Source of the DNA: Rhodobacterales bacterium HKCCE3408 | GTDB taxonomy: Bacteria; Pseudomonadota; Alphaproteobacteria; Rhodobacterales; Rhodobacteraceae | Reading direction: 5' to 3' | DNA length: 64,000 bases | Assembly (NCBI GenBank): GCA_015689705.1 | Contig: WVSN01000006.1 | Location: 62,001-126,000, forward strand | Shown here: positions 1 through 64,000 of the stretch, piece after piece | Position numbering within the stretch: position 1 is the first letter of the stretch | How the letters are laid out: every line of letters begins with the position of its first letter | Notes under the pieces: generated by a model | Database searches by the model: none | What the model was told of the DNA's origin: nothing | The model's input: the letters and a program-made list of their open reading frames with translations, nothing else | Position numbers and translations under genes: made by a program

Positions 1-200
1 AGATGTATTTCGAAGGCGATCCGCTGATCTGGACCTGTCCGATCGTCGACACGATCCCGGATCGTGCCGCGATCGAGCAGCTCATCGCGCCGCTCGACCT
101 GGACGCGACGATCCCGATGGACAGCCGCGCCTACAAGTTCGACATCGTGATCCGCGGCCGCCGCGGAACCTGGTTCGAGAACCGCAAGGAGGGTGTGTGA
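1..200 (+). CDS. pcaH: Protocatechuate 3,4-dioxygenase beta subunit, C-terminal end (partial)
   Basis: Only the last ~66 residues are inside the window; the gene starts to the left. The visible part (MYFEGDPLI near its start, [14 protein letters not shown] at the end) is the closing strand region of the beta chain of the intradiol dioxygenase that opens protocatechuate to 3-carboxy-cis,cis-muconate. The Tyr/His iron ligands of the family lie upstream and cannot be checked. The stop TGA shares its last base with the ATG of pcaG (TGATG), which is the usual tight coupling of the two subunits. Confidence 0.93.
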
Positions 201-811
201 TGCAGACGCTCGGCCGCCTCAAGGAAAGCCCCAGCCAGACCGCCGGACCCTATGTCCATATCGGCTGCGTCCCGAACTTCTCGGGCATCCCCGGCGTCTA
301 CCCCGAAGACCTCGGCACCTCGCTCTGCACCAAGGATGCGAAGGGCACGCATATCACCGTGAAGGGCACCGTCTATGACGGCACCGGCACGGCGTTGAAG
401 GATGCGCTGATCGAGGTCTGGCAGGCGGACGCCAACGGCATCTATTCCGCCGGCGACCCGCGCGGTCCTGCCGACCCGAACTTCACCGGGTGGGGCCGCA
501 GCCCGGGCGACTACGACACCGGCGAATGGGTGTTCGACACGGTGAAGCCGGGGCGCGTCCCGATGCATGACGGCCGCCTGATGGCGCCGCATATCAGCCT
601 CTGGGTCGTCGCACGGGGTATCAATCTGGGCCTTCAGACGCGGATGTATTTCCCCGATGAGGAAGCCGCGAATGCCGAGGATCCCATCCTCGCCCGGATC
701 GAGCACAAGAACCGCGTCCCCACCCTGATCGCCAAGGCGGAGGGCGACGGAATCTACCGCTTCGACATCCGGCTTCAGGGCGACGACGAGACGATCTTCT
801 TCGACGTGTGA
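200..811 (+). CDS. pcaG: Protocatechuate 3,4-dioxygenase alpha subunit
   Basis: A 203-residue protein of normal length for the alpha chain of protocatechuate 3,4-dioxygenase, partner of the PcaH fragment directly upstream. Seen: SQTAGPYVHIG at the N-terminus, the intradiol fold core (DALIEVWQADANGIY) and PHISLWVVARGINLGLQTRMYF near the middle, all typical of the family. The alpha subunit carries no iron ligands itself and forms the heterodimer that shapes the active site. I chose the ATG at 200 rather than the GTG one codon earlier because it makes the TGATG overlap with pcaH and the upstream AAGGAGGG is a good ribosome binding site. Cytoplasmic, beta-ketoadipate pathway. Confidence 0.96.
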   Translation: MQTLGRLKESPSQTAGPYVHIGCVPNFSGIPGVYPEDLGTSLCTKDAKGTHITVKGTVYDGTGTALKDALIEVWQADANGIYSAGDPRGPADPNFTGWGRSPGDYDTGEWVFDTVKPGRVPMHDGRLMAPHISLWVVARGINLGLQTRMYFPDEEAANAEDPILARIEHKNRVPTLIAKAEGDGIYRFDIRLQGDDETIFFDV

Positions 812-1521
812 GGCCGGTTCTTCTCATCCACGGCTCGGGCCACGGCGCGTGGTGCTGGCGGGACGTCCTGCCGGCACTGGCCGCCCGTGGCGTGCCCGCC
901 CGCGCAATCGACCTTCCGGGCCTCGGCGAGGACCGGACACCGGCGGCCGAGGTCACGCTCGAGACGACGGCCGCGGCGATCACGCGCGAGCTCGATGCAC
1001 CCACGCTGCTCGTCGGCCATTCGCTCGGTGGCATCGCGATCACCGCGGCGGCCGAAGCGCGGCCCGAAATGGTCGCCGGCCTCGTCTATCTCTGCGCCTG
1101 GATGCCCGAGAGCGGCGACAGCGCCGGCGATCTGCGCCGGCGCGCGGGCTGTGCGGACCTGGTCGCGGCGATGGAGATTTCGCCCGACGGCCAGACGCTG
1201 ACCTATGCCGCCGACAAGGTGCCGGACCTGTTCTACCACGATTGCCCAGACGAGGCGGTCGCCTATGCGATGGCCCGGCTCCGCCCGCAGCCGACCGCGC
1301 CCTCGACGACGGCCGTGACGCGGTCCGAGCGCAGCCGCGACATCCCGCGCGACTACATCGTCTGCACGCAGGACCACGCCATCGTGCCGCAGGCGCAGGA
1401 AGAGGCCGCCGCCCGCCTGCCCGCGACGCATCGCCATCGGCTCGACAGCAGCCACTCCCCTTTCTTCGCCTGCCCTGACAAGCTGGCCGACATGCTCACG
1501 AGGATCGCGGACAGACCATGA
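808..1521 (+). CDS. Alpha/beta hydrolase of the methylesterase/hydroxynitrile-lyase type
   Basis: A 237-residue alpha/beta hydrolase. Seen: the oxyanion-loop motif HGSGHGAWCW (residues 8-17), the nucleophile elbow GHSLGG with Ser72, an acid candidate in VCTQDHA and a C-terminal histidine in SSHSPFF, so the catalytic triad looks complete. HGxxHGAWxW is characteristic of the plant-methylesterase/EstC branch rather than of PcaD enol-lactonases. It starts at GTG 808, giving a GTGA overlap with the pcaG stop, and its own stop overlaps the next start (ATGA). Inference: it serves the same aromatic catabolic operon, perhaps hydrolysing an ester or lactone of a pathway intermediate; the substrate is unknown. 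Confidence 0.85.
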   Translation: MRPVLLIHGSGHGAWCWRDVLPALAARGVPARAIDLPGLGEDRTPAAEVTLETTAAAITRELDAPTLLVGHSLGGIAITAAAEARPEMVAGLVYLCAWMPESGDSAGDLRRRAGCADLVAAMEISPDGQTLTYAADKVPDLFYHDCPDEAVAYAMARLRPQPTAPSTTAVTRSERSRDIPRDYIVCTQDHAIVPQAQEEAAARLPATHRHRLDSSHSPFFACPDKLADMLTRIADRP

Positions 1522-2354
1522 CGAAACCCTGCATCATCTGCGTCGCCATCACCGGCTCCCTGCCGACGAAGGCCAACAACCCGGCGGTGCCGATCACCGT
1601 CTCCGAACAGGTGGAATCCAGCCACGAAGCCTTCGAGGCCGGCGCCACGATCGTCCACGCCCACGTGCGCAACGACGACGAGACGCCGTCTTCGGACCCC
1701 GAGAAGTTCGCGCGCCTGAAAGAAGGGCTGGAAAAGCACTGCCCGGGCCTGATCGTCCAGTTTTCCACCGGCGGACGGTCGGGCGCCGGGCAGGCGCGCG
1801 GCGGAATGCTGTCGCTGCGGCCGGACATGGCCTCGCTCTCGGTCGGATCGAACAACTTCCCGACCCGGGTCTACGAGAATCCGCCCGACCTCGTGGACTG
1901 GCTGGCGGCCGAGATGCTGCAATACGACATCAAGCCCGAGATCGAAGCCTTCGATCTCAGCCACATCCTCAAGGCCAAGGAGATGTCCGACAAGGGTCAG
2001 CTGGCCGGCACACCCTACGTGCAGTTCGTGATGAACGTGAAGAACGCGATGCCGGCCGACCGTGACGTGTTCGACTACTACGTGCATACCGTCCACCGGC
2101 TGTTCGGGGCCGAGGCGCCGTGGTGCGCGGCAGGCGTCGGACCGAAGCAGATCGTTCTGAATGAATGGGCCATCTCGTCGGGCGGGCACGCGCGCACCGG
2201 GCTCGAGGATAACGTCCGGCTCGATCGCGATACGCTCGCCCCGTCGAACGCGGCGCTGGTGAAGCGCGCCGTCGAGATCTGCGAGAAGCACGAGCGTCCC
2301 GTCGCCACCGCAGCTCAGGCGCGGGAGATCCTTGGCCTGCGCCCGGCGGCCTAG
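1518..2354 (+). CDS. Beta-keto acid cleavage enzyme (BKACE, DUF849 family)
   Basis: A 278-residue TIM-barrel enzyme of the BKACE/Kce family, which uses acetyl-CoA to cut a beta-keto acid into acetoacetate and a new CoA ester. Key residues described for 3-keto-5-aminohexanoate cleavage enzyme can be placed: the zinc motif HAHVR (His47, His49) and the C-terminal Arg226, Glu230 and Asp231. The N-terminus ITGSLPTKANNPAVPIT is also typical. It overlaps the upstream hydrolase by four bases and its stop overlaps the convergent PNP stop (CTAG). Being last in a pca operon suggests beta-ketoadipate or a related keto acid as substrate; this is inference. Confidence 0.9.
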   Translation: MTKPCIICVAITGSLPTKANNPAVPITVSEQVESSHEAFEAGATIVHAHVRNDDETPSSDPEKFARLKEGLEKHCPGLIVQFSTGGRSGAGQARGGMLSLRPDMASLSVGSNNFPTRVYENPPDLVDWLAAEMLQYDIKPEIEAFDLSHILKAKEMSDKGQLAGTPYVQFVMNVKNAMPADRDVFDYYVHTVHRLFGAEAPWCAAGVGPKQIVLNEWAISSGGHARTGLEDNVRLDRDTLAPSNAALVKRAVEICEKHERPVATAAQAREILGLRPAA

Positions 2355-3139
2355 AGGCCGCCGAGCCAGCGCATCAGCACCGTCTGAAGCTTGGCCGCGC
2401 CGATCGGCGCCATGTCCTTTGTGTGCGTGTGGCTGATCTGCTCGTCCGACAGGCCGGCGGCCATGTTGGTGACAACACTGATCGCCGCGCAGCGCAGCCC
2501 GAGGAACCGGCCGAGAATGATCTCGGGCACCGTCGACATGCCGACAGCGTCTGCGCCAAGCACCCGCAGCGCCCGGATCTCGGCCGGCGTCTCGAAATTC
2601 GGACCGAGATACCAGGCGTAGACGCCGCTCTCGAGCGGAATGTCCTCGGCCTGCGCGGCTTCCGACAGCGCGGCGCGGAGGCCGGGATCGTAGGCCTCGG
2701 TCAGGTTGACGAAGCGCCGGTCGGTCGGCTCGCCGGTCAGCGGGCTGATCCCGGCATAATTGATATGGTCCGAGATCAGCATCAGCGATCCCGGCGGGGT
2801 CCGCGATTGCAGCGCTCCGCAGGCGTTCGTGAGGATCAGCATCTGTGCACCGAGCGCGGCCAGAGTCTCGAGCGGTGCGCGCATCGCGTCGGCGCGGCCG
2901 TGTTCGTAGTAATGCTCCCGCCCCGACATGACCGCGACGCGGGCCGCGCCCAGTCGCCCGACGACCAGCTCCGCCGCATGGCCGGACACGCCCGCCGACG
3001 GAAAGCCCGGCAGGTCGGAATAGGGTATCCGCACGCCATCGACCGCATCGGCCAGCGGCCCCAACCCCGAACCCAGGACCATCGCGACCGTTACCGGCTC
3101 GTCCCCCGCCCGCGCGCGGATCGTGTCGAGCGCGCTCAT
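2351..3139 (-). CDS. Purine nucleoside phosphorylase (trimeric, PNP/MTAP family)
   Basis: A 262-residue enzyme that splits inosine, guanosine or their deoxy forms with phosphate. Seen: phosphate loop VLGSGLG (21-27), HYYEHG (77-82), the family signature GPNFETPAE (179-187), MSTVPE (201-206) and the base-contacting VVTNMAAGL with Asn225. Length is normal for the low-molecular-mass trimeric class. The start ATG overlaps the stop of the epimerase-like gene upstream (ATGA), so the two are translationally coupled. Asn225 favours 6-oxopurines (inosine/guanosine) over adenosine or methylthioadenosine by family knowledge. Its stop overlaps the BKACE stop on the other strand by four bases, leaving no room for a conventional terminator. 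Confidence 0.94.
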   Translation of the reverse strand: MSALDTIRARAGDEPVTVAMVLGSGLGPLADAVDGVRIPYSDLPGFPSAGVSGHAAELVVGRLGAARVAVMSGREHYYEHGRADAMRAPLETLAALGAQMLILTNACGALQSRTPPGSLMLISDHINYAGISPLTGEPTDRRFVNLTEAYDPGLRAALSEAAQAEDIPLESGVYAWYLGPNFETPAEIRALRVLGADAVGMSTVPEIILGRFLGLRCAAISVVTNMAAGLSDEQISHTHTKDMAPIGAAKLQTVLMRWLGGL

Positions 3140-4032
3140 GCGTCGCGTCCCAGTTCCTGCCGCCAGTCATGGACCGGCGCGAAACCGACGAGCCGCTTGG
3201 CCTTGTCGATTAAATAGAACGTCTCGTGCGCGCCCATCTCGCGCGTCATCGGTACGCCCGCATAGAACCGGGCTGCCAGCTCGGCCGATCCGGCCGCAAC
3301 GGACGTGTTGGCGTTGGCGACGTTGAAGATCTCGTAGCCGAGCCCGTCGGTCTCAAGGCAACACTCGACCATACGCGCGAGGTCGCGCGCGTCGATATAG
3401 GCGAAGATGTTCCGCCGCCGCTTCTCCGGCTCGGTGATGAAGGACGGAAACTTTGTCTCGTATTCGTGCGGCTCGATCACGTTGTTGATCCGCAGCCCGT
3501 AGATGTCCGCGCCCGACCGCGCCTGAAAGCTCCGCGCCGACGCCTCGTTCACGACCTTCGACATGGCATAGCTGTCCTCCGGCACGGTCGGGTGCTCCTC
3601 GTCGACCGGAATGTAATCCGGCTTCCGCTCGCCCTTGGCGAAGCAGATGCCGTAGGTCGTCTCGGACGAGGCGAAGACGATCTTGCGGACGCCCGCCTTC
3701 AGCGCCGCATCGATGACGTTGTAGGTGCCGAGAGTGTTGACCCGGAAGCACTCCGCATCGCCTGTGATCAGGATGCGCGGGATCGCCGCGAAATGGACGA
3801 CCGCATCGAAGGGCTGCGGATCGGTGCCATTGTCGAGCTCGTCGAGCGCAATGTGCGACGTCATCGCGTCGTGGACCTGCCCGGCATCGGTGATGTCGGC
3901 GATCCGCGTTTCGATCCCCGGCTCGTCGAGCGGGGTCTGGTCGAGGTTCAGGACCCGGTGGCCCTGATCGCGTAGATAGCGGACGGCATGGCGGCCGGCC
4001 TTGCCCGACCCGCCGGTGAATAGGATGCGCAT
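3136..4032 (-). CDS. NAD(P)-dependent epimerase/dehydratase (extended SDR)
   Basis: A 298-residue extended short-chain dehydrogenase. Seen: nucleotide-binding TGGSGKAG (6-13), the catalytic SYAMSK (Tyr-x-x-x-Lys), the substrate-side serine in FASSETTY and the extended-SDR DARDLARM segment. These proteins interconvert or oxidise nucleotide sugars, uronates or similar hydroxy compounds; the substrate is not evident. I chose the ATG at 4032 because GGGAGA lies about nine bases upstream and MRILFTGGSG is a standard SDR start. It overlaps the following purine nucleoside phosphorylase by four bases and sits 72 bases after the phoB stop on the same strand, with no clear terminator between them. Confidence 0.85.
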   Translation of the reverse strand: MRILFTGGSGKAGRHAVRYLRDQGHRVLNLDQTPLDEPGIETRIADITDAGQVHDAMTSHIALDELDNGTDPQPFDAVVHFAAIPRILITGDAECFRVNTLGTYNVIDAALKAGVRKIVFASSETTYGICFAKGERKPDYIPVDEEHPTVPEDSYAMSKVVNEASARSFQARSGADIYGLRINNVIEPHEYETKFPSFITEPEKRRRNIFAYIDARDLARMVECCLETDGLGYEIFNVANANTSVAAGSAELAARFYAGVPMTREMGAHETFYLIDKAKRLVGFAPVHDWRQELGRDA

Positions 4033-4104
4033 GGAAAGTCTCCCACTGGTTCGGCGCACGCTACCAGCGCCCCGGCGGAGGGTGAAGGGACCCGCGTGGA
4101 GCTG

Positions 4105-4791
4105 TTACCCGAGCGAATACCCCGCCCCGCGCACCGTCCGGATCGGGTCCTCGGACTCACCCACCCTCAGCGCCTTGCGAAGCCGGCCGACATGGACGTC
4201 GACCGTCCGGCTGTCGACATAGATGTCGCGGCCCCAGACACGGTCGAGCAACTGCTCGCGGCTCCAGACCCGGCCCGGCCGTTCCATGAACGCGGTCAGC
4301 AGGCGGAATTCGGTCGGGCCGAGCGACAGGCTCGCGCCGGCGCGGTAGACCCGGTGCTCGGCCATGTCGAGCATGATGTCTTCGTATTCCAGCCGCTCGC
4401 CGACCGAAGCCGGCCGCGTCCGGCGAAGCTGCGTGCGCAGACGCGCCAGCAGTTCGGCCACCGAATAGGGCTTGGTCACGTAATCATCGGCGCCGGTCTC
4501 GAGCCCGCGGACCTTGTCGATCTCTTCGGTCCGGGCGGACAGCATGATGATCGGGATGCGGGCCGTATCGCCCGACGACTTGAGCTGACGGCAGACCTCG
4601 ATCCCGGAGACATGCGGCAGCATCCAGTCCAGCACGATGACGTCGGGCGGCGTCTCCTGCACGACGACGAGCGCCTCGTCCCCGGCCTCGGCCGTCACGA
4701 CCTGGAAACCCTCGGCCCGGATGTTGTAGGCCAGCACCTCGCGCTGGGCCGGTTCGTCCTCGACGACGAGAACCGTCGGTTCACCTGCCAT
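4105..4791 (-). CDS. phoB: Phosphate regulon response regulator PhoB
   Basis: A 228-residue OmpR-family response regulator. Receiver domain 1-120 with acidic pocket Glu11/Asp12, phosphoacceptor Asp55 in VIVLDWMLP and the conserved Lys of DYVTKPYS; C-terminal winged-helix DNA-binding domain with LGPTEFRLLTAF and the recognition region SRTVDVHVGRLRKAL. PhoB is phosphorylated by PhoR under phosphate limitation and binds Pho boxes. It is the last gene of pstSCAB-phoU-phoB, nine bases after phoU. The identification rests on both domains and operon position. No phoR is present beside the operon in this window. Confidence 0.97.
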   Translation of the reverse strand: MAGEPTVLVVEDEPAQREVLAYNIRAEGFQVVTAEAGDEALVVVQETPPDVIVLDWMLPHVSGIEVCRQLKSSGDTARIPIIMLSARTEEIDKVRGLETGADDYVTKPYSVAELLARLRTQLRRTRPASVGERLEYEDIMLDMAEHRVYRAGASLSLGPTEFRLLTAFMERPGRVWSREQLLDRVWGRDIYVDSRTVDVHVGRLRKALRVGESEDPIRTVRGAGYSLG

Positions 4792-4800
4792 GGCCCTGCC

Positions 4801-5511
4801 TCACATCCCCTTCTCGAACGGTGTGCGGTCGCCCTTCGGGCGATCTTCGTCCGGAAGCTCGCCCGTCACCAGGTAGATCACCTGCTCGGCGATCGAGGTG
4901 ACGTGGTCGCCCATCCGCTCGATGTTCTTGGCGATGAAATGCAGGTGCATGCAGTGGGTGATGTTGCGCGGGTCTTCCATCATGTGCGTGAGGTACTCGC
5001 GGAACAGGGCCGAATACATCTGGTCGACTTCCTGGTCGCGGGCGCGCACTTCAAGTGCGAGGTCAGCGTCGCGCTGGATATAGGCATCCAGCACGTCCTT
5101 CAGCATCAGCTCGACAGCGCCCGCCATGCGCCGCAGCGCCGGGCCGGTGCCGGTGATCGGCTGCATCTGCACCACGACCGAGGACCGCTTGGCGATGTTC
5201 TTGGAATAGTCGCCGATCCGCTCGAGGTTGGCCGAGACGCGGAAGACCGACAGAACGGTCCTGAGGTCACTTGCCGTCGGCTGGCGCAGCGCGAGGATGC
5301 GCGCGGCCTCCTCGTTCACCTGCTCTTCGAGCGCGTCGATTGTCCGGTCGGCGGCCCGCACCGAGCGCGCGAGTTCCTCGTCGCGGGTCTCCAACGCCTG
5401 TGCCGACTTGACGATCGATTCCTCGACCAGCCCGCCCATTTTCATGATGAGCGCCTGGATGCTCTCGAGATCCCGATCGAAGCCCGAGACGATATGTTCC
5501 TGATTGATCAT
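4801..5511 (-). CDS. phoU: Phosphate signalling protein PhoU
   Basis: A 236-residue all-helical PhoU protein made of two three-helix repeats. Seen: HIVSGFDRDLESIQALIMKMGG at the N-terminus (first 20 or so residues), the metal-binding-type acidic motifs DRTIDALEEQVNEEA and RDQEVDQMY, and RMGDHVTSIAEQVIYL near the end. PhoU couples the Pst transporter to PhoR and represses the Pho regulon when phosphate is plentiful. ATG 5511 was chosen from homology in the N-terminus; a longer reading frame upstream lies inside pstB and is a shadow. Eight bases separate it from pstB. Confidence 0.96.
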   Translation of the reverse strand: MINQEHIVSGFDRDLESIQALIMKMGGLVEESIVKSAQALETRDEELARSVRAADRTIDALEEQVNEEAARILALRQPTASDLRTVLSVFRVSANLERIGDYSKNIAKRSSVVVQMQPITGTGPALRRMAGAVELMLKDVLDAYIQRDADLALEVRARDQEVDQMYSALFREYLTHMMEDPRNITHCMHLHFIAKNIERMGDHVTSIAEQVIYLVTGELPDEDRPKGDRTPFEKGM

Positions 5512-5519
5512 GTTCGGTC

Positions 5520-6317
5520 CTACCCGATGCGGCCCGTGATGTAGCTCTCGGTCCGGGGGTCCTTGGGATTGGTGAAAATCTGGCCGGTATCGCCGAACTC
5601 GACCAGTTCGCCGAGATGGAAGAACGCGGTCTTCTGGCTGACCCGCGCGGCCTGTTGCATGGAATGGGTAACGATCACGACCGAGAAACCGGCACGCAGC
5701 TCGTCGATCAGTTCCTCGACCTGCGCCGTCGCGATCGGGTCGAGCGCCGAACACGGCTCGTCCATCAGCAGCACCTCGGGCGAGGTGGCGATCGCCCGCG
5801 CGATGCACAGCCGCTGCTGCTGGCCACCCGACAGGCCGGTGCCGGGCGCGGTCAGCCGGTCCTTGACCTCTTTCCACAGCGCCGCCTTCTTCAGCGAATT
5901 CTCGACGATGGCGTCGAGCTCCGCCTTGTCCTTGGCCAGCCCGTGAATGCGGGGGCCGTAGGCGACATTGTCGTAGATCGATTTCGGAAACGGGTTCGGC
6001 TTCTGGAACACCATGCCGACCTTGGCGCGCAGCTGCACCGGATCGACGCGGCGGTCGTAGATATCCTCGCCATCCAGCGTGATCTCGCCTTCGACCCGGG
6101 CGATGTCGATCGTGTCGTTCATCCGGTTCAGGCAGCGCAGGAAAGTCGACTTACCGCAGCCGGACGGGCCGATGAAGGCGGTCACCGCCTTGTCGTCGAT
6201 ATCGACGTTCACATCCTTGATGGCATGGTTGTCACCATACCAGACCTGGCAATCCCGGGCCGAGATCTTCGCTTCTGCCTGTCCCACGCGGCGCTCCGTC
6301 AGTCGCATGTCGTTCAT
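5520..6317 (-). CDS. pstB: Phosphate ABC transporter ATP-binding protein PstB
   Basis: ATPase of the high-affinity phosphate importer, 265 residues from the chosen start. Seen: A-loop Tyr in [12 protein letters not shown], Walker [11 protein letters not shown]-loop [19 protein letters not shown] signature LSGGQQQR, Walker [14 protein letters not shown] and switch His in VTHSMQQA. PstB dimers power PstC/PstA. ATG 6317 is preferred because GGAGG lies eight bases upstream; the ATG at 6332 (five codons earlier) overlaps that site and has weak upstream purines. Follows pstA by 19 bases in the pst operon. Confidence 0.97.
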
Positions 6318-6336
6318 ATTGGAATCCTCCATAGGA

Positions 6337-8100
6337 TTACCACCTCCGCTCGAATTTGCGGCGCAGGATGATGGCCAGGAAGTTGAGGGCGAAGAGCAGG
6401 CACAGCATCACGATGATCGCCGACTGCGCGAGTCCCTCGCGCACCGGCGCATCCTCGTTCTGCGCGAACAGGTAGACCACCGTCGGCATCGACTGCGCCT
6501 GTTCGACAAGGCCGCCGTTCCACGGTGCCGACAGGATGTCCGCCCCGGTCGAGACCGACAGGCCGATCAGCAGGAGGGGCGCGGTCTCGCCCAGCGCCTG
6601 CGCGATACCGATGATCGTGCCCGTCAGGATGCCCGGTGCGGCAAGCGGCAGGACGTGGTGGAAGGCCGTCTGAACCTTCGACGCGCCGACACCAAGCGCG
6701 GCATCGCGGATCGAGGGCGGCACGGCCTTCAGCGCCGACCGCGTGGCGATGACGATGGTCGGAAGCGTCATCAGCGACAGAACGATCCCGCCCAGCAACG
6801 CCGTCCCGCGTATCGAGTTGCCGAAGCCGAGACTTGTCAGCGTGAACAGGATCGCCGCGCCGAGGATACCGAACACGATCGACGGCACCGCGGCGAGGTT
6901 GGCGATGTTGATCTCGATGAAATCCGTGAACCGGTTCTTCGGCGCGAACTCCTCGAGGTAGATCGACGCCGCGACCCCGAACAACAGAGAGAAGACCAGA
7001 ACAACGAGCATCATGTAGGCCGAGCCCATCAGCGCGGGCCCGATCCCGGTGACCTCGCCCGATTGCGAATAGACGTTCGAGAAGAAGTTCCACCGAAAGT
7101 TCCGCCCGATCAGCCCGGCCTCCTGCATCGCGTCGACGATGGCGAGGTGGCTTTCGTTGAAGCCCGGCGGCATCTCGGACTGGCTCTGCCCGGACAATTC
7201 GCCCGACAGGTAGCGCGTCATCGAGATCGCGACCGGCACGCCGACCCGCTCGGTCGTGCCGACGAGGTCGAGGTTGGCAGCGACCCGGTCGCGCACGTCA
7301 CGGCGGTTCGCGGCGTAGATGATGGCGGACAATTCGCCGTCGTCGAACTCGGCCGGCTGGCGCAGAGACGTCGCGGCGGCGAACAGCGCTTCCTCGTAGC
7401 CGGTCTCAGACAGCGCGTCGGCTGCGGCACTCCGGCCCTCGTCCGCAGCGATGTCCGCGATGATGCCGACCGTATCACCGGCGCGCGCGAAACCTGCCTC
7501 GCGCAGCGCGGTCGCGGCTGCTCCGATGGCCTCGGCAATCGCCTCGGGCGTCGCCTCTTCATCGGCCAATGTCGTTCGCGCGCCGCGAAGCGCGTTGCCT
7601 GTCTGGCCGAGCACCTGCGCGGCGTCGCGCGGATCGCCGGCCGCGGCGATGACGTCCGCGCCGCCGGAAAGACCCACCGCACCGAGCGAGTCGAGCGCCT
7701 TGCCGATCCAGACATCCGCAACGGTCTGCTCGATATCGATCCCCGCCGCCTCGATCGTGTTGCGCAGCGAGACCGTGAACAGGCCCTGCTCGAATCCAGA
7801 ACGCAGGCTCACTTCCTCGACCTCCTCGGCGGTCACCTGGCCGCCATCGGCGTTCAGGATCGCCGGGTCGTAGTACAGCTCGATCTCGGCCTGGTACTGG
7901 AACATCGCCGGAAGCCCGCGCGAGAAGATCGACCAGAGCAGCACAGCGAGGAAGAACAGCACCAGCGTGATCGCGGCCATACCGAGATATTTCAGCGCCG
8001 ACCCCTTCTGGTGGCGCCGGCGCACCTGGTCCGACCGCTCGAAGAGCGAGACCCGCGCGGCCGGCGGGATCGGGGCGCCGCTTGCGGTTGCGTCGGTCAT
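6337..8100 (-). CDS. pstA: Phosphate ABC transporter permease PstA, with long periplasmic insert
   Basis: A 587-residue permease. Layout: cytoplasmic N-terminus, first membrane segment about 38-60 ([20 protein letters not shown]), a long mostly soluble region about 65-345, then the classical PstA membrane domain ([20 protein letters not shown] onward) with the EAA-type loop [15 protein letters not shown] that contacts PstB. The N-terminal part corresponds to the DUF3333-type extension of alphaproteobacterial PstA, but an alanine-rich stretch at roughly 110-250 ([19 protein letters not shown] and following) makes it longer than I would expect. The reading frame is intact. Start ATG shares one base with the pstC stop (TAATG). 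Confidence 0.93.
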
Positions 8101-9668
8101 TACTCGTACTGCTCCCGGTATTTGGCGACGATACGCTGGGCCAGAAGGTTCAGCCCGAGCGTGATGAAGAAGAGCGTGAAGGCGAGCGCGAAGATCGCCA
8201 GCACGTCGATCGAGTCGAAGCCCGACCCCTCGCCGGTCAGCACTGCGACGATCCGCGTGGTGACGGTGACGACCGCGCCGAACGGGTTCGGCTCCAGCCC
8301 CGTGACGTTCGACAGCGCACCGGCGGCCAGCACCACGATCATCGTCTCGCCGATGGCGCGCGAGGCGGCCAGGACGATGGCGCCGACGATGCCCGGCAGG
8401 GCGGCCGGCAGGATGACCTTCGTCACCGTTTCGGACGGCGTCGCGCCAAGCCCGAGCGAGCCGTCGCGCATCGCCTGCGGCACGGCGTTGATGACGTCAT
8501 CGGACAGCGACGAGACGAACGGAACCAGCATCATGCCCATCACCACGCCGGCGGTCATCACCGACACGGTGTTCGGCATGATGGTCGAGCCCACCACGGC
8601 CTGCAGGAACGGCCCGATCGTGACCAGCGCGAAGATCCCGTAGACGATGGTCGGCACGCCGGCGAGAATCTCGAGCGCCGGCTTGACGAGGGACCGGACG
8701 CGCTTCGTGGCGAATTCCGACAGGTAGATCGCAGCGAACAGGCCGAGCGGCACCGAAACGAGCAGCGCCACGAGCGAGATGTAGAGCGTGCCCCAGATCA
8801 GCGGCAGGAAGCCGAGCGCGGATTCGTACTGTCCGTCCGGGCCCTCGGGCACGCCGACCACGTCGCCGGCCGGCGCCCATTCGAGGCCGAACAGGAAGTT
8901 GAAAAATCCGTATTCCGAGAAGAACCGCAGCGAAGGCGCAGTCAGCGCATAAAGGATCGCGACGGTCGTCAGGATCGCCATGGTCGAGGCGAAGACGAGA
9001 AAGCCGCGGACCCAGCGCTCGACCGAGATCCGGGCGCGGAAGTCGCGGCTGATGACGGCCAGTGACGCCAGGAAACCGATGGCGATCATCGCCAGCGCGA
9101 TCGTGGGGCCGAGCCAGCCCATCGTGCGGTCGAAGCGAATGAGATCCCGCGCCAGCGTCAGCATGCCCTGCGTGACGGTCGCGCCCACAACCTGCCCGTC
9201 GGCGCGCAGCCGTTCCTGCAAGGGGGCCAGATCGGCGCGCCAGGTCTCGACATCCTCGAAGGTCGCGTTGCCGTTGTCGATGTAACCCCGGATGGCCACG
9301 GCCAGCGTCTTGACGTTGGCGATGAACAGGTCGCGGCGGCCTGCCTCGCGGATCTCGATCTCGCGCTCGGTCAGGTCGCCGCGCTGATCAAGCGGCAGGC
9401 GCACCTCGGGCTGATCGCCGGGAATGATGGTCTCGACATAGACGTTCGACGCAAGCCCGGCGAAGAACGTCCACAGCATGATGAAAATGACGGCCGGCAC
9501 GAAGGTGGCCAGCGCCACGTGCCATCCATGCTGCTTGGGCAACGAATGCAGGCGGCGCTGATCTCCGCCGGAGGACGCGATGGCGCGGGACCGTCCGAGA
9601 AAGAAGCCGACAGCCGCCAAGACGAGGGCGACGAGAAGAACGGCCGGACCAGACAGGATCGCGCTCAT
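8100..9668 (-). CDS. pstC: Phosphate ABC transporter permease PstC
   Basis: A 522-residue permease with an N-terminal segment (LVALVLAAVGFFLGRSRAIA), a second membrane segment (VALATFVPAVIFIMLWTFFA), a periplasmic region about 75-165 and a C-terminal PstC membrane domain. EAA-type coupling loop: VPQAMRDGSLGLGATPSE. The long N-terminal half is the form usual in rhizobia and Rhodobacterales. It pairs with PstA to form the phosphate channel in the inner membrane. It lies 101 bases after pstS, across an intergenic region with two strong hairpins, and its stop overlaps the pstA start by one base. Confidence 0.95.
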   Translation of the reverse strand: MSAILSGPAVLLVALVLAAVGFFLGRSRAIASSGGDQRRLHSLPKQHGWHVALATFVPAVIFIMLWTFFAGLASNVYVETIIPGDQPEVRLPLDQRGDLTEREIEIREAGRRDLFIANVKTLAVAIRGYIDNGNATFEDVETWRADLAPLQERLRADGQVVGATVTQGMLTLARDLIRFDRTMGWLGPTIALAMIAIGFLASLAVISRDFRARISVERWVRGFLVFASTMAILTTVAILYALTAPSLRFFSEYGFFNFLFGLEWAPAGDVVGVPEGPDGQYESALGFLPLIWGTLYISLVALLVSVPLGLFAAIYLSEFATKRVRSLVKPALEILAGVPTIVYGIFALVTIGPFLQAVVGSTIMPNTVSVMTAGVVMGMMLVPFVSSLSDDVINAVPQAMRDGSLGLGATPSETVTKVILPAALPGIVGAIVLAASRAIGETMIVVLAAGALSNVTGLEPNPFGAVVTVTTRIVAVLTGEGSGFDSIDVLAIFALAFTLFFITLGLNLLAQRIVAKYREQYE

Positions 9669-9689
9669 GTACCACCTAGCAGCTTCGGT

Positions 9690-9746
9690 TCGGGCCCGGC
9701 GCGCCGGGGCCCCAAGGGATCGGGCGGCCGTCTCCGGCCGCCCGCG
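9690..9746 (-). terminator. Two GC-rich hairpins between pstS and pstC
   Basis: The 101-base pstS-pstC gap holds two strong hairpins. One at 9721-9744 has a perfect 10-bp stem (CGGGCGGCCG paired with CGGCCGCCCG) and a TCTC loop. The other, about 9692-9712, is built from GGGCCCGGC and its near complement. Neither is followed by a T-run on the minus strand, so I read them as processing or RNA-stabilising structures at the 3' end of pstS that would let the binding protein be made in excess of the membrane subunits. That role is inferred from the general behaviour of binding-protein genes. Confidence 0.6.
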
Positions 9747-9769
9747 ATGTCAGTTTCGGACCGGCAGGA

Positions 9770-10795
9770 TCAGAGACCCGCGGCGGTCGCCTGCACTTCG
9801 TCCAGCTCGGCTTCGGGCAGGGCGACGAGGCCGTATTCGGCGAGCGGGCCGCCCGGGCCGGCGATCTCGTCGCTGAGGAAGAACTCGACGTATTCCTGCA
9901 GGCCCGGGATCACGCCGATATGTTCGGCTTTCACGTAGAACTGCAGCGGACGCGAGACGGGGTATTCGCCCGAGGCGATGGTCTCGGTCGACGGCTCGAC
10001 GCCCGACATGGTCGCGACCTGCAGGCGGTCGGTGTTGTTTTCGTAGAACGACAGGCCGAAGACGCCGATGCCCGTGGGCGTGGAGTCGAGGTTGGCCAGC
10101 GTCTGGGTGTAGTCGCCCTCGATGTCGACCGACGCGCCGTCGGTGCGGATCGCGAGGCAGGCCTCTTCGGCCGCATCTTCGTCCATGCCCATGCCGGTCA
10201 TGGCTTCGAACGCGCCGGTCTCTTCGCAACCCGCGAGGATCACGTTCTCTTCGAAGACTTCACGGGTGCCGTGGTTGGTGCCCGGGATGAAGGCGTTGAT
10301 CGGCTGATCCGGCAGGTCCGGATTCACGTCCGACCAGGACATGTTCGGGTTGGCGACCATCTCGCCGTCCATCGGGATCTCGGCGGCCAGCGCCATGTAC
10401 CAGTCGGCCGGGGTGAAGGCGAAGCCCGGGCCGTTGATGTCCGACGCGAAGACGATGCCGTCATAGCCGAAGCGGATCTCGATCGGCGTGACGCCGTTCG
10501 CCGCGCAGGTCTCACGCTCCGAATCGCGCATCAGGGAGGACGAGTTCGCGATGTCGATGGTGCCTTCGCCGACGCCCTCGCAGAGCAGGCGACGGCCGGT
10601 CGACGACCCGCCGCCCTCGACGACCGGGGTCTCGAAGTCGGTCTCGGCGCCGAACGCCTCGGCCACGATGTTTGCGTAGGGCAGAACCGTGGAAGAGCCG
10701 GCGATCTGGATGTTCGTGCGGGTCTGGGCGGCAGCCGCCGTCGCGGACAGCGCGGCCACGGCCAGCACCGACACGGACAGTTTCGTGAAAGACAT
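9770..10795 (-). CDS. pstS: Phosphate-binding periplasmic protein PstS
   Basis: A 341-residue periplasmic binding protein. A Sec signal peptide covers about residues 1-23 (LSVSVLAVAALSATAAAAQ). Phosphate-binding loops are visible: IAGSSTVLPYA near the mature N-terminus, VVEGGGSSTGRRLL and later TNHGTREVFEE. It delivers phosphate to PstC/PstA. It is the first gene of the operon, and a Pho box lies about 90 bases upstream of its ATG. Length and motifs match the longer alphaproteobacterial PstS type. Confidence 0.96.
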   Translation of the reverse strand: MSFTKLSVSVLAVAALSATAAAAQTRTNIQIAGSSTVLPYANIVAEAFGAETDFETPVVEGGGSSTGRRLLCEGVGEGTIDIANSSSLMRDSERETCAANGVTPIEIRFGYDGIVFASDINGPGFAFTPADWYMALAAEIPMDGEMVANPNMSWSDVNPDLPDQPINAFIPGTNHGTREVFEENVILAGCEETGAFEAMTGMGMDEDAAEEACLAIRTDGASVDIEGDYTQTLANLDSTPTGIGVFGLSFYENNTDRLQVATMSGVEPSTETIASGEYPVSRPLQFYVKAEHIGVIPGLQEYVEFFLSDEIAGPGGPLAEYGLVALPEAELDEVQATAAGL

Positions 10796-10879
10796 GTGAA
10801 GCGTCTCCGTTTCAGTATGTGGTCAGGGCACGCGCCCCTCGCGCGCCTCGACCCGGCAGCTATCGCGGGCCCGCAATGC

Positions 10880-10912
10880 TTTTGTGACACCTGCGTAACG
10901 ATTTTATGACAA
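10880..10912 (-). promoter_or_regulatory. Pho box upstream of pstS (three 11-bp units)
   Basis: Read on the minus strand, the sequence shows TTGTCAT-AAAA-TCGTTAC-GCAG-GTGTCAC-AAAA, i.e. three 7-base half-sites separated by 4 bases, an 11-base period. This is the standard arrangement for PhoB binding, where each dimer covers two half-sites. Outer half-sites (10906-10912 and 10884-10890) are close to the TGTCA consensus; the middle one is weaker. It lies about 90 bases before the pstS start. A plausible -10 (GATAGC, about 10862-10867) follows at suitable distance, consistent with PhoB replacing a -35 element. Confidence 0.8.
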
Positions 10913-11059
10913 CGCGGGCGACGTGGCGGCAGCCTGCCGAAAGACAATGTCCCGAACGCCAGATTGGCCGGCTCCCGGCCCTCCTCCGGCCGTCACGACG
11001 CTGGCGCCGAAAAGTGGTGGACGGAATCGCGCCGGCCCGGCCGTCTGCGAATTCCGCCG

Positions 11060-11380
11060 CTATTCGCCGACCGACGTGCCGGCCTGAAGCTCGGCCGCGA
11101 TCTGGCCCGCCCAATCGCCGATGATCGGTATGAAGTCGATCTGCGCCAGCGCCCAGACGATGACAGACAGCAGAAGGCCACCGCCGACCACTGTCCCGAG
11201 CCCGAGCGCCATGCCGCGCAGGAACTGGAAGAACAGCAGCCGCGGCATCGAGTTCTGGACCCGGATGAAGCGATGCCCGTTCAGCTTGGCCAGCTCGCGG
11301 CGCAGCCCCGCCACCTCGACCTCGAGCGCCTTGATCGGCTCCTCGGGCTCTTCCGTCTTTCGCTTCGCTCTAGTCGCCAT
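11060..11380 (-). CDS. DUF5665 family small membrane protein
   Basis: A 106-residue protein with a charged N-terminal coiled-coil-like segment (EEPIKALEVEVAGLRRELAKLNGHRF) followed by one membrane segment (GLGTVVGGGLLLSVIVWALA) and a short C-terminal tail. The motif RLLFFQFLRGMALGLGT is what I associate with the DUF5665 family, whose function is not known. It overlaps the upstream monooxygenase-like gene by 11 bases, so the two are probably made together. Nothing links it functionally to the pst operon, which starts 265 bases further on. Confidence 0.75.
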   Translation of the reverse strand: MATRAKRKTEEPEEPIKALEVEVAGLRRELAKLNGHRFIRVQNSMPRLLFFQFLRGMALGLGTVVGGGLLLSVIVWALAQIDFIPIIGDWAGQIAAELQAGTSVGE

Positions 11381-11693
11381 AAACCGCCGCCACGTCGTAC
11401 ATCACGGGTTCGAAATCCCGGCACAGTGCCGTGATCTCGCGGTTGCGCGTGCGCATCTCGTCGCTGCGCAGCATGGCCTGGAAATCCTCGCGCCGGCGCC
11501 ACTGGGAATAGCTCGCCACGCGCGTCTGGGCGTCGTTGACGTGCAGCCCGGCCCCGATGAAGCCCGGCTGGTTGCTGATGAACTGGTCGTAAGCGGAGAC
11601 GAGAAGATCGACGAGATCCTGGCACGTGCCCGGAGTCGTCTCGAACGTCGTAATGACGGTTTGCAGGTCCTGGCCCTGACGGATCTCGGGCAT
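11370..11693 (-). CDS. Antibiotic biosynthesis monooxygenase (ABM) domain protein
   Basis: A 107-residue dimeric alpha/beta-barrel (ferredoxin-like) domain. Seen: QDLQTVITTFETTPGTCQDL, QPGFIGAGLHVNDAQTRVASYSQW (spread over the middle), and DFQAMLRSDEM, the pattern of ABM/YgiN-type domains that in other members oxidise quinols or small aromatics or act as heme degraders. Substrate unknown. I place the start at ATG 11693, six bases after a strong AGGAGGT; a GTG at 11702 would overlap that site. Its ribosome binding site lies inside an 8-bp stem (see separate entry). Confidence 0.78.
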   Translation of the reverse strand: MPEIRQGQDLQTVITTFETTPGTCQDLVDLLVSAYDQFISNQPGFIGAGLHVNDAQTRVASYSQWRRREDFQAMLRSDEMRTRNREITALCRDFEPVMYDVAAVYGD

Positions 11694-11698
11694 GGCGC

Positions 11699-11741
11699 GC
11701 ACCTCCTGCCGACAACCCTAACAAGGGTCAGCGGGAGGTGC
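11699..11741 (-). promoter_or_regulatory. Hairpin that can mask the ribosome binding site of the ABM gene
   Basis: On the minus strand GCACCTCC (11734-11741) is an exact complement of GGAGGTGC (11699-11706), and inside lies a second exact 5-bp stem (ACCCT with AGGGT, loop TGTT, 11715-11728). The 3' arm contains the AGGAGGT Shine-Dalgarno site of the ABM gene, whose ATG follows six bases later. Folded, the RNA would block initiation. It also lies just after the stop of the 82-residue gene at 11760 but has no T-run, so a terminator role is less likely. Confidence 0.6.
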
Positions 11742-11759
11742 TACCCGCCAGGGCGCGGC

Positions 11760-12008
11760 TTAGCGGTTGCTGACGCGCGGCCCGATCTGCGGCAGGCGCG
11801 TGCCGCGGTCGTCGATGTCGAAACCCGAACTGATTATGCCGCTGGGCTGGTGGAGGCGCGTCGTGGACGAGCTGTTCCAATTGCCGGAAAAGGCGAACAG
11901 GCTGACGAACACGACACCCATCAGAAGACCGAGCACCATCGTGTCAGCTTCGAGGAAGCCATCCTCGGCGACCATGAAATCATGGAAAAAGGTCATTTTT
12001 TTCACCAC
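11760..12008 (-). CDS. Small single-span membrane protein, function unknown
   Basis: An 82-residue protein (GTG start at 12008; ATG at 11996 gives 78 residues). One membrane segment is clear (VLGLLMGVVFVSLFAFSGNW, about 25-44); the C-terminal half is polar and ends in RLPQIGPRVSNR. I do not recognise a family. The start is uncertain: upstream of both candidates is a purine run (AAGAGTAAGTGGTG) without a strong GGAGG. Stop is followed by the hairpin that masks the downstream ABM start. The region before it (12009-12114) is relatively AT-rich and may hold its promoter. Confidence 0.55.
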   Translation of the reverse strand: MVKKMTFFHDFMVAEDGFLEADTMVLGLLMGVVFVSLFAFSGNWNSSSTTRLHQPSGIISSGFDIDDRGTRLPQIGPRVSNR

Positions 12009-12114
12009 TTACTCTTAACATCCCGTTACCGGGCACGGGCCGAACACACATCCCGTTGACCATGGATCATATGGGGCCGAAACGTGGCAAGAAATCCATA
12101 AATGTGGCAATAAT

Positions 12115-12576
12115 CTAGCGATATTGTTTCCGCAGAGCCTGATAGGCCGCCGCCGTGGCGGCATTGGCGAGGTTCAGGGACCGGATATGCGGCGATCGCA
12201 TCGGAAGATGGAAACCGCGCCCGGGATATTGGTCAACAATGTGGCGCGGCAGGCCAGTCGTCTCTCGCCCGAAGACCAGATAGGCGTCCTCGGGGTAGTC
12301 CGGCGTATAGAAGCTGTCCGGGGCGTCGTCCTCGAACAGGAACAGCTGGTCGGGTCGCGGGCGGCGCGCAGCGATGAAGGCCGCCCAGTCATCGAACTCG
12401 GCCAGCCGGACGTGGCGCCAGTAATCCAGCCCCGCCCGCCGCACCGATTTCTCCGAGAGGTCGAACCCGAGCGGATGGATCAGCACCAGTTCCATGTCGA
12501 GCGCCACGCAGGTGCGCCCGATCGTGCCGGTATTGCCCGGGATTTCCGGTTCGACGAGGACGATGGCCATGGACAT
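12115..12576 (-). CDS. trmL: tRNA (cytidine(34)-2'-O)-methyltransferase, SPOUT family
   Basis: A 153-residue SPOUT methyltransferase that 2'-O-methylates the wobble base of leucine tRNAs. Seen: IVLVEPEIPGNTGTIGRTC at the N-terminus, IHPLGFDLSEKSVRRAGLDYW, DAYLVFGRETTGLP and the trefoil-knot SAM-binding end RSLNLANAATAAAYQALRKQ. All are diagnostic. The ATG at 12576 starts MSMAIVLVEPE; the Met two codons later would also do. The longer open frame upstream has no match and is discarded. Transcribed away from the outer-membrane-like gene at 12714. Confidence 0.95.
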   Translation of the reverse strand: MSMAIVLVEPEIPGNTGTIGRTCVALDMELVLIHPLGFDLSEKSVRRAGLDYWRHVRLAEFDDWAAFIAARRPRPDQLFLFEDDAPDSFYTPDYPEDAYLVFGRETTGLPRHIVDQYPGRGFHLPMRSPHIRSLNLANAATAAAYQALRKQYR

Positions 12577-12713
12577 CGCGTGCGGCTCCGCAGGCTCGGT
12601 TCCGCGCCGCTCTAGGCAAAAAGGCCACGCGGCGCCAGCGTTTCGCAATATCGCGCTCAGGCTCGCCGCCGGCGTTAACCTGCCCTTAACCGTTTCGCGC
12701 GCGTCCTTGATGC

Positions 12714-13436
12714 ATGAAGAGGGGTGGCGCACTGGCAATTCTCGTGGCGGCCGTTCTGGCTGCACCCGCGCAGTCTGGACCCTGGGCGCGCGAACCTGGG
12801 GACGTGTTCCTGTCCTATGTCCTCAGCGCCGAGGACAGCCGCTCCGCGCTCGTCACCGGGTCGTTCGACCCCGCGCTCTATCACTCGCTCTACGGAGAAC
12901 TGGGTCTCGGCCACCGGCTCACGCTCGGCCTCGACGCGGGCTTCGACGACGAGACCCTGATGGCCCAGGGTTTCCTGCGCTACACACTCACGCGGCCGAC
13001 GCGACCGTTCCAGTTCGCCCTGGATGCCGGGATCGGCCTGCGGGACGGACCGGCTCAGGGTAGCTTCCCGGTGCTGCGCGCCGGCATCTCGGTTGGATAC
13101 GGATTCGGCGGCGGAGCGACGGATTGGGTGCCGTTCGTCGATCTCGACGGCGGGTGGCTCGCGCTTGATGCGACCTACATTACCGCGCCCGACCGCGACT
13201 GGGAGGTCTGGCAGACCGAGGCGACGCTCGGCCTGAACGTCACCGATCGCATCACCGGCCTACTCCAGCTCAAGGCCGAGGACTGGCCCGGCAGCGAACC
13301 GGCCGTCAGCCTGCGGCCGAGCCTTCTCTTCCGCTTCGGCGAGGACGGGACGACGCGCCTTCAGATCGGCGGACGGGTCTCGCTCTCTGGCGGTGACGAA
13401 ATGGGGTTGCGGATCGGGCTCTGGCAGGAATTCTGA
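12714..13436 (+). CDS. Secreted, probably outer-membrane beta-barrel protein
   Basis: A 240-residue protein with a signal peptide at 1-21 (ALAILVAAVLAAPAQSGPWA) and no later membrane helix. The rest alternates polar and hydrophobic residues in short glycine-bounded strands (LGLGHRLTLGLDAGFDDETL, FQFALDAGIGLRD, LRAGISVGYGFGGG, LQIGGRVSLSGG) and ends in phenylalanine, the usual C-terminal signal for Bam-dependent barrels. I infer an outer-membrane barrel of about 8-10 strands with unknown function. Four bases separate it from the next gene, suggesting co-expression, but no functional link is evident. Confidence 0.65.
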   Translation: MKRGGALAILVAAVLAAPAQSGPWAREPGDVFLSYVLSAEDSRSALVTGSFDPALYHSLYGELGLGHRLTLGLDAGFDDETLMAQGFLRYTLTRPTRPFQFALDAGIGLRDGPAQGSFPVLRAGISVGYGFGGGATDWVPFVDLDGGWLALDATYITAPDRDWEVWQTEATLGLNVTDRITGLLQLKAEDWPGSEPAVSLRPSLLFRFGEDGTTRLQIGGRVSLSGGDEMGLRIGLWQEF

Positions 13437-13440
13437 GGCC

Positions 13441-13917
13441 ATGGCCGACCAGGATCCGTTCCGAGACCCCGACGAAGAGGCGCGCGCGCTGGCCCGGCGC
13501 CTGATCGCCGAAGCCCGTCACGGCGCGCTTGCCGTGACAGGACCGGACGGGCATCCCTCCGTCACCCGCGTGGCGCTCGTGCCGGGGCCGGACTTCGCGC
13601 CGCTGACCCTCGTCTCCGACCTGTCGCCGCACACCGCCGCGCTTCGCGCCCACCCGCGCTGCTCGATCCTGATCGGCGAGCCTGGTCCGAAGGGCGATCC
13701 GCTGACCCATCCGCGCCTGACCCTGGAGGCCAGTGCCGAACAGGCGGACAAGGACGCGCTTCGGGCGCATTACCTGTCCGCCTATCCAAAGGCGACGCTC
13801 TACTACGATTTCGGGGATTTCCGCCTGTTCCGCCTCGCCCCTGTCGCGGGGCTGCTGAACGGCGGGTTCGGCAAGGCCTACAGATTGACGGCCGGAGATC
13901 TCCGGCCGCCGGGCTGA
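13441..13917 (+). CDS. Pyridoxamine 5'-phosphate oxidase-fold protein (HugZ-like)
   Basis: A 158-residue split-barrel flavin-binding-fold protein. Seen: ARRLIAEARHGALAVTGPDGHPSVTRVAL (first strands), LVSDLSPHTAALRAHPRCSILIGE and the C-terminal FGDFRLFRLAPVAGLLNGGFGKAY, a pattern shared with HugZ/HutZ-type proteins that bind heme or flavin. The C-terminal DUF2470 domain of full HugZ is absent, so heme degradation cannot be assumed. Start ATG 13441 follows the stop of the barrel gene by four bases. Its stop lies four bases before the convergent stop of the next gene. Confidence 0.8.
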   Translation: MADQDPFRDPDEEARALARRLIAEARHGALAVTGPDGHPSVTRVALVPGPDFAPLTLVSDLSPHTAALRAHPRCSILIGEPGPKGDPLTHPRLTLEASAEQADKDALRAHYLSAYPKATLYYDFGDFRLFRLAPVAGLLNGGFGKAYRLTAGDLRPPG

Positions 13918-13920
13918 ACG

Positions 13921-16215
13921 TCACAGCGCGTTTGCGCTTGCCGTCGCCAGCATCTCGCCTTTCACAGCCTCGGGCCATGTCAGGCGGATCGAGGTCCCGC
14001 CGGCGCCGTGCGCCGTGGTCGCGTAGGGCATCGCGAACACCGTCGCATCCGACCCGTTGATGACCGGCCCATGCGGCACCGCCGCGATCACGACATTGGC
14101 CCGCCCTCCGAAGGGCAGGCGCGCCGACAGGTCCGCTTCCCAGACCGGCTCGACGGAAGCGGCGGTCAGCTTCGTGGTCACCGGGTCGGCCGAGTCCTCG
14201 GCGATGCCGTGGAACGTATTGCCGATCATCAGAAGCCCCCGCGTCCGCGTCATGTCGAGCGCGTGCAGCGTCTCGTCCACCATCTCGACCCGGCCGAGCG
14301 GGCTGCCCTGGATCTGCTTGAACAGGTTGTCCGAGATGGTGAGCCCGTTGATGTAGTGGCCCGCGCCGTAGGGCTTGATGACGATGAACCGGAACCAGTC
14401 CGCGGCATCGGAAGAAAAGAAGATGTTCCCCGTGATCGTCATCCCGTGGAAGCTGTATTCCCCGTTCAGCCCGGGCTCGGGGTCGTGTTCATTGCCCCAT
14501 TCGAGGCAGCAGTTGTCGATGTAGTTTCCGGTGATGGTCGACTTGCCGTTGGTCTCGGTGAAGATCAGCCCGGCAGACCGCAGGCCATCGGTTTCGCTGT
14601 CGCCCTGGAACAGGTGGTTCCCGGTCAGGATGTTCCCGGTCCCGCCGACGACGCCGAAATGCCGGAAGCGGACGGAGCGGTTGTTGCGGATCTTCGCGTC
14701 ACCGGCGTTGACGTTGAACCCGATCGACACCCGGTCCTGCACGCGGGCGGCCTGTTCGTTCGACAGGAACTGGCAGCGGTCGATCTCGATGCCCTGGCAC
14801 CCGTCTCCGGCCGAGGTCAGGCCGCGGTCCTTCGGGCTCGTGAAGAAGCAGTCCTTCACCTGGAAGATCAACCCGTCCGACGGCAACAGCACGCCCGATC
14901 CCGTGCCCGCGTTGAGGAACTCGATGCCCTCGAGCCGGAAGCGCTGCAGGCTCTGCCAGCCCATGAAGTCGAGTAGGTAGCGGAAGCGGCGGAAGGTGTA
15001 GCTTTGCGAGGTCGGTGCGCCCCAGAGCGGCGCGGACAGCGTGACCGTGCCGGTCGCCTCGTTCTTCGCCTTCACGTAGACCTCGCGCCCGACCCCGGTG
15101 GCGGCGGTGACCAGCGCGCCGACCTCGATCGTCGAGACATTGGCGATACCGCTGAGCGTCAGGGGGTTGCCCGAGGACCAGGTGGCGGTCGCGGCCGCGA
15201 CGCCGTCATCCCAACCGGTCCCGCCGTCGGCGGTGATTTGTCCGTTCTTGAGGATACGGCGGTTGGCGTAAGTCGTCTTGTTGCCCACGATCGCCTGCAC
15301 ATCGAGCGGCGCATCGAGGACGATCCGGCGGCCCCGCATGTCGAAACCCTCGTGCTCGGACTGGTTGAACAGCGCCTGAAGCCCCTTCTTCAGGCCAAGC
15401 ACCTCGTCGCCCATCGCGTCGGCATAGCTGTCGAGCTCGAAATTCGCGCTCAGCGCCAGCCGCGTCGCGTCGGACATGATCAGCCGGCCCTCGAAGCGGA
15501 CCGGTGCGGTCATGGTCAGGTTCTGTCCGATCAGGTAATCGCCCGACGGCACCCTCACGACCCGGCCCATCGCGGCGTTGTCGGCGGCGACGAAGGCCGC
15601 GTGGTCGTCGGTCGTGCCGTCACCGATCGCGCCGTAGTCGCGCACATCGACCCAGTCCATCATCTTGCGGTGAAAGACCGAGGTGACATCCTCGACCGAC
15701 ACGCTCTCGACCCGGATCGTCCCGCCATTGGGCCCGGTCAGATCGATGCCGACATGACCGTAGCTGGCCGCATTGCCCCAGGGCATGTCGACGCCGACCC
15801 GCGTGCCCGTGCCGATGATGGCCGAGACGGTGACGACCTCTCCGTAGGACGTCATCGCGGTCTCGGTCCCGGTCTGCACGACACCGGCGATGTTCTGGCC
15901 ACCGGCATCGCCGGCCCATGCCGCGACGCGCACCCCGGGCAGGTTTCCGGCCAGGCATTTCACCCGGGCCGAGACCCGCGTGTAGAGCCCCGGCCGGACC
16001 GGCGTCTGTTCCATGAAGCGGATTGTCGTGACCGCGTCGACCTTCTGGACCTCGAGACAGGTGCCGAAGTCCTGATCGGCGGTGACGAGCGCCGCGTTCG
16101 ACGCGCTCGCCCACGTATCCGAGCCCGGCGTGCCGTCCCCGCGAGACCAGACCGACAGACCGTCGGCGAAGCTCGGCGGCATCAGCACAAGCCCGTCTGT
16201 GATCACCTGGTTCAT
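13921..16215 (-). CDS. Pectate-lyase/GH28-fold right-handed beta-helix protein
   Basis: A 764-residue protein. Residues 1-180 look like a carbohydrate-binding or jelly-roll type module (SVWSRGDGTPGSDTWASASN). At 191-210 comes VRDYGAIGDGTTDDHAAF, the entry motif of pectate-lyase-3/GH28-related beta helices, followed by parallel-helix-like repeats (ITGNYIDNCCLEW, ITGNIFFSSDAADWF, LTISDNLFKQIQG, LMIGNTFHGIAED). This architecture occurs in polysaccharide lyases and in phage tailspikes. No signal peptide is evident, so export would need another route. ATG 16215 has AAAGGGTG upstream; a longer frame start is not supported. No phage genes surround it. Substrate unknown. Confidence 0.72.
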   Translation of the reverse strand: MNQVITDGLVLMPPSFADGLSVWSRGDGTPGSDTWASASNAALVTADQDFGTCLEVQKVDAVTTIRFMEQTPVRPGLYTRVSARVKCLAGNLPGVRVAAWAGDAGGQNIAGVVQTGTETAMTSYGEVVTVSAIIGTGTRVGVDMPWGNAASYGHVGIDLTGPNGGTIRVESVSVEDVTSVFHRKMMDWVDVRDYGAIGDGTTDDHAAFVAADNAAMGRVVRVPSGDYLIGQNLTMTAPVRFEGRLIMSDATRLALSANFELDSYADAMGDEVLGLKKGLQALFNQSEHEGFDMRGRRIVLDAPLDVQAIVGNKTTYANRRILKNGQITADGGTGWDDGVAAATATWSSGNPLTLSGIANVSTIEVGALVTAATGVGREVYVKAKNEATGTVTLSAPLWGAPTSQSYTFRRFRYLLDFMGWQSLQRFRLEGIEFLNAGTGSGVLLPSDGLIFQVKDCFFTSPKDRGLTSAGDGCQGIEIDRCQFLSNEQAARVQDRVSIGFNVNAGDAKIRNNRSVRFRHFGVVGGTGNILTGNHLFQGDSETDGLRSAGLIFTETNGKSTITGNYIDNCCLEWGNEHDPEPGLNGEYSFHGMTITGNIFFSSDAADWFRFIVIKPYGAGHYINGLTISDNLFKQIQGSPLGRVEMVDETLHALDMTRTRGLLMIGNTFHGIAEDSADPVTTKLTAASVEPVWEADLSARLPFGGRANVVIAAVPHGPVINGSDATVFAMPYATTAHGAGGTSIRLTWPEAVKGEMLATASANAL

Positions 16216-16388
16216 GTCTTCACCCTTTCCGCGCGCACCACGCGCCAGCTCTGCCCCGTTCCGCGAAGGGGCCAGCCGGCCCCGGAAAGGAGGCCTCGAA
16301 TGTCCGATGTCAGGAAGGCCGACCCCCGTGGAAGGGGCCGGGTATGGCACGGTGTTCTACCGCAGAAGGGTAAACAGGGTCTTAATCC

Positions 16389-16805
16389 TCAGGCGCCGAC
16401 CTGGGGCGCGCGCAGGATCTGGACGCCATTGATCTGCCAGCCGGCCTCGGTCTGGACCATGGCGTAGCCCAGCACGTGCGCATTGCCGTTCTGGTCGATC
16501 ACCTGCACCCGCTGGACGATGATCCCGCCGAGCGTCTGAAGGTCGATGAAGCTGATATCGCCCGGATTCCAGACCATCGGGTATCCCTGCTGCACCATCA
16601 TCCCGAAATTCTCGGGCGTGCGGAACAGCCGCTGGATGTTTGGGCTGGCATAGGTCCAGGCCTCGTTCAGGTCGCCCTGCCGGAAGGCGTCGAACTGGTT
16701 CGCGATCGTGCTTTCGATCGCCGGGTTGGGCGCAAGAACCTCCTGCGCCTCGCCGCTCAGCCCGTGGAACATCAGGGCCGCGGCCAGAATGACTGCACGC
16801 CACAT
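16389..16805 (-). CDS. DUF4864 domain secreted protein
   Basis: A 138-residue protein with a signal peptide at about 1-20 (VILAAALMFHGLSGEAQ) and a single NTF2-like domain: AIESTIANQFDAFRQGDLNEAW, the aromatic FRTPENFGMMVQQGYPMVW and the closing strands VQTEAGWQINGVQIL. This is the DUF4864 pattern, common in Rhodobacterales; function unknown, presumably periplasmic. It is downstream of the lysyl-tRNA synthetase gene on the same strand (66-base gap) and could be read from the same transcript. Confidence 0.8.
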   Translation of the reverse strand: MWRAVILAAALMFHGLSGEAQEVLAPNPAIESTIANQFDAFRQGDLNEAWTYASPNIQRLFRTPENFGMMVQQGYPMVWNPGDISFIDLQTLGGIIVQRVQVIDQNGNAHVLGYAMVQTEAGWQINGVQILRAPQVGA

Positions 16806-16871
16806 CGCCGTCTCCTTATCCGCCGTTCACGGAGAAGATACGTAGCGCGGCCGTTTTTGGTTTCACATCGC

Positions 16872-18461
16872 TCAGGCGGCGATCAGCCGACCCGCCAGAC
16901 CGTCCTCGATCAGGCGCACCGTCTCGTCGACGCCGTAGAGCGCGGCGAAGCCACCGAAGCGCGGCCCCTGGCTTGCGCCGAGAAGCACTTCGTAGAGCGC
17001 CTTGAACCAGTTGCGCAGCGGCTCGAACCCGTGCTCCTTGCCGACGGCGAAGACGATGGTCTGCAGCGCCTCGTCCTCGACCGGGCCGTCATAGGCGCGG
17101 AACCGATCGGCGAGGTCGCGCATCGCCGCGGCCTCTTTCGCGTCCGGCTCCCGGAAGACCTTCGTCGGCTTCACGAAGTCGTTGTAGTAGCGCACCGCGA
17201 ACCCGGCGGCCGCGTCCAGGTCGGGATGGCTCTCGGGACTCGCCTCGGGCGCGTAGCGGCGGATGAAGCCCCACAGCGCCTCCTTGTCCTCGGCATGGGC
17301 GACGCTGGCCAGATTGAGCAGCATCGCGAAGCTCACGACCATGGTCGAGGCCGGCACGTTGTGGCCGTGGATATGGTAGACCGGGTTCGCCAGCCGCTGC
17401 TCGGTATCCTGCGTCGCGTAGGCCCGGAGCTGCTGGTGATACTCGTCGACCGCCTTCGGAATGACGTCGAAGTAGAGCCGCTTCGCCGTCTTCGGCTTGC
17501 CGTACATGAAGTAGCTGAGCGACTCGGTCGAGGCATAGGCCAGCCACTCGTCGATCGAGATGCCGTTGCCCGTCGACTTCGAGATCTTCTGCCCGTTCTC
17601 GTCGAGGAACAGCTCGTAGGTGAAATGCTCCGGTGCCGGTGCGCCGAGGATTTCGCAGATCCGGTCGTAGATCGGCGTATTGGTCGAGTGGTCCTTGCCG
17701 TACATCTCGAAATCGACGCCGAGCGCGGCCCATCGCGCGCCGAAATCGGGCTTCCACTGCAGCTTCACCTGACCGCCCGTCACAGGCACGGTCCATTCGC
17801 GGCCGGTCTCGTCGTCGAAGGTCACGGTGCCCTCTTTCGCGTCGACGTTCTTGATCGGCACGTAAAGCACGCGCCCCGTCTCCGGATGCAGCGGCAGGAA
17901 GATCGAATAGGTCTGCTGCCGCTCCTCCCGCAGGCTCGCCAGCATCACCTCCATCAGCGCGTCGTAGCGTTCGGCGGCGCGCAGCAGCACCTCGTCGAAC
18001 CGGCCCGACTTGTAGAATTCGGTGGCCGAGTAGAACTCGTATTCGAAGCCGAACGTGTCGAGGAACCGGCGCAGCATCGCGTTGTTGTGGTCACCGAAGC
18101 TGTCATGCGTGCCGAACGGGTCCGGCACGCTGGTCAGCGGCTTCTGCAGATGTTCGCGCAGCATCTCCTGGTTCGGGACGTTGCCCGGCACCTTCCGCAT
18201 CCCGTCCATGTCGTCGGAGAAGCAGATCAGCCGCGTCGGAATGTCCGAGATCACCTGGAACGCGCGCCGGATCATCGTCGTGCGCAGCACCTCGCCGAAC
18301 GTCCCGATATGCGGCAGACCCGACGGTCCGTAGCCCGTTTCGAACAGCACGAAGCCCTTTTCGGGCGGCGCGCTCTCGTAGCGTTTCAGGACCCGGCGCG
18401 CCTCTTCGAAGGGCCAGGCCTTGCAGGCCATCGCGGCCTCGCGCACGCTGTCTTGGGTCAT
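16872..18461 (-). CDS. lysK: Lysyl-tRNA synthetase, class I
   Basis: A 529-residue class I LysRS, the archaeal-type enzyme that replaces class II LysRS in many alphaproteobacteria. Seen: the HIGH-type motif [16 protein letters not shown] (about 43-58) and the KMSKS-type motif KISKSTGNG, with the alpha-helix-cage C-terminus characteristic of the class. It charges tRNA-Lys with lysine. The gene is divergent from the TerB-like gene at 18606, with a 144-base shared upstream region. Intact and of normal length. Confidence 0.96.
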
Positions 18462-18605
18462 CGGACATATCCCGGGGTTTCGAAAACAGCCCGGCTCATA
18501 GGCCCGGGGCCGCGCAGGGTCAACCGAAGCCGCACTTGTGCGGGCCCCGTCCTCTGCCTAGGTTCGCCAGGCATGATACGACCCGGCAGCCCAGGAGAGC
18601 GCCTG

Positions 18606-19037
18606 ATGACCGACGACACATCCCTTTCCGCGCAGGATGCCCTCGTGGCGCTGATGGTGGCCGTGTCGGTCTCGGACGCCTCGATCCGCACGTCCGAGCT
18701 TCTGACGATCGAGCGCATCGTCGACCACCTGCCGGTCTTCGCAGGCTACGACACCGACCGGATGCGCAACGTCTCACAGACCGTGTTCGACCTGTTCGAG
18801 GAAGAGGACGGGCTGGACGCGCTGTTCGGGCTCATCCGCGACGCCCTGCCGGTCTCGCTTTATGAAACCGCCTATGCGCTGGCCTGCGACGTGGCCGCCG
18901 CGGACGGGTTGCTCGACCAGTCGGAGCTGCGATTCCTGATGGAAATGCGCTACCAGCTCGAGATCGACCGCCTTCACGCCGCCGCGATCGAACGCGGCGC
19001 GCGGGCCCGGCACATGACCGTGCCGTCCGACCGCTAA
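18606..19037 (+). CDS. TerB-family (tellurite resistance-like) cytoplasmic protein
   Basis: A 143-residue, strongly acidic, all-helical protein. Seen: DALVALMVAVSVSDASIRTSEL and ALACDVAAADGLLDQSELRFL, two repeats of the (V/A)xxDGxxxxxE pattern of TerB-like domains that can bind divalent metal. Function in chromosomal single-copy form is unclear; it is not sufficient evidence of tellurite resistance. Start ATG 18606 has AGGAGAGCG upstream. Its TAA overlaps the stop of the convergent dacB gene by three bases inside a shared CTAA. Confidence 0.75.
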   Translation: MTDDTSLSAQDALVALMVAVSVSDASIRTSELLTIERIVDHLPVFAGYDTDRMRNVSQTVFDLFEEEDGLDALFGLIRDALPVSLYETAYALACDVAAADGLLDQSELRFLMEMRYQLEIDRLHAAAIERGARARHMTVPSDR

Positions 19038-20515
19038 CCGTAGACCAGCGCCCAGCGCTCGATCAGCTGCTGCTGCAGGCGCCGCGCGCGGCCCGAATAG
19101 CTGCGGCCGCCGGGCGGGCGTTCCATTTCGGCCTCGGTCAGGGCCTGCCGCCGCGGCAGGTCGGCGCAGAAGATCCCGAAGGCCAGGTCCCGGCCGCCCG
19201 GCGTCTCGGCATATCCCGCCAGACAGGAAACGAAATTCAGCGTGCCGGTCTTGGCCACGACCGAGATCGGATGATCGGGCACGAGGTTGCCCTCGTCGTC
19301 GCGCATGGGGATCGTCTTCATCAGCCGCCGCACCAGCCCGTCCGCGCCGAGCGAGACCAGCGCGCGCACCATGTCGCCGGGCGGGATGCGGCTCGCCTCG
19401 CCGAGGCCGGAATGATCGACGAAATGCGGGTTCCGCGCGCCCAGCCGCGCCTTCATCCATTCCGTCATCGCCGCAGCCGAATGGGCGAGGCTCTCCGGCT
19501 CCGTCCCGCCGGCGCGCGTGGCCAGAAGGCCGACCGCCTCCGCGGTGATGTTGGTGGACCATTCCATCATGCCGCCGAGTATGTCCTCCAGCGGCTCGCT
19601 GACATGCTCGGCCATCACGCGGGCGTCCTCGGGCGGCGCACCGCCCTGCTCCGGACCCTCCAGCACCAGACCGCGCGACCGGCACAAAACCTGCAGCACC
19701 TCGGCCGTGTAGAGCGCCGGGTTGCGCACCGGCAGCCAGCGCGCACCGCTTTCTCCCAGGGCGCCCCGGGCCACGGTCCAGTCCTCGCGCCCCTCGGCCT
19801 CGGAATAGGTGTAGACCGGACCCTGCCGGTCCTCGACGCGCATCCGCTGCCGCGTCACCGCCGGCCGGATGCTCTCGGACCGGGCGTCCATGCTGACGTC
19901 GTAGCCATTGCCCGTCCGCGTCCATTCGAAATGCACACGATTGAAGTTCAGGTTCAGGTCCCCGACCGCCGGGTTGTAGCCGACATGCGGGGGCTGCTCG
20001 GGGTCGATCTCGTGGATGCCCGGCAGCGGCCCGGCGGCGATGCGCAGTTGCCCGGTCACTTCGCGCAGCCCGATCTCGGCAAGCTGGCGGGCCATGTCGT
20101 TCAGGTCGTCGGTGACCAGCACCGGGTCTCCGCCGCCGACCAGCCACAGGTCGCCGTCCAGCCGGCCATTCGTCACCGGCCCCGCGGCCAGCAGGCGGGT
20201 GCGGAACCGGTAGCCTGGCCCCAGCCGGTCGAGCGCATAGGCGCAGGTCACGCTTTTGGCCACGCTGGCCGGCGGCATCCCGTAAAGCGGCGCGCGCACC
20301 TCCAGCAGCTCGCCCGTGCGGGCGTCGGCGACGGCGAAACCGACCCGGCCGCCCAGCCCGGCCTCTTCCAGAAGCTGCTCGACCGTGGGGGCCGCCTGCC
20401 GCCAGAGACCGTCCGGCCGCTGGCTCGGCAGCAGCGATGTACCCGGAGCGCCGGCCGTCGCGGCCCGGGCCAGTCCCGCGACCGTCGCGGCTAGAAAGAA
20501 CCGTCTTGAAACCAT
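19034..20515 (-). CDS. dacB: D-alanyl-D-alanine carboxypeptidase/endopeptidase (PBP4 family)
   Basis: A 493-residue class C penicillin-binding protein. N-terminal MVSRRFFLAATVAGLARA looks like an export signal. Active-site motifs: SVAK (Ser84, Lys87), SxN as STN in MMEWSTNITAEAV and KTG in VVAKTGTLNFVSC. Domain inserts between the first two motifs are as in PBP4. It trims or cross-link-cleaves peptidoglycan in the periplasm. I prefer ATG 20515 because AGGACGG lies seven bases upstream and the export signal then sits at the N-terminus; ATGs at 20542 and 20569 are alternatives. Downstream of nadD by 66 bases. Confidence 0.92.
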   Translation of the reverse strand: MVSRRFFLAATVAGLARAATAGAPGTSLLPSQRPDGLWRQAAPTVEQLLEEAGLGGRVGFAVADARTGELLEVRAPLYGMPPASVAKSVTCAYALDRLGPGYRFRTRLLAAGPVTNGRLDGDLWLVGGGDPVLVTDDLNDMARQLAEIGLREVTGQLRIAAGPLPGIHEIDPEQPPHVGYNPAVGDLNLNFNRVHFEWTRTGNGYDVSMDARSESIRPAVTRQRMRVEDRQGPVYTYSEAEGREDWTVARGALGESGARWLPVRNPALYTAEVLQVLCRSRGLVLEGPEQGGAPPEDARVMAEHVSEPLEDILGGMMEWSTNITAEAVGLLATRAGGTEPESLAHSAAAMTEWMKARLGARNPHFVDHSGLGEASRIPPGDMVRALVSLGADGLVRRLMKTIPMRDDEGNLVPDHPISVVAKTGTLNFVSCLAGYAETPGGRDLAFGIFCADLPRRQALTEAEMERPPGGRSYSGRARRLQQQLIERWALVYG

Positions 20516-20581
20516 TCTGGCCGTCCTGAAATGCGCCGGCATGAAAACCGAACCGGCCCCCGGTTTCAAGTATCGGACCCC

Positions 20582-21217
20582 TCAGGCCACCCACTCACCG
20601 CGGGCCCGGATCTCCGATGACGAGACGTCGATCATCGGCACGTTCAGAAAGCACCAGGCCGGCGGATCGGCATGGGCGAGCCGCGTCGCGTCCGAAGCCG
20701 GCAGCCGGAAGGCGCCGAAGATCTGCGCAGCTTTCGACGTACGTGCCGAAATCCGCTGGCCGGGCCGCGCCAGCACGCCGACGGGCACTGTGCGCATGAT
20801 CCAGTCCCATCGCTGCCAGTGATCGAACCCGGCGAGGTTGTCCGCCCCCATCAGCCAGACAAAGCGCACGCCGGGATAATGCGCCAGCAGCCACTCGATC
20901 GTCTCGGCGGTGTAGCGCGTGCCGATCCGGGCCTCGATATCGGTGACCTCTATCCTCGGATGGGTCACCAGCGCCCCGGCCGCCGCCATCCGCCGCTCCA
21001 GCGTCGCGGGCCCGTGCCGCTTCAGCGGGTTGCCGGGCGAGACCAGCCACCACACGCGGTCCAGCCGGAAGCGCTTAAGCGCCTCGCGGCTGACATGGAC
21101 ATGACCCTCGTGCGGGGGGTCAAAGGACCCGCCGAACAGGCCCACCGTCATTCCCGGCCGCGCGATCGGATAGCCTTGCACCTGTCGTCCCCGGATCGTC
21201 GTTTCCTGCCAGAGCAT
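20582..21217 (-). CDS. nadD: Nicotinate-nucleotide adenylyltransferase
   Basis: Joins nicotinate mononucleotide and ATP to make deamido-NAD. Seen: nucleotidyltransferase motif [15 protein letters not shown] (26-40), [27 protein letters not shown] and the C-terminal [11 protein letters not shown] (ISSTxxR-type) motif. 211 residues from ATG 21217; the Met at 21151 (MTVGLFGGS) would give 189 but has no spaced ribosome site, and related proteins carry a short N-terminal extension, so I keep the longer form with some doubt. In many alphaproteobacteria nadD follows proA and rsfS; here it is followed by dacB. Confidence 0.93.
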
Positions 21218-21248
21218 TAGCAGGCCCGGACGCTGGGCGCCACGGTTC

Positions 21249-21288
21249 GGGACCGGGCCGCCGCCACGCGGTGCGGCGGCCCGGTCCC
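21249..21288 (-). terminator. Long 16-bp hairpin between the 68-residue gene and nadD
   Basis: A perfect 16-bp inverted repeat (GGGACCGGGCCGCCGC paired with its complement, arms 21249-21264 and 21273-21288, 8-base loop). It begins five bases after the stop of the small gene at 21294 and ends 32 bases before the nadD start. There is no T-run on the minus strand, so it may end the small-gene transcript with help from Rho or protect its 3' end. Confidence 0.6.
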
Positions 21289-21293
21289 CCTCG

Positions 21294-21500
21294 CTACAAG
21301 ATCGGCCCTATCCGGGGAGGGTCGGCCGTCTTCGGCTCCCGCACGCGGGGCAACAGCCCGACATCGGTGCGCAGGTAATCCGGCACGTCGGGATGCTTCG
21401 GCTTCGAGGCGGCGCCATAGCCGTCGAGGCCCTGCAGGAACCAGCGCCGCAGCCGCTCCACGCGGACCGCGACGATCGTCGTCAGAACGTCGGTCTTCAT
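21294..21500 (-). CDS. Small DUF1127-like basic protein
   Basis: A 68-residue basic protein with ATG 21500 preceded at seven bases by GGAGAG. The central [16 protein letters not shown] resembles the (L)RxDIGL ending of DUF1127 proteins, short arginine-rich proteins that in other alphaproteobacteria affect RNA turnover and phosphate or carbon metabolism; this match is loose. It is followed by a strong hairpin (21249-21288) and preceded by a leader-peptide-plus-terminator arrangement (21563-21666) that may control it. Confidence 0.6.
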
Positions 21501-21562
21501 CTTCAGCTCTCCAGTTACGGAAAGCCGCCACGCAAGGGGAATTTCGGATGCCCAGGGGAATC

Positions 21563-21587
21563 AAAAAGGCCGCTCACGGGGCGGCCT
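21563..21587 (-). terminator. Rho-independent terminator or attenuator
   Basis: On the minus strand AGGCCGC (21581-21587), loop of seven bases, GCGGCCT (21567-21573) followed directly by a run of T (21563-21567): a textbook intrinsic terminator. It lies 29 bases after the stop of a 16-codon leader ORF and 63 bases before the start of the DUF1127-like gene on the same strand, which is the layout of an attenuator. It could equally end a short stand-alone RNA. Confidence 0.72.
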
Positions 21588-21615
21588 CCAGGGTTACGAT
21601 CCTGACCTGCCGCGC

Positions 21616-21666
21616 CTACGCGTTGTCGCCTGCCTGGCGAAACATGATGCAAAGGGTCGGCGTCAT
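21616..21666 (-). CDS. Putative 16-residue leader peptide
   Basis: A 16-codon [19 protein letters not shown], with GGAGGT five bases before its ATG, the best ribosome site in this intergenic region. It ends 29 bases before an intrinsic terminator. No codon is repeated in the way amino-acid leader peptides usually show, so if it regulates, the signal would be something other than simple starvation. It lies in the 356-base stretch between the DUF1127-like gene and ettA. Apart from the terminator and this ORF I see no gene there. Confidence 0.45.
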
Positions 21667-21856
21667 TCAGGACCTCCAGTCCGGCGCAAGTGCCGGTGCC
21701 GGTGCCGTGGCTCATAGCCAGCGGTGGGGCATCCGGCAAGACAAATGTTCCGCCGCGTCAGCCGGTCGGCGGAAAACCGGCACCGGGGCCCCGATTGCCC
21801 TTCGCCGCCTGCTCCGCTATCTCCGGCGAAAGTTCTCGCCCCCGGAAGGACCACTC

Positions 21857-23512
21857 ATGGCCAGCTACCAGTATGTCTACCACATGGATGGAGTCTCGAA
21901 GACCTATCCCGGTGGCAAGAAATGCTTCGAGAACATCCGCTTGAGCTTCCTGCCGGGCGTCAAGATCGGTGTCGTCGGCGTCAACGGCGCGGGTAAGTCC
22001 ACGCTCATGCGGATCATGGCCGGTCTCGACAAGGATTTCACCGGCGAAGCCTGGGCGGCCGAGGGTGCCAGGGTCGGCTACCTCCCGCAGGAGCCGCAGC
22101 TCGACGAGAGCCTGAATGTCCGCGAGAACGTCATGCTCGGCGTGGCCGAAAAGAAGGCCAAACTCGACCGGTTCAACGAACTGGCCATGAACTACTCTGA
22201 CGAGACCGCCGACGAGATGGCGCAGCTTCAGGACGAGATCGACACCCAGAACCTCTGGGATCTCGACAGCCAGATCGACGTCGCGATGGAAGCGCTGCGC
22301 TGCCCGCCGGACGAGGCCGACGTCAAGACGCTGTCGGGCGGTGAACGCCGCCGCGTCGCGCTCTGCAAGCTGCTGCTCGAAGCGCCCGACATGCTGCTCC
22401 TCGACGAGCCGACGAACCATCTCGACGCCGAGACCATCGCCTGGCTCCAGCAGCACCTGATCGACTACAAGGGCACGATCCTGATCGTCACCCACGACCG
22501 GTATTTCCTCGACGACATCACCGGCTGGATCCTCGAGTTGGACCGCGGCCGTGGCATCCCCTACGAGGGCAACTACTCGTCCTGGCTGGAACAGAAAGCC
22601 AAGCGGCTGGAGCAGGAGGCGCGCGAGGACAAAGCCAAGCAGCGCACCCTCAGCCGCGAACTTGAATGGATCCGCGCCGGCGCCAAGGCGCGCCAGACCA
22701 AGCAGAAGGCCCGGATCGACCGCTACAACGAGCTCGCCGCGCAGTCCGAACGCGACCGCGTCGGCCGCGCCCAGATCGTCATTCCCTCCGGTCCCCGTCT
22801 CGGCGGCAAGGTGATCGAAATCGAGAGCCTGAAAAAGGGCTACGGCGACCGCCTCCTGATCGAGGATCTCTCTTTCGCCCTGCCCCCCGGCGGCATCGTC
22901 GGCGTGATCGGCCCGAACGGCGCCGGCAAGTCGACGCTCTTCCGCATGCTGACCGGGCAGGAACAGCCAGATGCCGGCACGCTGGAGTACGGCGAAACGG
23001 TCGAACTGGCCTATGTCGACCAGTCGCGTGACGCGCTCGACGACAACAAGACCGTGTGGGAGGAGATCTCCGGCGGGGCCGAACTCATCAAGCTCGGCGA
23101 TGCCGAGGTGAATTCCCGCGCCTATTGCGGCAGCTTCAACTTCAAGGGCGGCGACCAGCAGAAGAAGGTCGGGCTGCTCTCGGGCGGCGAGCGCAACCGC
23201 GTCCACATGGCGAAGCTGCTGAAATCCGGCGGCAACGTCCTGCTCCTCGACGAACCGACCAACGACCTGGACGTGGAGACGCTCCGCGCCCTCGAGGACG
23301 CGCTCACCGATTTCGCCGGCTGCGCCGTGGTCATCTCCCACGACCGCTTCTTCCTCGACCGCATCTGTACGCATATCCTCGCCTTCGAGGGCGAGGCGCA
23401 TGTGGAATGGTTCGAAGGTGCGTTCAGCGATTACGAGGAAGACAAGAAGCGGCGGTTGGGACCGGATGCGCTTGAGCCGAAGCGGGTGAAGTACAAGAAG
23501 TTTGTGCGGTAG
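21857..23512 (+). CDS. ettA: Energy-dependent translational throttle protein, ABC-F ATPase
   Basis: A 551-residue soluble ABC-F protein with two ATPase domains and no membrane part. First domain: Walker [11 protein letters not shown], signature [19 protein letters not shown]. Second: [35 protein letters not shown]. Between them is the arm/linker ([28 protein letters not shown]). EttA binds the ribosomal E site and gates elongation according to the ATP/ADP ratio. ATG 21857 follows GGAAGGACC; the longer frame upstream lacks homology. Length is normal. Confidence 0.96.
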
Positions 23513-23533
23513 GGGCCAATCGGCGGCCGGCTC

Positions 23534-24145
23534 TCAAACGGCGGGATGGCTCCCGCCCTGCGCTTCACCGAAATCGCCCGTCGGAAGATCGCCGGCCCAG
23601 TCCGCCGGAAGCCTCCCCGCCCGGATGACCCGGTGGATCGACGACGCCTCCCAGTCCGTCGGCCGGTCTACAAGACCGTGCTTCACGGGGTTCATCAGGC
23701 AATAATTCATATGCGCGGCGACGTCGCGCGCATCGCGGCAATGGTGCTCCCAGAAACGGCGTTGCCAAACAGCACACTCGCGCCTGTCTCCTCGTAGACC
23801 GGGCTTCAGCCGGGCAAAGCGCCCGCTGCGAATCTCGGGCATCTCCGTTGGGAAATCCGGGCTGAAGCCCGGTCTGCAACGCCAGCCACGCGTGAACCGC
23901 GCTTTGATGCGCCCCCACCTTTGCGCGTAATTCAGGTCGTCCTCCGGCATACGCCACACAGCATGCATGTGGTCCGGCAGGACCGCCCATGCCAGCACAT
24001 CCACAGGCCGGCCGCGAAGCGTCATGCGCGCCGCGTCCCGCAAGAGATCGATATGATCGACCAGCACGGTCGATCCCCGCTCCGCCAGGCAGACCGTAAG
24101 GAAGACCGGCGTATCCGGGCGGGTCAGACGTCGATACCGCGGCAT
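23534..24145 (-). CDS. REP-associated tyrosine transposase (RAYT, Y1_Tnp family)
   Basis: A 203-residue HUH-type single-strand transposase. Seen: catalytic HxH in VLPDHMHAVW (His59, His61) and the nucleophile-region HMNYCLMNPVKHGLV. RAYTs recognise REP palindromes and are single-copy, domesticated relatives of IS200/IS605 enzymes. Between TRGW and CAVWQRRFWEHH lies an unusually long stretch (RPGFSPDFPTEMPEIRSGRF and on), encoded by DNA that contains two REP-like palindromes in inverted order (separate entry). The frame stays open through it. Start ATG 24145 is a choice by homology; a TTG at 24166 is possible. Convergent with ettA. Confidence 0.85.
   Translation of the reverse strand: MPRYRRLTRPDTPVFLTVCLAERGSTVLVDHIDLLRDAARMTLRGRPVDVLAWAVLPDHMHAVWRMPEDDLNYAQRWGRIKARFTRGWRCRPGFSPDFPTEMPEIRSGRFARLKPGLRGDRRECAVWQRRFWEHHCRDARDVAAHMNYCLMNPVKHGLVDRPTDWEASSIHRVIRAGRLPADWAGDLPTGDFGEAQGGSHPAV
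23796..23875. repeat. REP-like inverted pair inside the RAYT gene
   Basis: AGACCGGGCTTCAGCC at 23796-23811 recurs as its exact reverse complement at 23860-23875, 48 bases apart. Each arm is itself near-palindromic around GGGCTTCAGCCC, the right arm extending to CCGGGCT-GA-AGCCCGG. Two REP units in opposite orientation form a BIME-like element. It is in frame with the RAYT coding sequence and encodes PGFSPDFP and RLKPGLRG. Confidence 0.75.
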
Positions 24146-24356
24146 CCCTAACCACTTGCCCGGCAATGGTTAACCAAGGGTGAACCAATACCGCGCGCGC
24201 GTCGAACCTCTTGCCAGATGCAACAAGCATCGTTATACGCCGCTTCGCTATCTCTCTCTATCGACCCACTGTCTCCCTCACCGGCTTCAGTTTCGATCTT
24301 GACTGACTGCCGGGCCGCTGCATTCCGCGAGCGGCGCAAAACCAGGAGACATCACG

Positions 24357-24563
24357 ATGGCCAAAGGCACCGTGAAATGGTTCAACGCCACCAAAGGCTT
24401 CGGCTTCATCCAGCCGGATGAGGGCGGCAAGGACGTGTTCGTTCACATCTCGGCCGTGGAACGCGCCGGGCTGACCGGCCTGAACGACGACCAGAAGGTC
24501 ACCTTCGACCTCGAGTCGGGCCGCGACGGCCGCCAGAGCGCGACCAACCTCGCTCTCGCCTGA
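24357..24563 (+). CDS. cspA: Cold-shock domain protein
   Basis: A 68-residue CspA-family single OB-fold protein: [18 protein letters not shown] with RNP1 (KGFGFI) and RNP2 (VFVHI), ending in [10 protein letters not shown]. Binds single-stranded RNA/DNA and melts secondary structure. ATG 24357 follows AGGAGACATCACG. About 190 bases of leader precede it (24146-24356, no gene seen), long enough for a structured 5' UTR. Followed by a strong hairpin and then by the tandem micro-ORFs on the same strand. The label cspA denotes family, not an E. coli orthologue. Confidence 0.95.
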
Positions 24564-24573
24564 GACACGGCGT

Positions 24574-24598
24574 GCGGGACCGGCAGCGCCGGTCCCGC
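24574..24598 (+). terminator. Hairpin downstream of cspA
   Basis: Perfect 11-bp stem GCGGGACCGGC / GCCGGTCCCGC with an AGC loop, starting 11 bases after the cspA stop. No T-run follows (TCACCTCG), so termination would be imperfect or need Rho; it may simply stabilise the cspA mRNA 3' end and allow read-through into the micro-ORF cluster. Confidence 0.6.
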
Positions 24599-24658
24599 TC
24601 ACCTCGCGTTAACGATTGGGGCGCATGATCGGGGCAACACCCCGCCAGGATCGCCGCC

Positions 24659-24769
24659 ATGACTCGCCGCACTGAAAGGCCTATCGCCTCAGACCACCGC
24701 ATCGTCCGGCCCCTGCCGCGCCCCGGCCCTTCCGGCCCCCGCGCCTCCGGTTCGCCGAGATCGCGATGA
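24659..24769 (+). pseudogene. Possible decayed or frameshifted member of the micro-ORF family
   Basis: ATG 24659 with CCAGGATCG upstream opens a 36-codon arginine/proline-rich ORF (MTRRTERPIASDHR at its start) that lacks the DWA ending of its neighbours. In the +2 frame of the same DNA, a proline/arginine-rich stretch ends in RLRFAEIAM, which resembles the RFTDWAA ending of the three ORFs that follow. This fits a copy that lost its frame, but short GC-rich DNA produces such matches easily. Treated as uncertain. Confidence 0.3.
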
Positions 24770-24837
24770 TCCACCCCGCCCTTTGAACCCGATCGCTCCT
24801 GCCGCCGACCCATCAGGGTCAGACAGGAGAAATGACC

Positions 24838-24939
24838 ATGTCCCGCCCACCGAAAGCCCCCGCGATCCCCGAAGCGCCGATCCCCGGCTACCAGAACAAG
24901 CCGAAGACCTTCCGCTTCACCGACTGGGCCAGCATCTGA
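24838..24939 (+). CDS. Micro-protein 1 of the DWA-ending tandem family
   Basis: A 33-residue ORF that begins MSRPPKAPAIPEAPIPGYQ and ends KTFRFTDWASI. GGAG lies eight bases before ATG 24838 (the ATG at 24832 is too close to it). A 5-bp hairpin (GACCC-ATCA-GGGTC, 24807-24820) precedes the ribosome site. The body is proline-rich and basic; only the C-terminal seven or eight residues are shared with the two following ORFs. No known family recognised. Three successive ORFs with good ribosome sites and the same ending argue that it is translated. Confidence 0.6.
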   Translation: MSRPPKAPAIPEAPIPGYQNKPKTFRFTDWASI

Positions 24940-25031
24940 ATCCCACCATGTTATCCGATGACACCGGGCGGTTATTGCCCGGCAGCGCAGAGCGCACCGA
25001 TCCTCTTCCCGTGACCCGAGAGGAGGCCGCC

Positions 25032-25127
25032 ATGCGCCCCGACGACAAGACCGACACAAAGCCCGCCCCCAAGCCCGACCGGCCGCAGCCACAGCCCGTG
25101 CGCTACAGCGACTGGGCCGCGATCTGA
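25032..25127 (+). CDS. Micro-protein 2 of the DWA-ending tandem family
   Basis: A 31-residue ORF, MRPDDKTDTKPAPKPDRP then a proline/glutamine run, ending VRYSDWAAI. AGGAGG sits five bases before ATG 25032. A 6-bp hairpin (CCGGGC / GCCCGG, 24964-24982) precedes it. Charged and proline-rich with no signal or membrane segment. A longer frame running in from 24783 is open but its first part overlaps micro-protein 1 in another frame and has no ribosome site, so I take the short form. Confidence 0.6.
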   Translation: MRPDDKTDTKPAPKPDRPQPQPVRYSDWAAI

Positions 25128-25228
25128 GGAAGCACACGCGCGCTCACAAGGCGCGGAGATCTCTGACACATCGCGCCCGCCCGCGCCTCTCCGCCCCCAT
25201 CTCGGGGCCATCAGACAGGAGACGCGCC

Positions 25229-25312
25229 ATGCCCCAGGGTCCGAAAACCCCGCATCAGGACCGCCGCCCCCGGCCGAAGCCCGTCCGCTTCACCGACTGG
25301 GCGGCGCTGTGA
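25229..25312 (+). CDS. Micro-protein 3 of the DWA-ending tandem family
   Basis: A 27-residue ORF, MPQGPKTPHQDRRPRPKP then VRFTDWAAL. AGGAG is seven bases before ATG 25229, within TCAGACAGGAGA, the same 12 bases found before micro-protein 1. Its TGA overlaps the GTG start of the following membrane protein gene (GTGA), a classical translational-coupling arrangement and the strongest sign that this tiny ORF is read. Function unknown. Confidence 0.65.
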   Translation: MPQGPKTPHQDRRPRPKPVRFTDWAAL

Positions 25313-25686
25313 TCCGCGCTCTCATCGCCGGCCTCGCGGCCGCGCTGATCGTGCCGGTCGCGGCCTATCTCGGCCTCGGCCAGGCGCTCGGCGCACATCC
25401 GTTCTGGGACGTCCAGACCGCGTGGATCGGCGCGGCGATCGGGCTTGTCGCGGGGCTTGTCTTCGCCCGTCTGCCGGGAAAAGCCGTTCTGCCCGCCTTT
25501 GCGCTACTGGCGCTCGGCGCATGGGGCGCCGCCGCCTGGGGCAAAGCCCGCTTCGCCGCCAGCTTCGCCGACGACCGCTTCGCGGGTCAGATCTGGTATG
25601 TCGGCTTCATTCTCGCGGCCGCCGCCGCGGCTGCGTGCCTCGTCTCGGCCGCCCTGCGGCTCAGCTTTCCTCGGCGCGCATCGTGA
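25309..25686 (+). CDS. Small integral membrane protein, function unknown
   Basis: A 125-residue protein with four probable membrane segments: LIAGLAAALIVPVAAYLGLG, WIGAAIGLVAGLVFARL, AVLPAFALLALGAWGAAAW and VGFILAAAAAAACLVSAALR. Starts at GTG 25309, overlapping the stop of micro-protein 3. No conserved polar motif is obvious. Position suggests it is expressed with the micro-proteins. The last 26 bases overlap the convergent lipoprotein gene. Confidence 0.6.
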   Translation: MIRALIAGLAAALIVPVAAYLGLGQALGAHPFWDVQTAWIGAAIGLVAGLVFARLPGKAVLPAFALLALGAWGAAAWGKARFAASFADDRFAGQIWYVGFILAAAAAAACLVSAALRLSFPRRAS

Positions 25687-26023
25687 ACTGGACCGGCAGC
25701 GCGCTGTCACCCTGCCGCCAGACGCCCGAGAACGACGTCGCGCCGACCGAATTGACCTCGATCACCGCGCCCGGCACGACAATCTCGTCCTCGACGATCT
25801 CGACCTCGCCGGTCGTCGTCTCGGCCACCCCGTCGCACTCCGCGTCGAACAGGTAGTCGACCCGGTCGCGCCGGCCGAACTCCAGCACCGCGCAGCCGCC
25901 GCCCACGCTCGCGTCGTAGGTGCCGTCCACGATCGACAGGACGGGGGCTTGTTGCGGGTCGCGCAGTCCGCAGGCGGACAGCACGGCAAGGCCCGACACA
26001 GCAACGATAATTCCACGGATCAC
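25661..26023 (-). CDS. Small putative lipoprotein
   Basis: A 120-residue protein with a lipobox (LAVLSAC, acylated Cys18) after a hydrophobic N-terminus. The mature part is acidic and rich in short beta strands (VDYLFDAECDGVAETTTGEVEIVEDEIVVPG), with Cys pairs that could form a disulphide in the periplasm. I do not recognise the family. Overlaps the end of the membrane protein gene on the opposite strand by 26 bases. Confidence 0.65.
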   Translation of the reverse strand: MIRGIIVAVSGLAVLSACGLRDPQQAPVLSIVDGTYDASVGGGCAVLEFGRRDRVDYLFDAECDGVAETTTGEVEIVEDEIVVPGAVIEVNSVGATSFSGVWRQGDSALPVQFTMRAEES

Positions 26024-26156
26024 GACGGCGTCTCCCAGCGCAGAAGGCGCTCAGACGCTTTCACCCCGGCCCCGGCTTGTCAACCTGCGCCCGAAGCGCT
26101 TGGTGCCCCGCTCCGATCCCGCTACGATCCGGTCCGACGCAGGAGGGAGGTCATCC

Positions 26157-26681
26157 ATGCGCATCGCAGCTCTTGCGGCCCTCGCCCTGGCCGTCGCCGC
26201 GCCCGCCCCCGCGCAGGACGCGGCGGAGATGGAATTCGCCATGGCGCTTTTCACCGGTATCAACCCGCAATCAATCTCCTTCAACCGCGAGGTCTGCGGC
26301 TACATCGTTCGCCATCCTGACGGCCGGATCGACTCCACAAAGCACTCCTGGGGCACCGAAGCGTCCTGCGCCAACCTGCCAGCGCCCGACGGCGTGGTCG
26401 TCCTGTCCTCGTGGCACACCCATGCCGCCTGGGGCCGGGGCTACGACGGCGAGGTCCCGTCGCTCATCGATGTCGAGGGCGACATGCGTTCGGGCATCAA
26501 CGGATGGGTCGGCACCCCGGGCGGCCGGCTGTGGTTCATCGACGGCCGCACTGGCCACCTGCGGCAGGTCTGTGGCCGCGACTGCCTGCCCTCGGACCCG
26601 AACTTCTTCCCCGAGGAACACGGGCCGGTAGAGAAGGAATACTCGCTCGAGGAACTGCGCGCCCGCTTCGGCGAGGGCTGA
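26157..26681 (+). CDS. Secreted DUF4329 protein with JAMM-like metalloprotease motif
   Basis: A 174-residue protein with a signal peptide (1-20, AALAALALAVAAPAPAQ). The core matches DUF4329, a JAB/MPN-fold family best known from Rhs-type toxins: Glu45 in REVCGYIV, HTH (His87, His89) and SxxD (Ser102, Asp105), i.e. the E...HxH...SxxD zinc set of JAMM peptidases looks intact. Here it is a stand-alone periplasmic or secreted protein without an Rhs shell or an obvious immunity gene. AGGAGGGAGG precedes ATG 26157. Confidence 0.72.
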   Translation: MRIAALAALALAVAAPAPAQDAAEMEFAMALFTGINPQSISFNREVCGYIVRHPDGRIDSTKHSWGTEASCANLPAPDGVVVLSSWHTHAAWGRGYDGEVPSLIDVEGDMRSGINGWVGTPGGRLWFIDGRTGHLRQVCGRDCLPSDPNFFPEEHGPVEKEYSLEELRARFGEG

Positions 26682-26782
26682 GGCCGGCTTGATCCAGAGC
26701 AATGCGCGGGCCCGCTCTCGCGATCAGTGTCGGTTCTGTCGGCACGCCCCGATTCGGGCGGCCGTCGCAACAGGAGCCAACG

Positions 26783-27112
26783 ATGCCCGACACGACCCGA
26801 GACACGGCCACGCCGAAAACCCGCCTTGAAACCCGCCTCACCGAACTTCGCACCCGGCTGAAGCTGCTCGAACATTCGCTCGATCAGCCGATGGACCGCG
26901 ACGTCGAGGAACGCTCGGTCGAGCGCGAGGACGACGAGATGCTCGAGGAACTTGGCCAGGCCGGCCTGCAGGAGATCGAGGCCATCGAGGCCGCCCTCGC
27001 CCGGATCGAGGACGGCACCTACGGCATCTGCGTGAGCTGCGGCGAGCAGATCTCGCCCGAACGTCTCGAAGCCGTGCCCTACGCCGCCCTCTGCCGGACC
27101 TGCGCGAACTAG
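26783..27112 (+). CDS. DksA/TraR-family C4 zinc-finger protein
   Basis: A 109-residue protein: N-terminal helical hairpin (TRLTELRTRLKLLEHSLDQP and an acidic second helix) and a C-terminal zinc finger CVSCGEQISPERLEAVPYAA with a closing CRTC. DksA-type proteins enter the RNA polymerase secondary channel. It is shorter than canonical DksA (about 150 residues), so it is probably one of the DksA-like paralogues rather than the main ppGpp cofactor. Start ATG 26783 with AGGAGCC upstream. Convergent with the cytochrome gene. Confidence 0.85.
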   Translation: MPDTTRDTATPKTRLETRLTELRTRLKLLEHSLDQPMDRDVEERSVEREDDEMLEELGQAGLQEIEAIEAALARIEDGTYGICVSCGEQISPERLEAVPYAALCRTCAN

Positions 27113-27121
27113 CGACACGGC

Positions 27122-27493
27122 CTAGCGGGAGGCGTCGTCCATGGGCATTCCGGCGACGATCCATTCTTCTATAAGAGCTATCTCGTCGTCCGGCAGCGGG
27201 CGGCTGAGAAACGGCATCCGGGGCGTACTCTCGCCCCGCAGACGCCGCATCAGCTCGCTGCCCGTGGCATCGCCGGGCAACAGGACGGGCCCCCGTTCGC
27301 TCCCGGTCAGGGCGGCGTCGTAATCGTCCAGCCGCAACCCCCGCGACGCGCCGGCAACCGCCGAATGGCACATCGTGCATCTCTCCACGAAGATCGCACT
27401 GACATCCGCCCAGACAGGCGGCGCTGTTTCGTCCGCGTGGGCGGCGAAAGCTGCAAGAAGTGCGGCGACCATGAACGACGTTCGGGCCGGCAT
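27122..27493 (-). CDS. Periplasmic cytochrome c-type domain protein
   Basis: A 123-residue protein with a signal peptide (SFMVAALLAAFAAHA) and one heme site CTMCH in IFVERCTMCHSAVAG. The surrounding pattern (RGLRLDDYDAAL, LPGDATGSELMRRL, RMPFLSRPLPDDEIALIEEWI) is that of planctomycete-type cytochrome c (PSCyt1/DUF1587-like) domains, with methionine in RMPF as probable sixth ligand. Electron-transfer partner unknown. Ends nine bases from the convergent DksA-like gene. Confidence 0.78.
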   Translation of the reverse strand: MPARTSFMVAALLAAFAAHADETAPPVWADVSAIFVERCTMCHSAVAGASRGLRLDDYDAALTGSERGPVLLPGDATGSELMRRLRGESTPRMPFLSRPLPDDEIALIEEWIVAGMPMDDASR

Positions 27494-27667
27494 GATGCCT
27501 CCAAAACAAGAGCCTCACGGCCGTGCTGCCGACTCGTGACCGTGGACCGATCATAGCAGAACTCACCGGCCATACGGGATTCGAACCGGATGTCCCGTTT
27601 TCGTGATATTCTGGGGTGCCGACACGAGCATCACGCTCGCCCGACTCGGCACAATGGGAGGGGAAAG

Positions 27668-28246
27668 ATGAAGAAGACGGCAATCGTGGTGCTGCTTGCT
27701 GCGATGGCACCGATCTCGGTCGCGGCCGAGGACGTTGATCTCGATGCGATGCGCGCAAACGTGGAAAGGTACCGGGACATCAACGTGGCCCTGGCCGATG
27801 GCTACATAACGCCGGACAACCATTGCGTCTCGGCAGAGGGGGAGGGACTGCCGCCCGAACTGGGTGCGATGGGGGTTCACTACATTCACCCGGCTATGCT
27901 GCAGATCACTGCAACCGAGCCGCGCGTGGATGGGACATCGACTTACACGGACTGGACGCAACCCTCGATCCTGATCTACGAGCCGCAGGCTGACGGTTCG
28001 ATGGAACTGGTGGCGGTCGAGAACCTCGTGTTCGAGGCCGCGTGGGAGGGCGCGGGACTGGGCGATGCACCGGTTCTGAACGGCCGGACCTGGGATCACA
28101 TGGCCGATGACCCGAACACCGCAGGTGACGAGGCCCATGGGTTCATGCCCCACTTCGACCAGCACGTCTGGTTGTTCCGGGAAAACCCGATGGGCATCCT
28201 GATGCCGTTCAATCCGAACGTGACCTGCGAACACGCGGGCGGCTGA
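27668..28246 (+). CDS. Secreted conserved hypothetical protein
   Basis: A 192-residue protein with signal peptide (AIVVLLAAMAPISVAA). Conserved-looking blocks are GAMGVHYIHPAM, PSILIYEPQADGSMELVAVE and the C-terminal FDQHVWLFRENPMGILMPFN, with several histidines that could bind metal. I recall similar periplasmic proteins annotated only as hypothetical. ATG 27668 follows GAGGGGAAAG. A terminator-like hairpin lies 27 bases after the stop. Confidence 0.65.
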   Translation: MKKTAIVVLLAAMAPISVAAEDVDLDAMRANVERYRDINVALADGYITPDNHCVSAEGEGLPPELGAMGVHYIHPAMLQITATEPRVDGTSTYTDWTQPSILIYEPQADGSMELVAVENLVFEAAWEGAGLGDAPVLNGRTWDHMADDPNTAGDEAHGFMPHFDQHVWLFRENPMGILMPFNPNVTCEHAGG

Positions 28247-28272
28247 CGCGCTCGGGATCTCTGAAAAAAGAC

Positions 28273-28297
28273 ATCGAGGCGCCCATCGCGCCTCGAT
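28273..28297. terminator. Terminator-like hairpin
   Basis: Perfect 10-bp stem ATCGAGGCGC / GCGCCTCGAT with a CCATC loop. On the left it is flanked by AAAAAA, so on the minus strand the stem is followed by a T-run (GTCTTTTTT). On the plus strand, where the neighbouring gene lies, only CATAACC follows. It may act in both directions. Confidence 0.6.
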
Positions 28298-28418
28298 CAT
28301 AACCTGAAACCTCGCCCGGACACTGGGACAGCGTCAGCAGAACCGCCCCCACGTTTCCCGCGATCCGCAACCGCCCGGCCTGTGATATGCTCCTCTCAAG
28401 ATTGACGGGGGGACAGTC

Positions 28419-29636
28419 ATGGCACGCTTGAGGATCGGCATCGCCGGGGCCGGGATCGGTGGCACATTTGCCGCGCTGTCGCTGCTGAAAACCGGCCACG
28501 ATGTCAGGCTATACGAACAGGCCGGGCAGGTGCGCGAGGTCGGCGCCGGCATCCAGATCAGTCCCAACGCCTCACTCGCGCTGCACGAGCTCGGCCTCGC
28601 CGACGCTCTCGCCGGGCTCGGCGTCCGGCCCGAAGCGTGGCACCAGCGCCGGTGGGATGACGGCCGAACTCTCCTCCGGACACCGCTCGCCCGGGTGATG
28701 GAAGCCGAATTCGGCGCGCCGCACTACCAGATGCACCGCGCCGATGTGCTCGAAACCCTGATCGGCGCTCTGCCCGACGGCATCCTCCACCCGGCCCACA
28801 AGCTGACGGGCTTCGACGACTCCGGCGACCGCGTGACGCTCCGCTTCGCCAGCGGCGAAACCGCCGAGGTCGATCTCCTCATTGGGGCCGACGGCATCCA
28901 TTCGACGGTCCGCGAACAGCTCTTCGGCCCGTCCGATCCGCATTTCACCGGCTGCGTCTGCTATCGCGGGCTGATCCCGTTCGACCGGATCGCCCATCTG
29001 GACATACCGGTCGAGGCGCAGGTCTGGATGGGGCCGGGCAAGCACTTCGTCCACTATTACGTGCGGAACCGGGAGCTTTTGAATTTCGTCGCCGTCATCG
29101 ACCAGGACACCTGGCAGGCCGAGTCCTGGACCGAGGCCTGCGACCCATCCGAGGCGATCATTGCGTTCGGCGACTGGCACCCGCAGATCGGCGGCATTCT
29201 CGCCGCCGTGGACGAGACCTTCGTCTGGGCGCTCTTCGACCGGCGGCCGATGCAAGCCTGGAGCCGTGGCCGCGTCACCCTTCTCGGCGATGCCTGCCAT
29301 CCGATGCTGCCCTTCGTCGCCCAGGGCGCGGCCCAGGCGATCGAGGATGGCGCAACGCTGGCGACCTGCCTGTCCGGGCCAGATGCCGGCGATGTCGCCG
29401 GCGCACTCCGCGACTACGAAAGCCTGCGCATCCCGCGCACGTCGAAGGTGCAGTCGCTCGCCGCCGGCAACAAGCAGCGCTTCCACATGCCCGACGGGCC
29501 GGACCAGGCCGCACGCGACGCCGAGATGGCCCGGAACGTCACCGACTGGTCGCTGAAGAGCGTGGCCTGGCTCTACGGGCACAATGCCTGGCAGCCAGAG
29601 GCACCTGCGCCGGCTGCCGGCGCTGCGCACACCTGA
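28419..29636 (+). CDS. FAD-dependent aromatic monooxygenase (salicylate hydroxylase-like)
   Basis: A 405-residue group A flavoprotein monooxygenase. Seen: Rossmann GAGIGG (10-15), the DG motif LIGADGIHSTVRE and the second FAD motif RVTLLGDACHPMLPFVAQGA. The motif set is that of salicylate 1-hydroxylase and 3-hydroxybenzoate 6-hydroxylase. It would use NAD(P)H and O2 to hydroxylate an aromatic acid. No ring-cleavage gene is adjacent, though the protocatechuate genes are 26 kb away. Start ATG 28419; the upstream hairpin separates it from the preceding gene. Confidence 0.85.
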   Translation: MARLRIGIAGAGIGGTFAALSLLKTGHDVRLYEQAGQVREVGAGIQISPNASLALHELGLADALAGLGVRPEAWHQRRWDDGRTLLRTPLARVMEAEFGAPHYQMHRADVLETLIGALPDGILHPAHKLTGFDDSGDRVTLRFASGETAEVDLLIGADGIHSTVREQLFGPSDPHFTGCVCYRGLIPFDRIAHLDIPVEAQVWMGPGKHFVHYYVRNRELLNFVAVIDQDTWQAESWTEACDPSEAIIAFGDWHPQIGGILAAVDETFVWALFDRRPMQAWSRGRVTLLGDACHPMLPFVAQGAAQAIEDGATLATCLSGPDAGDVAGALRDYESLRIPRTSKVQSLAAGNKQRFHMPDGPDQAARDAEMARNVTDWSLKSVAWLYGHNAWQPEAPAPAAGAAHT

Positions 29637-29824
29637 CGACGTCCCCCGCCGCCGCCCCTCGGGCCGCGATCGGCCGGACACGGCGGCGTGCTATAAGGGT
29701 CGAGTTACCGGGAAGAGGGTATTTGCCCCGTCTCGGACCGCCAGACGATCGGTATTGACGGGTTTCGAACGCGGGTATCACGTTACGTCACGCGGGTTTG
29801 CCCGCGTGGAGGGGGGATGCAACA

Positions 29825-30706
29825 ATGTGGATCGATCCCGAAATCGCGGGCTACGTCGACGGGCCTGGCGGACGCACCTGGTATCGGCAGAACGGGCAAC
29901 AGCCAGCGCGCGCGGCCGTTCTGGGCATTACCGGCGGACCGGGGATGTCGCATCACTACTTGATGGCGCTTGCGACGCTCGATGATCTGCAACCCGTCGT
30001 CCTGTACGACCAGCTCGACACCGGAAACTCCGACCGGCCGGGCGACCGGTCGAACTGGACCATCGAATACTACGTCGATGAGATCGAGCGGGTGCGCGCG
30101 GCATCGGGATTCGAGAAAGTTATCCCGGCCGGTCATTCCTGGGGCGGCCTCCTGGCCTACGAATACGCCCTCAAATATCCCGATCGCACGGCAGGGCTTG
30201 TCCTCGTCAGTCCCTGCCTGAGCGCCGAACGGTGGTGCAACGATGTCCAGGAGCTGATCGCCAGGCTGCCCGAGTATCTGCAGCGGCTCATCCGGGAATG
30301 CGAAGCCGACGACGACTTCGACAACCCGGGCTATCAGCACGCGAACGAAGTGTTCATGAAGCGACACGTCCGGCGCAAGGGAGAGAGGCCCCCGCACCAT
30401 GCGAGGTCGGGCGAGTTGTTCAATGACGCGATGTACAACCACATCTGGGGACCAAGCGAGTTTACCGCGCGGGGCGTCATCCGCGACTACGACGGTCTCG
30501 ACAGGATCGGAGAGGTATCGGCACCCGTGCTCTTCGTCTGTGGTGAATATGATGAGGCCCGGCCCGCGACGTTGCGCGACTTTGCCGCGATGATGAAAGA
30601 CGCCACCGTCGTCGAGATCCCCGAGGTGGCCCACCTGTCCTTTGTCGAAGATGAACCTGCCTTCCTGGATGTCGTCCGGGAATTCCTCGAGCGCCGCTTC
30701 CCTTGA
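29825..30706 (+). CDS. Proline iminopeptidase-family alpha/beta hydrolase (S33)
   Basis: A 293-residue alpha/beta hydrolase. Seen: the oxyanion HGGPG-equivalent ITGGPGMSHHY, the strand YDQLDTGNSDRP (DQxGxGxS type), the nucleophile elbow GHSWGG, an acid in VCGEYDEARP and His in VAHLSFVE. This set defines S33 peptidases that release N-terminal proline or other small residues. The first His of HGGPG is replaced by Thr, which is unusual. GGAGGGGGG lies nine bases before ATG 29825. Cytoplasmic. Confidence 0.82.
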   Translation: MWIDPEIAGYVDGPGGRTWYRQNGQQPARAAVLGITGGPGMSHHYLMALATLDDLQPVVLYDQLDTGNSDRPGDRSNWTIEYYVDEIERVRAASGFEKVIPAGHSWGGLLAYEYALKYPDRTAGLVLVSPCLSAERWCNDVQELIARLPEYLQRLIRECEADDDFDNPGYQHANEVFMKRHVRRKGERPPHHARSGELFNDAMYNHIWGPSEFTARGVIRDYDGLDRIGEVSAPVLFVCGEYDEARPATLRDFAAMMKDATVVEIPEVAHLSFVEDEPAFLDVVREFLERRFP

Positions 30707-30924
30707 GCGACGTTGCTTAGGCCGGCAGGCGCCACCCTACGCGCAACACGGTCCGTCTGCCGAGCCGGTCTTGGCGATGGTCTTGCTCATGCCCTGTGCA
30801 GGCGACCAATCGGTCGTCTGAGCGAAAGAACGGCTGTTCTAGGCAGGCCCAAAACGAACCGTCGCAAACGGCGCGGCTCCGGCACCACTGTCGAAAACAC
30901 TCAATCAGCCTCTGAGCACAGACA

Positions 30925-30954
30925 GCCTGGCCGGGTCGAAAATGCCGGCCAGGC
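30925..30954. terminator. Hairpin between convergent genes
   Basis: Perfect 10-bp inverted repeat GCCTGGCCGG / CCGGCCAGGC with a 10-base loop containing AAAAT. It lies ten bases beyond the stop of the DUF4242 gene (minus strand) in the 258-base gap between convergent genes. No T-run on either side. The rest of the gap shows no gene. Confidence 0.55.
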
Positions 30955-30964
30955 CCACTCTGCG

Positions 30965-31237
30965 TCAGTAGTGAAAGTACGGGTCCAGAACACGTACCTC
31001 GGTGATCCGGTCCACAGGCAGCCCGTTCTTCTCGGCCGTCTTGCGGATGGCCTCCGGCGACGGGCCATCGTAGATGCAGAAGGTGTGCTTCTTGTCGGTG
31101 GTGACGTAGGAGTGGATCCAGGTCACGCCCTTCTCGGCGTTGTTGCCCACGACCGTTTGCGCGACCTCGTTACCCTGCTGCGTCGGTGGCAGCCCGAGCC
31201 CGTCGGGAAAGGTGCGCTCCACAAGATATCTCGCCAT
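30965..31237 (-). CDS. DUF4242 protein
   Basis: A 90-residue ferredoxin-like small domain: MARYLVERTFPDG, GVTWIHSYVTTDKKHTFCIYDG and PEAIRKTAEKNGLPVDRITEV are the DUF4242 pattern. Members are often annotated as possible nickel-binding; the function is not established. GGAGG lies nine bases before ATG 31237. It follows the LAL regulator on the same strand with an 86-base gap, and such regulators often sit beside DUF4242 genes, so control by the neighbour is plausible. Confidence 0.82.
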   Translation of the reverse strand: MARYLVERTFPDGLGLPPTQQGNEVAQTVVGNNAEKGVTWIHSYVTTDKKHTFCIYDGPSPEAIRKTAEKNGLPVDRITEVRVLDPYFHY

Positions 31238-31323
31238 CTGTCGGTCCTCCAATTCTGATGGATGACGCGATGGTGCAGCCATTCCCGTCAGGCGGCATCG
31301 GAGACACCCACCCATTTTGCGCG

Positions 31324-33939
31324 TCAGGCATCCCCATTTTGCGGGGCCATGCCCTCGCGCAGCGCCAGCTCGGCGGCATCTCGGCGCGACGGTGTCCCAA
31401 GCTTCGAGAGGATGGATGAGACATGATGGTCGACCGTCTTCGGGGAAATGAAGAGGGCGTTGCCGATCTCCGCATTCGTGAGACCGTCGACCAGATGGCC
31501 GAGGATCGTCATTTCGCGGTTCGTCAGGCCAAAGGGATTGAGGCGCGTACTGGACCGCGGACCGCGAGGTATGCGTCTTGCCCCTGCCTCCCGCATCTCG
31601 CGCCGGAGCGCCGCGGCGGCGGGCGCCGCGCCAAGCCCATCGAAGATTTCCAGCGCACGCAGTCGCGCCGCTTCGGTGCCATCGGCCAGGGCCCTTGCCT
31701 CCTCGAACGGGCAGCCCCGCTGGCGCCAAAGGGCCGCGGCGTGTTCCCAGTCACCGGCAATCTGCCGCGCGTAGGGAGGGGCGATCCAGTCGATGTCCGG
31801 CACGGTCTCACCCGCCCGCTTCAGCCAGAACAGCATTTCTCCGGTGTGCCAGGCGTGGCGCCGGCGTTCGGCAAGTTCGAAGACTTGTCTGGCCTCGGCC
31901 GCCGCCTGCTTTGGATCACCCGCAAACCACGCGAGCTCGGCCCTCGCCGCATGGACGGGCGCCAGCCGCTGAAGCGTGGATGTCCGCTTGGCAAGATGGA
32001 GCGCCTCGTCGAGCGCCTCGGGCGCGCCCGGATCGCCGCGCCGGACCCTGATACGGCCGAGCGCCACCAGCGCCATGATCCGGCTGATCGCCGCGAGATT
32101 TGGCTGCGCGAGCAGATCGTCGCAGAGCGCCGCTGTCTTGTCCCACTGGCCCTGGAACATGTGGGTCAGAGCGAGCCAGGACGCCATGTAATGACCGGAA
32201 TGGTCGAGATCATGCTCCCGCGCGATGTCGATCCCGTCGATGAGTTCATCTTCGGCCTCGGCAAGATGGTATTGCTCTCCGTAGGACGTGCCGATGTTCA
32301 TCCGGGCAAGCGCAACCACTTCATGCAGCCGGCCCGCCTGCGCGATCTCTATGCAGCGGTCGAGATGTGCGCGTCCCTCCCTGTCGTCGGTGACGAGCTT
32401 GGCGGCACCCACGACCATCTCCGCACCGGCCAGCGTGGCCATGTCATCCAGATCGGCGGCCATCGACATGGCCTTGCCGCCGATCTCGACCGCCCGGCCG
32501 CAATCTCGATCGAGCATTCTCAGATGGGCGTGGGTCCGGTAGGCGTTGGCCAGTTCGCGGGACGGTCCAAGCGGTTCCAGAAGTGCGATCGCCTGCTGTG
32601 CGATCTCGTCGGCTTCGGCATTAGCACCGTGCCGGACCAGTGGCCAGGCGAGCAGTGACAGCGCCTCGCCCTGCCGCGTGCGATCCCCGCAGTCGCCCCA
32701 GAGTTCCACGGCCATCCGATAGGCTTCGATCGCCTCTGGCAGCCAATCGAGAACGGCGCATTCACGGGCATACGCGGCTGAGATCCGGGCCCGCTCCGCG
32801 CTGCCCTGACCTTCGGAAAACCGCAGAACGGCCCGGAAATGCGCCGCCGCCTCTTTGTGCGCCCCGAGCGAGGACGCGGTCTGCCCGGCCGCCGTTCCGT
32901 AACGTATGACGTCGGGCGCCGATCCGGCACTCTCCGCATAATGGGCGAGCCGCGCGGTCAGGCCTTTGTCTGCAAAGCCCGCCTGAATGGCCGCTGCCAG
33001 CACCTCCCGGCTGAGAGCGCGGCGGCGCAGGGGGTCGACGGCCTCGAGGACCGCGTTCCGTGCCAGCTCGTGACGGAAGGCAAGGCAATGCCCGAGATCC
33101 TGAAGGATCCCCATGGCCAGGCACTCCGACAGACCGGTGCCGTCCGGGCCGGCGACGGCCTCCAGCAGTTCGTAGTCCACGCGTGCCCCGACGACCGCCG
33201 CGCGATCGAGAAGGCGTCGCCCCTCGGGACCGAGCCGGGCGACACGACCGAGCACGGCATCGCGGACCGTGGCCGGCACCTCCGCGGCCGGGTTTGCGAC
33301 CACTTCGGTGACGAAGAACGGATTTCCGCCGGTCGAGCGAAAAAGTCCGTCGACATCCGCAACCCGACCGCCGGCCAGCGACGACACGGCGTCCCGGCTC
33401 AGACGCGCAAGCTCCAGCCGCTCCACATTCCGCGTCGTGGCGAGATCGCCAAGCAGGAACCGGAGGCCGTCGTGCCGCCTGACCTCGTCGTCGCGGAAGG
33501 TTGCGATCATCAGGACCCGGGCCCCGTCCAGTCGCCGACCGAGATACTTCAGGAGATCGATCGTCGCCTCATCCGCCCAGTGGATGTCCTCGACCACAAG
33601 CAATGCCGGTTTCGAGAGTTCGGTCAGGATCGCCAGAAAGCGGGCGAAGATGGCGGATGCGCGGCGGTCACCGTCGATGTCCATTGAAAGATCGCTGCCG
33701 AGGTCGCGGGTGATGTCGAGCAGTGGTCCGAGTGCCGATGGCGTCAGCAGCGGATCGCAGTAGCCCCGCAGGACACGCGTGGAGTCGCCGTTCGTCTGCA
33801 CGAAACGATCCACGAGTGCGGTCTTTCCGATGCCGGCCTCGCCGCTGACCAGCACGAACTGTCCATGCCCGACGCGAGCGGTTTCGAGCGCAGCCTCAAG
33901 CTGCATCAAGTTGCTCTGCCGTTCGAGGAGGTCGACCAA
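31324..33939 (-). CDS. Large ATP-binding LuxR-family (LAL) transcriptional regulator
   Basis: An 871-residue STAND-type regulator. Order: AAA/NACHT-like ATPase with Walker A SGEAGIGKTALV (32-43) and Walker B LLVVEDIHWADEAT, a helical TPR-like middle (about 350-740), and a C-terminal LuxR helix-turn-helix (LTNREMTILGHLVDGLTNAE and ISPKTVDHHVSSIL). It probably oligomerises on ligand plus ATP and activates nearby promoters. Start is a TTG at 33939 with GGAGTGAGAG upstream. Likely targets: DUF4242 downstream and the DUF1326/DUF2182 genes upstream, by position only. Confidence 0.88.
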   Translation of the reverse strand: MVDLLERQSNLMQLEAALETARVGHGQFVLVSGEAGIGKTALVDRFVQTNGDSTRVLRGYCDPLLTPSALGPLLDITRDLGSDLSMDIDGDRRASAIFARFLAILTELSKPALLVVEDIHWADEATIDLLKYLGRRLDGARVLMIATFRDDEVRRHDGLRFLLGDLATTRNVERLELARLSRDAVSSLAGGRVADVDGLFRSTGGNPFFVTEVVANPAAEVPATVRDAVLGRVARLGPEGRRLLDRAAVVGARVDYELLEAVAGPDGTGLSECLAMGILQDLGHCLAFRHELARNAVLEAVDPLRRRALSREVLAAAIQAGFADKGLTARLAHYAESAGSAPDVIRYGTAAGQTASSLGAHKEAAAHFRAVLRFSEGQGSAERARISAAYARECAVLDWLPEAIEAYRMAVELWGDCGDRTRQGEALSLLAWPLVRHGANAEADEIAQQAIALLEPLGPSRELANAYRTHAHLRMLDRDCGRAVEIGGKAMSMAADLDDMATLAGAEMVVGAAKLVTDDREGRAHLDRCIEIAQAGRLHEVVALARMNIGTSYGEQYHLAEAEDELIDGIDIAREHDLDHSGHYMASWLALTHMFQGQWDKTAALCDDLLAQPNLAAISRIMALVALGRIRVRRGDPGAPEALDEALHLAKRTSTLQRLAPVHAARAELAWFAGDPKQAAAEARQVFELAERRRHAWHTGEMLFWLKRAGETVPDIDWIAPPYARQIAGDWEHAAALWRQRGCPFEEARALADGTEAARLRALEIFDGLGAAPAAAALRREMREAGARRIPRGPRSSTRLNPFGLTNREMTILGHLVDGLTNAEIGNALFISPKTVDHHVSSILSKLGTPSRRDAAELALREGMAPQNGDA

Positions 33940-34141
33940 AGGCTCTCACTCCGTTGACCGGCTCAGAATACCGGGCGGCCGCTGTTTTTCAAACGTCGCA
34001 CGTGGGGCCTGGTCGAATATCGCGCGATCCCGGATGGACGGCATCTGCGTGGATCGCAGAGCGACCGTTCGCGGGCAACCTTGCATTGCCCGCAACGAAG
34101 TTCCCGTCTGAAACTGCACCCCGTAGCTGCGGCCAGCCCCG

Positions 34142-34969
34142 CTATCCCAGGACGAGCCCCAGACCGAAGACAACCATGCCCGCTCCGGCCGGCTTCGCGA
34201 TCAGATGGCCGAATGGCAGCAGCTTCTCGGCCGCGACATAGGCCGTCAGCCCGGCGATCCACAGCAGGTTCATGACTCCACCGACAAACAGCAGCGCCAT
34301 CAGCGTCCAGCAGCATCCGAGGCAGTAGGCGCCGTGAACCAGACCCATGCGTAACGCGCCCGAGGCGCCGGGTCTGCGGTGATCGGCCAGGAACTCGCCC
34401 GGCGCGCGGCAATGCTTCAGGCAGGCGCTCTTTAGCGGCGTGAGCTGGCAGAGACCGGCCGCGATCAGGACCAGTCCGGCCAGCCACGTTCCCTCCAGCG
34501 TCATCATCGCACCGTTCAGCAGACCGTTGGCGGATGCGGCCCACTGCGCGCCTGTTGCCAGCGCACTGAAGCCCGCCCAGGCCAGGAGATAGCCGGTCAG
34601 CAGCAGACCGGAGTGCAACGCCGCGCGGTTCGCGTCCGGTCCCGTCCGCTTCACCGCCGTGAACAGAAGCACGAGCGGCGCGGCGGAGGGCGTCATCATG
34701 GCGATCATCATGATCCACCACATCAGGAAGACCAGAAGCGCGTAGCCGGCGGACCACACGGGCTGCATCGCCATGCCCATCGGCTCGCCGATCGGCCCGG
34801 CCATCCGCGTCATGTCGAGCGCGGACATGGTCATGCCGACGCCCTGGACGGTGTAGATCGCCGCGATCAGGACAAGGACCGCGACCGCCGTTGCGACGAT
34901 CAGGGTATCGCGGCGGAGCAGCCCTTCGACCGCTCCGCCCGGTGCGCCGCGGTCAGGCACTGACCACAC
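34142..34969 (-). CDS. DUF2182 integral membrane protein
   Basis: A 275-residue membrane protein of the DUF2182 (COG5486, predicted metal-binding) family. About seven membrane segments; conserved blocks MWWIMMIAMMTPSAAPLVLLF, the cysteine motif LKSACLKHCR and AYCLGCCWTLMALLFVGGVMN. Starts at GTG (34969 or 34960), overlapping the DUF1326 stop. The clustered Cys, His and Met residues suggest copper or another soft metal, but the family has no settled function that I know. Confidence 0.85.
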   Translation of the reverse strand: MWSVPDRGAPGGAVEGLLRRDTLIVATAVAVLVLIAAIYTVQGVGMTMSALDMTRMAGPIGEPMGMAMQPVWSAGYALLVFLMWWIMMIAMMTPSAAPLVLLFTAVKRTGPDANRAALHSGLLLTGYLLAWAGFSALATGAQWAASANGLLNGAMMTLEGTWLAGLVLIAAGLCQLTPLKSACLKHCRAPGEFLADHRRPGASGALRMGLVHGAYCLGCCWTLMALLFVGGVMNLLWIAGLTAYVAAEKLLPFGHLIAKPAGAGMVVFGLGLVLG

Positions 34970-35588
34970 CCTGACCGCTCAGGTGCAGCTGCGCGATATG
35001 GGCATGGGTCTTATCGAAGGCCAGGCTGATGTCGCCGCCCCTGGTTTTCGACGTGCCGGACGCCATCTCCGCATGCCGGAACTCGAACCCGTACGGCAAC
35101 TGGATCGAGATGCGGTGCGGCTCGCCCGAGACGATGTTGGGGATCGGCCGCAGCTCGATATCGAAGATGCCGTCGACCTGTGCCTTGCCGGTGCGGTCCT
35201 CGCGATTCCAGTCGAGGTCGATGCGCGCGCGCAGGGTCTTGTGCTTCGTCGGGCTCATGGCGCCGTAGACGAACCACATGGTCGCCATCTCGACGGTATC
35301 TTTGCCGGTCATGATGGCCTCGAGCGCCGCGACCTGCGCGTCGCTCGCGCCCTCGTCCACGATCAGCTGCATCTGTCCGTTGCCCTCGTGGATGGCGCCG
35401 GGCCAGTAATAGACCGCGGCCGCCCGCACCCCGTCGAGCTTCGTGTCCCCGTAATGGCCGGACTCGATGTCGTAGACGATCACGGCCTCGCAATTTCCCG
35501 TCGTCGGCAGGACGCCAAACTGGCAGGGACAACCGAAGTTGCAATTGCAGTTGACCATTTCCTCGCCCTTGATGTTCCAGTCGATCAT
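34953..35588 (-). CDS. DUF1326 protein
   Basis: A 211-residue DUF1326 (COG5588) protein, the usual partner of DUF2182. The N-terminus has a cysteine cluster VNCNCNFGCPCQFG (about 12-25), a likely metal or cluster site, followed by a beta-rich domain (HEGNGQMQLIVDEGASDAQ, TMWFVYGAMSPTKHKTL). No signal peptide. ATG 35588 follows GAAGAGGGGAC. It overlaps the DUF2182 gene by 8 to 17 bases, so the two are translated together. The 195 bases upstream (35589-35783) carry no gene and should hold the promoter. Confidence 0.85.
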   Translation of the reverse strand: MIDWNIKGEEMVNCNCNFGCPCQFGVLPTTGNCEAVIVYDIESGHYGDTKLDGVRAAAVYYWPGAIHEGNGQMQLIVDEGASDAQVAALEAIMTGKDTVEMATMWFVYGAMSPTKHKTLRARIDLDWNREDRTGKAQVDGIFDIELRPIPNIVSGEPHRISIQLPYGFEFRHAEMASGTSKTRGGDISLAFDKTHAHIAQLHLSGQGVVSA

Positions 35589-35783
35589 GTCCCCTCTTCC
35601 TTCCTGTTGGGTTGATGTGACTGCCCGGGGCGTGCCTCGGTCCGGCTGTTAAAAATCGCCGGTTGGTAGTCTCCCTCGCGGAACGGTCGGAATTCGTTCA
35701 CGACATTCGGCCCATCCGACCTCGCGGCCCGAAAAACGTCCGGAGCGCCGTTCATCGCACGAGCTTTCGGGACGGCCTCCCAT

Positions 35784-37880
35784 TCAGAGCATCCCGGCCA
35801 GCATGGACGCGGCCCGGGCCGCGCCGTCGGCCGCAACGGGATGCGGCGTCCTTGGGGCTCGAAGTTCCTCCAGCATCGCTTCGGCGATCTGGTCCGGCCC
35901 GGTCTCGGCATAGGTCATCCGGCGCCCGGCGTTGTAGCGGTCGAGCCGGGCAGCGACGTGGAAGTTCTGCTCGAAATGGTTGCGAAGCGGGAAATACAGA
36001 AAGGGCGTTCCGGCCGCCGCCAGTTCCATGCAGGTGGTGAGCCCGCCCTGCACGAGGGCGAGGTCGCAGGCGGCGAGGTGCCGGTCGAGATCGGGGACGA
36101 AGGTCCGCATCTCGACGCCGTCCGGCACGTCGAAGGCGGCGGGGTCGAGACGCGGACCCGTTACCACGATCATCCGCAATTCGGGGATCTTCGCCTTCGC
36201 GATGGGATAGGCGGTGAGGATGCGGCGGATCAGGGACGCCCCGACGCCGGAGCCGCCAACCGACACGATGCAGGTCTTGTGCCCATCGTCGTAGCCAAGC
36301 TCCGCCTTCAGATCGCCCCGGCTGCCGAACGTCGACGGGTGGGCGCCGATGATATAGTCGGAAAAGCCGTAATGCCGCGGAATCCAGTCCCTCATCCGCG
36401 GCAGGCCCTCACCGAATGACAAGTCCACGATATCGTCTGGCGTGCCGACGAAGATCGCGTTGTCCCGCACCTCGGGCCGGCGCTCGACATGCTCGATCAT
36501 CTCGGCGTTGTAGTCGGCGGTCAGGAAGGCTTCCCGCGGGCCGTTCTCCGCGAACGGAACCCATCCCACGAAATCCGTGAACCACGCGATCTGCGCCCGC
36601 TTCAGCTCGGGATGCTCGTGCCAGAAATGGTCCACGTCCCAGGCTTCGTCGGCGATGACGAGGTCGTAGGGCTGCTCCTCCAGAACCTCCTGGAACACCA
36701 TGAAGTTCTTGATGAGGATCTCGTCCATGCTGCGGATCGCCTGGAAGGCGTGAAGGTCGTGTTCCCCGGACTCCGCCTCGATATGTGCGCTCTCGTTCGC
36801 AAGCATCCGGCTGGCGGGATGAATGGCTTCGTCGTTGGCAGAGAGAAACCGCGTGACCGGATCCTGCGCCAGCCAGTCGACCTGCAGATCGGGATGAAGC
36901 TTGCGCAGCTCCCGCGCGACCGCGAGGTCCCGGCGGGCATGGCCGAGACCGATCGGCGAGGACAGGTAGAGCGCGCGCTTGCGCCTGGACGCCGCCCGGC
37001 GGGCAGGCTTGTAGGTCCCGAGGTGGCGAGCGAGGAAATCGCGGACGAGGGTGTTGAACCACGCCGGGTAGCGCGCAGCGAGCGAATGACCGCCGCCGGG
37101 GAAGATATGCAGCTCACCACCGGTCAGCTCGGCGACCTTTTTCGTCCCCTCGCTGCGGGTGATTTCGTCCGCATCGCCGTGGATCAGAAGTGTGGGGCAC
37201 TTGATCCGGCGGAACAGGTCCTCATCGATCGGCGTTCCATCCGGGCAATCGCGCGAGTCGATCGTCCGCGCCAGCATCAGTCCGTCGCTGTCGAGGCCCC
37301 ACGCCACCGAGTCCTCGATCTGCTTGGTGGAATGCGGATCGTTGAAGACCTTGCCGAAGAAAAACCGCAGGAAGTCGGCATAGTCGCGTTCCCAGTGGCG
37401 CCGGTTGAACTTCTGCCAGCCGACCGGGTCCGGGATGTCGTCCTCGAAGCAGTCGCCCCTCCCCTCGACCGGCGGCACGATGGGAAGCGAGGCCCCGGTC
37501 GTCACGACCGCCTCGACCCGGTCGGGCCACAGCGCCGCGACCGCCAGCGATACGAGCCCGCTGAACGACAACCCGACGAGCGTGGCCTTCTCCACCCCGA
37601 CCGCATCCATGACCGAGATCACGTCGGAGAAGACAGCATCGTTGGCATGGCCGGCGGGGTCTTCGGGACGGTCGGATTTTCCGTTGCCGCGCGGGTCGAA
37701 TGTGACGACACGGAAATGCTCGGCGAAATACGGGATCTGCGATTTCCAGCTGCGTGAATGCACGATCGCCCAGGTGGGCACGAAGACGATGGTGTGCGGC
37801 CCGTCGCCATAGACTTCGTAGTGCAGCTTCACCCCGTCGTTTTCCGCAAAACCTTCCGTGTGGGGCAGCATGGCGCGCAT
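35784..37880 (-). CDS. Alpha/beta hydrolase fused to a GT-B glycosyltransferase
   Basis: A 698-residue two-domain protein. Residues about 1-290: alpha/beta hydrolase with FDPRGNGKSDRP, nucleophile elbow VGLSFSG (Ser105), acid in IHGDADEITR and His in PGGGHSLAAR, so the triad is complete. Residues about 305-698: MurG/UGT-like GT-B glycosyltransferase starting LYLSSPIGLGHARRDLAVAR, with VSVGGSGVG at the interdomain region and the nucleotide-sugar motif VQGGLTTCMELAAAGTPFLY. The frame is continuous. Start ATG 37880 has GAGGAGGG upstream. It lies three bases after the TetR stop. Substrates unknown. Confidence 0.87.
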   Translation of the reverse strand: MRAMLPHTEGFAENDGVKLHYEVYGDGPHTIVFVPTWAIVHSRSWKSQIPYFAEHFRVVTFDPRGNGKSDRPEDPAGHANDAVFSDVISVMDAVGVEKATLVGLSFSGLVSLAVAALWPDRVEAVVTTGASLPIVPPVEGRGDCFEDDIPDPVGWQKFNRRHWERDYADFLRFFFGKVFNDPHSTKQIEDSVAWGLDSDGLMLARTIDSRDCPDGTPIDEDLFRRIKCPTLLIHGDADEITRSEGTKKVAELTGGELHIFPGGGHSLAARYPAWFNTLVRDFLARHLGTYKPARRAASRRKRALYLSSPIGLGHARRDLAVARELRKLHPDLQVDWLAQDPVTRFLSANDEAIHPASRMLANESAHIEAESGEHDLHAFQAIRSMDEILIKNFMVFQEVLEEQPYDLVIADEAWDVDHFWHEHPELKRAQIAWFTDFVGWVPFAENGPREAFLTADYNAEMIEHVERRPEVRDNAIFVGTPDDIVDLSFGEGLPRMRDWIPRHYGFSDYIIGAHPSTFGSRGDLKAELGYDDGHKTCIVSVGGSGVGASLIRRILTAYPIAKAKIPELRMIVVTGPRLDPAAFDVPDGVEMRTFVPDLDRHLAACDLALVQGGLTTCMELAAAGTPFLYFPLRNHFEQNFHVAARLDRYNAGRRMTYAETGPDQIAEAMLEELRAPRTPHPVAADGAARAASMLAGML

Positions 37881-37883
37881 GGC

Positions 37884-38501
37884 TCAACCCTCCTCTGTCC
37901 GGGCTTCGATGGCGGCAATCACGTCGCCGATACGGCGCAACGCGGAGCGGACAGGGTGCGCGCTGTCTTCGTAGCCAAGAAGGATGAACGCCTCGGCGCC
38001 GATGAAGGCCGAACTGATCAGCGCGGCCACTTCGGTCGGCCGGAACGCTCCGAAACTGACGTGTTTCGCCTCGAACTCCGCCGCAAGTCCGGCAATCAGC
38101 CGGTGCCAGTGGTCGAGGCCCGCCCGCACGGTCGCCCCGATCGTCTCGTTCGACCACCCGGCCGCGACGAGCTCCTGCAGCACCTGCACGTAACCCGAGG
38201 CAAGGTCCTCCTCCAGGTAGTCACAGGCGAGGAACCATTTCTGCGACACCGTCAGGTCCGGATTCTCGAAGGTTTCGCGCTGGCGATCGACGAGCCGGGC
38301 GTTCATGTCCTCGAACAGCGCGAGGATCAGCCCCTCCTTCGACCCGAAGTGATACTGGATCTGGCTCATCTGCGTGCCGGCCGCTTCGGCCACGCGCCGG
38401 GTCGAGAGGTTGGCGAAGCCCTCACGCATCAGAACCTCGCGCGCTGCCTCGAGAAGCTCCCGCTTGGTCTGTACGACGCGTTCTGCTGTGACCCTGGCCA
38501 T
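37884..38501 (-). CDS. TetR/AcrR-family regulator
   Basis: A 205-residue TetR-type repressor: N-terminal helix-turn-helix (REVLMREGFANLSTRRVAEA, AGTQMSQIQYHFGSKEGLILAL) and a C-terminal ligand-binding domain. Directly upstream of the hydrolase-glycosyltransferase fusion on the same strand, so probably regulates itself and that gene. An imperfect palindrome at 38521-38544 in its promoter region is a candidate operator. Divergent from the GFA gene at 38632, which may share the control region. Confidence 0.9.
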   Translation of the reverse strand: MARVTAERVVQTKRELLEAAREVLMREGFANLSTRRVAEAAGTQMSQIQYHFGSKEGLILALFEDMNARLVDRQRETFENPDLTVSQKWFLACDYLEEDLASGYVQVLQELVAAGWSNETIGATVRAGLDHWHRLIAGLAAEFEAKHVSFGAFRPTEVAALISSAFIGAEAFILLGYEDSAHPVRSALRRIGDVIAAIEARTEEG

Positions 38502-38520
38502 TCCGTCCTCCTGGTTCGTT

Positions 38521-38544
38521 ATTAAATCGGTCGAACGAATAAAT
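38521..38544. promoter_or_regulatory. Candidate TetR operator
   Basis: ATTAAATCG-GTCGAA-CGAATAAAT, an imperfect palindrome (outer ATT/AAT and inner TCG/CGA match) 20 bases upstream of the TetR start, in the shared region with the GFA gene. Placement fits autoregulation. A second hairpin (TCGGGTGT / ACACCCGA, 38556-38580) follows on the GFA side. Confidence 0.4.
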
Positions 38545-38631
38545 CAATCGGACAATCGGGTGTCGGCTTTTCACACCCGACCTCCGGCATGCTAACAACC
38601 GGATACCTTTGGTTTTGAGACTGGATTGACC

Positions 38632-39120
38632 ATGACGAACGGACATACGGGCCGCTGCCTTTGCGGAGACGTGACATACGACACCGGCCAGGCGCCGCTC
38701 TGGGTGACGATCTGCTATTGCCGCTTCTGTCAGCGCGCCACCGGCTCCGACCGCATGATCGAACCGATTTTCGACCGCGCGGACTTCGCGTTCACCGGAA
38801 CCGCGCCGTCCGTCTACACGCTGCCGTCGGAGGGCAGCGGAAAGGACGTGCACGTTCACTTCTGCTCAATCTGCGGAACCAAGCTGGCCCTGACGTTCGA
38901 GCGCTGGCCGGACCGGCTCGGCATCTACATCGGGACGCTCGACGACCCGGACGCGATCACCAGCACGCCCGAAGACAGCAAGCACATCTTCGTCTCCGAA
39001 GCCCGCGCCGGAACCATCCTTCCGGCACAGTTCAGGACATACGACCGCCACGCCACGGAAAACGACGGAACCCCGATAGAGCCGACCATCCACGCGGCGC
39101 CGTGGCCGGTGCAGCGGTGA
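38632..39120 (+). CDS. GFA/CENP-V-family zinc protein
   Basis: A 162-residue glutathione-dependent-formaldehyde-activating (GFA) fold protein. Zinc cysteines: GRCLCGDVTY, ICYCRFCQRATGS and FCSICGTKLAL. Family members bind small thiols or have unknown roles; the Gfa activity itself is disputed. ATG 38632 preferred over a TTG two codons earlier. It lies divergent from the TetR gene. Confidence 0.87.
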   Translation: MTNGHTGRCLCGDVTYDTGQAPLWVTICYCRFCQRATGSDRMIEPIFDRADFAFTGTAPSVYTLPSEGSGKDVHVHFCSICGTKLALTFERWPDRLGIYIGTLDDPDAITSTPEDSKHIFVSEARAGTILPAQFRTYDRHATENDGTPIEPTIHAAPWPVQR

Positions 39121-39332
39121 GCAGGCTTTGACCTGATCCAGAGGTCTGAAATGTCCGCTATGCGGGCGTTCGGACACCAGGCCGAGCGCCGCGTCGTGTG
39201 CGGGTGCAGTGAAGGTCGGCTAGGAGCCCAGTTCGGCCTTCTAAAGGAATTTGATTTCGCAGTCGCTTTCATCAGCAGATCTGCAACAGACAGGTCTGCG
39301 AAGTGGGGCCCAACGGCGATCAGCTAAAGTGA
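39121..39332. other. Intergenic stretch with no recognisable gene
   Basis: Together with 39573-39798 this is the lowest-GC part of the window and flanks a small orphan ORF. The codon structure is broken on both strands and the short open frames have no ribosome sites. I see no tRNA, integrase or repeat. It marks the end of the accessory-looking stretch before the glycine cleavage operon. Confidence 0.5.
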
Positions 39333-39572
39333 TCAACTCGTGAGATCATCGACCATCTGAGCGGTCGCATTGACCCTTTCGGCAAGCTGCCAAAGCGCGG
39401 ACTGCAGATCCTCTGCGATGCTGTCATCGGACGTAGCTGAGGCGAGCATCGCTGCCGCTTTGACGCGGTCGGACAGGCCATCCGATTGGAGGAAATAGTC
39501 CAGGTTTCCAATAAGGTCCCGGACATCAACGGTACTGTCTGGGGCTCGGGCAACGGTAAGGCCAGACTTCAT
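39333..39572 (-). CDS. Small orphan protein, function unknown
   Basis: A 79-residue ORF from ATG 39572 (GTG 39581 gives 82). Acidic, predicted helical (DLIGNLDYFLQSDGLSDRVK, EDLQSALWQLAERVNATAQM), no cysteine, signal or membrane segment. Lower GC than its neighbours. Ribosome site is weak (GTGAGTGAATGAG). Unknown family; could be a horizontally acquired orphan or a chance ORF. Confidence 0.4.
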   Translation of the reverse strand: MKSGLTVARAPDSTVDVRDLIGNLDYFLQSDGLSDRVKAAAMLASATSDDSIAEDLQSALWQLAERVNATAQMVDDLTS

Positions 39573-39798
39573 CTCATTCACTCACTAAACACACGAAACG
39601 TTGTCGACACGGCAACTGAGTGGTCGCGTCGTCACCTGGAACCACAAAATTACCTGACGCTACACTGACCCGGAATCCGCCGTTGGCAGTATTCCTCCCA
39701 TGGTCGAAAATCGGGTTTTCCACCCTTGGTAGCACAACTTTCGGGCCGTCGAGTAGATCAAGCAGCGTGTACGAGCGACAGCAAAGTCCGCCTCCCCC

Positions 39799-42636
<2,838 letters not shown>

Positions 42637-42665
42637 CTGCGGTCCTCTCGTCACGGATCAGCGGG

Positions 42666-43028
42666 TCAGTCGCTGATGAAATCCTTGTACTCGGCCTCGT
42701 CCATGTAATCGTCGAGCGCCGAGAGATCCTCGACCTTCATCTTGAAGAACCAGCCGTCCCCGGTCGGGTCCTCGTTCACCAGCCCCGGATTGTCGGCCAG
42801 CGCCCCGTTCACCTCGACGATCTCGCCGTCCAGCGGCGCCAGGATGTCCGAGGCCGCCTTGACGCTCTCGATCACCACGATCTCGTCGTCCTTCGCCACC
42901 TCGGCGCCCTCCTCGGGCAGTTCGACGAAGACGATATCGCCAAGCTGCGTCGCCGCATGCTCGGTGATGCCGACGACGACCACGTCATCCTCGACCCGCA
43001 GCCATTCATGTTCTTCGGTGTATTTCAT
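42666..43028 (-). CDS. gcvH: Glycine cleavage system H protein
   Basis: A 120-residue lipoyl carrier protein. [15 protein letters not shown] at the start; lipoylation site [15 protein letters not shown] with Lys57; closing block [15 protein letters not shown]. Shuttles the aminomethyl intermediate between P, T and L proteins. Located 21 bases after gcvT and 29 before gcvP in the riboswitch-controlled operon. Confidence 0.97.
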
Positions 43029-43049
43029 GTTGTCCCTCACCAGGTTGTC

Positions 43050-44147
43050 TCAGCGCTTGTATCCGGGGGCCACGAAGGGCGTTGCGGCCTGCCGGGCCGG
43101 CAACCGCTTGCCGCGGACCTCGCCCCAGATCATGGCGTCATCCGGCAGGTCCGCGTCAACAAGCGCGATGGCCATCGGCGCGCCAAGGCTCGGCCCGAAG
43201 CCGCCCGACGTGACCTCGCCCACCGTCAGCCCGCCTGTCTCAGTGGCGTAAAGCGCTGTGCCGCCCCGCATCGGCGCGCGGCCCTCGGGCATCAGCCCGA
43301 TCCGCTTGCGCGGCGCGCCGTCCTCGATCTGGTGCAGTATCTTGTCCGCGCCAGGGAACCCGCCCTCGCGCGCCCCGCCGCGCCGCCGGACCTTCTGGAT
43401 CGCCCAGGTCAGCCCGGCCTCGACCGGCGTGATCTCGGGCGACAGATCCTGCCCGTAAAGCGGCAGCCCGGCCTCAAGCCGCAGCGAATCCCGCGCGCCA
43501 AGCCCGATCGGCGCGACCCGCTCGTCGGCCAGCAGCGCCCGTGCGAAGGGCTCGACGATGGCCACCGGGATCGAGATCTCGAACCCGTCCTCGCCGGTAT
43601 AGCCCGACCGCGACACCCACAGGTCCGCGCCCTCCCATATCATCACGGCGTGATCCATGAACCGCATCGTCTCGGTGCCGGGCAGGATCGTGGCCAGCAC
43701 CTCGCCCGCCATCGGCCCCTGCAACGCCAGAAGCGCGCGGTCGGTCAGCGGCTCGACCCCGGAAAGGTGTGCCTTCAGATGGGCGATATCGGCCTCGGCG
43801 CAGGCCGCGTTCACGACAAGGTACAGCCCGTCCGCCCGCCGCGCGATCATCAGGTCGTCCAGGATGCCGCCGGCCTCGTTGGTGAACAGGCCATAGCGCT
43901 GCCGCCCCTGCGGCAGGCCGATCACGTCGACCGGCACCAGCCCCTCGAGCGTCGCGTCGGCATCGGCGGGCAGCATCACCTGCCCCATGTGGCTGACGTC
44001 GAACAGGCCCGCCTTCTCCCGGCACCACAGATGCTCGGCCATCACGCCGGCCGTGTACTGGACCGGCATCGACCAGCCGGCGAAGGGCACGAATTTCGCG
44101 CCCAGTTCGGCATGCAGGTCGGCCAGCGGAAGAAGCGTCTCGCCCAT
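43050..44147 (-). CDS. gcvT: Glycine cleavage system aminomethyltransferase (T-protein)
   Basis: A 365-residue tetrahydrofolate-dependent aminomethyltransferase. Seen: FVPFAGWSMPVQYTAGVMAE, CREKAGLFDVSHMGQ (active-site region), YTGEDGFEI and GLGARDSLRLEAGLPLYGQD with the folate-binding acidic residue. Transfers the methylene group to THF and releases ammonia. First gene of the operon; its start is 69 bases after the second riboswitch aptamer, and GGGGGA precedes the ATG. Confidence 0.97.
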   Translation of the reverse strand: MGETLLPLADLHAELGAKFVPFAGWSMPVQYTAGVMAEHLWCREKAGLFDVSHMGQVMLPADADATLEGLVPVDVIGLPQGRQRYGLFTNEAGGILDDLMIARRADGLYLVVNAACAEADIAHLKAHLSGVEPLTDRALLALQGPMAGEVLATILPGTETMRFMDHAVMIWEGADLWVSRSGYTGEDGFEISIPVAIVEPFARALLADERVAPIGLGARDSLRLEAGLPLYGQDLSPEITPVEAGLTWAIQKVRRRGGAREGGFPGADKILHQIEDGAPRKRIGLMPEGRAPMRGGTALYATETGGLTVGEVTSGGFGPSLGAPMAIALVDADLPDDAMIWGEVRGKRLPARQAATPFVAPGYKR

Positions 44148-44215
44148 GTGTCCCCCGGTTCCCCGGGCACCGGGCCCGGCATTCCAAGCGGGCGGTCAGG
44201 CCGCCCCGCAGAATG

Positions 44216-44370
44216 CCCCGTCTGTCCTTTCGCCTGAGATCGCTATCCCTTCGGCGGGGGCGCGGGCGCCCCTCTCTCCAGACTGTCGATGTCGCGTCGG
44301 TCCTTCTGCCTGAGAGTTTACCGGGGCGGTTGCTCCTTCGGCCCTGACCTCGCGGCCAGCGTCTCCCGTT
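44216..44370 (-). ncRNA. Tandem glycine riboswitch upstream of gcvT
   Basis: Two glycine aptamers in series on the minus strand. Aptamer 1 (about 44367-44290) has GGGAGA, then GCCGAAGGAGCAA, then AACTCTCAGGC and AGAAGGACCG. Aptamer 2 (about 44285-44216) has GGAGAGAGG, GCCGAAGGGATA, ATCTCAGGC and GAAAGGACAGAC. These are the conserved cores of the gcvT-type riboswitch. The expression platform lies between 44215 and the gcvT start; GGCATTC/GAATGCC and GGGCCCGG can pair there. In this class glycine generally turns expression on. This explains the 305-base gap between gcvT and the next gene. Confidence 0.93.
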
Positions 44371-44452
44371 GCGACGTGTTCAGCGATAGCCGCAAGCGGA
44401 CCCTCCGGCAAGCCCCTTGCCGCGCCCCGGCGGCTGCGCCAGAAACCGGGCC

Positions 44453-45019
44453 ATGCAGGATCCGTTCTTCTTCGGCTATGGCAGCCTCGTGAACCGCGCC
44501 ACGCACGACTACCCGCGCGCCGCCCCGGCCCGCGCGACGGGCTGGCGGCGGCAGTGGAAAAAGACCCGGCTGCGCAAACTCGCCTTCCTCACCGTCACCG
44601 AGGCGCCAGGGGTCGAGATCGACGGGCTGATCGCCGCCGTCCCCGACAGCGACTGGGCCGCGCTCGACCTGCGCGAAGCCGCCTATCTGCGCGAACCGCT
44701 GCGCGAGGTCGCCCATGCCGCCGGCGACGGGCTCGACATCCACATCTACCGGACCCGGCCGGAACACGACACCGACGCCACCGACGACCACCCGATTCTC
44801 GCCAGCTACCTCGACACCGTGCTGCTCGGCTTCCTGCGCGAATACGGCGAGGACGGGGTGGCCCGCTTCGTCGCCACGACCGAAGGATGGGAGGCGCCGC
44901 TCTTCGACGACCGCGCCGCGCCGCGCTACCCCCGGTTCGAGGTTCCGGGCCCGGAGGCGCGGGCGCTGATCGACGACCATCTCGCGCCGCTCCGGCTCCG
45001 GCTGATCCGGGCGCGCTGA
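44453..45019 (+). CDS. Gamma-glutamylcyclotransferase-like protein
   Basis: A 188-residue GGCT-fold protein: PFFFGYGSLVN (the YGSL phosphate/substrate loop), a central acidic Glu candidate in LREPLREV, and a C-terminal FVATTEGWEAPL. Members cyclise gamma-glutamyl peptides to 5-oxoproline (glutathione turnover) but many are uncharacterised. Transcribed away from the gcv riboswitch. No neighbour points to a specific substrate. Confidence 0.8.
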   Translation: MQDPFFFGYGSLVNRATHDYPRAAPARATGWRRQWKKTRLRKLAFLTVTEAPGVEIDGLIAAVPDSDWAALDLREAAYLREPLREVAHAAGDGLDIHIYRTRPEHDTDATDDHPILASYLDTVLLGFLREYGEDGVARFVATTEGWEAPLFDDRAAPRYPRFEVPGPEARALIDDHLAPLRLRLIRAR

Positions 45020-45074
45020 CCGTCGGCCGCGCGCACGGTTAACCACGATTTCCGGGCGGTCTGTGCGGTGGCGC

Positions 45075-45120
45075 AGGCATACCGCCAGGCATACCGAAAG
45101 GCATACCGGTTCCCATATCG
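45075..45120. repeat. Short 12-bp tandem repeat
   Basis: AGGCATACCG occurs at 45075-45084, 45087-45096 and 45099-45108, exactly 12 bases apart, followed by a degenerate fourth unit. A small hairpin (CGCCCG-TCT-CGGGCG, 45119-45133) follows. It lies between the convergent ends of the GGCT and MATE genes. Confidence 0.7.
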
Positions 45121-45167
45121 CCCGTCTCGGGCGTCCTGCGGCGGTGCGGTGGAAAGGTTAACGGGGC

Positions 45168-46556
45168 TCAGTGCCGGCGGTGCAGGATCGTCATCAGCCG
45201 CGCCTCGCGCTGGAACGGCGCGGTCTCGGCATGCTCCGGCGGCTCGGCCATGATGCGCCGGACCAGCACGCCCGACACCAGCCCGAACAGCACCCCGCCG
45301 ACCGCCTGCCCGATCAGAACGCCCTCGGCCCCCAACAGGTAAGCCCCTGCAATCACAAAAGGAATCGTGCCTGCCGTGTGCCGGCCCCAGTTGACCCAGG
45401 TGGAGTAATACGGGTGGCCGAGGTTGTTGAACGCGGCATTGCCGACGAAGATCACGCCGTTGAAATACCACAGCAGCGCCAGCGGCCCGCAGAACAGGTA
45501 GACGATGTCGCGCGCCGTGCCTTCCGCGCCGAACAGGTTGGCGATCGGCGCGCGCAGCACGAACAGGATTAGCGCCGCCGAAACGACAACTATTCCAGTA
45601 AAAACAAGGCTTTCCCGGTAAGCCTTCCGCACCCGTCCAAGGTCTCCGGCGCCGAAATTCTGGCCGATGATCGGCCCCACCGCGCCCGACAGCGCAAGGA
45701 TCACGCCGAAGGCCACCGGCGTCAGCCGCGCGGCAATCGCCATCCCCGCCACCGCCTCCTCCCCGTACTCCGCCATCGACCGCGTGACATAGGCCTGCCC
45801 CACCGGCGTCGCGAGCTGCGTCAGGATCGCCGGAAAGGCCAGTGTTACAACGGGTTTGAGGTCCAGTCTCAGCAGCGCCGGATCGGGCCGCGCCAGCGCG
45901 TCATGGCCCCGGAGTAGCGGCACCAGCGCAGCCGCGCAGATCGCGAACCGCGCCACGACCGAGGCGATCGCGGCCCCCGTCAGCTCCAGGTCGAGGCCGA
46001 AAATGAAGATCGGATCGAGCACCGCATTGACGACCCCGCCCCAGATCGTCGCCATCATCGACGCCCGCGCATTCCCGTGCGCCCGAAGGATCGCCCCCCC
46101 GACCATCCCGACAAGCAGAAGCGGCAGCGACGGTATGATGATCCGCAGATACCCCACCGACAGCGCCTGCGTCTCGCCCGTCGCGCCCATCAGCGCGGTC
46201 AGTTGCGGCAGGAAGAACCAGACGATCCCGGCGAAGACGGCACCGAAAAGAACGCCGTAAATCAGCGTGTTGGTCGCCCGTCGCCGCGCAAGTTCCGCAT
46301 CACCCGAGCCAAGCGCGCGGGCCACGAGAGCGCCGCCCGCGATGGCCATACCGATGCCGAAGCTCGACGTGAAGAACAGGATCGCGCCTGCGAAACCGAC
46401 AGCCGCGGCCAGCGCCTCGTTGCCGAGCATCGAGATGAACAGCATGTCGACGAGATCGACCGCGAAAACGGCCATCAGACCGACCGAGGCGGTCAGCGAC
46501 ATAACTGCGATGTGGCGGAAGAGGCTGCCGGTCAGGAAGGTCGCCTTCTCCGCCAC
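45168..46556 (-). CDS. MATE-family multidrug/metabolite exporter
   Basis: A 462-residue protein with about 12 membrane segments in two halves, typical of MATE exporters (MSLTASVGLMAVFAVDLVDM at the start, later GQNFGAGDLGRVRKA, the internal repeat of the first half's GSGDAELARRRA). Drives efflux with Na+ or H+ antiport; substrate unknown. Inner membrane. Ten bases separate it from gltX upstream on the same strand, so it is probably co-transcribed. Intact. Confidence 0.92.
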   Translation of the reverse strand: MAEKATFLTGSLFRHIAVMSLTASVGLMAVFAVDLVDMLFISMLGNEALAAAVGFAGAILFFTSSFGIGMAIAGGALVARALGSGDAELARRRATNTLIYGVLFGAVFAGIVWFFLPQLTALMGATGETQALSVGYLRIIIPSLPLLLVGMVGGAILRAHGNARASMMATIWGGVVNAVLDPIFIFGLDLELTGAAIASVVARFAICAAALVPLLRGHDALARPDPALLRLDLKPVVTLAFPAILTQLATPVGQAYVTRSMAEYGEEAVAGMAIAARLTPVAFGVILALSGAVGPIIGQNFGAGDLGRVRKAYRESLVFTGIVVVSAALILFVLRAPIANLFGAEGTARDIVYLFCGPLALLWYFNGVIFVGNAAFNNLGHPYYSTWVNWGRHTAGTIPFVIAGAYLLGAEGVLIGQAVGGVLFGLVSGVLVRRIMAEPPEHAETAPFQREARLMTILHRRH

Positions 46557-46566
46557 GCGACCGGCC

Positions 46567-47889
46567 CTAAAGCTTCGGCTTGGTCTGGAGAAGCGGCATC
46601 ACGTCGGCCATCTCCGGCCCGCGCCGCCGCCCCGTGACGGCGTGGCGCAGCGGCATGAACAGGTCCTTGCCCTTCCGCCCGGTCGCCTCTTTCACGGCCG
46701 CCGTCCACTCGCCCCAGGTCTCCGGCCCGTAGGGCGGCTCGGGCAGCAGCGCGAAGGCCTCGGCCACGAAGTCCCGGTTCTCCGGATCGACCAGCGGCTC
46801 GGCGCCCTGTGAAAACAGCGTCCACCAGCCCGCGATATCGGCGCGCGTCTCGATGTTCTCACGCGCCACGCGCCAGAAATCGCTGGCCTTTTCGGCCGGC
46901 ACGCCGGCAGCGGCAAGATCGTCGGCAACGGCCTCGACCGGCAGGCCGTGCAGGTAGCGCGCGGTCAGCGGCTTCAGGTCATCGACATCGTATTTCGTCG
47001 GCGCGGAGCCGAACTGCGACAGGTCGAACCCGTCGGCCAGTTCGTCGAGCGAGCCCACGATCTCGACCGGCTGCGACGACCCGATCCGCGCCATGTGGCT
47101 GAGCAGCGCCATCGGCTCGACCCCCGCCGCGCGCAGGTCGCGCAGCGCAAGAGACCCGAGCCGCTTCGACAACCCTTCGCCCTGCGGACCGGTCAGCAAC
47201 GAATGGTGCGCGAAGGACGGCGGCGCGAAACCGAGCGCGGCCATGATCTGGATCTGCGTCGCGGTGTTCGTGACGTGGTCCGACCCGCGCACGACATGAG
47301 TGATCCCCATGTCGGTGTCGTCGACGACGGAGGCGAGCGTGTAGAGCACCTGCCCGTCCGTCCGGATCAGCACCGGGTCCGAGACCGAAGCCGCGTCGAT
47401 CGAGATCGGCCCGAGGATGCCGTCCTCCCACTCGATCCGCTCCTGGTCGAGCTTGAAGCGCCAGACCCCGGCGCCACGCTCGGCCCGCAGCGCCTCTTTC
47501 TGGGCGTCCGACAGTGCCAGCGCCGCGCGGTCATAGACCGGCGGATGGCCCATGTTCAGCTGCTTCTTGCGCTTCAGGTCAAGCTCGGCCGGCGTCTCCC
47601 ACGCTTCGTAGAAGCGCCCCGCCGCGCGCAGCTTGTCGGCCGCGTCGGCATAGCGGTCGAGCCGGGCGGACTGCTTTTCCTCGCGGTCCCAGGTCAGGCC
47701 GAGCCATTCGAGATCCTGCCGGATGCCATCGGCGAATTCCGGCTTCGACCGCTCCGGGTCGGTGTCGTCGAGGCGCAGGATGAACTGCCCGCCGGCCTTC
47801 CGCGCGATGAGGTAATTGAACAGCGCGGTCCGCAGGTTCCCGACATGGAGATAGCCGGTCGGCGACGGGGCGAAGCGGGTAACGGTCAT
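46567..47889 (-). CDS. gltX: Glutamyl-tRNA synthetase
   Basis: A 440-residue class I aminoacyl-tRNA synthetase: HIGH-type RFAPSPTGYLHVGNLRTAL (5-23) and KMSKS-type GLSKRLGSLALRD. Charges glutamate onto tRNA-Glu and, in organisms using GatCAB, onto tRNA-Gln. Alphaproteobacteria often carry two gltX copies; which one this is cannot be told here. ATG 47889 chosen by homology; the longer frame upstream is a shadow of the next gene's region. Divergent from the metallopeptidase gene. Confidence 0.95.
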   Translation of the reverse strand: MTVTRFAPSPTGYLHVGNLRTALFNYLIARKAGGQFILRLDDTDPERSKPEFADGIRQDLEWLGLTWDREEKQSARLDRYADAADKLRAAGRFYEAWETPAELDLKRKKQLNMGHPPVYDRAALALSDAQKEALRAERGAGVWRFKLDQERIEWEDGILGPISIDAASVSDPVLIRTDGQVLYTLASVVDDTDMGITHVVRGSDHVTNTATQIQIMAALGFAPPSFAHHSLLTGPQGEGLSKRLGSLALRDLRAAGVEPMALLSHMARIGSSQPVEIVGSLDELADGFDLSQFGSAPTKYDVDDLKPLTARYLHGLPVEAVADDLAAAGVPAEKASDFWRVARENIETRADIAGWWTLFSQGAEPLVDPENRDFVAEAFALLPEPPYGPETWGEWTAAVKEATGRKGKDLFMPLRHAVTGRRRGPEMADVMPLLQTKPKL

Positions 47890-47950
47890 TGGGCTTGTCC
47901 TTTCGCCGATGCTCTTCCACAGCCTGCCGAAATTGTCCATATCGCCGGGC

Positions 47951-48358
47951 ATGGCGGACTGGACCGATACGGAGGCGCCAAGCCTCGAGGACTTCGAAAC
48001 GCTGGCCGAGGCCGCGCTTCTGGCCCTGCCGCCGCAATACGCGGTCCCGGCGCGCCAGCTGGCGATCCGGGTCGAGGATTTCGCCTCGGACGCGATGCTG
48101 GCCGAGGTCGGGCTGGACGACCCGTTCGACCTGACCGGGCTTTATGACGGCATCCCGCTGACCGAGAAATCGGTGATGGACCAGCCGACGGGCCCGGACG
48201 CCATCTGGCTGTTTCGCCGACCCATCCTCGAGGAATGGGTCGACCGGGGCGATGTGCCTCTCGGCGCGCTGGTCGCGCATGTACTGGTGCACGAACTGGC
48301 GCATCATTTCGGCTGGTCCGACGATGACATCGCCACGATCGACGAATGGTGGCTCTGA
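47951..48358 (+). CDS. Minimal zincin-like metallopeptidase family protein
   Basis: A 135-residue protein with a C-terminal zinc motif HELAHHFGWSDDDI (HExxH plus a downstream Asp), the pattern of the short metallopeptidase family formerly DUF1025. Such proteins are single-domain, cytoplasmic, and often beside tRNA-synthetase or stress genes; natural substrates unknown. Start ATG 47951, divergent from gltX with a 61-base gap. Confidence 0.87.
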   Translation: MADWTDTEAPSLEDFETLAEAALLALPPQYAVPARQLAIRVEDFASDAMLAEVGLDDPFDLTGLYDGIPLTEKSVMDQPTGPDAIWLFRRPILEEWVDRGDVPLGALVAHVLVHELAHHFGWSDDDIATIDEWWL

Positions 48359-48439
48359 GACGCCAGCACACGGGCATGTGATCTGAAACGTCGCGCCATG
48401 GTCCTAGCTCCCGCCGGGACAGAAACGACGGAGCAGACC

Positions 48440-49351
48440 ATGACCCAGATCACCCGCCGCCGCCTTCTGGCCGCAACCGCCGCCGCACCCTTCGCCGCCC
48501 CGCTCGCCGCAGTGGCCTCCGCGCCGATGATGGGCGCGTCCTTCGCCCGCCACCACCGCTTCACGCTTGGCGGGTTCGAGGTGACGACGATCCTTGCCGG
48601 CACCACCCCGCGCGAGGATCCGCATTCGATCTTCGGCCTCAATGTCTCGGACGAGGAATTCGCCGAAGTCAGCGAGGACCACTTCCTGTCCACGGAAGAG
48701 GCTCAGTTCTTCTTCACGCCGACAGTGGTGAATACCGGGTCCGAGCTGGTGCTGTTCGACACCGGCCTGAATGGGGCCGGCACGACGCAGGCGCTGGCCT
48801 CTGCCGGCTACACGCCCGACCAGATCGACGTCGTGGTGCTGACGCACATGCATGGCGACCATATCGGCGGCCTGATGACCGACGGCGCGCCGACTTTCCC
48901 GAACGCCCGCTACGTGACCGGGCAGACCGAATGGGATTACTGGGCCGGTGCCGAGAACGAGGGCTTCGAGGCCAATGTCCGCCCCTTCGCCGACCAGATG
49001 ACCTTCCTGACCGACGGCCAAGACGCCGTGACCGGCATCTCGGCCCATGCCGCATTCGGCCACACGCCGGGGCACATGGTCTTCCGCGTCTCGAGCGAGG
49101 ACAAGGGCCTGATGATCATGGGCGATCTGGCCAACCACGCGGTCTGGTCGCTGGCCCATCCCGAGTGGGAAGTGCTGTTCGACAGCGACAAGGCGATGGC
49201 CGCCGAAAGCCGCCGCCGCGTGCTGGACATGGCCGCCGCAGACCGCATTCCGGCGATCTTTTACCACCTGCCGTTCCCGGCGCTCGGCCATGTCGAGACC
49301 TCGGGCGACGCGTTCCGGTGGGTGCCCGCCGCCGGGCAATTCATGGGCTAA
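48440..49351 (+). CDS. Exported metallo-beta-lactamase-fold hydrolase
   Basis: A 303-residue MBL-fold enzyme. Tat-type signal peptide (TRRRLLAATAAAPFAAPLAA, twin arginines at about 6-8), metal site LTHMHGDHIGG, later AAFGHTPGHMVF and IMGDLANHAVW, and a C-terminal His in GHVET. The signal suggests folding with metal before export to the periplasm. The class includes lactonases and quorum-quenching hydrolases; substrate not evident. Confidence 0.88.
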   Translation: MTQITRRRLLAATAAAPFAAPLAAVASAPMMGASFARHHRFTLGGFEVTTILAGTTPREDPHSIFGLNVSDEEFAEVSEDHFLSTEEAQFFFTPTVVNTGSELVLFDTGLNGAGTTQALASAGYTPDQIDVVVLTHMHGDHIGGLMTDGAPTFPNARYVTGQTEWDYWAGAENEGFEANVRPFADQMTFLTDGQDAVTGISAHAAFGHTPGHMVFRVSSEDKGLMIMGDLANHAVWSLAHPEWEVLFDSDKAMAAESRRRVLDMAAADRIPAIFYHLPFPALGHVETSGDAFRWVPAAGQFMG

Positions 49352-49355
49352 GGGA

Positions 49356-49790
49356 TCAGCTCGGCTCGACCGGCCAGCGCGCGCTGAGCCGGTTGAGCCC
49401 CGCGCGGATCAGCTCTGCCAGTACGTCCGTGTCCACATCGGCCAGCTTGTTGATGTAGAGACAGGATTTCCCCAACCGGTGCTTGCCGAGCCGGGTCAGG
49501 ACATCACCGAAATCGGCGTAGCCCGGCAAGATGTAGACCGACAGGTTCGAGGCCCGGGGGCTGAACCCGGTGGCGAGGAAATCGCCCTCGCGTCCGGTCT
49601 CGTAGACGTAGTGGTATGACCCGTAGCCGACGATGCTCGGCCCCCACATCCGCGGCGTCCATCCGGTCACCTCGCGGAACAGACGGTCGAGCGTCAAGGC
49701 ATCCGCACGGCGCACGGGATGGTCGACCGCCGCGAGGAAATCCTCGACCGGAGCCGCGGTCATCACCGTCTTGTTCCCGGAATCGGCCAT
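49356..49790 (-). CDS. DUF1801 domain protein
   Basis: A 144-residue YdhG/DUF1801-type alpha-beta domain: VEDFLAAVDHPVRRADALTL, MWGPSIVGYGSYHYVY and LSVYILPGYADFGDVLTRLGKHRLGKSC (split here over two blocks) are typical. Function unknown; structural relatives bind small ligands. Located between the convergent MBL gene and the photolyase gene; 27 bases after the photolyase stop, same strand. Confidence 0.85.
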   Translation of the reverse strand: MADSGNKTVMTAAPVEDFLAAVDHPVRRADALTLDRLFREVTGWTPRMWGPSIVGYGSYHYVYETGREGDFLATGFSPRASNLSVYILPGYADFGDVLTRLGKHRLGKSCLYINKLADVDTDVLAELIRAGLNRLSARWPVEPS

Positions 49791-49817
49791 GACCCGATCC
49801 TAGCACGGCATGGCCGC

Positions 49818-51344
49818 TCAGACGTGGTCCCCGGAAGACAGGCGGCCGAGGAAGTCCTCGGCGCTGTCGAGCGTCGCCTTGCGCTTGTCGTCCGACATCC
49901 GGCTCCACGTCCGGTACATCTGCGCCATGCGCGGGTTCTTTCCGAAGCGGTCGCGGTGACGGTGCAGGAAGGCCCAGTAGAGGAAGTTGAACGGGCACGC
50001 GCCCTCGCCCTGCTTGACGGCCACGTCGTAGCGGCAGCCACGGCAGTAGTCGGACATCTTGTTGATGTAGTTCCCGCCCGAGACGTAGGGCTTGGATCCG
50101 ACGATCCCGCCATCGGCGAACAGGCTCATCCCGATCACGTTCGGCGCCTCGACCCATTCGTAGGCGTCGGCATAGACGGCGAGGTACCATTCGTGGACCT
50201 CGTGCGGGTCGATGCCCGCGAGCAGGGCGAAGTTCCCGGTTACCATCAGCCGCTGGATATGGTGGGCATAGGCCTCGTCCCGCGTCTGGGCGACCGCGTG
50301 GGCGACGCAGTTCATGTCCGTATCCGCCGTCCAGTAGAAGTCCGGCAGCCTGCGCTGGTGGTTCAGCGCGTTGCGCTTCGGATAGTCCGGGCCTTCGCGG
50401 AAATAGATGCCGCGCATGTATTCCCGCCAGCCGATGATCTGCCGGATGAAGCCCTCGGCGGCGTTGATCGGCACGTCGCCGGCTTCGAAGGCGTCGACCA
50501 CGGCGGCGCAGATCTCCTGCCAGGTCAGCAGCCCGGCATTGAGGTACATCGACAGGACCGAGTGGGCGAGGAAGCGGTCGTCTTCCAGCATCGCGTCCTG
50601 CACGTCGCCGAAGCGCGGCAGGGCGGTCCTGACGAAATGGCTGAGCGCCCGGCGCGCCTGCCCCGTCTCGGTCGCGAACCAGAACGGGCACAGCGTGCCG
50701 AAATTGCCGCCGAAACGCGCCTCGACGAGATCGAGCACCTCCTCGACCGTCTCGTCCGGCGTGAACCGCATCGGCCCCGGGAACGGGTCCTCGCCCTTCG
50801 CGGGCTTGCGGTTCTCGTGGTCGAAATTCCACTTCCCGCAGGCCGGCTTGTCGCCTTCCATCAGAAGGCCCGTCTTGCGGCGCATGTCGCGGTAGAACCA
50901 CTCCATCCGCAATTCCTTGCGGCCCTCGGCCCACTCCTCGAACTCCCTGTGCGAGCAGAGGAACCGGTCGTCCTGCATCATGTGGACCGGGATCGGGCAA
51001 TCCTCGAGCGCGGAGATGAGACGCCATTCGCCCGGCTCTGTCGCGATGCATTCCTTGGCCCCGGTCTCCTCGGCGCGCCGCAGGATCTCTCCGGGGATCG
51101 AGCCTGCGTTGCCGTCGTCGTCGAGGCGGGTGTAGCGGACGTCCCACCCGTCATCCCGGAGCTTCGCGGCGAACTTGCGCATGGCCGCGAAGAGGAAGGC
51201 GATCTTCTTCGGGTGGTGCGGGACGTAATCCGCCTCGGCCGCAACCTCGGCCATGATGACGACATCGGTGTCCCGGTCTGCCTCGCGCAGGGCGGCGATC
51301 TGGTCCGAAAGCTGGTCGCCGAGGACGAGGATTAGCCGGCTCAC
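49818..51344 (-). CDS. Iron-sulfur bacterial cryptochrome/photolyase (PhrB/CryB type)
   Basis: A 508-residue FeS-BCP protein. N-terminal alpha/beta domain (LILVLGDQLSDQI), C-terminal FAD-binding helical domain. Four cysteines for a 4Fe-4S cluster can be placed: one in DTDMNCVAHAV and three in the CxxC plus Cys 13 residues later pattern (YCRGCRYD ... GACPFN), the spacing known from PhrB. Members repair (6-4) photoproducts or act as blue-light sensors (CryB of Rhodobacter). Start overlaps the SDR stop (ATGA). Confidence 0.93.
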   Translation of the reverse strand: MSRLILVLGDQLSDQIAALREADRDTDVVIMAEVAAEADYVPHHPKKIAFLFAAMRKFAAKLRDDGWDVRYTRLDDDGNAGSIPGEILRRAEETGAKECIATEPGEWRLISALEDCPIPVHMMQDDRFLCSHREFEEWAEGRKELRMEWFYRDMRRKTGLLMEGDKPACGKWNFDHENRKPAKGEDPFPGPMRFTPDETVEEVLDLVEARFGGNFGTLCPFWFATETGQARRALSHFVRTALPRFGDVQDAMLEDDRFLAHSVLSMYLNAGLLTWQEICAAVVDAFEAGDVPINAAEGFIRQIIGWREYMRGIYFREGPDYPKRNALNHQRRLPDFYWTADTDMNCVAHAVAQTRDEAYAHHIQRLMVTGNFALLAGIDPHEVHEWYLAVYADAYEWVEAPNVIGMSLFADGGIVGSKPYVSGGNYINKMSDYCRGCRYDVAVKQGEGACPFNFLYWAFLHRHRDRFGKNPRMAQMYRTWSRMSDDKRKATLDSAEDFLGRLSSGDHV

Positions 51345-52006
51345 CAGGGCACCGCCTTGCCGGCCCAGTCGAAGAAGCCGCCGCTGTCCTCGACGGTCAG
51401 CCCGTCCATGACCGACAGGAGGTTCCGCGCGGCGTCCTCGGGCGCAACCTTGTCGTGCCCGGGATAGTTCGCGGTGAAGGGCGTCGCGACCGTGCCGGGA
51501 TGAAGCGCGACGACGACCGCTTCCCGGTACTTCCGCCCGATCTCGATGGCGGCGCCGTGGACGATCTGGTTCGCCGCGGCCTTAGCGGCGCGGTAGGAAT
51601 ACCAGCCGCCCATGCGGTTATCGCCGATCGAGCCCACGCGCGCCGTCAGCACGCCCGTGACCGACCGTCCTTCCCTTGGGAGAAGCCGCGGGACGTGGCG
51701 CAGGACGAGCGCAGGGCCGATGGCGTCGACCGCAAAAACCCGGGCCATCGCGTCTGCGTCGATGGCGTCGAGCGACTTCTCCGGCCCGCCGTCTTCGGGT
51801 GCGAGGATGCCGGTCGCCACCACGATCCGGTCGAACGGTCCCTCCAGCGCCCCGAGCACGCGGTCGACCGAGGCGGGGTCCGTCACGTCGAGACCGTCGT
51901 CCCGGCGCGACAGACCGGTGACGTCAGCCCCGCGCGCCGACAGCTCGGCCGCGAGCGCCGCGCCGATCCCGCCCGATGCGCCGATGATGAGTGCACGTTC
52001 CGTCAT
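51341..52006 (-). CDS. Short-chain dehydrogenase/reductase (SDR)
   Basis: A 221-residue classical SDR: GASGGIG (9-15) nucleotide motif and catalytic YSYRAAK (Tyr-x-x-x-Lys). Similar to CsgA-like SDRs. NAD(P)-dependent; substrate unknown. First gene of a two- or three-gene unit with the photolyase; this pairing suggests light/oxidative-stress expression, which is inference. Divergent from the leu leader region. Confidence 0.88.
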   Translation of the reverse strand: MTERALIIGASGGIGAALAAELSARGADVTGLSRRDDGLDVTDPASVDRVLGALEGPFDRIVVATGILAPEDGGPEKSLDAIDADAMARVFAVDAIGPALVLRHVPRLLPREGRSVTGVLTARVGSIGDNRMGGWYSYRAAKAAANQIVHGAAIEIGRKYREAVVVALHPGTVATPFTANYPGHDKVAPEDAARNLLSVMDGLTVEDSGGFFDWAGKAVPW

Positions 52007-52097
52007 GCGCGCCAGCTAGTCGGGCCGTCGCACCGGTCAATCGCACTGACCCAAAAAGGGGTTTTCAAGCGCCTGACGTGCCGTCATAAAGCCTGCC

Positions 52098-52184
52098 ATG
52101 ACCAGCCGGACACATATCCTGTCCCCGACCGCGCCCATGGCGCGGCTGCCGCTGCTTGGTCTTCTCCTCCTTAGCCGCCTCTGA
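52098..52184 (+). CDS. leuL: leuA leader peptide
   Basis: A 28-codon ORF, ATG 52098 to TGA 52184, ending LPLLGLLLLSRL with eight leucine codons in the last twelve residues. It lies 75 bases before leuA on the same strand. A leucine-rich peptide just before the leucine biosynthesis gene is the classical sign of ribosome-mediated attenuation. No strong Shine-Dalgarno is seen (AAGCCTGCC), which is common for leader peptides. Confidence 0.85.
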   Translation: MTSRTHILSPTAPMARLPLLGLLLLSRL

Positions 52185-52213
52185 GCGTGCCTTTCGGCGC
52201 GACCGCTCAGGGG
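52178..52213 (+). promoter_or_regulatory. Attenuator-type hairpin between leader peptide and leuA
   Basis: CCTCTGAGCG (52178-52187) pairs with CGCTCAGGGG (52204-52213) with one wobble and a 16-base loop. The 5' arm overlaps the last codons and stop of the leucine leader, so a stalled ribosome would change the fold. No T-run follows (GGGGGGAGAC), so the downstream terminator of a standard attenuator is not obvious; the hairpin may act as the anti-terminator or at the level of translation. Confidence 0.55.
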
Positions 52214-52259
52214 GGAGACAGCGCCGGAACACCAGAAATCCAAGGCTAGGAACAGACCA

Positions 52260-53814
52260 ATGACAATCGACAAGAACCGTGTCCTGATCTTCGACACGAC
52301 CCTGCGCGACGGCGAGCAATCGCCCGGCGCGACCATGAGCCACGACGAGAAGATGGAGATCGCGGGGCTCCTCGACGAGATGGGCGTCGACATCATCGAG
52401 GCGGGCTTTCCGATCGCGTCGGAAGGTGACTTCGCCGCCGTCTCCGAGATTGCGAAAATGGCGAAATCGGCGACGATCTGCGGCCTCGCCCGCGCGAACT
52501 TCAAGGACATCGATCGCTGTTGGGAGGCGGTGCGCCATGCGAAAAGCCCCCGCATCCACACCTTCATCGGCACTTCGCCGCTGCACCGCGCCATCCCGAA
52601 CCTGACCATGGACGAGATGGCCGACCGCATCCACGAGACGGTGACCCATGCCCGCAACCTCTGCGACAACGTGCAATGGTCACCAATGGACGCGACCCGG
52701 ACCGAATGGGACTACCTGAAGCGCGTGGTCGAGATCGCGATCAAGGCGGGCGCCACGACGATCAACATCCCCGACACGGTGGGCTACACCGCACCGGTGG
52801 AGTCGGCCGATCTGATCCGGCGCCTGATCGCCGAGGTCGACGGAGCCGAGGACGTGATCTTCGCCACCCACTGCCACAACGACCTCGGCATGGCGACGGC
52901 GAACAGCCTGGCCGCCGTCGCAGGCGGGGCCCGGCAGATCGAATGCACGATCAACGGCCTGGGCGAGCGGGCGGGCAACACGGCGCTGGAAGAGGTCGTG
53001 ATGGCGCTCAAGGTCCGCCACGACATCATGCCGTGGACGACCGGCATCGACACGCGCAAGATCATGCATATCAGCCGCCGCGTCGCGACGGTGTCGGGCT
53101 TCAACGTCCAGTTCAACAAGGCCATCGTCGGCAAGAACGCCTTTGCGCACGAAAGCGGCATCCACCAGGACGGGATGCTGAAGAACGCCGAGACCTTCGA
53201 GATCATGCGCCCGCAGGACGTCGGTCTGAGCGAAAGCTCCCTGCCGCTCGGCAAGCATTCGGGCCGCGCTGCGCTGCGCGCCAAGCTGAAGTCTCTCGGG
53301 ATCGATATGGCCGACAATCAGCTCGGCGATCTTTTCGTCCGGTTCAAGGCGCTGGCCGACCGCAAGAAGGAAGTCTTCGACGAGGATCTCGTCGCGCTGG
53401 TCTCCGATGCCGGGGCGGCCGAGGGCGCCGACCACCTCGAGCTGAAATTCCTGCGGGTGATCTGCGGGACCGAGGCGCCGCAATCGGCAGACCTGATCCT
53501 GCGCGTCGGCGACAAGGACGAACGCGTGACGGCCACGGGCGACGGCCCGGTCGATGCCTGCTTCAATGCGGTGAAGCAGGTCTTCCCGCACGGCGCCCGG
53601 CTTCAGCTCTATCAGGTCGGCGCGGTCACCGAAGGCACGGATGCGCAGGCCACGGTCAGCGTGCGGCTGGAAGAGGACGGGCGCATCGCCACCGGTTCCT
53701 CGGCCGACACCGACACTGTCGTGGCCAGCGTGAAGGCCTACGTGAACGCGCTGAACCGCCTGATCCTGCGGCGCGAGAAGGGCGGCTCGGACCGCGCGGA
53801 GGTAAGTTACAAGG

Positions 53815-53825
<11 letters not shown>
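52260..53825 (+). CDS. leuA: 2-Isopropylmalate synthase
   Basis: A 521-residue enzyme that condenses 2-ketoisovalerate and acetyl-CoA, the first step of leucine synthesis. Seen: catalytic/metal motif FDTTLRDGEQSPG near residue 12, metal ligands HCHNDLG, KHSGRAAL, and a C-terminal LeuA regulatory domain (GTDAQATVSVRLEEDGR) that binds leucine for feedback control. Start ATG 52260. Preceded by a leucine leader peptide; its end overlaps the next gene by 11 bases. Confidence 0.96.
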
Positions 53826-55435
<1,610 letters not shown>

Positions 55436-55457
55436 GCCCTTCGCGAGAGGAGCCGCC

Positions 55458-56408
55458 TTGGCCCGCGACCGCGACGACGACAGCTATGCAAGGCCCGTAC
55501 GCCGCCTGCTCCTGACGGTGCTGGTGCTGTGCCTCGTGTCGCTCACGCTGATCTGGCGGATCGACAATCCGCGGATGGAGCGCGTGCGCGCGGCGATCGT
55601 CGACCGCGTGGTGCCGAACATGGAATGGGCCATGGCGCCGGTCACGAGCGTCGGGCGGATGGTCGACGACTTCCAGAGCTATTCCCGCCTTTACGAACAG
55701 AACGAGGAGCTTCGGCGCGAGCTTCAGCAGATGCGCGTCTGGCGTGAGGCGGCGCTTCAGCTCGAACAGGAGAACGCGCGCCTGCGCGACCTCGCCCGCG
55801 TCCAGCTCGACCCCGAACTGACCTACGTCACCGGCGTCGTGATCGCGGACAGCGGCTCGCCCTTCCGGCGCTCGGTGCTGCTGAACGTCGGTGCGCGGGA
55901 CGGTATCCTGGACGGGTGGGCGACGATGGACGGGCTCGGCGTAGTCGGCCGCATCTCGGGCGTCGGCGAATCGACGAGCCGCGTGATCCTGCTGAACGAC
56001 TCCAACAGCCGCGTGCCGGTCACGATCCAGCCGTCGGGCCAGCAGGCGCTGCTGATGGGCGACAATTCCCCGGCCCCCGTGCTCGAGTTCATCGAGGCGC
56101 CCGAAGACATCTCTCCGGGTGACCAGGTCGTGACCTCGGGCGATGGCGGACTGTTCCCGTCCGACCTTCTGGTCGGACAGGTCGCGCTGACGCCGGACGG
56201 ACGGTTCCGCGCCCGGCTCGCGGCGGACTACGCCCGCCTCAATTTTCTGCGCGTCATGCGCAGCCATCCCGGCACCACGCTCAGCGATCCCGGCGGACTG
56301 ATCGGCCCGCCATGGCCGTTGCCGCCCGGATCGGGCATGTCGCGGACGGTGCCGGTGGCCCGGCCGCTCGACGAGCAGACGGCGGCGAGCGAGGGAGGCG
56401 ACGAGTGA
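55458..56408 (+). CDS. mreC: Rod-shape protein MreC
   Basis: A 316-residue bitopic protein: cytoplasmic basic start, membrane segment LLLTVLVLCLVSLTLIW (about 16-33), coiled coil (FQSYSRLYEQNEELRRELQQ and on), then the beta-barrel domain (VIADSGSPFRRSVLLNVGARDG). It activates the PBP2-RodA complex. Starts at TTG 55458 with GAGAGGAGCC upstream. Its stop overlaps the mreD start (GTGA). Confidence 0.95.
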   Translation: MARDRDDDSYARPVRRLLLTVLVLCLVSLTLIWRIDNPRMERVRAAIVDRVVPNMEWAMAPVTSVGRMVDDFQSYSRLYEQNEELRRELQQMRVWREAALQLEQENARLRDLARVQLDPELTYVTGVVIADSGSPFRRSVLLNVGARDGILDGWATMDGLGVVGRISGVGESTSRVILLNDSNSRVPVTIQPSGQQALLMGDNSPAPVLEFIEAPEDISPGDQVVTSGDGGLFPSDLLVGQVALTPDGRFRARLAADYARLNFLRVMRSHPGTTLSDPGGLIGPPWPLPPGSGMSRTVPVARPLDEQTAASEGGDE

Positions 56409-56935
56409 GCGCCGCCCTCTGGCATATCTGGTCCTACCGGCTGCTCTACGTCGTTCTGGCGCTGGCGATCTTCGCGATCAGGCTTCTGCCGCTCGATATC
56501 GGGATCGTCGGCCTGCCGGCACCGGACATCCTGCTGGCCCTGACGCTCGCCTGGACCCTGCGCCAGCCGGCGCTCGTGCCGATGGGGCTGATCGTGCCCG
56601 TGTTCCTGCTGGCCGATTTCCTGTTCCAGCGCCCGCCCGGATTGCTGACCGCGCTGGTGCTGGTCCTGACGGAATGGCTGAAAGGCCGGCGCGCGCTGAT
56701 GACCGAGGTCAATTTCCTGTTCGAGTGGCTGTCCGTCGCCATCGCCGTCGCCGCCATCATCATCCTCGAACGCACCATCCTGTGGGTGCTCGTCGCGCAG
56801 CAGACATCGCTCGGGCTGGCGCTGGCGCAGGCCCTGATGACCGTGCTGATCTACCCGGTCGTCGTGGTCGTCTCGCGCTTCGTGCTCGGCGTCCGCAAGA
56901 TCGGGCCGGGTGACGCGGAGGCGGCACTGGGATGA
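56405..56935 (+). CDS. mreD: Rod-shape protein MreD
   Basis: A 176-residue integral membrane protein with about five segments (LLYVVLALAIFAIRLLPL, DILLALTLAWTLRQPA, LIVPVFLLADFLF, VAIAVAAIIILERTILWVL, ALMTVLIYPVVVVVSRFVLG). Starts at GTG 56405 overlapping the mreC stop; a longer frame from 56312 would lie inside mreC. Stop overlaps mrdA (ATGA). Links MreC to the elongasome. Confidence 0.93.
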   Translation: MSAALWHIWSYRLLYVVLALAIFAIRLLPLDIGIVGLPAPDILLALTLAWTLRQPALVPMGLIVPVFLLADFLFQRPPGLLTALVLVLTEWLKGRRALMTEVNFLFEWLSVAIAVAAIIILERTILWVLVAQQTSLGLALAQALMTVLIYPVVVVVSRFVLGVRKIGPGDAEAALG

Positions 56936-58884
56936 AACGGTCGCCGAAGGAGCAGGAAGAAAGCGCGCGCCAGATCACGCGGCGGGGTCTCATCGTCGGC
57001 GGGGCGATGGGCGTCACGGCGGCGGTTCTCGGCGGGCGGATGCACTACCTGCAGGTCGACCGCGCCAGCGACTTCCGGCTTCTGGCCGAGGACAACCGCA
57101 TCTCCGACCGGCTGATCCCGCCGGCCCGCGGACTGATCTTCGACCGCTCCGGCGTGCTGCTTGCCGGGAACGAGCAGAACTACCGCATCACCATGGTGCG
57201 CGAGAACGCGGGCGACGTGGACGAGGTACTGGACCGGTTGCGCCAGCTCGTCCGGCTGGATGTCAGCCGGCTGTCCCGCGTCCGCGACGAGATCATGTCG
57301 AGCCCGTCCTTCGTGCCGGTGACCATTGCCGACCGGCTGAGTTGGGAGGAACTGGCCTCGGTCGCGGTGAACGCTCCGGCCCTGCCCGGCGTGACGCCCG
57401 ATTTCGGCCTGAGCCGCGTCTACCCCCTCGGTCCCGACTTCGCGCATGTCGTCGGCTACGTGCGCGACGTGCCGGAAACCTACCTGGAGCGGACCGGCGA
57501 CACCGACCCGGTGCTGCGCATCCCCGATTTCCAGGTCGGGCTTCTGAACATCGAGGAAGGGCTGGAGCCCGCGCTGCGCGGCCGCGCCGGGATCCGCCGG
57601 GTCGAGGTCAATGCCGCCGGCCGGATCATGCGCGAGCTGAACCGAGTCGAGCCGGCAAAGGGCGCCGATCTCCAGCTTACGATCGATGCGGGGCTTCAGA
57701 ACTATACCGAGGCCCGTCTGGCCGGAGAGAGTGCCGGCGCAGTGATCCTCGACTGCCAGAGCGGCGAGATCCTGGCGCTGGCCTCGGCACCGACCTTCGA
57801 CCCGAACATCTTCGTGCGGCCGCTGTCTTCGTCGACCTACGGCGCACTCCTGAACGATCCCTACCGGCCGCTCGCCAACAAGGCGACGCAGGGTCTCTAT
57901 CCGCCGGGGTCGACCTACAAGATGGTCGTGGCGCTCGCCGCTCTCGAGGGCGGGCATATCGACACCGAGGAGACCGTCCATTGCGGCGGGTATACCGAAC
58001 TCGGCAACCGGCGGTTCCACTGCTGGCGGCGGGGCGGCCACGGCCGCCTGGCCCTGCTCGACGCCATCGCCCAGAGCTGCGACGTGTTCTTCTACGAACT
58101 GGCGCAGCGCGTTGGGATCGAGGCAATCTCGGCCATGGCGCGCCGGCTTGGCTGTGGCGTAGCGCACGAATTGCCGCTGTCGGCCGTCGCCGCCGGCCTC
58201 GCCCCGACGATGGACTGGAAGCGGGCGAACCGGGGCGAAGACTGGCTCGTCGGCGACACGCTGAACGCTTCGATCGGTCAGGGCTACGTTCTCACCTCGC
58301 CGCTCCAGCTCGCCGTGATGACCTCGCGGATCGCCAGCGGGCGGGAAATCTCACCCTCGATCGTGAAGTCGGTCGACGGGGTCGACCAGGTGAACGCCGA
58401 GCCTCCGGCGCTCGACATCCCGCCGGACTTCCTCGACGCGGTCCGGACCGGCATGTACCGGGTCTCCAACACCAACCGCGGCACCGCCTATGGCAGCCGG
58501 GTGGTTGAGGCCAGCTACGCCATCGCGGGCAAGACCGGCACGAGCCAGGTGCGCAACATCACCGCCGCCGAGCGCGCCGCCGGCGTGACCTCGAACGAGG
58601 ACCTGCCGTGGGAGCGGCGCGACCACGCGCTCTTCGTCGGCTTCGCGCCCTACGACGCGCCGCGCTATGCCTGTTCGGTCGTGGTCGAACATGGCGGCGG
58701 CGGCGCGGCGGTGGCCGCACCGATCGCGCGCGACCTTCTGCTTCGGGCCCAGGCGGGCGAGGTCCCGCCGCTCGAGCTGTACCCGGAAGGCCAGCGCCGC
58801 CGGGTGCAGGAGATGCATGACAACATGACGCTGATGCCGATTCACCGGCCACTGCCCGATGGCGGAGGATCGAGCCAGGCATGA
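56932..58884 (+). CDS. mrdA: Penicillin-binding protein 2 (peptidoglycan transpeptidase)
   Basis: A 650-residue class B PBP: one membrane segment (RRGLIVGGAMGVTAAVLGG), pedestal domain from about residue 50 to 250, and transpeptidase with active Ser326 in PPGSTYKM, SxD motif QSCDVFFYE (Ser382) and KTG at about 534 in AGKTGTSQ. Makes the cross-links of the side wall with RodA as glycosyltransferase. Overlaps mreD and rodA by four bases each. Confidence 0.96.
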   Translation: MKRSPKEQEESARQITRRGLIVGGAMGVTAAVLGGRMHYLQVDRASDFRLLAEDNRISDRLIPPARGLIFDRSGVLLAGNEQNYRITMVRENAGDVDEVLDRLRQLVRLDVSRLSRVRDEIMSSPSFVPVTIADRLSWEELASVAVNAPALPGVTPDFGLSRVYPLGPDFAHVVGYVRDVPETYLERTGDTDPVLRIPDFQVGLLNIEEGLEPALRGRAGIRRVEVNAAGRIMRELNRVEPAKGADLQLTIDAGLQNYTEARLAGESAGAVILDCQSGEILALASAPTFDPNIFVRPLSSSTYGALLNDPYRPLANKATQGLYPPGSTYKMVVALAALEGGHIDTEETVHCGGYTELGNRRFHCWRRGGHGRLALLDAIAQSCDVFFYELAQRVGIEAISAMARRLGCGVAHELPLSAVAAGLAPTMDWKRANRGEDWLVGDTLNASIGQGYVLTSPLQLAVMTSRIASGREISPSIVKSVDGVDQVNAEPPALDIPPDFLDAVRTGMYRVSNTNRGTAYGSRVVEASYAIAGKTGTSQVRNITAAERAAGVTSNEDLPWERRDHALFVGFAPYDAPRYACSVVVEHGGGGAAVAAPIARDLLLRAQAGEVPPLELYPEGQRRRVQEMHDNMTLMPIHRPLPDGGGSSQA

Positions 58885-60020
58885 GCTTTCTCGAATACTC
58901 CCTGAAAACCACGCCGACCGGCCTGTCGAAGCTGCTCTACTTCAACTGGCCGCTGATCGTGCTGGTCTCCACCGTCGCCGGCTTCGGCTTCATGATGCTC
59001 TACTCGGTCGCGGGCGGCTCGATGGACCGGTGGGCGGAACCGCAGATGATCCGCTTCGGCCTCGGGATGGGGGTGATGTTCGTCGTCGGGCTTGTCCCGA
59101 TCTGGTTCTGGCGCAACGTGTCGGGCGTCGCCTACGTCGTGTCGATACTGCTCCTGCTCTACGTGGAATTCTTCGGCGCCATCGGCGGCGGATCACAGCG
59201 CTGGATCGATCTTGGCTTCGTCCGCCTGCAGCCGTCCGAGATGGCGAAGATCACCATCGTGATGCTTCTGGCCGCCTATTACGACTGGCTGCCGCCGCGG
59301 CGTCAGTCACACCCGCTCTACGTGCTGATCCCGGTCGTGCTGATCCTGATCCCGGTTCTTCTGACCCTGCGCCAGCCCGATCTCGGCACCGCGCTCCTGC
59401 TTCTCGTGGGCGGCGCGGCGGTGATGTTCATCGGCGGGGTCCACTGGCTCTATTTCGCCGGGGTCGGCGCGATCGGGGCCGGCGGGATCGCGGCGGTCTT
59501 CGCCTCGCGCGGGACGGACTGGCAGCTGATCGAGGACTACCAGTTCCGCCGCATCGACACCTTTCTCGACCCCTCGCTCGCGCCGCTCGGCGACGGCTAC
59601 CACATCACCCAGAGCCAGATCGCGCTCGGCTCGGGCGGGTGGAACGGGCGCGGCTTCATGCAGGGCACGCAGATCCGCGGCGACTTCCTGCCCGAGGCGC
59701 ATACCGACTTCATCTTCCCGACACTGGCCGAGGAATTCGGATTCGTCGGCGGCACCTTCCTGCTGACGCTCTACGTGCTGATCCTCGTGTTCTGCATCGT
59801 GACGGCCATGCAGACCCGCGACCGGTATGCCGCCATCGTCTCGCTCGGCGTGGCCTTCACCTTCTTCCTCTACTTCGCGATCAACATGGCGATGGTCATG
59901 GGCCTGGCCCCTGTCGTCGGCGTCCCGCTCCCGCTCGTCAGCTATGGCGGGTCGGCCATGCTGGTCCTGCTCGCCGCCTTCGGGCTCGTCCATTCGGCAA
60001 ACATCCACAGACCGCGCTGA
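58881..60020 (+). CDS. rodA: RodA, SEDS peptidoglycan glycosyltransferase
   Basis: A 379-residue SEDS protein with about ten membrane segments. Seen: GFGFMMLYSVAGGSMDRW, QRWIDLGFVRLQPSEMAK, LRQPDLGTALLLL and the large-loop HTDFIFPTLAEEFGF with the catalytic acid region. Polymerises lipid II with PBP2. Also known as mrdB. Its TGA shares one base with the next ATG. Confidence 0.96.
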   Translation: MSFLEYSLKTTPTGLSKLLYFNWPLIVLVSTVAGFGFMMLYSVAGGSMDRWAEPQMIRFGLGMGVMFVVGLVPIWFWRNVSGVAYVVSILLLLYVEFFGAIGGGSQRWIDLGFVRLQPSEMAKITIVMLLAAYYDWLPPRRQSHPLYVLIPVVLILIPVLLTLRQPDLGTALLLLVGGAAVMFIGGVHWLYFAGVGAIGAGGIAAVFASRGTDWQLIEDYQFRRIDTFLDPSLAPLGDGYHITQSQIALGSGGWNGRGFMQGTQIRGDFLPEAHTDFIFPTLAEEFGFVGGTFLLTLYVLILVFCIVTAMQTRDRYAAIVSLGVAFTFFLYFAINMAMVMGLAPVVGVPLPLVSYGGSAMLVLLAAFGLVHSANIHRPR

Positions 60021-60952
60021 TGCCCCTTATCCTGTTCTCCGCCAAGTCCGAGCGGTGGTCGATCTATGAAAGTCCGCTGCGCGCCGCCCTTCAGGAGGTC
60101 GGTCTCGGCGACGCGACGCTCGTGACCGAAGCCGCGCCGGAAGATGTCGACTACATTGTCTATGCGCCCAATTCCGGGCTGGACGATTTCACGCCGTATA
60201 CCCGGCTCAAGGCCGTCTTGAACCTCTGGGCCGGGGTCGAGGATGTCGTCGGGAACGAGACGCTGACCGTGCCGCTGGCGCGGATGGTCGATGCCGGGCT
60301 CGAAGAAGGGATGGTCGAGTGGGTCACCGGCCACGTCCTGCGCCATCACCTCGGGATGGATACCCATATCCTTGGGCAGGACGGCATCTGGCGGGCCGAG
60401 GCGCCGCCGCTGGCACGGGATCGGGCGGTGACGGTGCTCGGCATGGGCGAACTGGGCGCGAGCTGTGCAAAGGCGCTCGCCGCGCTGCGGTTCCGTGTTT
60501 CGGGCTGGTCGCGCAGCCCGAAGGAGGTCGACGGTGTGACCTGCCACAGCGGGACCGAGGGTCTCGATGCGGCTCTGAGCGGGGCGGAGATCGTCGTCCT
60601 CCTGCTGCCCGACACGCCAGCCACGCGCAACGTGATGAACGCGCGGACGCTGGCGCTGCCGGCGAAGGGCGCCGTCATCATCAATCCCGGTCGCGGGCCA
60701 CTGATCGACGACGACGCGCTTCTGGCCGCGCTCGATGCGGGCCAGATCGGGCATGCCACGCTCGACGTGTTCCGGCAGGAACCGCTGCCACCCGAGCACC
60801 CGTTCTGGGCCCATCCCGGGGTAACGGTGACGCCGCACATCGCTTCGGAGACCCGGCCGATCTCGGCCTCGCGCGTCATCGCCGAGAACATCCGCCGCGG
60901 TGAAGCCGGAGAGCCGTTCCTTCATCTCGTGGACCGGAAGGCCGGATACTAG
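60020..60952 (+). CDS. ghrA: Glyoxylate/hydroxypyruvate reductase A
   Basis: A 310-residue D-2-hydroxyacid dehydrogenase. NADPH-binding GMGELG with the following WSRSPKEVDG, and the catalytic set Arg in NPGRGPLID, Glu in FRQEPLP and His in TPHIASET. Reduces glyoxylate or hydroxypyruvate. Starts one base into the rodA stop (TGATG) although it has no obvious role in wall synthesis. Ends four bases from the convergent SseB-like gene. Confidence 0.93.
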   Translation: MPLILFSAKSERWSIYESPLRAALQEVGLGDATLVTEAAPEDVDYIVYAPNSGLDDFTPYTRLKAVLNLWAGVEDVVGNETLTVPLARMVDAGLEEGMVEWVTGHVLRHHLGMDTHILGQDGIWRAEAPPLARDRAVTVLGMGELGASCAKALAALRFRVSGWSRSPKEVDGVTCHSGTEGLDAALSGAEIVVLLLPDTPATRNVMNARTLALPAKGAVIINPGRGPLIDDDALLAALDAGQIGHATLDVFRQEPLPPEHPFWAHPGVTVTPHIASETRPISASRVIAENIRRGEAGEPFLHLVDRKAGY

Positions 60953-60955
60953 GCC

Positions 60956-61720
60956 CTAGCGCAGCTTCGGCGGCCGGTCCGGGTCGGTTCCGGGCGCGCC
61001 CGGGGCAGCGCGGTCGGACGGTGCGGGAATGTCGATGGCGAGCCCATGGCGACGCAGCGGAGCCGTGATCGCGGCCGTCTCCGGCACCACGGCGATATCG
61101 AGGCTGTCGGGCGGGAGGCCGGCGAAGACCAGCGCCTCGCCAAGCGTCGCGGCCAGCGCGGTGTCCGCACCGTCCGCTGCATCGACCAGCGCCAGAAGCG
61201 GCCGGACGGTACCGTCCGCGTAACGCGCCGTTGCCAGGATTGCCTGCCGGGCCAGACCCGCTGCGGCGGCCAGCCTCGGCTCGATCGCGGGCAGAAGCGC
61301 GTCGGGCAGGTCGTCCGGAGCGGCGATGCCGATGGGCCGTTCTGTCGCGATGGCGGCCGCGACCGCCTGCTCCGCCAGCCAGTCGAGCACGCCCGACGGC
61401 AGCAGCGTCTCGGACGGGGCCTCGGTTCCAAAATTTAGGCCGAGCGCCACGTCCTTTCCGGCGAGCAGTGCTGCCAGCGTGCGGCCTGACAGCGCCGCAT
61501 AGGGTGCGGCGCCCGCAAACCCGGCCAGGCGCTCCTCGGTGTCGAAGGCAAGCGCGGTCGCCCCGGTCTCGAGCGGGAAGAGCCGCGGGCGGATGGTCTC
61601 TCCCTCCGGTTCTGTGTCCAGCAGCAGGAACAGTTCGGCGGCGGCGAGATGGGCGTGGAAGGCGGGGCTCGCCGCCTCGTCCTCCGCCATCGCAGCTGCG
61701 GCGCGATCAAGCGGGGTCAT
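60956..61720 (-). CDS. SseB-family protein
   Basis: A 254-residue protein: N-terminal SseB domain (FHAHLAAAELFLLLDTEPEG, ALAFDTEERLAGFAGAAPYA, GLNFGTEAPSETLLPSGVLDWL) and an alanine-rich C-terminal half also common in this family, ending in a proline-rich tail. SseB-like proteins are widespread; function unclear. ATG 61720 overlaps the stop of the gene upstream by four bases. Confidence 0.82.
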   Translation of the reverse strand: MTPLDRAAAAMAEDEAASPAFHAHLAAAELFLLLDTEPEGETIRPRLFPLETGATALAFDTEERLAGFAGAAPYAALSGRTLAALLAGKDVALGLNFGTEAPSETLLPSGVLDWLAEQAVAAAIATERPIGIAAPDDLPDALLPAIEPRLAAAAGLARQAILATARYADGTVRPLLALVDAADGADTALAATLGEALVFAGLPPDSLDIAVVPETAAITAPLRRHGLAIDIPAPSDRAAPGAPGTDPDRPPKLR

Positions 61721-62301
61721 GAAAGCACCTCGTTCACACGCTGACGCAGGGCGGGCAGAAGATCCGTCTCGAACCACGGGTTCCGGCGAAGCCATGCCGT
61801 GTTGCGCCAGGACGGGTGCGGCAGGGGGAACACCGATGGTGCGTGATCCCGCCAGCCGAGCACCCGGTCGCGGACCGACACACCCGGCCCCAGGTGCCAG
61901 CCATGCGCGTAGCTGCCGACCAGCAGCGTCAACTCGACAGACCCGAGCGCGTCGAGGACCGGGTTCCGCCATGTCGCCGCGCAGATCTTCGGCGGCGGCA
62001 GGTCGCCGCCTTTCGCGTCGTAGCCCGGGAAGCAGAAGGCCATCGGCAGAATGGCGATCCTGTCACGGTCGTAGAACGTCGCCTCATCGACACCCATCCA
62101 GTCGCGAAGACGGTCGCCCGACGGATCGGTGAAAGGCCGCCCGCTTTCATGCACGCGCGCGCCGGGGGCCTGACCCGCGATCAGCACGCGCGCGCCCGGC
62201 CGCACCCAGAGAACCGGACGCGGTTCGTGCGCGGTGGCTGTGGCGGCGAAGCGGTCGGCACAGATGCGGCAGGCGCGGATATCGCGGGCGAGATCGTCCA
62301 T
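61717..62301 (-). CDS. Uracil-DNA glycosylase superfamily protein
   Basis: A 194-residue single-domain protein of the UDG fold: catalytic-loop motif IAGQAPGARVHESGRPFTDPSG, then PKICAATW and the C-terminal PLPHPSWRNTAWLRRNPWF with the HPS motif. Only one CxxC pair (CRIC, near the N-terminus) is seen, so a 4Fe-4S cluster as in family 4 is doubtful. DNA-repair role inferred. ATG 62301; divergent from the ArsR gene. Confidence 0.85.
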   Translation of the reverse strand: MDDLARDIRACRICADRFAATATAHEPRPVLWVRPGARVLIAGQAPGARVHESGRPFTDPSGDRLRDWMGVDEATFYDRDRIAILPMAFCFPGYDAKGGDLPPPKICAATWRNPVLDALGSVELTLLVGSYAHGWHLGPGVSVRDRVLGWRDHAPSVFPLPHPSWRNTAWLRRNPWFETDLLPALRQRVNEVLS

Positions 62302-62377
62302 GGGGCGCAGGCATAGCACCCTCGGCCGGGGTTTCCAGCCATCGCCTGCTGCTGAAGACTGGACAACCATTCGATAT

Positions 62378-62393
62378 TTCTATAATCATAGAA
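62378..62393. promoter_or_regulatory. Candidate ArsR operator
   Basis: Perfect inverted repeat TTCTAT-AATC-ATAGAA ending three bases before the ArsR start codon, in an AT-rich island within GC-rich DNA. ArsR-family repressors bind such palindromes at their own promoters, so this is the likely autoregulatory site. Confidence 0.7.
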
Positions 62394-62395
62394 TC

Positions 62396-62734
62396 ATGGA
62401 ACAGAAACTCGCCCCGCCCGATGTCACGCTCGCTGCCACGGCGTTCTCCGCCCTCGGGTCCGAGCAACGGCTGGCGATCCTGCGCCGGCTCGTCCGCGCG
62501 GGACCGCATGGCCTGACAATCGGTGTGCTCGGCCAGGATGTCGGCATCGCCGGATCGGTCCTGACGCATCACCTGAAGCAGCTCGCCTCGGCCGGCCTCG
62601 TGAAACAGGAACGGGATGGGCGGCGTATCCTCTGTTCGGTCGATTACGACGCGGTCCGCGCGCTGTCGACCTTCCTCATCTCCGAATGCTGCGCCGATCG
62701 CGGCGGCCACGAAGGGACGCATCTCCATGACTGA
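62396..62734 (+). CDS. ArsR/SmtB-family regulator
   Basis: A 112-residue winged-helix repressor: TAFSALGSEQRLAILRRL, SVLTHHLKQLASAGLVKQERD (recognition helix and wing). C-terminal CCADRGGHEGTHLHD has Cys and His residues that could sense metal. Overlaps the following permease by eight bases and a palindrome lies directly upstream. Confidence 0.9.
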   Translation: MEQKLAPPDVTLAATAFSALGSEQRLAILRRLVRAGPHGLTIGVLGQDVGIAGSVLTHHLKQLASAGLVKQERDGRRILCSVDYDAVRALSTFLISECCADRGGHEGTHLHD

Positions 62735-63752
62735 TCTCAGCCAGTCCCCCGCCCCCGCGCTGCGCCTGTGGCGGCGCACAGACAAGGTCGCGGTCGCCTT
62801 CATCGCGATCCTTGCGATCCTCGCGGCCACCGACCCATCCGCCCTGCCCGCCATCGTCGGCGAGATGCTTGCAAGCTTCGCCGGCACACTGCCCTTCATC
62901 CTCCTCGCCGTCGCTGCCATCGCTTCGATGCGGGCCGCCGGGGCCGAGCGGCTGCTCGACGGCGCCTTCGTCGGGCACGAGGTACGCATGATTGCTATCG
63001 GCGCGCTTGCCGGCGGGTTGTCACCGTTCTGCTCGTGCCAGGTCATTCCGTTCATCGCGGCACTCCTGGCCGCAGGCGCACCCTTGTCGGCGGTCATGGC
63101 CTTCTGGCTCGCCTCGCCACTGATGGACCCGGCGATGTTCACCATCACCGCCGGCACGCTCGGGCTCGACTTCGCTATCGGCAAGACCGTGGCGGCCGTG
63201 GGTTTGGGCCTCTTCGGCGGCCTCGCCGTGATGGCCTTTGCCCGGACGCCGGTTTTCGCCGATCCGCTGCGCGAACAGCCGGCCCGCCGTGGCTGCTGCG
63301 GTGCGAAGAAGGCGACGACGCGCTGGCGCTTCTGGCAAGAGGCCGAGCGGCGCCAGGTCTTCGCACGGGAGGCCGGGTCGAACCTGCTCTTCCTCGGGAA
63401 ATGGCTGCTCTTCGCCTATCTCCTGCAGGCGCTCCTCATCCGCTATGTCCCGGCCGACCTGATCGCAACGGTCATCGGCGGCGACGGGCCGGGGCCGGTG
63501 ATCCTCGCAGCGCTTGTCGGCGCGCCTGCCTATCTGAATGGATACGCCGCCGTGCCGCTGATCGAAGGGCTTCTTGCCCAGGGCATGAGCCAGGGCGCGG
63601 CGATGGCCTTCATGATCGCCGGCGGCGTGAGCTGCATCCCCGCCGCCGTCGCCGTCTGGGCACTGGTCAAGCCGCGCGTCTTCGCCGCCTATCTCGGATT
63701 TGCAGTCGTCGGCGCGATGCTGGCCGGGTTCGCCTGGGGCGCGCTGACCTGA
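62727..63752 (+). CDS. Permease of the DUF318/YraQ (SO_0444) metal-efflux family
   Basis: A 341-residue membrane protein with about eight segments in two repeats. Key motif GLSPFCSCQVIPF in the first half and IAGGVSCIPAAVAVW in the second; the central loop has RRGCCGAKK and could bind metal. Relatives export arsenite, methylarsenicals, copper or zinc. Coupled to an ArsR regulator, which fits metal or metalloid efflux; the ion is not determined. Start ATG 62727 within the ArsR stop region. Confidence 0.88.
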   Translation: MTDLSQSPAPALRLWRRTDKVAVAFIAILAILAATDPSALPAIVGEMLASFAGTLPFILLAVAAIASMRAAGAERLLDGAFVGHEVRMIAIGALAGGLSPFCSCQVIPFIAALLAAGAPLSAVMAFWLASPLMDPAMFTITAGTLGLDFAIGKTVAAVGLGLFGGLAVMAFARTPVFADPLREQPARRGCCGAKKATTRWRFWQEAERRQVFAREAGSNLLFLGKWLLFAYLLQALLIRYVPADLIATVIGGDGPGPVILAALVGAPAYLNGYAAVPLIEGLLAQGMSQGAAMAFMIAGGVSCIPAAVAVWALVKPRVFAAYLGFAVVGAMLAGFAWGALT

Positions 63753-63821
63753 CCGGCCACGTTTGAATTGTGCCATGGGATAGCATCGGTTATCCCCTCC
63801 CGAGGACAAACGGAGGGGCTG

Positions 63822-64000
63822 ATGTATCGCGTCTGGGATTTCGTCTCGAACTATTCGCTGTTCCTGATCGGCGGCGCGATCGTCGCGCTGATCTGGGCGA
63901 ATATCGACCCGACCGGCTATCACCACTTCGTCGAGTTTGAACTGGTCCACGATTTTATCATTGGCCATCTGCATGTCGACGAGACGGGGCACGATGTCCG
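63822..64000 (+). CDS. nhaA: Na+/H+ antiporter NhaA, N-terminal part (partial)
   Basis: The first 59 residues of an NhaA-type antiporter, cut by the window edge. MYRVWDFVSNYSLFLIGGAIVALIWANID with the first membrane segment and DPTGYHHFVEFELVHDFI are typical of the long alphaproteobacterial NhaA branch. GGAGGGG lies seven bases before ATG 63822. A small hairpin (GGGATA / TATCCC) lies in the 69-base gap upstream. Expected role: sodium export and pH homeostasis. Confidence 0.85.
   Translation, partial: MYRVWDFVSNYSLFLIGGAIVALIWANIDPTGYHHFVEFELVHDFIIGHLHVDETGHDV

Follow-up and report, generated by a model that had tools for sequence, protein, structure and literature searches.

The RAYT gene and its internal inverted pair

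The window analysed here is a 64,000-nucleotide stretch of the genome of Rhodobacterales bacterium HKCCE3408 and contains a single gene for a REP-associated tyrosine transposase (RAYT, or TnpAREP), in which an inverted pair of short arms lies within the coding sequence. The features of the locus, in the order of transcription, are:

23534..24145, minus strand: RAYT (TnpAREP) gene (NF047646.1, PDB 4ER8)
23963..23971, minus strand: HxH catalytic pair H66 and H68 (210-residue numbering, counted from the start at 24166)
23774..23878, minus strand: insert, residues about 97–131 (AlphaFold2 model; gap against 4ER8)
23857..23877, minus strand: internal REP 1, GCAGACCGGGCTTCAGCCCGG, head GCAG in place of GTAG, stem intact
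23815..23856, minus strand: coding spacer between both internal REPs, with a peptide motif common to 22 other RAYTs
23794..23814, plus strand, opposite to REP 1: internal REP 2, GTAGACCGGGCTTCAGCCGGG, head GTAG intact, one stem mismatch
23702..23704, minus strand: catalytic tyrosine Y155 (210-residue numbering; alignment of 65 RAYTs)
23540..23561, minus strand: relic of the 3′ flanking REP, GCAGGGCGGGAGCCATCCCGCC, a third, decayed REP with head GCAG, translated as the C-terminus

The open-reading frame encodes 203 amino acids from its ATG, or 210 if translation starts at the TTG at 24166, and is matched by the NCBIfam model NF047646.1 (REP_Tyr_transpos) with an E-value of 7e-43 and 146 bits, against a cut-off of 80. 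A search of the genome found it in single copy. Across 65 aligned RAYTs H66 and H68 are invariant and Y155, the catalytic tyrosine of the family, is almost invariant. On one side the gene is followed by an open-reading frame at 21548–23512, which by the look of its sequence we take to be an ABC-F type ATPase, and on the other lies one at 24357–24563, presumably a small cold-shock-like protein, again by the look of its sequence.

The two 16-base inverted arms that a preliminary description had placed in frame between the HxH pair and the tyrosine are indeed exact, with 48 bases between them: positions 23796–23811 and 23860–23875 are complementary at 16 of 16 bases, and a repeat search stretches the pair to 19 nt at 95% identity. 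We interpret the pair as a partly decayed REP doublet (REPIN), of the sort on which this RAYT family acts, because each arm on its own is self-complementary and forms a hairpin stem behind a REP head (G[T/C]AG). Each follows the REP layout of head, A, CCGGGCT, TC and AGCCCGG, and the two heads face away from each other, which is the arrangement of a REP doublet. On the plus strand, 23794–23814 has a GTAG head followed by a palindrome in which one stem position is mismatched; the head of the other copy is GCAG. The idea that a REP element sits in frame within its own transposase gene is thus borne out, both by the REP-type arms and by matching REP types in relatives (see below).

The closest solved structure to the protein, by sequence (E 5.8e-35) and by fold, is PDB 4ER8, the REP-bound E. 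coli TnpAREP of subclass 2.2, which matches the AlphaFold2 model with a Foldseek E-value of 2.1e-15 (Z 21.9, rmsd 2.5 over 155 residues, 42% identity). It aligns on both sides of the insert, but bridges the two matched stretches with 5 residues, against 38 in the window protein. The model (65-row alignment) has a mean pLDDT of 80, whilst block means within the insert are near 50; here the insert is predicted as a low-confidence coil or loop after helix 80–96 (helix C) and before strand 139–142 (strand 4). The preliminary description had the doublet add about 25 residues; the extra length is real and in frame, but its size depends on the reference, being 20–21 residues against most insert-lacking relatives (47 residues between conserved anchors compared with 26–27) and 33 against E. 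coli TnpAREP.

Decay of the REP system in the window genome

In the 3.9-Mb genome of the window, the 18-base arm core with at most one mismatch was found nowhere beyond its two copies in the RAYT gene, and at up to three mismatches it gave 38 matches compared with 25 for a reversed control. A general REP pattern gave one match (three in the control), and the three REP types of relatives that were searched for gave none. Many dispersed GTAG REP copies are present in relatives but not in this genome, and because dispersed copies are lacking we class the copies in the window as REP relics. In a complete REPtron an inverted pair of REPs encloses the RAYT, one on each side of the gene (Nunvar 2010), and such 5′ and 3′ flanking REPs are common in the relatives. 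In the window no 5′ REP was found and the 3′ REP is a decayed relic, in which the TAG of GTAG now reads CAG, so that the RAYT frame continues to a later TGA. The type of this 3′ relic has two more loose matches in the genome, at two mismatches. With the heads mutated, the dispersed copies essentially gone and the 3′ REP turned coding, the REP system of this genome is decayed whilst the RAYT frame is still open, and the internal pair is a relic there.

Absence of the arms elsewhere, together with conservation of the same peptide over unrelated DNA, had been named beforehand as the outcome that would speak against a REP within the gene. The first part holds. The second does not, as the relatives carry REP DNA at this site, of a type that follows the REPs of their own genome, and recoding of the same peptides yields few REPs.

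Internal REPs in related RAYT genes

We compared 80 RAYT loci from named genomes with 70 loci (the window's own included) from searches of its own genome, genus and family; the family search found a RAYT in 65 of 295 sampled genomes at E <= 1e-25, and 70 of 73 matches were fetched. The 150 loci gave 146 full-length open-reading frames, of which 140 are distinct, leaving out six duplicates and four partial frames (L062, L080, L081 and L133). In these four the RAYT frame is partial or split between frames, and they are possibly pseudogenes; L062 and L081 also carry internal REPs. A strict REP was defined as GTAG, 0–2 bases and a stem of at least 7, scanned between the anchors IKARF and WQRRFW.

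A strict internal REP occurs at this site in 67 of the 140 RAYTs (66 of the 116 from Rhodobacterales), as a doublet in 38 genes, in minus orientation only in 22 and in plus orientation only in 7, giving 108 internal REPs in total, with three in some genes (L039, L032). The REP persists in 62 genes when the stem is set to at least 8 without mismatch, and in three at 9 or more. In seventeen RAYTs, including that of the window and of its genus-mate L022, the segment is long but holds no strict REP, and the remaining 56 have neither long insert nor REP. Among the 24 rows not assigned to Rhodobacterales, L023 has a strict internal REP and the other 23 have none; one of these 23, L071, probably comes from a Rhodobacterales bin under a wrong label. 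Matches were obtained in 6 of the 338 genomes of a class-wide sample; of eight loci examined, seven had a readable segment, all without a REP, and L219 had no readable segment. The first set, by contrast, had been picked by likeness to the window protein. The same site therefore holds REPs in about half of the compared RAYTs and in most of those from Rhodobacterales, and their type, as judged from stem sequences, agrees with the flanking and dispersed REPs. The case is not singular, since internal REPs are common in Rhodobacterales RAYTs and in-frame REPs have already been published for another subclass.

A 5′ REP was present in 13 of 66 REP-bearing genes against 15 of 36 (p 0.02), a weak trend on which we do not adopt replacement of the 5′ REP by the internal one. 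At the other end of the gene, the GTAG of the 3′ REP supplies the TAG stop in 34 of the 66 REP-bearing Rhodobacterales genes. This stop-giving phase (G TAG) is absent among the plus-oriented internal REPs.

REPs were also seen in other genes. Forty dispersed REPs were retrieved from four genomes, and 24 of them fall inside some open-reading frame of at least 100 amino acids; in 20 of those 24 places the frames spanning the REP were scanned, and a Pfam domain extended across the REP in three (L181, L182 and L187), whilst in a fourth, L193, the REP lies ahead of the domain. In L181 a complete REP (~1500–1522) lies within a DXP reductoisomerase gene, where the Pfam domain is not visibly longer and the REP-encoded peptide AGLKPGL seems to take the place of a native motif. 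REPs at ~1500–1522 likewise lie inside the genes of an NAD(P)H-hydrate dehydratase (L182) and a carboxyl transferase (L187), in different frames. Intragenic REPs are not confined to RAYT genes, which is in line with published work.

REP DNA and the encoded peptide

The internal REPs are concentrated in the insert: 108 were found in 15.9 kb of insert sequence, none in 58.8 kb from the other parts of the RAYT core and six in 394 kb of distal DNA. Similarly, a GTAG is followed by a hairpin in 108 of 138 cases in the insert, but in none of 130 elsewhere in the core and in 6 of 1,248 in distal DNA. When the same peptides were recoded synonymously a REP arose in 40 of 13,400 trials, and from this low yield we conclude that the DNA, rather than the peptide, has been kept. 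Codon identity inside versus outside the REPs (0.87–0.96 versus 0.44–0.49) was set aside as evidence and the recoding null used instead, because the rows had been sorted by stem and selected for hairpin formation, so that the figure is biased upwards. The peptide is not free of constraint, however, because one frame per orientation is used in 100 of 108 internal REPs and the spacer motif is shared by 23 RAYTs, window included. The remaining eight (two in L028 and one each in L075, L086, L126, L132, L146 and L150) are in another reading frame with the DNA motif kept.

This dominant frame and shared spacer motif are what could be cited for an ordinary conserved protein loop in which the palindrome is incidental. 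Such a reading is contradicted by the recoding null and by the matching of REP type with flanks and genome, and the frame shifts that leave the DNA motif intact also count against it, so that we give it next to no credence.

REP type in the gene, its flanks and the genome

Internal and flanking REPs are both present in 52 genes, and in 43 of these the eight-base stem of the internal REP equals that of the gene's own flank, compared with a mean of 7.6 and a maximum of 17 in 5,000 permutations; in the other nine the internal type differs from the flanks. The internal REPs fall into 18 eight-base stem types. We counted dispersed copies of three single types outside the RAYT locus in 80 genomes, 78 of which have a full RAYT in the set. 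Genomes whose RAYT carries GCCGGGC (18, versus 60 others) have a median of 10 dispersed copies and the others 0 (Mann-Whitney p 4e-13); for GGTGGGG (14 versus 64) the medians are 4 and 0 (p 5e-8), and for GGCGGGG (12 versus 66) they are 25 and 0 (p 6e-10). Reversed-pattern controls for the three types were all zero. The rows of both the flank and the dispersed-type tests are related, and shared ancestry is still contained in these statistics. Independent pairs on well-supported (starred) branches, three per type, showed the same direction or no difference and never the opposite, although they are too few for significance.

Origin and maintenance of internal REPs

The distribution of internal REPs does not support a single ancestral insertion: parsimony needs 25 changes of REP state, at least seven of them forced by starred branches, and a single clade of the 80 rows with a long segment was rejected (p-AU 0.016). 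With 147 columns for 140 rows the resolution of the trees is poor, which limits inference on the number of origins.

We consider it probable that these transposase genes tolerate their cognate REPINs within a loop, where the copies evolve in concert with the flanking REPs, and that the pair in the window genome is a relic of this state. REPINs, either mobilised or templated by the RAYT or copied by recombination, would have entered the helix C–strand 4 loop more than once. They may have been tolerated because the loop is peripheral and their phase avoids stops, and the internal copies would have been converted in place together with the flanking REPs upon a switch of REP specificity. An internal REP is dispensable, as 73 of 140 RAYTs lack a strict one.

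A single clade of the 23 RAYTs with the spacer motif was rejected by the whole core (p-AU 1.6e-5) and by its N-half (2.7e-4) but not by the C-half (0.215), no more than a hint that the two halves of these genes may differ in history and that the genes may be mosaic. The internal and 3′ REPs bound the half that encodes the tyrosine, and REP-mediated or homologous recombination could swap this half, insert included, between RAYT lineages. The C-half has only 57 columns, however, so its non-rejection is weak, and the trees are quick and poorly resolved; we think such a cassette exchange quite improbable as the explanation.

A doublet might instead be kept for control in cis, if the RAYT or the mRNA machinery acted on the hairpin, in the gene itself or in its transcript, so that the RAYT gene would be autoregulated via mRNA or single-stranded DNA. 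RNA of the doublet stretch in the window folds with a z-score of −3.4 (none of 200 shuffles was equally stable), three relatives that were folded gave −7.3, −3.6 and −4.0, and internal REPs persist through changes of stem type, all of which would suit such a role. However, the genes with a single orientation of strict REP (22 minus, 7 plus) imply that the doublet hairpin is not required, and 56 of 140 RAYTs do without long insert and REP altogether, which makes control in cis unlikely in our judgement.

Alternatively, the REP-encoded peptide could form part of the REP-binding side of the protein and help to recognise the same REP, so that substrate and reader change together. The insert maps between helix C and strand 4, a region that the text of Quentin et al. 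2018 (PMC6006769) places near the REP recognition region, and the internal type tracks the dispersed type. Yet the loop is a low-confidence coil in the model, some genes (L075, L086, L028) read the same REP type in a different frame and thus encode a different peptide, and insert-lacking RAYTs have flanking REPs too. A recognition loop written by the REP is in our opinion very unlikely, and tolerance of cognate REPINs accounts for the internal copies with greater probability.

Relation to known REP systems

Quentin et al. 2018 (PMC6006769) have already described REPs that lie in frame inside tnpAREP genes, as unique to subclass 2.4 (RAYT group 4), with some in subclass 2.8. In subclass 2.4 the insertion lies between strand 3 and helix C, and the genes belong to Cyanobacteria, Bacteroidetes and various phyla. 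Our genes resemble these in having REPs in the tnpAREP gene itself, with the frame kept, between the HuH motif and the tyrosine, at a site judged peripheral in subclass 2.4. They differ from the main-text description of that subclass in their HuH motif (DHMH in the window and DHLH in the alignment consensus, not NH[IFV]H), their SS motif, their insertion site (helix C–strand 4, not strand 3–helix C) and their occurrence in Rhodobacterales. From its motifs and the modelled insertion site, the window protein appears to be subclass-2.2-like: it shares with subclass 2.2 the DHLH motif (as DHMH), the SS tail motif and the helix C–strand 4 insertion site, whilst at the Y motif (YIHYNP in subclass 2.2) it reads YCLMNP and for the W motif (WE) both WQ and FWEH are present.

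Di Nocera et al. 2013 (PMC3733652) report intragenic REPs in a variety of genes, many with a role in DNA repair. These, and the Rickettsia palindromic elements treated there and in works cited there, are in-frame palindromes, often dimers coding for 20–30 residues, and in this they resemble the internal REPs; unlike here, the passages of that paper on RAYTs mention flanking REPs and overlap with gene ends, not the gene interior. In the REP orthoswitch, as outlined by Nunvar et al. 2013 (PMC3686654), the RAYT-flanking REPs change type and the new type then spreads, whereas in our genes a REP inside the coding sequence changes along with the flanking REPs. In the open-licence literature, supplements excluded, we found no description of internal REPs in RAYTs of Rhodobacterales or of subclass 2.2. 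Our results add a second, 2.2-like subclass to the tnpAREP genes with in-frame REPs, and a second insertion site, which lies close to the region reported for REP recognition.

These genes bear on how a RAYT stays matched to its REPs as both evolve. The internal REP might be a specificity element carried by the gene itself, acting either by way of its DNA (as a substrate in cis or a site of autoregulation) or by way of the encoded loop peptide beside the REP-binding face. It would then link the RAYT with its cognate REP, and enzyme and repeat family would change type in step without closing the gene; we hold this to be unlikely. Rhodobacterales RAYTs carry their cognate REP inside the gene, and each such gene therefore records its own REP type. 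Together they form a natural series, from doublet to single REP, decayed and none, in 18 stem types, for testing co-evolution, self-recognition and the concerted evolution of enzyme and repeat.

Follow-up and report, generated by a model that had tools for sequence, protein, structure and literature searches.

Three consecutive short genes on the forward strand of the window (the whole 64,000-nucleotide stretch of DNA that was analysed) encode members of an apparently undescribed family of proline-rich microproteins that share a near-invariant tail at the free C-terminus. The family is restricted to Rhodobacteraceae in the sampled genomes, where no fewer than a quarter of the genera sampled in this major bacterial family have it, apparently unannotated, with several copies in some genomes. 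The explanation we favour, with a probability of about one-half, is that these proteins act by docking, wherein the free C-terminal tail would bind one conserved cytoplasmic partner and the variable body would serve as its spacer. The relevant features of the window are as follows.

24357..24563, + strand: cspA-type cold-shock gene, upstream of gene 1; sub-threshold Rfam cspA match
24838..24939, + strand: microprotein gene 1, 33 aa, MSRPPKAPAIPEAPIPGYQNKPKTFRFTDWASI; tail FRFTDWASI; GGAG at 24826-24829; tail PSSM 41.7 bits
24891..24939, + strand: conserved tail segment of gene 1, copy 1 of the 49-nt direct repeat
25032..25127, + strand: microprotein gene 2, 31 aa, MRPDDKTDTKPAPKPDRPQPQPVRYSDWAAI; tail VRYSDWAAI; GAGAGGAGG upstream; tail PSSM 35.8 bits
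25079..25127, + strand: conserved tail segment of gene 2, copy 2 of the 49-nt direct repeat and its reference copy
25229..25312, + strand: microprotein gene 3, 27 aa, MPQGPKTPHQDRRPRPKPVRFTDWAAL; tail VRFTDWAAL; AGACAGGAG upstream; tail PSSM 34.1 bits
25264..25312, + strand: conserved tail segment of gene 3, copy 3 of the 49-nt direct repeat
25309..25686, + strand: ORF of a 125-aa membrane protein, overlapping gene 3; no Pfam match

All three reading frames are intact and each is preceded by an SD-like GGAG or GAGG sequence. The start at 24838 is preferred for gene 1 because the ATG at 24832 lies too near the GGAG. The TGA of gene 3 overlaps the GTG of the 125-aa membrane protein ORF (GTGA), and the three genes lie downstream of cspA. 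A first-pass annotation of this DNA had described the same ORFs, tails, ribosome sites, overlap and position relative to cspA, and in all of these it proved accurate. The 49-nt tail segments show 69–78% identity to the reference copy and are spaced by 188 and 185 nt. When both strands of the 64 kb were scored with a tail PSSM built with this genus left out, the next best site reached −2.3, which places the window tails 36 bits clear of it. Between cspA and gene 1 (24659-24790), CGGTTCGCCGAGATCGCGATGATC reads RFAEIAMI beside a proline-rich frame and might be a frameshifted relic copy; this is a weak case that we do not claim, because its tail score is only the 20th in the window.

The strict tail DNA pattern occurs at four sites in this genome and at none in the reversed control. 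The fourth copy, which lies outside the window, is MPVTTTKTPKGAKEQKDRPAPVRFTDWASI. It precedes a TfoX_C-domain gene by 16 nt, and ndk comes next after that gene, on the opposite strand. This second locus is absent from the first-pass annotation, as is a likeness between the RFxDW portion of the tail and the motif of SDHAF4/DUF1674 proteins that is taken up below.

Genome searches by pattern uncovered many further homologues. With a TGA stop codon, the strict tail pattern matches 29 of 298 Rhodobacteraceae genomes (one match in the reversed control). With TAA or TAG it matches 8 of 296, a search that is weak when taken alone because its reversed control gave five matches; all eight matches are nevertheless the ends of short, SD-led ORFs with the composition of the family. 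A relaxed pattern covering the tail core finds 81 sites in 65 of 239 Rhodobacteraceae genomes and none in the reversed control, and a scan of named genomes yielded at least 117 stretches. Among the matches listed, the titles name Rhodobacteraceae or Roseobacteraceae genera (Roseovarius, Jannaschia, Pararhodobacter, Gemmobacter, Rhodovulum, Roseicyclus, Frigidibacter, Salipiger and others), except for a few metagenome-assembled genomes named only to order, class or phylum. In total, about 180 distinct family members were extracted. Where a genome has several paralogues, these carry the same tail on differing bodies, and tandem arrays of two or three are found in this genus and in Roseicyclus.

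Outside the Rhodobacteraceae, the strict pattern has no match in about 380 alphaproteobacterial genomes. Four matches to relaxed or wide patterns in other alphaproteobacterial families were dismissed as chance, since none is a proline-rich short ORF. Viral contigs contain no match to the strict pattern, and a plasmid collection yielded a single member, on the 280-kb Salipiger plasmid NZ_CP014599.1 (L251:3001-3096), where the PLSDB table has no annotated gene beneath it.

Family members range from 20 to 74 aa in length, with a median of 33. They start with ATG, and an SD-like tetramer precedes 126 of 145, a count to be read with the fact that start choice favoured SD sites. The bodies vary freely around a common composition (P 24%, Q 12%, A 11%, R 10% and T 10%), with few hydrophobic residues and a median net charge of +3. 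Such low-complexity bodies are probably disordered, judging by their composition. AlphaFold applied to the family alignment gave an uninformative model, with no secondary structure (pTM 0.13).

The tail has the form [FYI]-x-D-W-A-[ASM]-[IL]-COOH, often following PxP[FVYW]R. In the 145 strict-pattern members, D, W and A are invariant (as imposed by the search) and R, F/Y, T and I/L are nearly so (largely imposed as well), while the last residue but one can be A, S, M or L, and R is most often preceded by F, V, Y or W. TGA, TAA and TAG stop codons are all in use. A look at TfoX_C loci made no tail requirement, although a Trp near the end was demanded, and it recovered proteins ending in APRISDWASI, KPIIRDWAAI, APIFKDWASI and ATQITDWASI. 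These members vary in R and F and still keep xDWA[AS]I, and thus conservation of the tail is not an effect of ascertainment only.

The pattern of nucleotide substitution shows that it is protein that is conserved. With pS at 0.40 in both parts, the tail has a pN/pS of about 0.11 and the body one of 0.40. Ascertainment contributes to the tail value, since the search required those residues, but does not affect the body value. The corresponding pN values, from 40-odd independent pairs, are 0.043 and 0.161. Changes at codon positions 1, 2 and 3 number 19, 13 and 95 in the tail and 162, 154 and 316 in the body, and tail codons draw freely on synonymous alternatives. Together, the pN/pS values, the codon-position pattern and the free synonymous variation of the tail establish protein-coding conservation, and even the body is under weak but protein-level constraint.

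Searches against known families returned nothing that would name these proteins. In Pfam, no real match was found for the three window proteins, the fourth copy (C34) or 55 members; the only family matched at E 0.1, CaM_bdg_C0 in two of the 55 members, was judged to be a chance match of composition. NCBIfam gave zero families for the 55 members and nothing for the window proteins and the fourth copy. DUF1127 small proteins resemble the family in being under about 50 aa, multi-copy and alphaproteobacterial, but differ in sequence and composition, and no match to their Pfam model was found among the 55 members at E 0.1. Rfam produced sub-threshold matches only, one being a cspA thermoregulator that lies outside the ORFs and the other a match to Chloroflexus-1 no better than chance (minus strand, 24908-25030, E 0.24). 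Consensus folding of the tail RNA gave nothing, with no covarying pair. Literature searches on the tail motif, on TfoX in Rhodobacter and on Roseobacter small proteins turned up nothing relevant. The first-pass annotation had proposed a family unlike any described, with a conserved free C-terminus on a variable body, and had named purifying selection as a supporting sign. The roughly 180 homologues that keep the tail bear this out, as do the pN/pS values in the predicted frame and the results of the database and literature searches. The outcomes that it said would refute the idea, an absence of homologous ORFs or a tail not kept among relatives, are clearly not what was observed.

Members of the family reside in several distinct genomic contexts. 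One group sits just ahead of TfoX_C, in loci where SerS or an Rrf2-type regulator often comes first and ndk last; another lies upstream of an L,D-transpeptidase. The context that holds the window is an EttA-cspA-(125-aa membrane protein)-DUF4329-gcvP region, and members that stand alone are flanked by divergent and convergent genes, as by alr and cytochrome c in Pararhodobacter. Apart from TfoX_C, DUF4329, the ABC-F protein and the DksA-like protein, the neighbours carry names that we assigned from their sequences. Homologues of the 125-aa membrane protein adjoin family members at seven of the examined loci, across several genera. Since cspA recurs as a neighbour in just one of these contexts, an earlier suggestion of a link to cspA and cold, taken as a special tie, is not supported.

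Three observations concern the neighbours themselves. The DUF4329 protein of the window (26157-26681, E 5.6e-38) has a probable signal peptide and is encoded downstream of family members in 17 loci. One complete genome (G051, locus L235) has a family member but no detected TfoX_C or DUF1674. At six loci in Pararhodobacter-type genomes, the called cytochrome c ORF ends about 22 nt inside the microprotein gene, convergent with it and antisense to the microprotein tail, which may be an effect of gene calling.

Genes of recurrent families lie downstream on the same strand within 300 nt in about 37 of 145 loci (TfoX_C in 24, the L,D-transpeptidase in 9 and the membrane protein in 4), and a convergent recurrent gene lies within 300 nt in at least 22 loci. 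The differing contexts and the convergent genes favour a product that acts in trans and make a general role as leader peptide unlikely.

The near-identity of the last seven residues across the family leads us to propose that the tail docks onto one conserved partner. According to this model, the tail would engage a single cytoplasmic protein through both its side chains and its carboxyl end, with the body functioning as a disposable spacer. Paralogues that reside in different transcription units could then deliver the same tail under different conditions, such that the same partner is occupied, recruited or regulated each time, assuming that these genes are expressed. A hydrophobic last residue, a variable residue before it and a fixed distance to the stop are compatible with a short linear ligand recognized by its carboxylate end, which had been one of the original suggestions for these proteins; a PDZ domain or a protease as the receptor would be conjecture. 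A second suggestion, that they are membrane anchors, is not supported, given a body with almost no hydrophobic residues. Since what is conserved is a free C-terminal stretch of seven to nine residues, a pull-down with a synthetic peptide could find the partner directly.

A more specific form of the docking model treats the tail as a shortened SDHAF4/DUF1674 motif that would bind SdhA or a related flavoprotein, and would thereby modulate complex II assembly or shield the free flavoprotein subunit. It is the PxPVRFxDW form of the tail that is like the PEPVR[FY]GDW motif of these proteins. SDHAF4/DUF1674 proteins (PF07896), which are complex II assembly factors, are likewise small and alphaproteobacterial, with a disordered N-terminal part and a conserved C-terminal region that includes PxP[VT]R[FY]xDW, and SDHAF4 is disordered until bound to SDHA (PMC10784507). 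A profile of the R-type members, which carry R[FY]xDW with x usually T rather than G, matches only two PDB sequences, RhR2 (GPEPVRFGDW) and human SDHAF4 (GPEPTRYGDW). The E-values of 0.25 and 0.52 mean that these matches are not evidence by themselves. An hhalign comparison of the R-type profile with 21 Rhodobacteraceae DUF1674 proteins gives a score of 24.8 (E 1.3e-5), where 300 column-shuffled controls reach at most 16.2. Many members lack the R, however, and for these the likeness to DUF1674 is weak (score 16.3, where 150 shuffled controls peak at 15.3). A profile of these non-R members matched OmpX and one other protein in the PDB, both by chance.

Other differences separate the two families. 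The PF07896 profile matches none of the 55 members at E 0.1, nor the three window proteins and the fourth copy at E 1. SDHAF4/DUF1674 proteins are about 51-78 aa long, occur as one canonical copy per genome, and have GGRxGPEP before the motif and EKKGxxxDF after it, with an essential Asp-Phe end. The microproteins stop three residues after the Trp, are multi-copy, and lack the terminal Asp-Phe and, as a rule, the GPEP glutamate. Structures show that two glutamates (E84 and E92) and the terminal Asp-Phe (D107 and F108) matter for the binding of SDHAF4 to SDHA (PMC10784507), and these residues are missing from the microprotein family, which for lack of the Asp-Phe end and generally of the glutamates is not a member of SDHAF4. 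Furthermore, 58 of 61 genomes, the present one among them, separately encode a canonical DUF1674 protein. The family may nonetheless share a similar short surface contact with SDHAF4, to judge by the motif. We consider it unlikely that the tail is a cut-down SDHAF4 motif acting on SdhA or a relative, and no likelier that Rhodobacteraceae use a multi-copy set of disordered spacers with SDHAF4-like tails to tune how a flavoprotein (complex II or a relative) matures or works as conditions change. We know of no such layer of respiratory control in other bacteria. If the likeness were functional, it would bear on the control of complex II assembly in alphaproteobacteria, the relatives of mitochondria.

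Conservation close to the stop codon of a short ORF also calls to mind arrest leaders of the TnaC/SecM type, very short ORFs that each control one particular downstream gene in cis. On this alternative, the last codons would stall or terminate slowly and thus control the downstream gene. In its favour, conservation reaches right up to the stop, as it does in arrest peptides; TfoX_C is the gene within 300 nt downstream at the 24 loci noted above; and in the window the ORF after gene 3 begins inside it. TGA is also somewhat commoner than expected from neighbouring genes (37 of 45 in the strict searches versus 63%), yet all three stop codons occur. Unlike those of TnaC/SecM leaders, however, the downstream genes of this family differ among groups or, as at the 22 or more loci mentioned, are convergent, and a conserved regulated gene directly downstream is not a family-wide rule. 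The searches for conserved RNA structure were negative, and the body is constrained as protein. A regulatory leader is thus an improbable account of the family, and a cis role is a possibility only for sub-groups such as those with a recurrent same-strand gene within 300 nt.

It is also improbable, though conceivable by analogy, that the tail is a degron or an allosteric ligand of a cytoplasmic AAA+ protease in the fashion of LarA and Lon. LarA is a small alphaproteobacterial protein with a transferable C-terminal stretch of five residues that binds Lon and activates it (PMC10665427). The family resembles this Caulobacter protein in being small and alphaproteobacterial and in the likely importance of the last residues of a free C-terminus over the body, and such a role would be in keeping with a disordered body that ends in a free, hydrophobic C-terminus. 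The LarA tail, however, ends in histidine (PMC10665427), whereas that of the family ends in I or L with an invariant DWA, and LarA is an 89-aa, demonstrated heat-shock protein.

The notion that the ORFs arose by chance, or from a DNA or RNA repeat that happens to be open, is strongly disfavoured: the three copies in the window are indeed a DNA repeat, but the changes are biased to third positions with pN/pS well below 1 even in the body, most members have an SD sequence and ATG, the count against reversed controls is 81 to 0, tail codons vary synonymously, and neither an Rfam family above cut-off nor covariation was found.

In the DNA around the window genes, scans for sigma-70 promoters and terminators were empty, and k-mer enrichment upstream of family members gave no convincing common promoter motif. 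On the reverse strand, 23534-24166 contains a gene without a Pfam match that, in our own reading, resembles REP-associated tyrosine transposases; its homologues adjoin several family members elsewhere. A palindrome-like repeat, GGCTTCAGCC/GGCTGAAGCC, is located inside this transposase-like gene at about 23800-23890.
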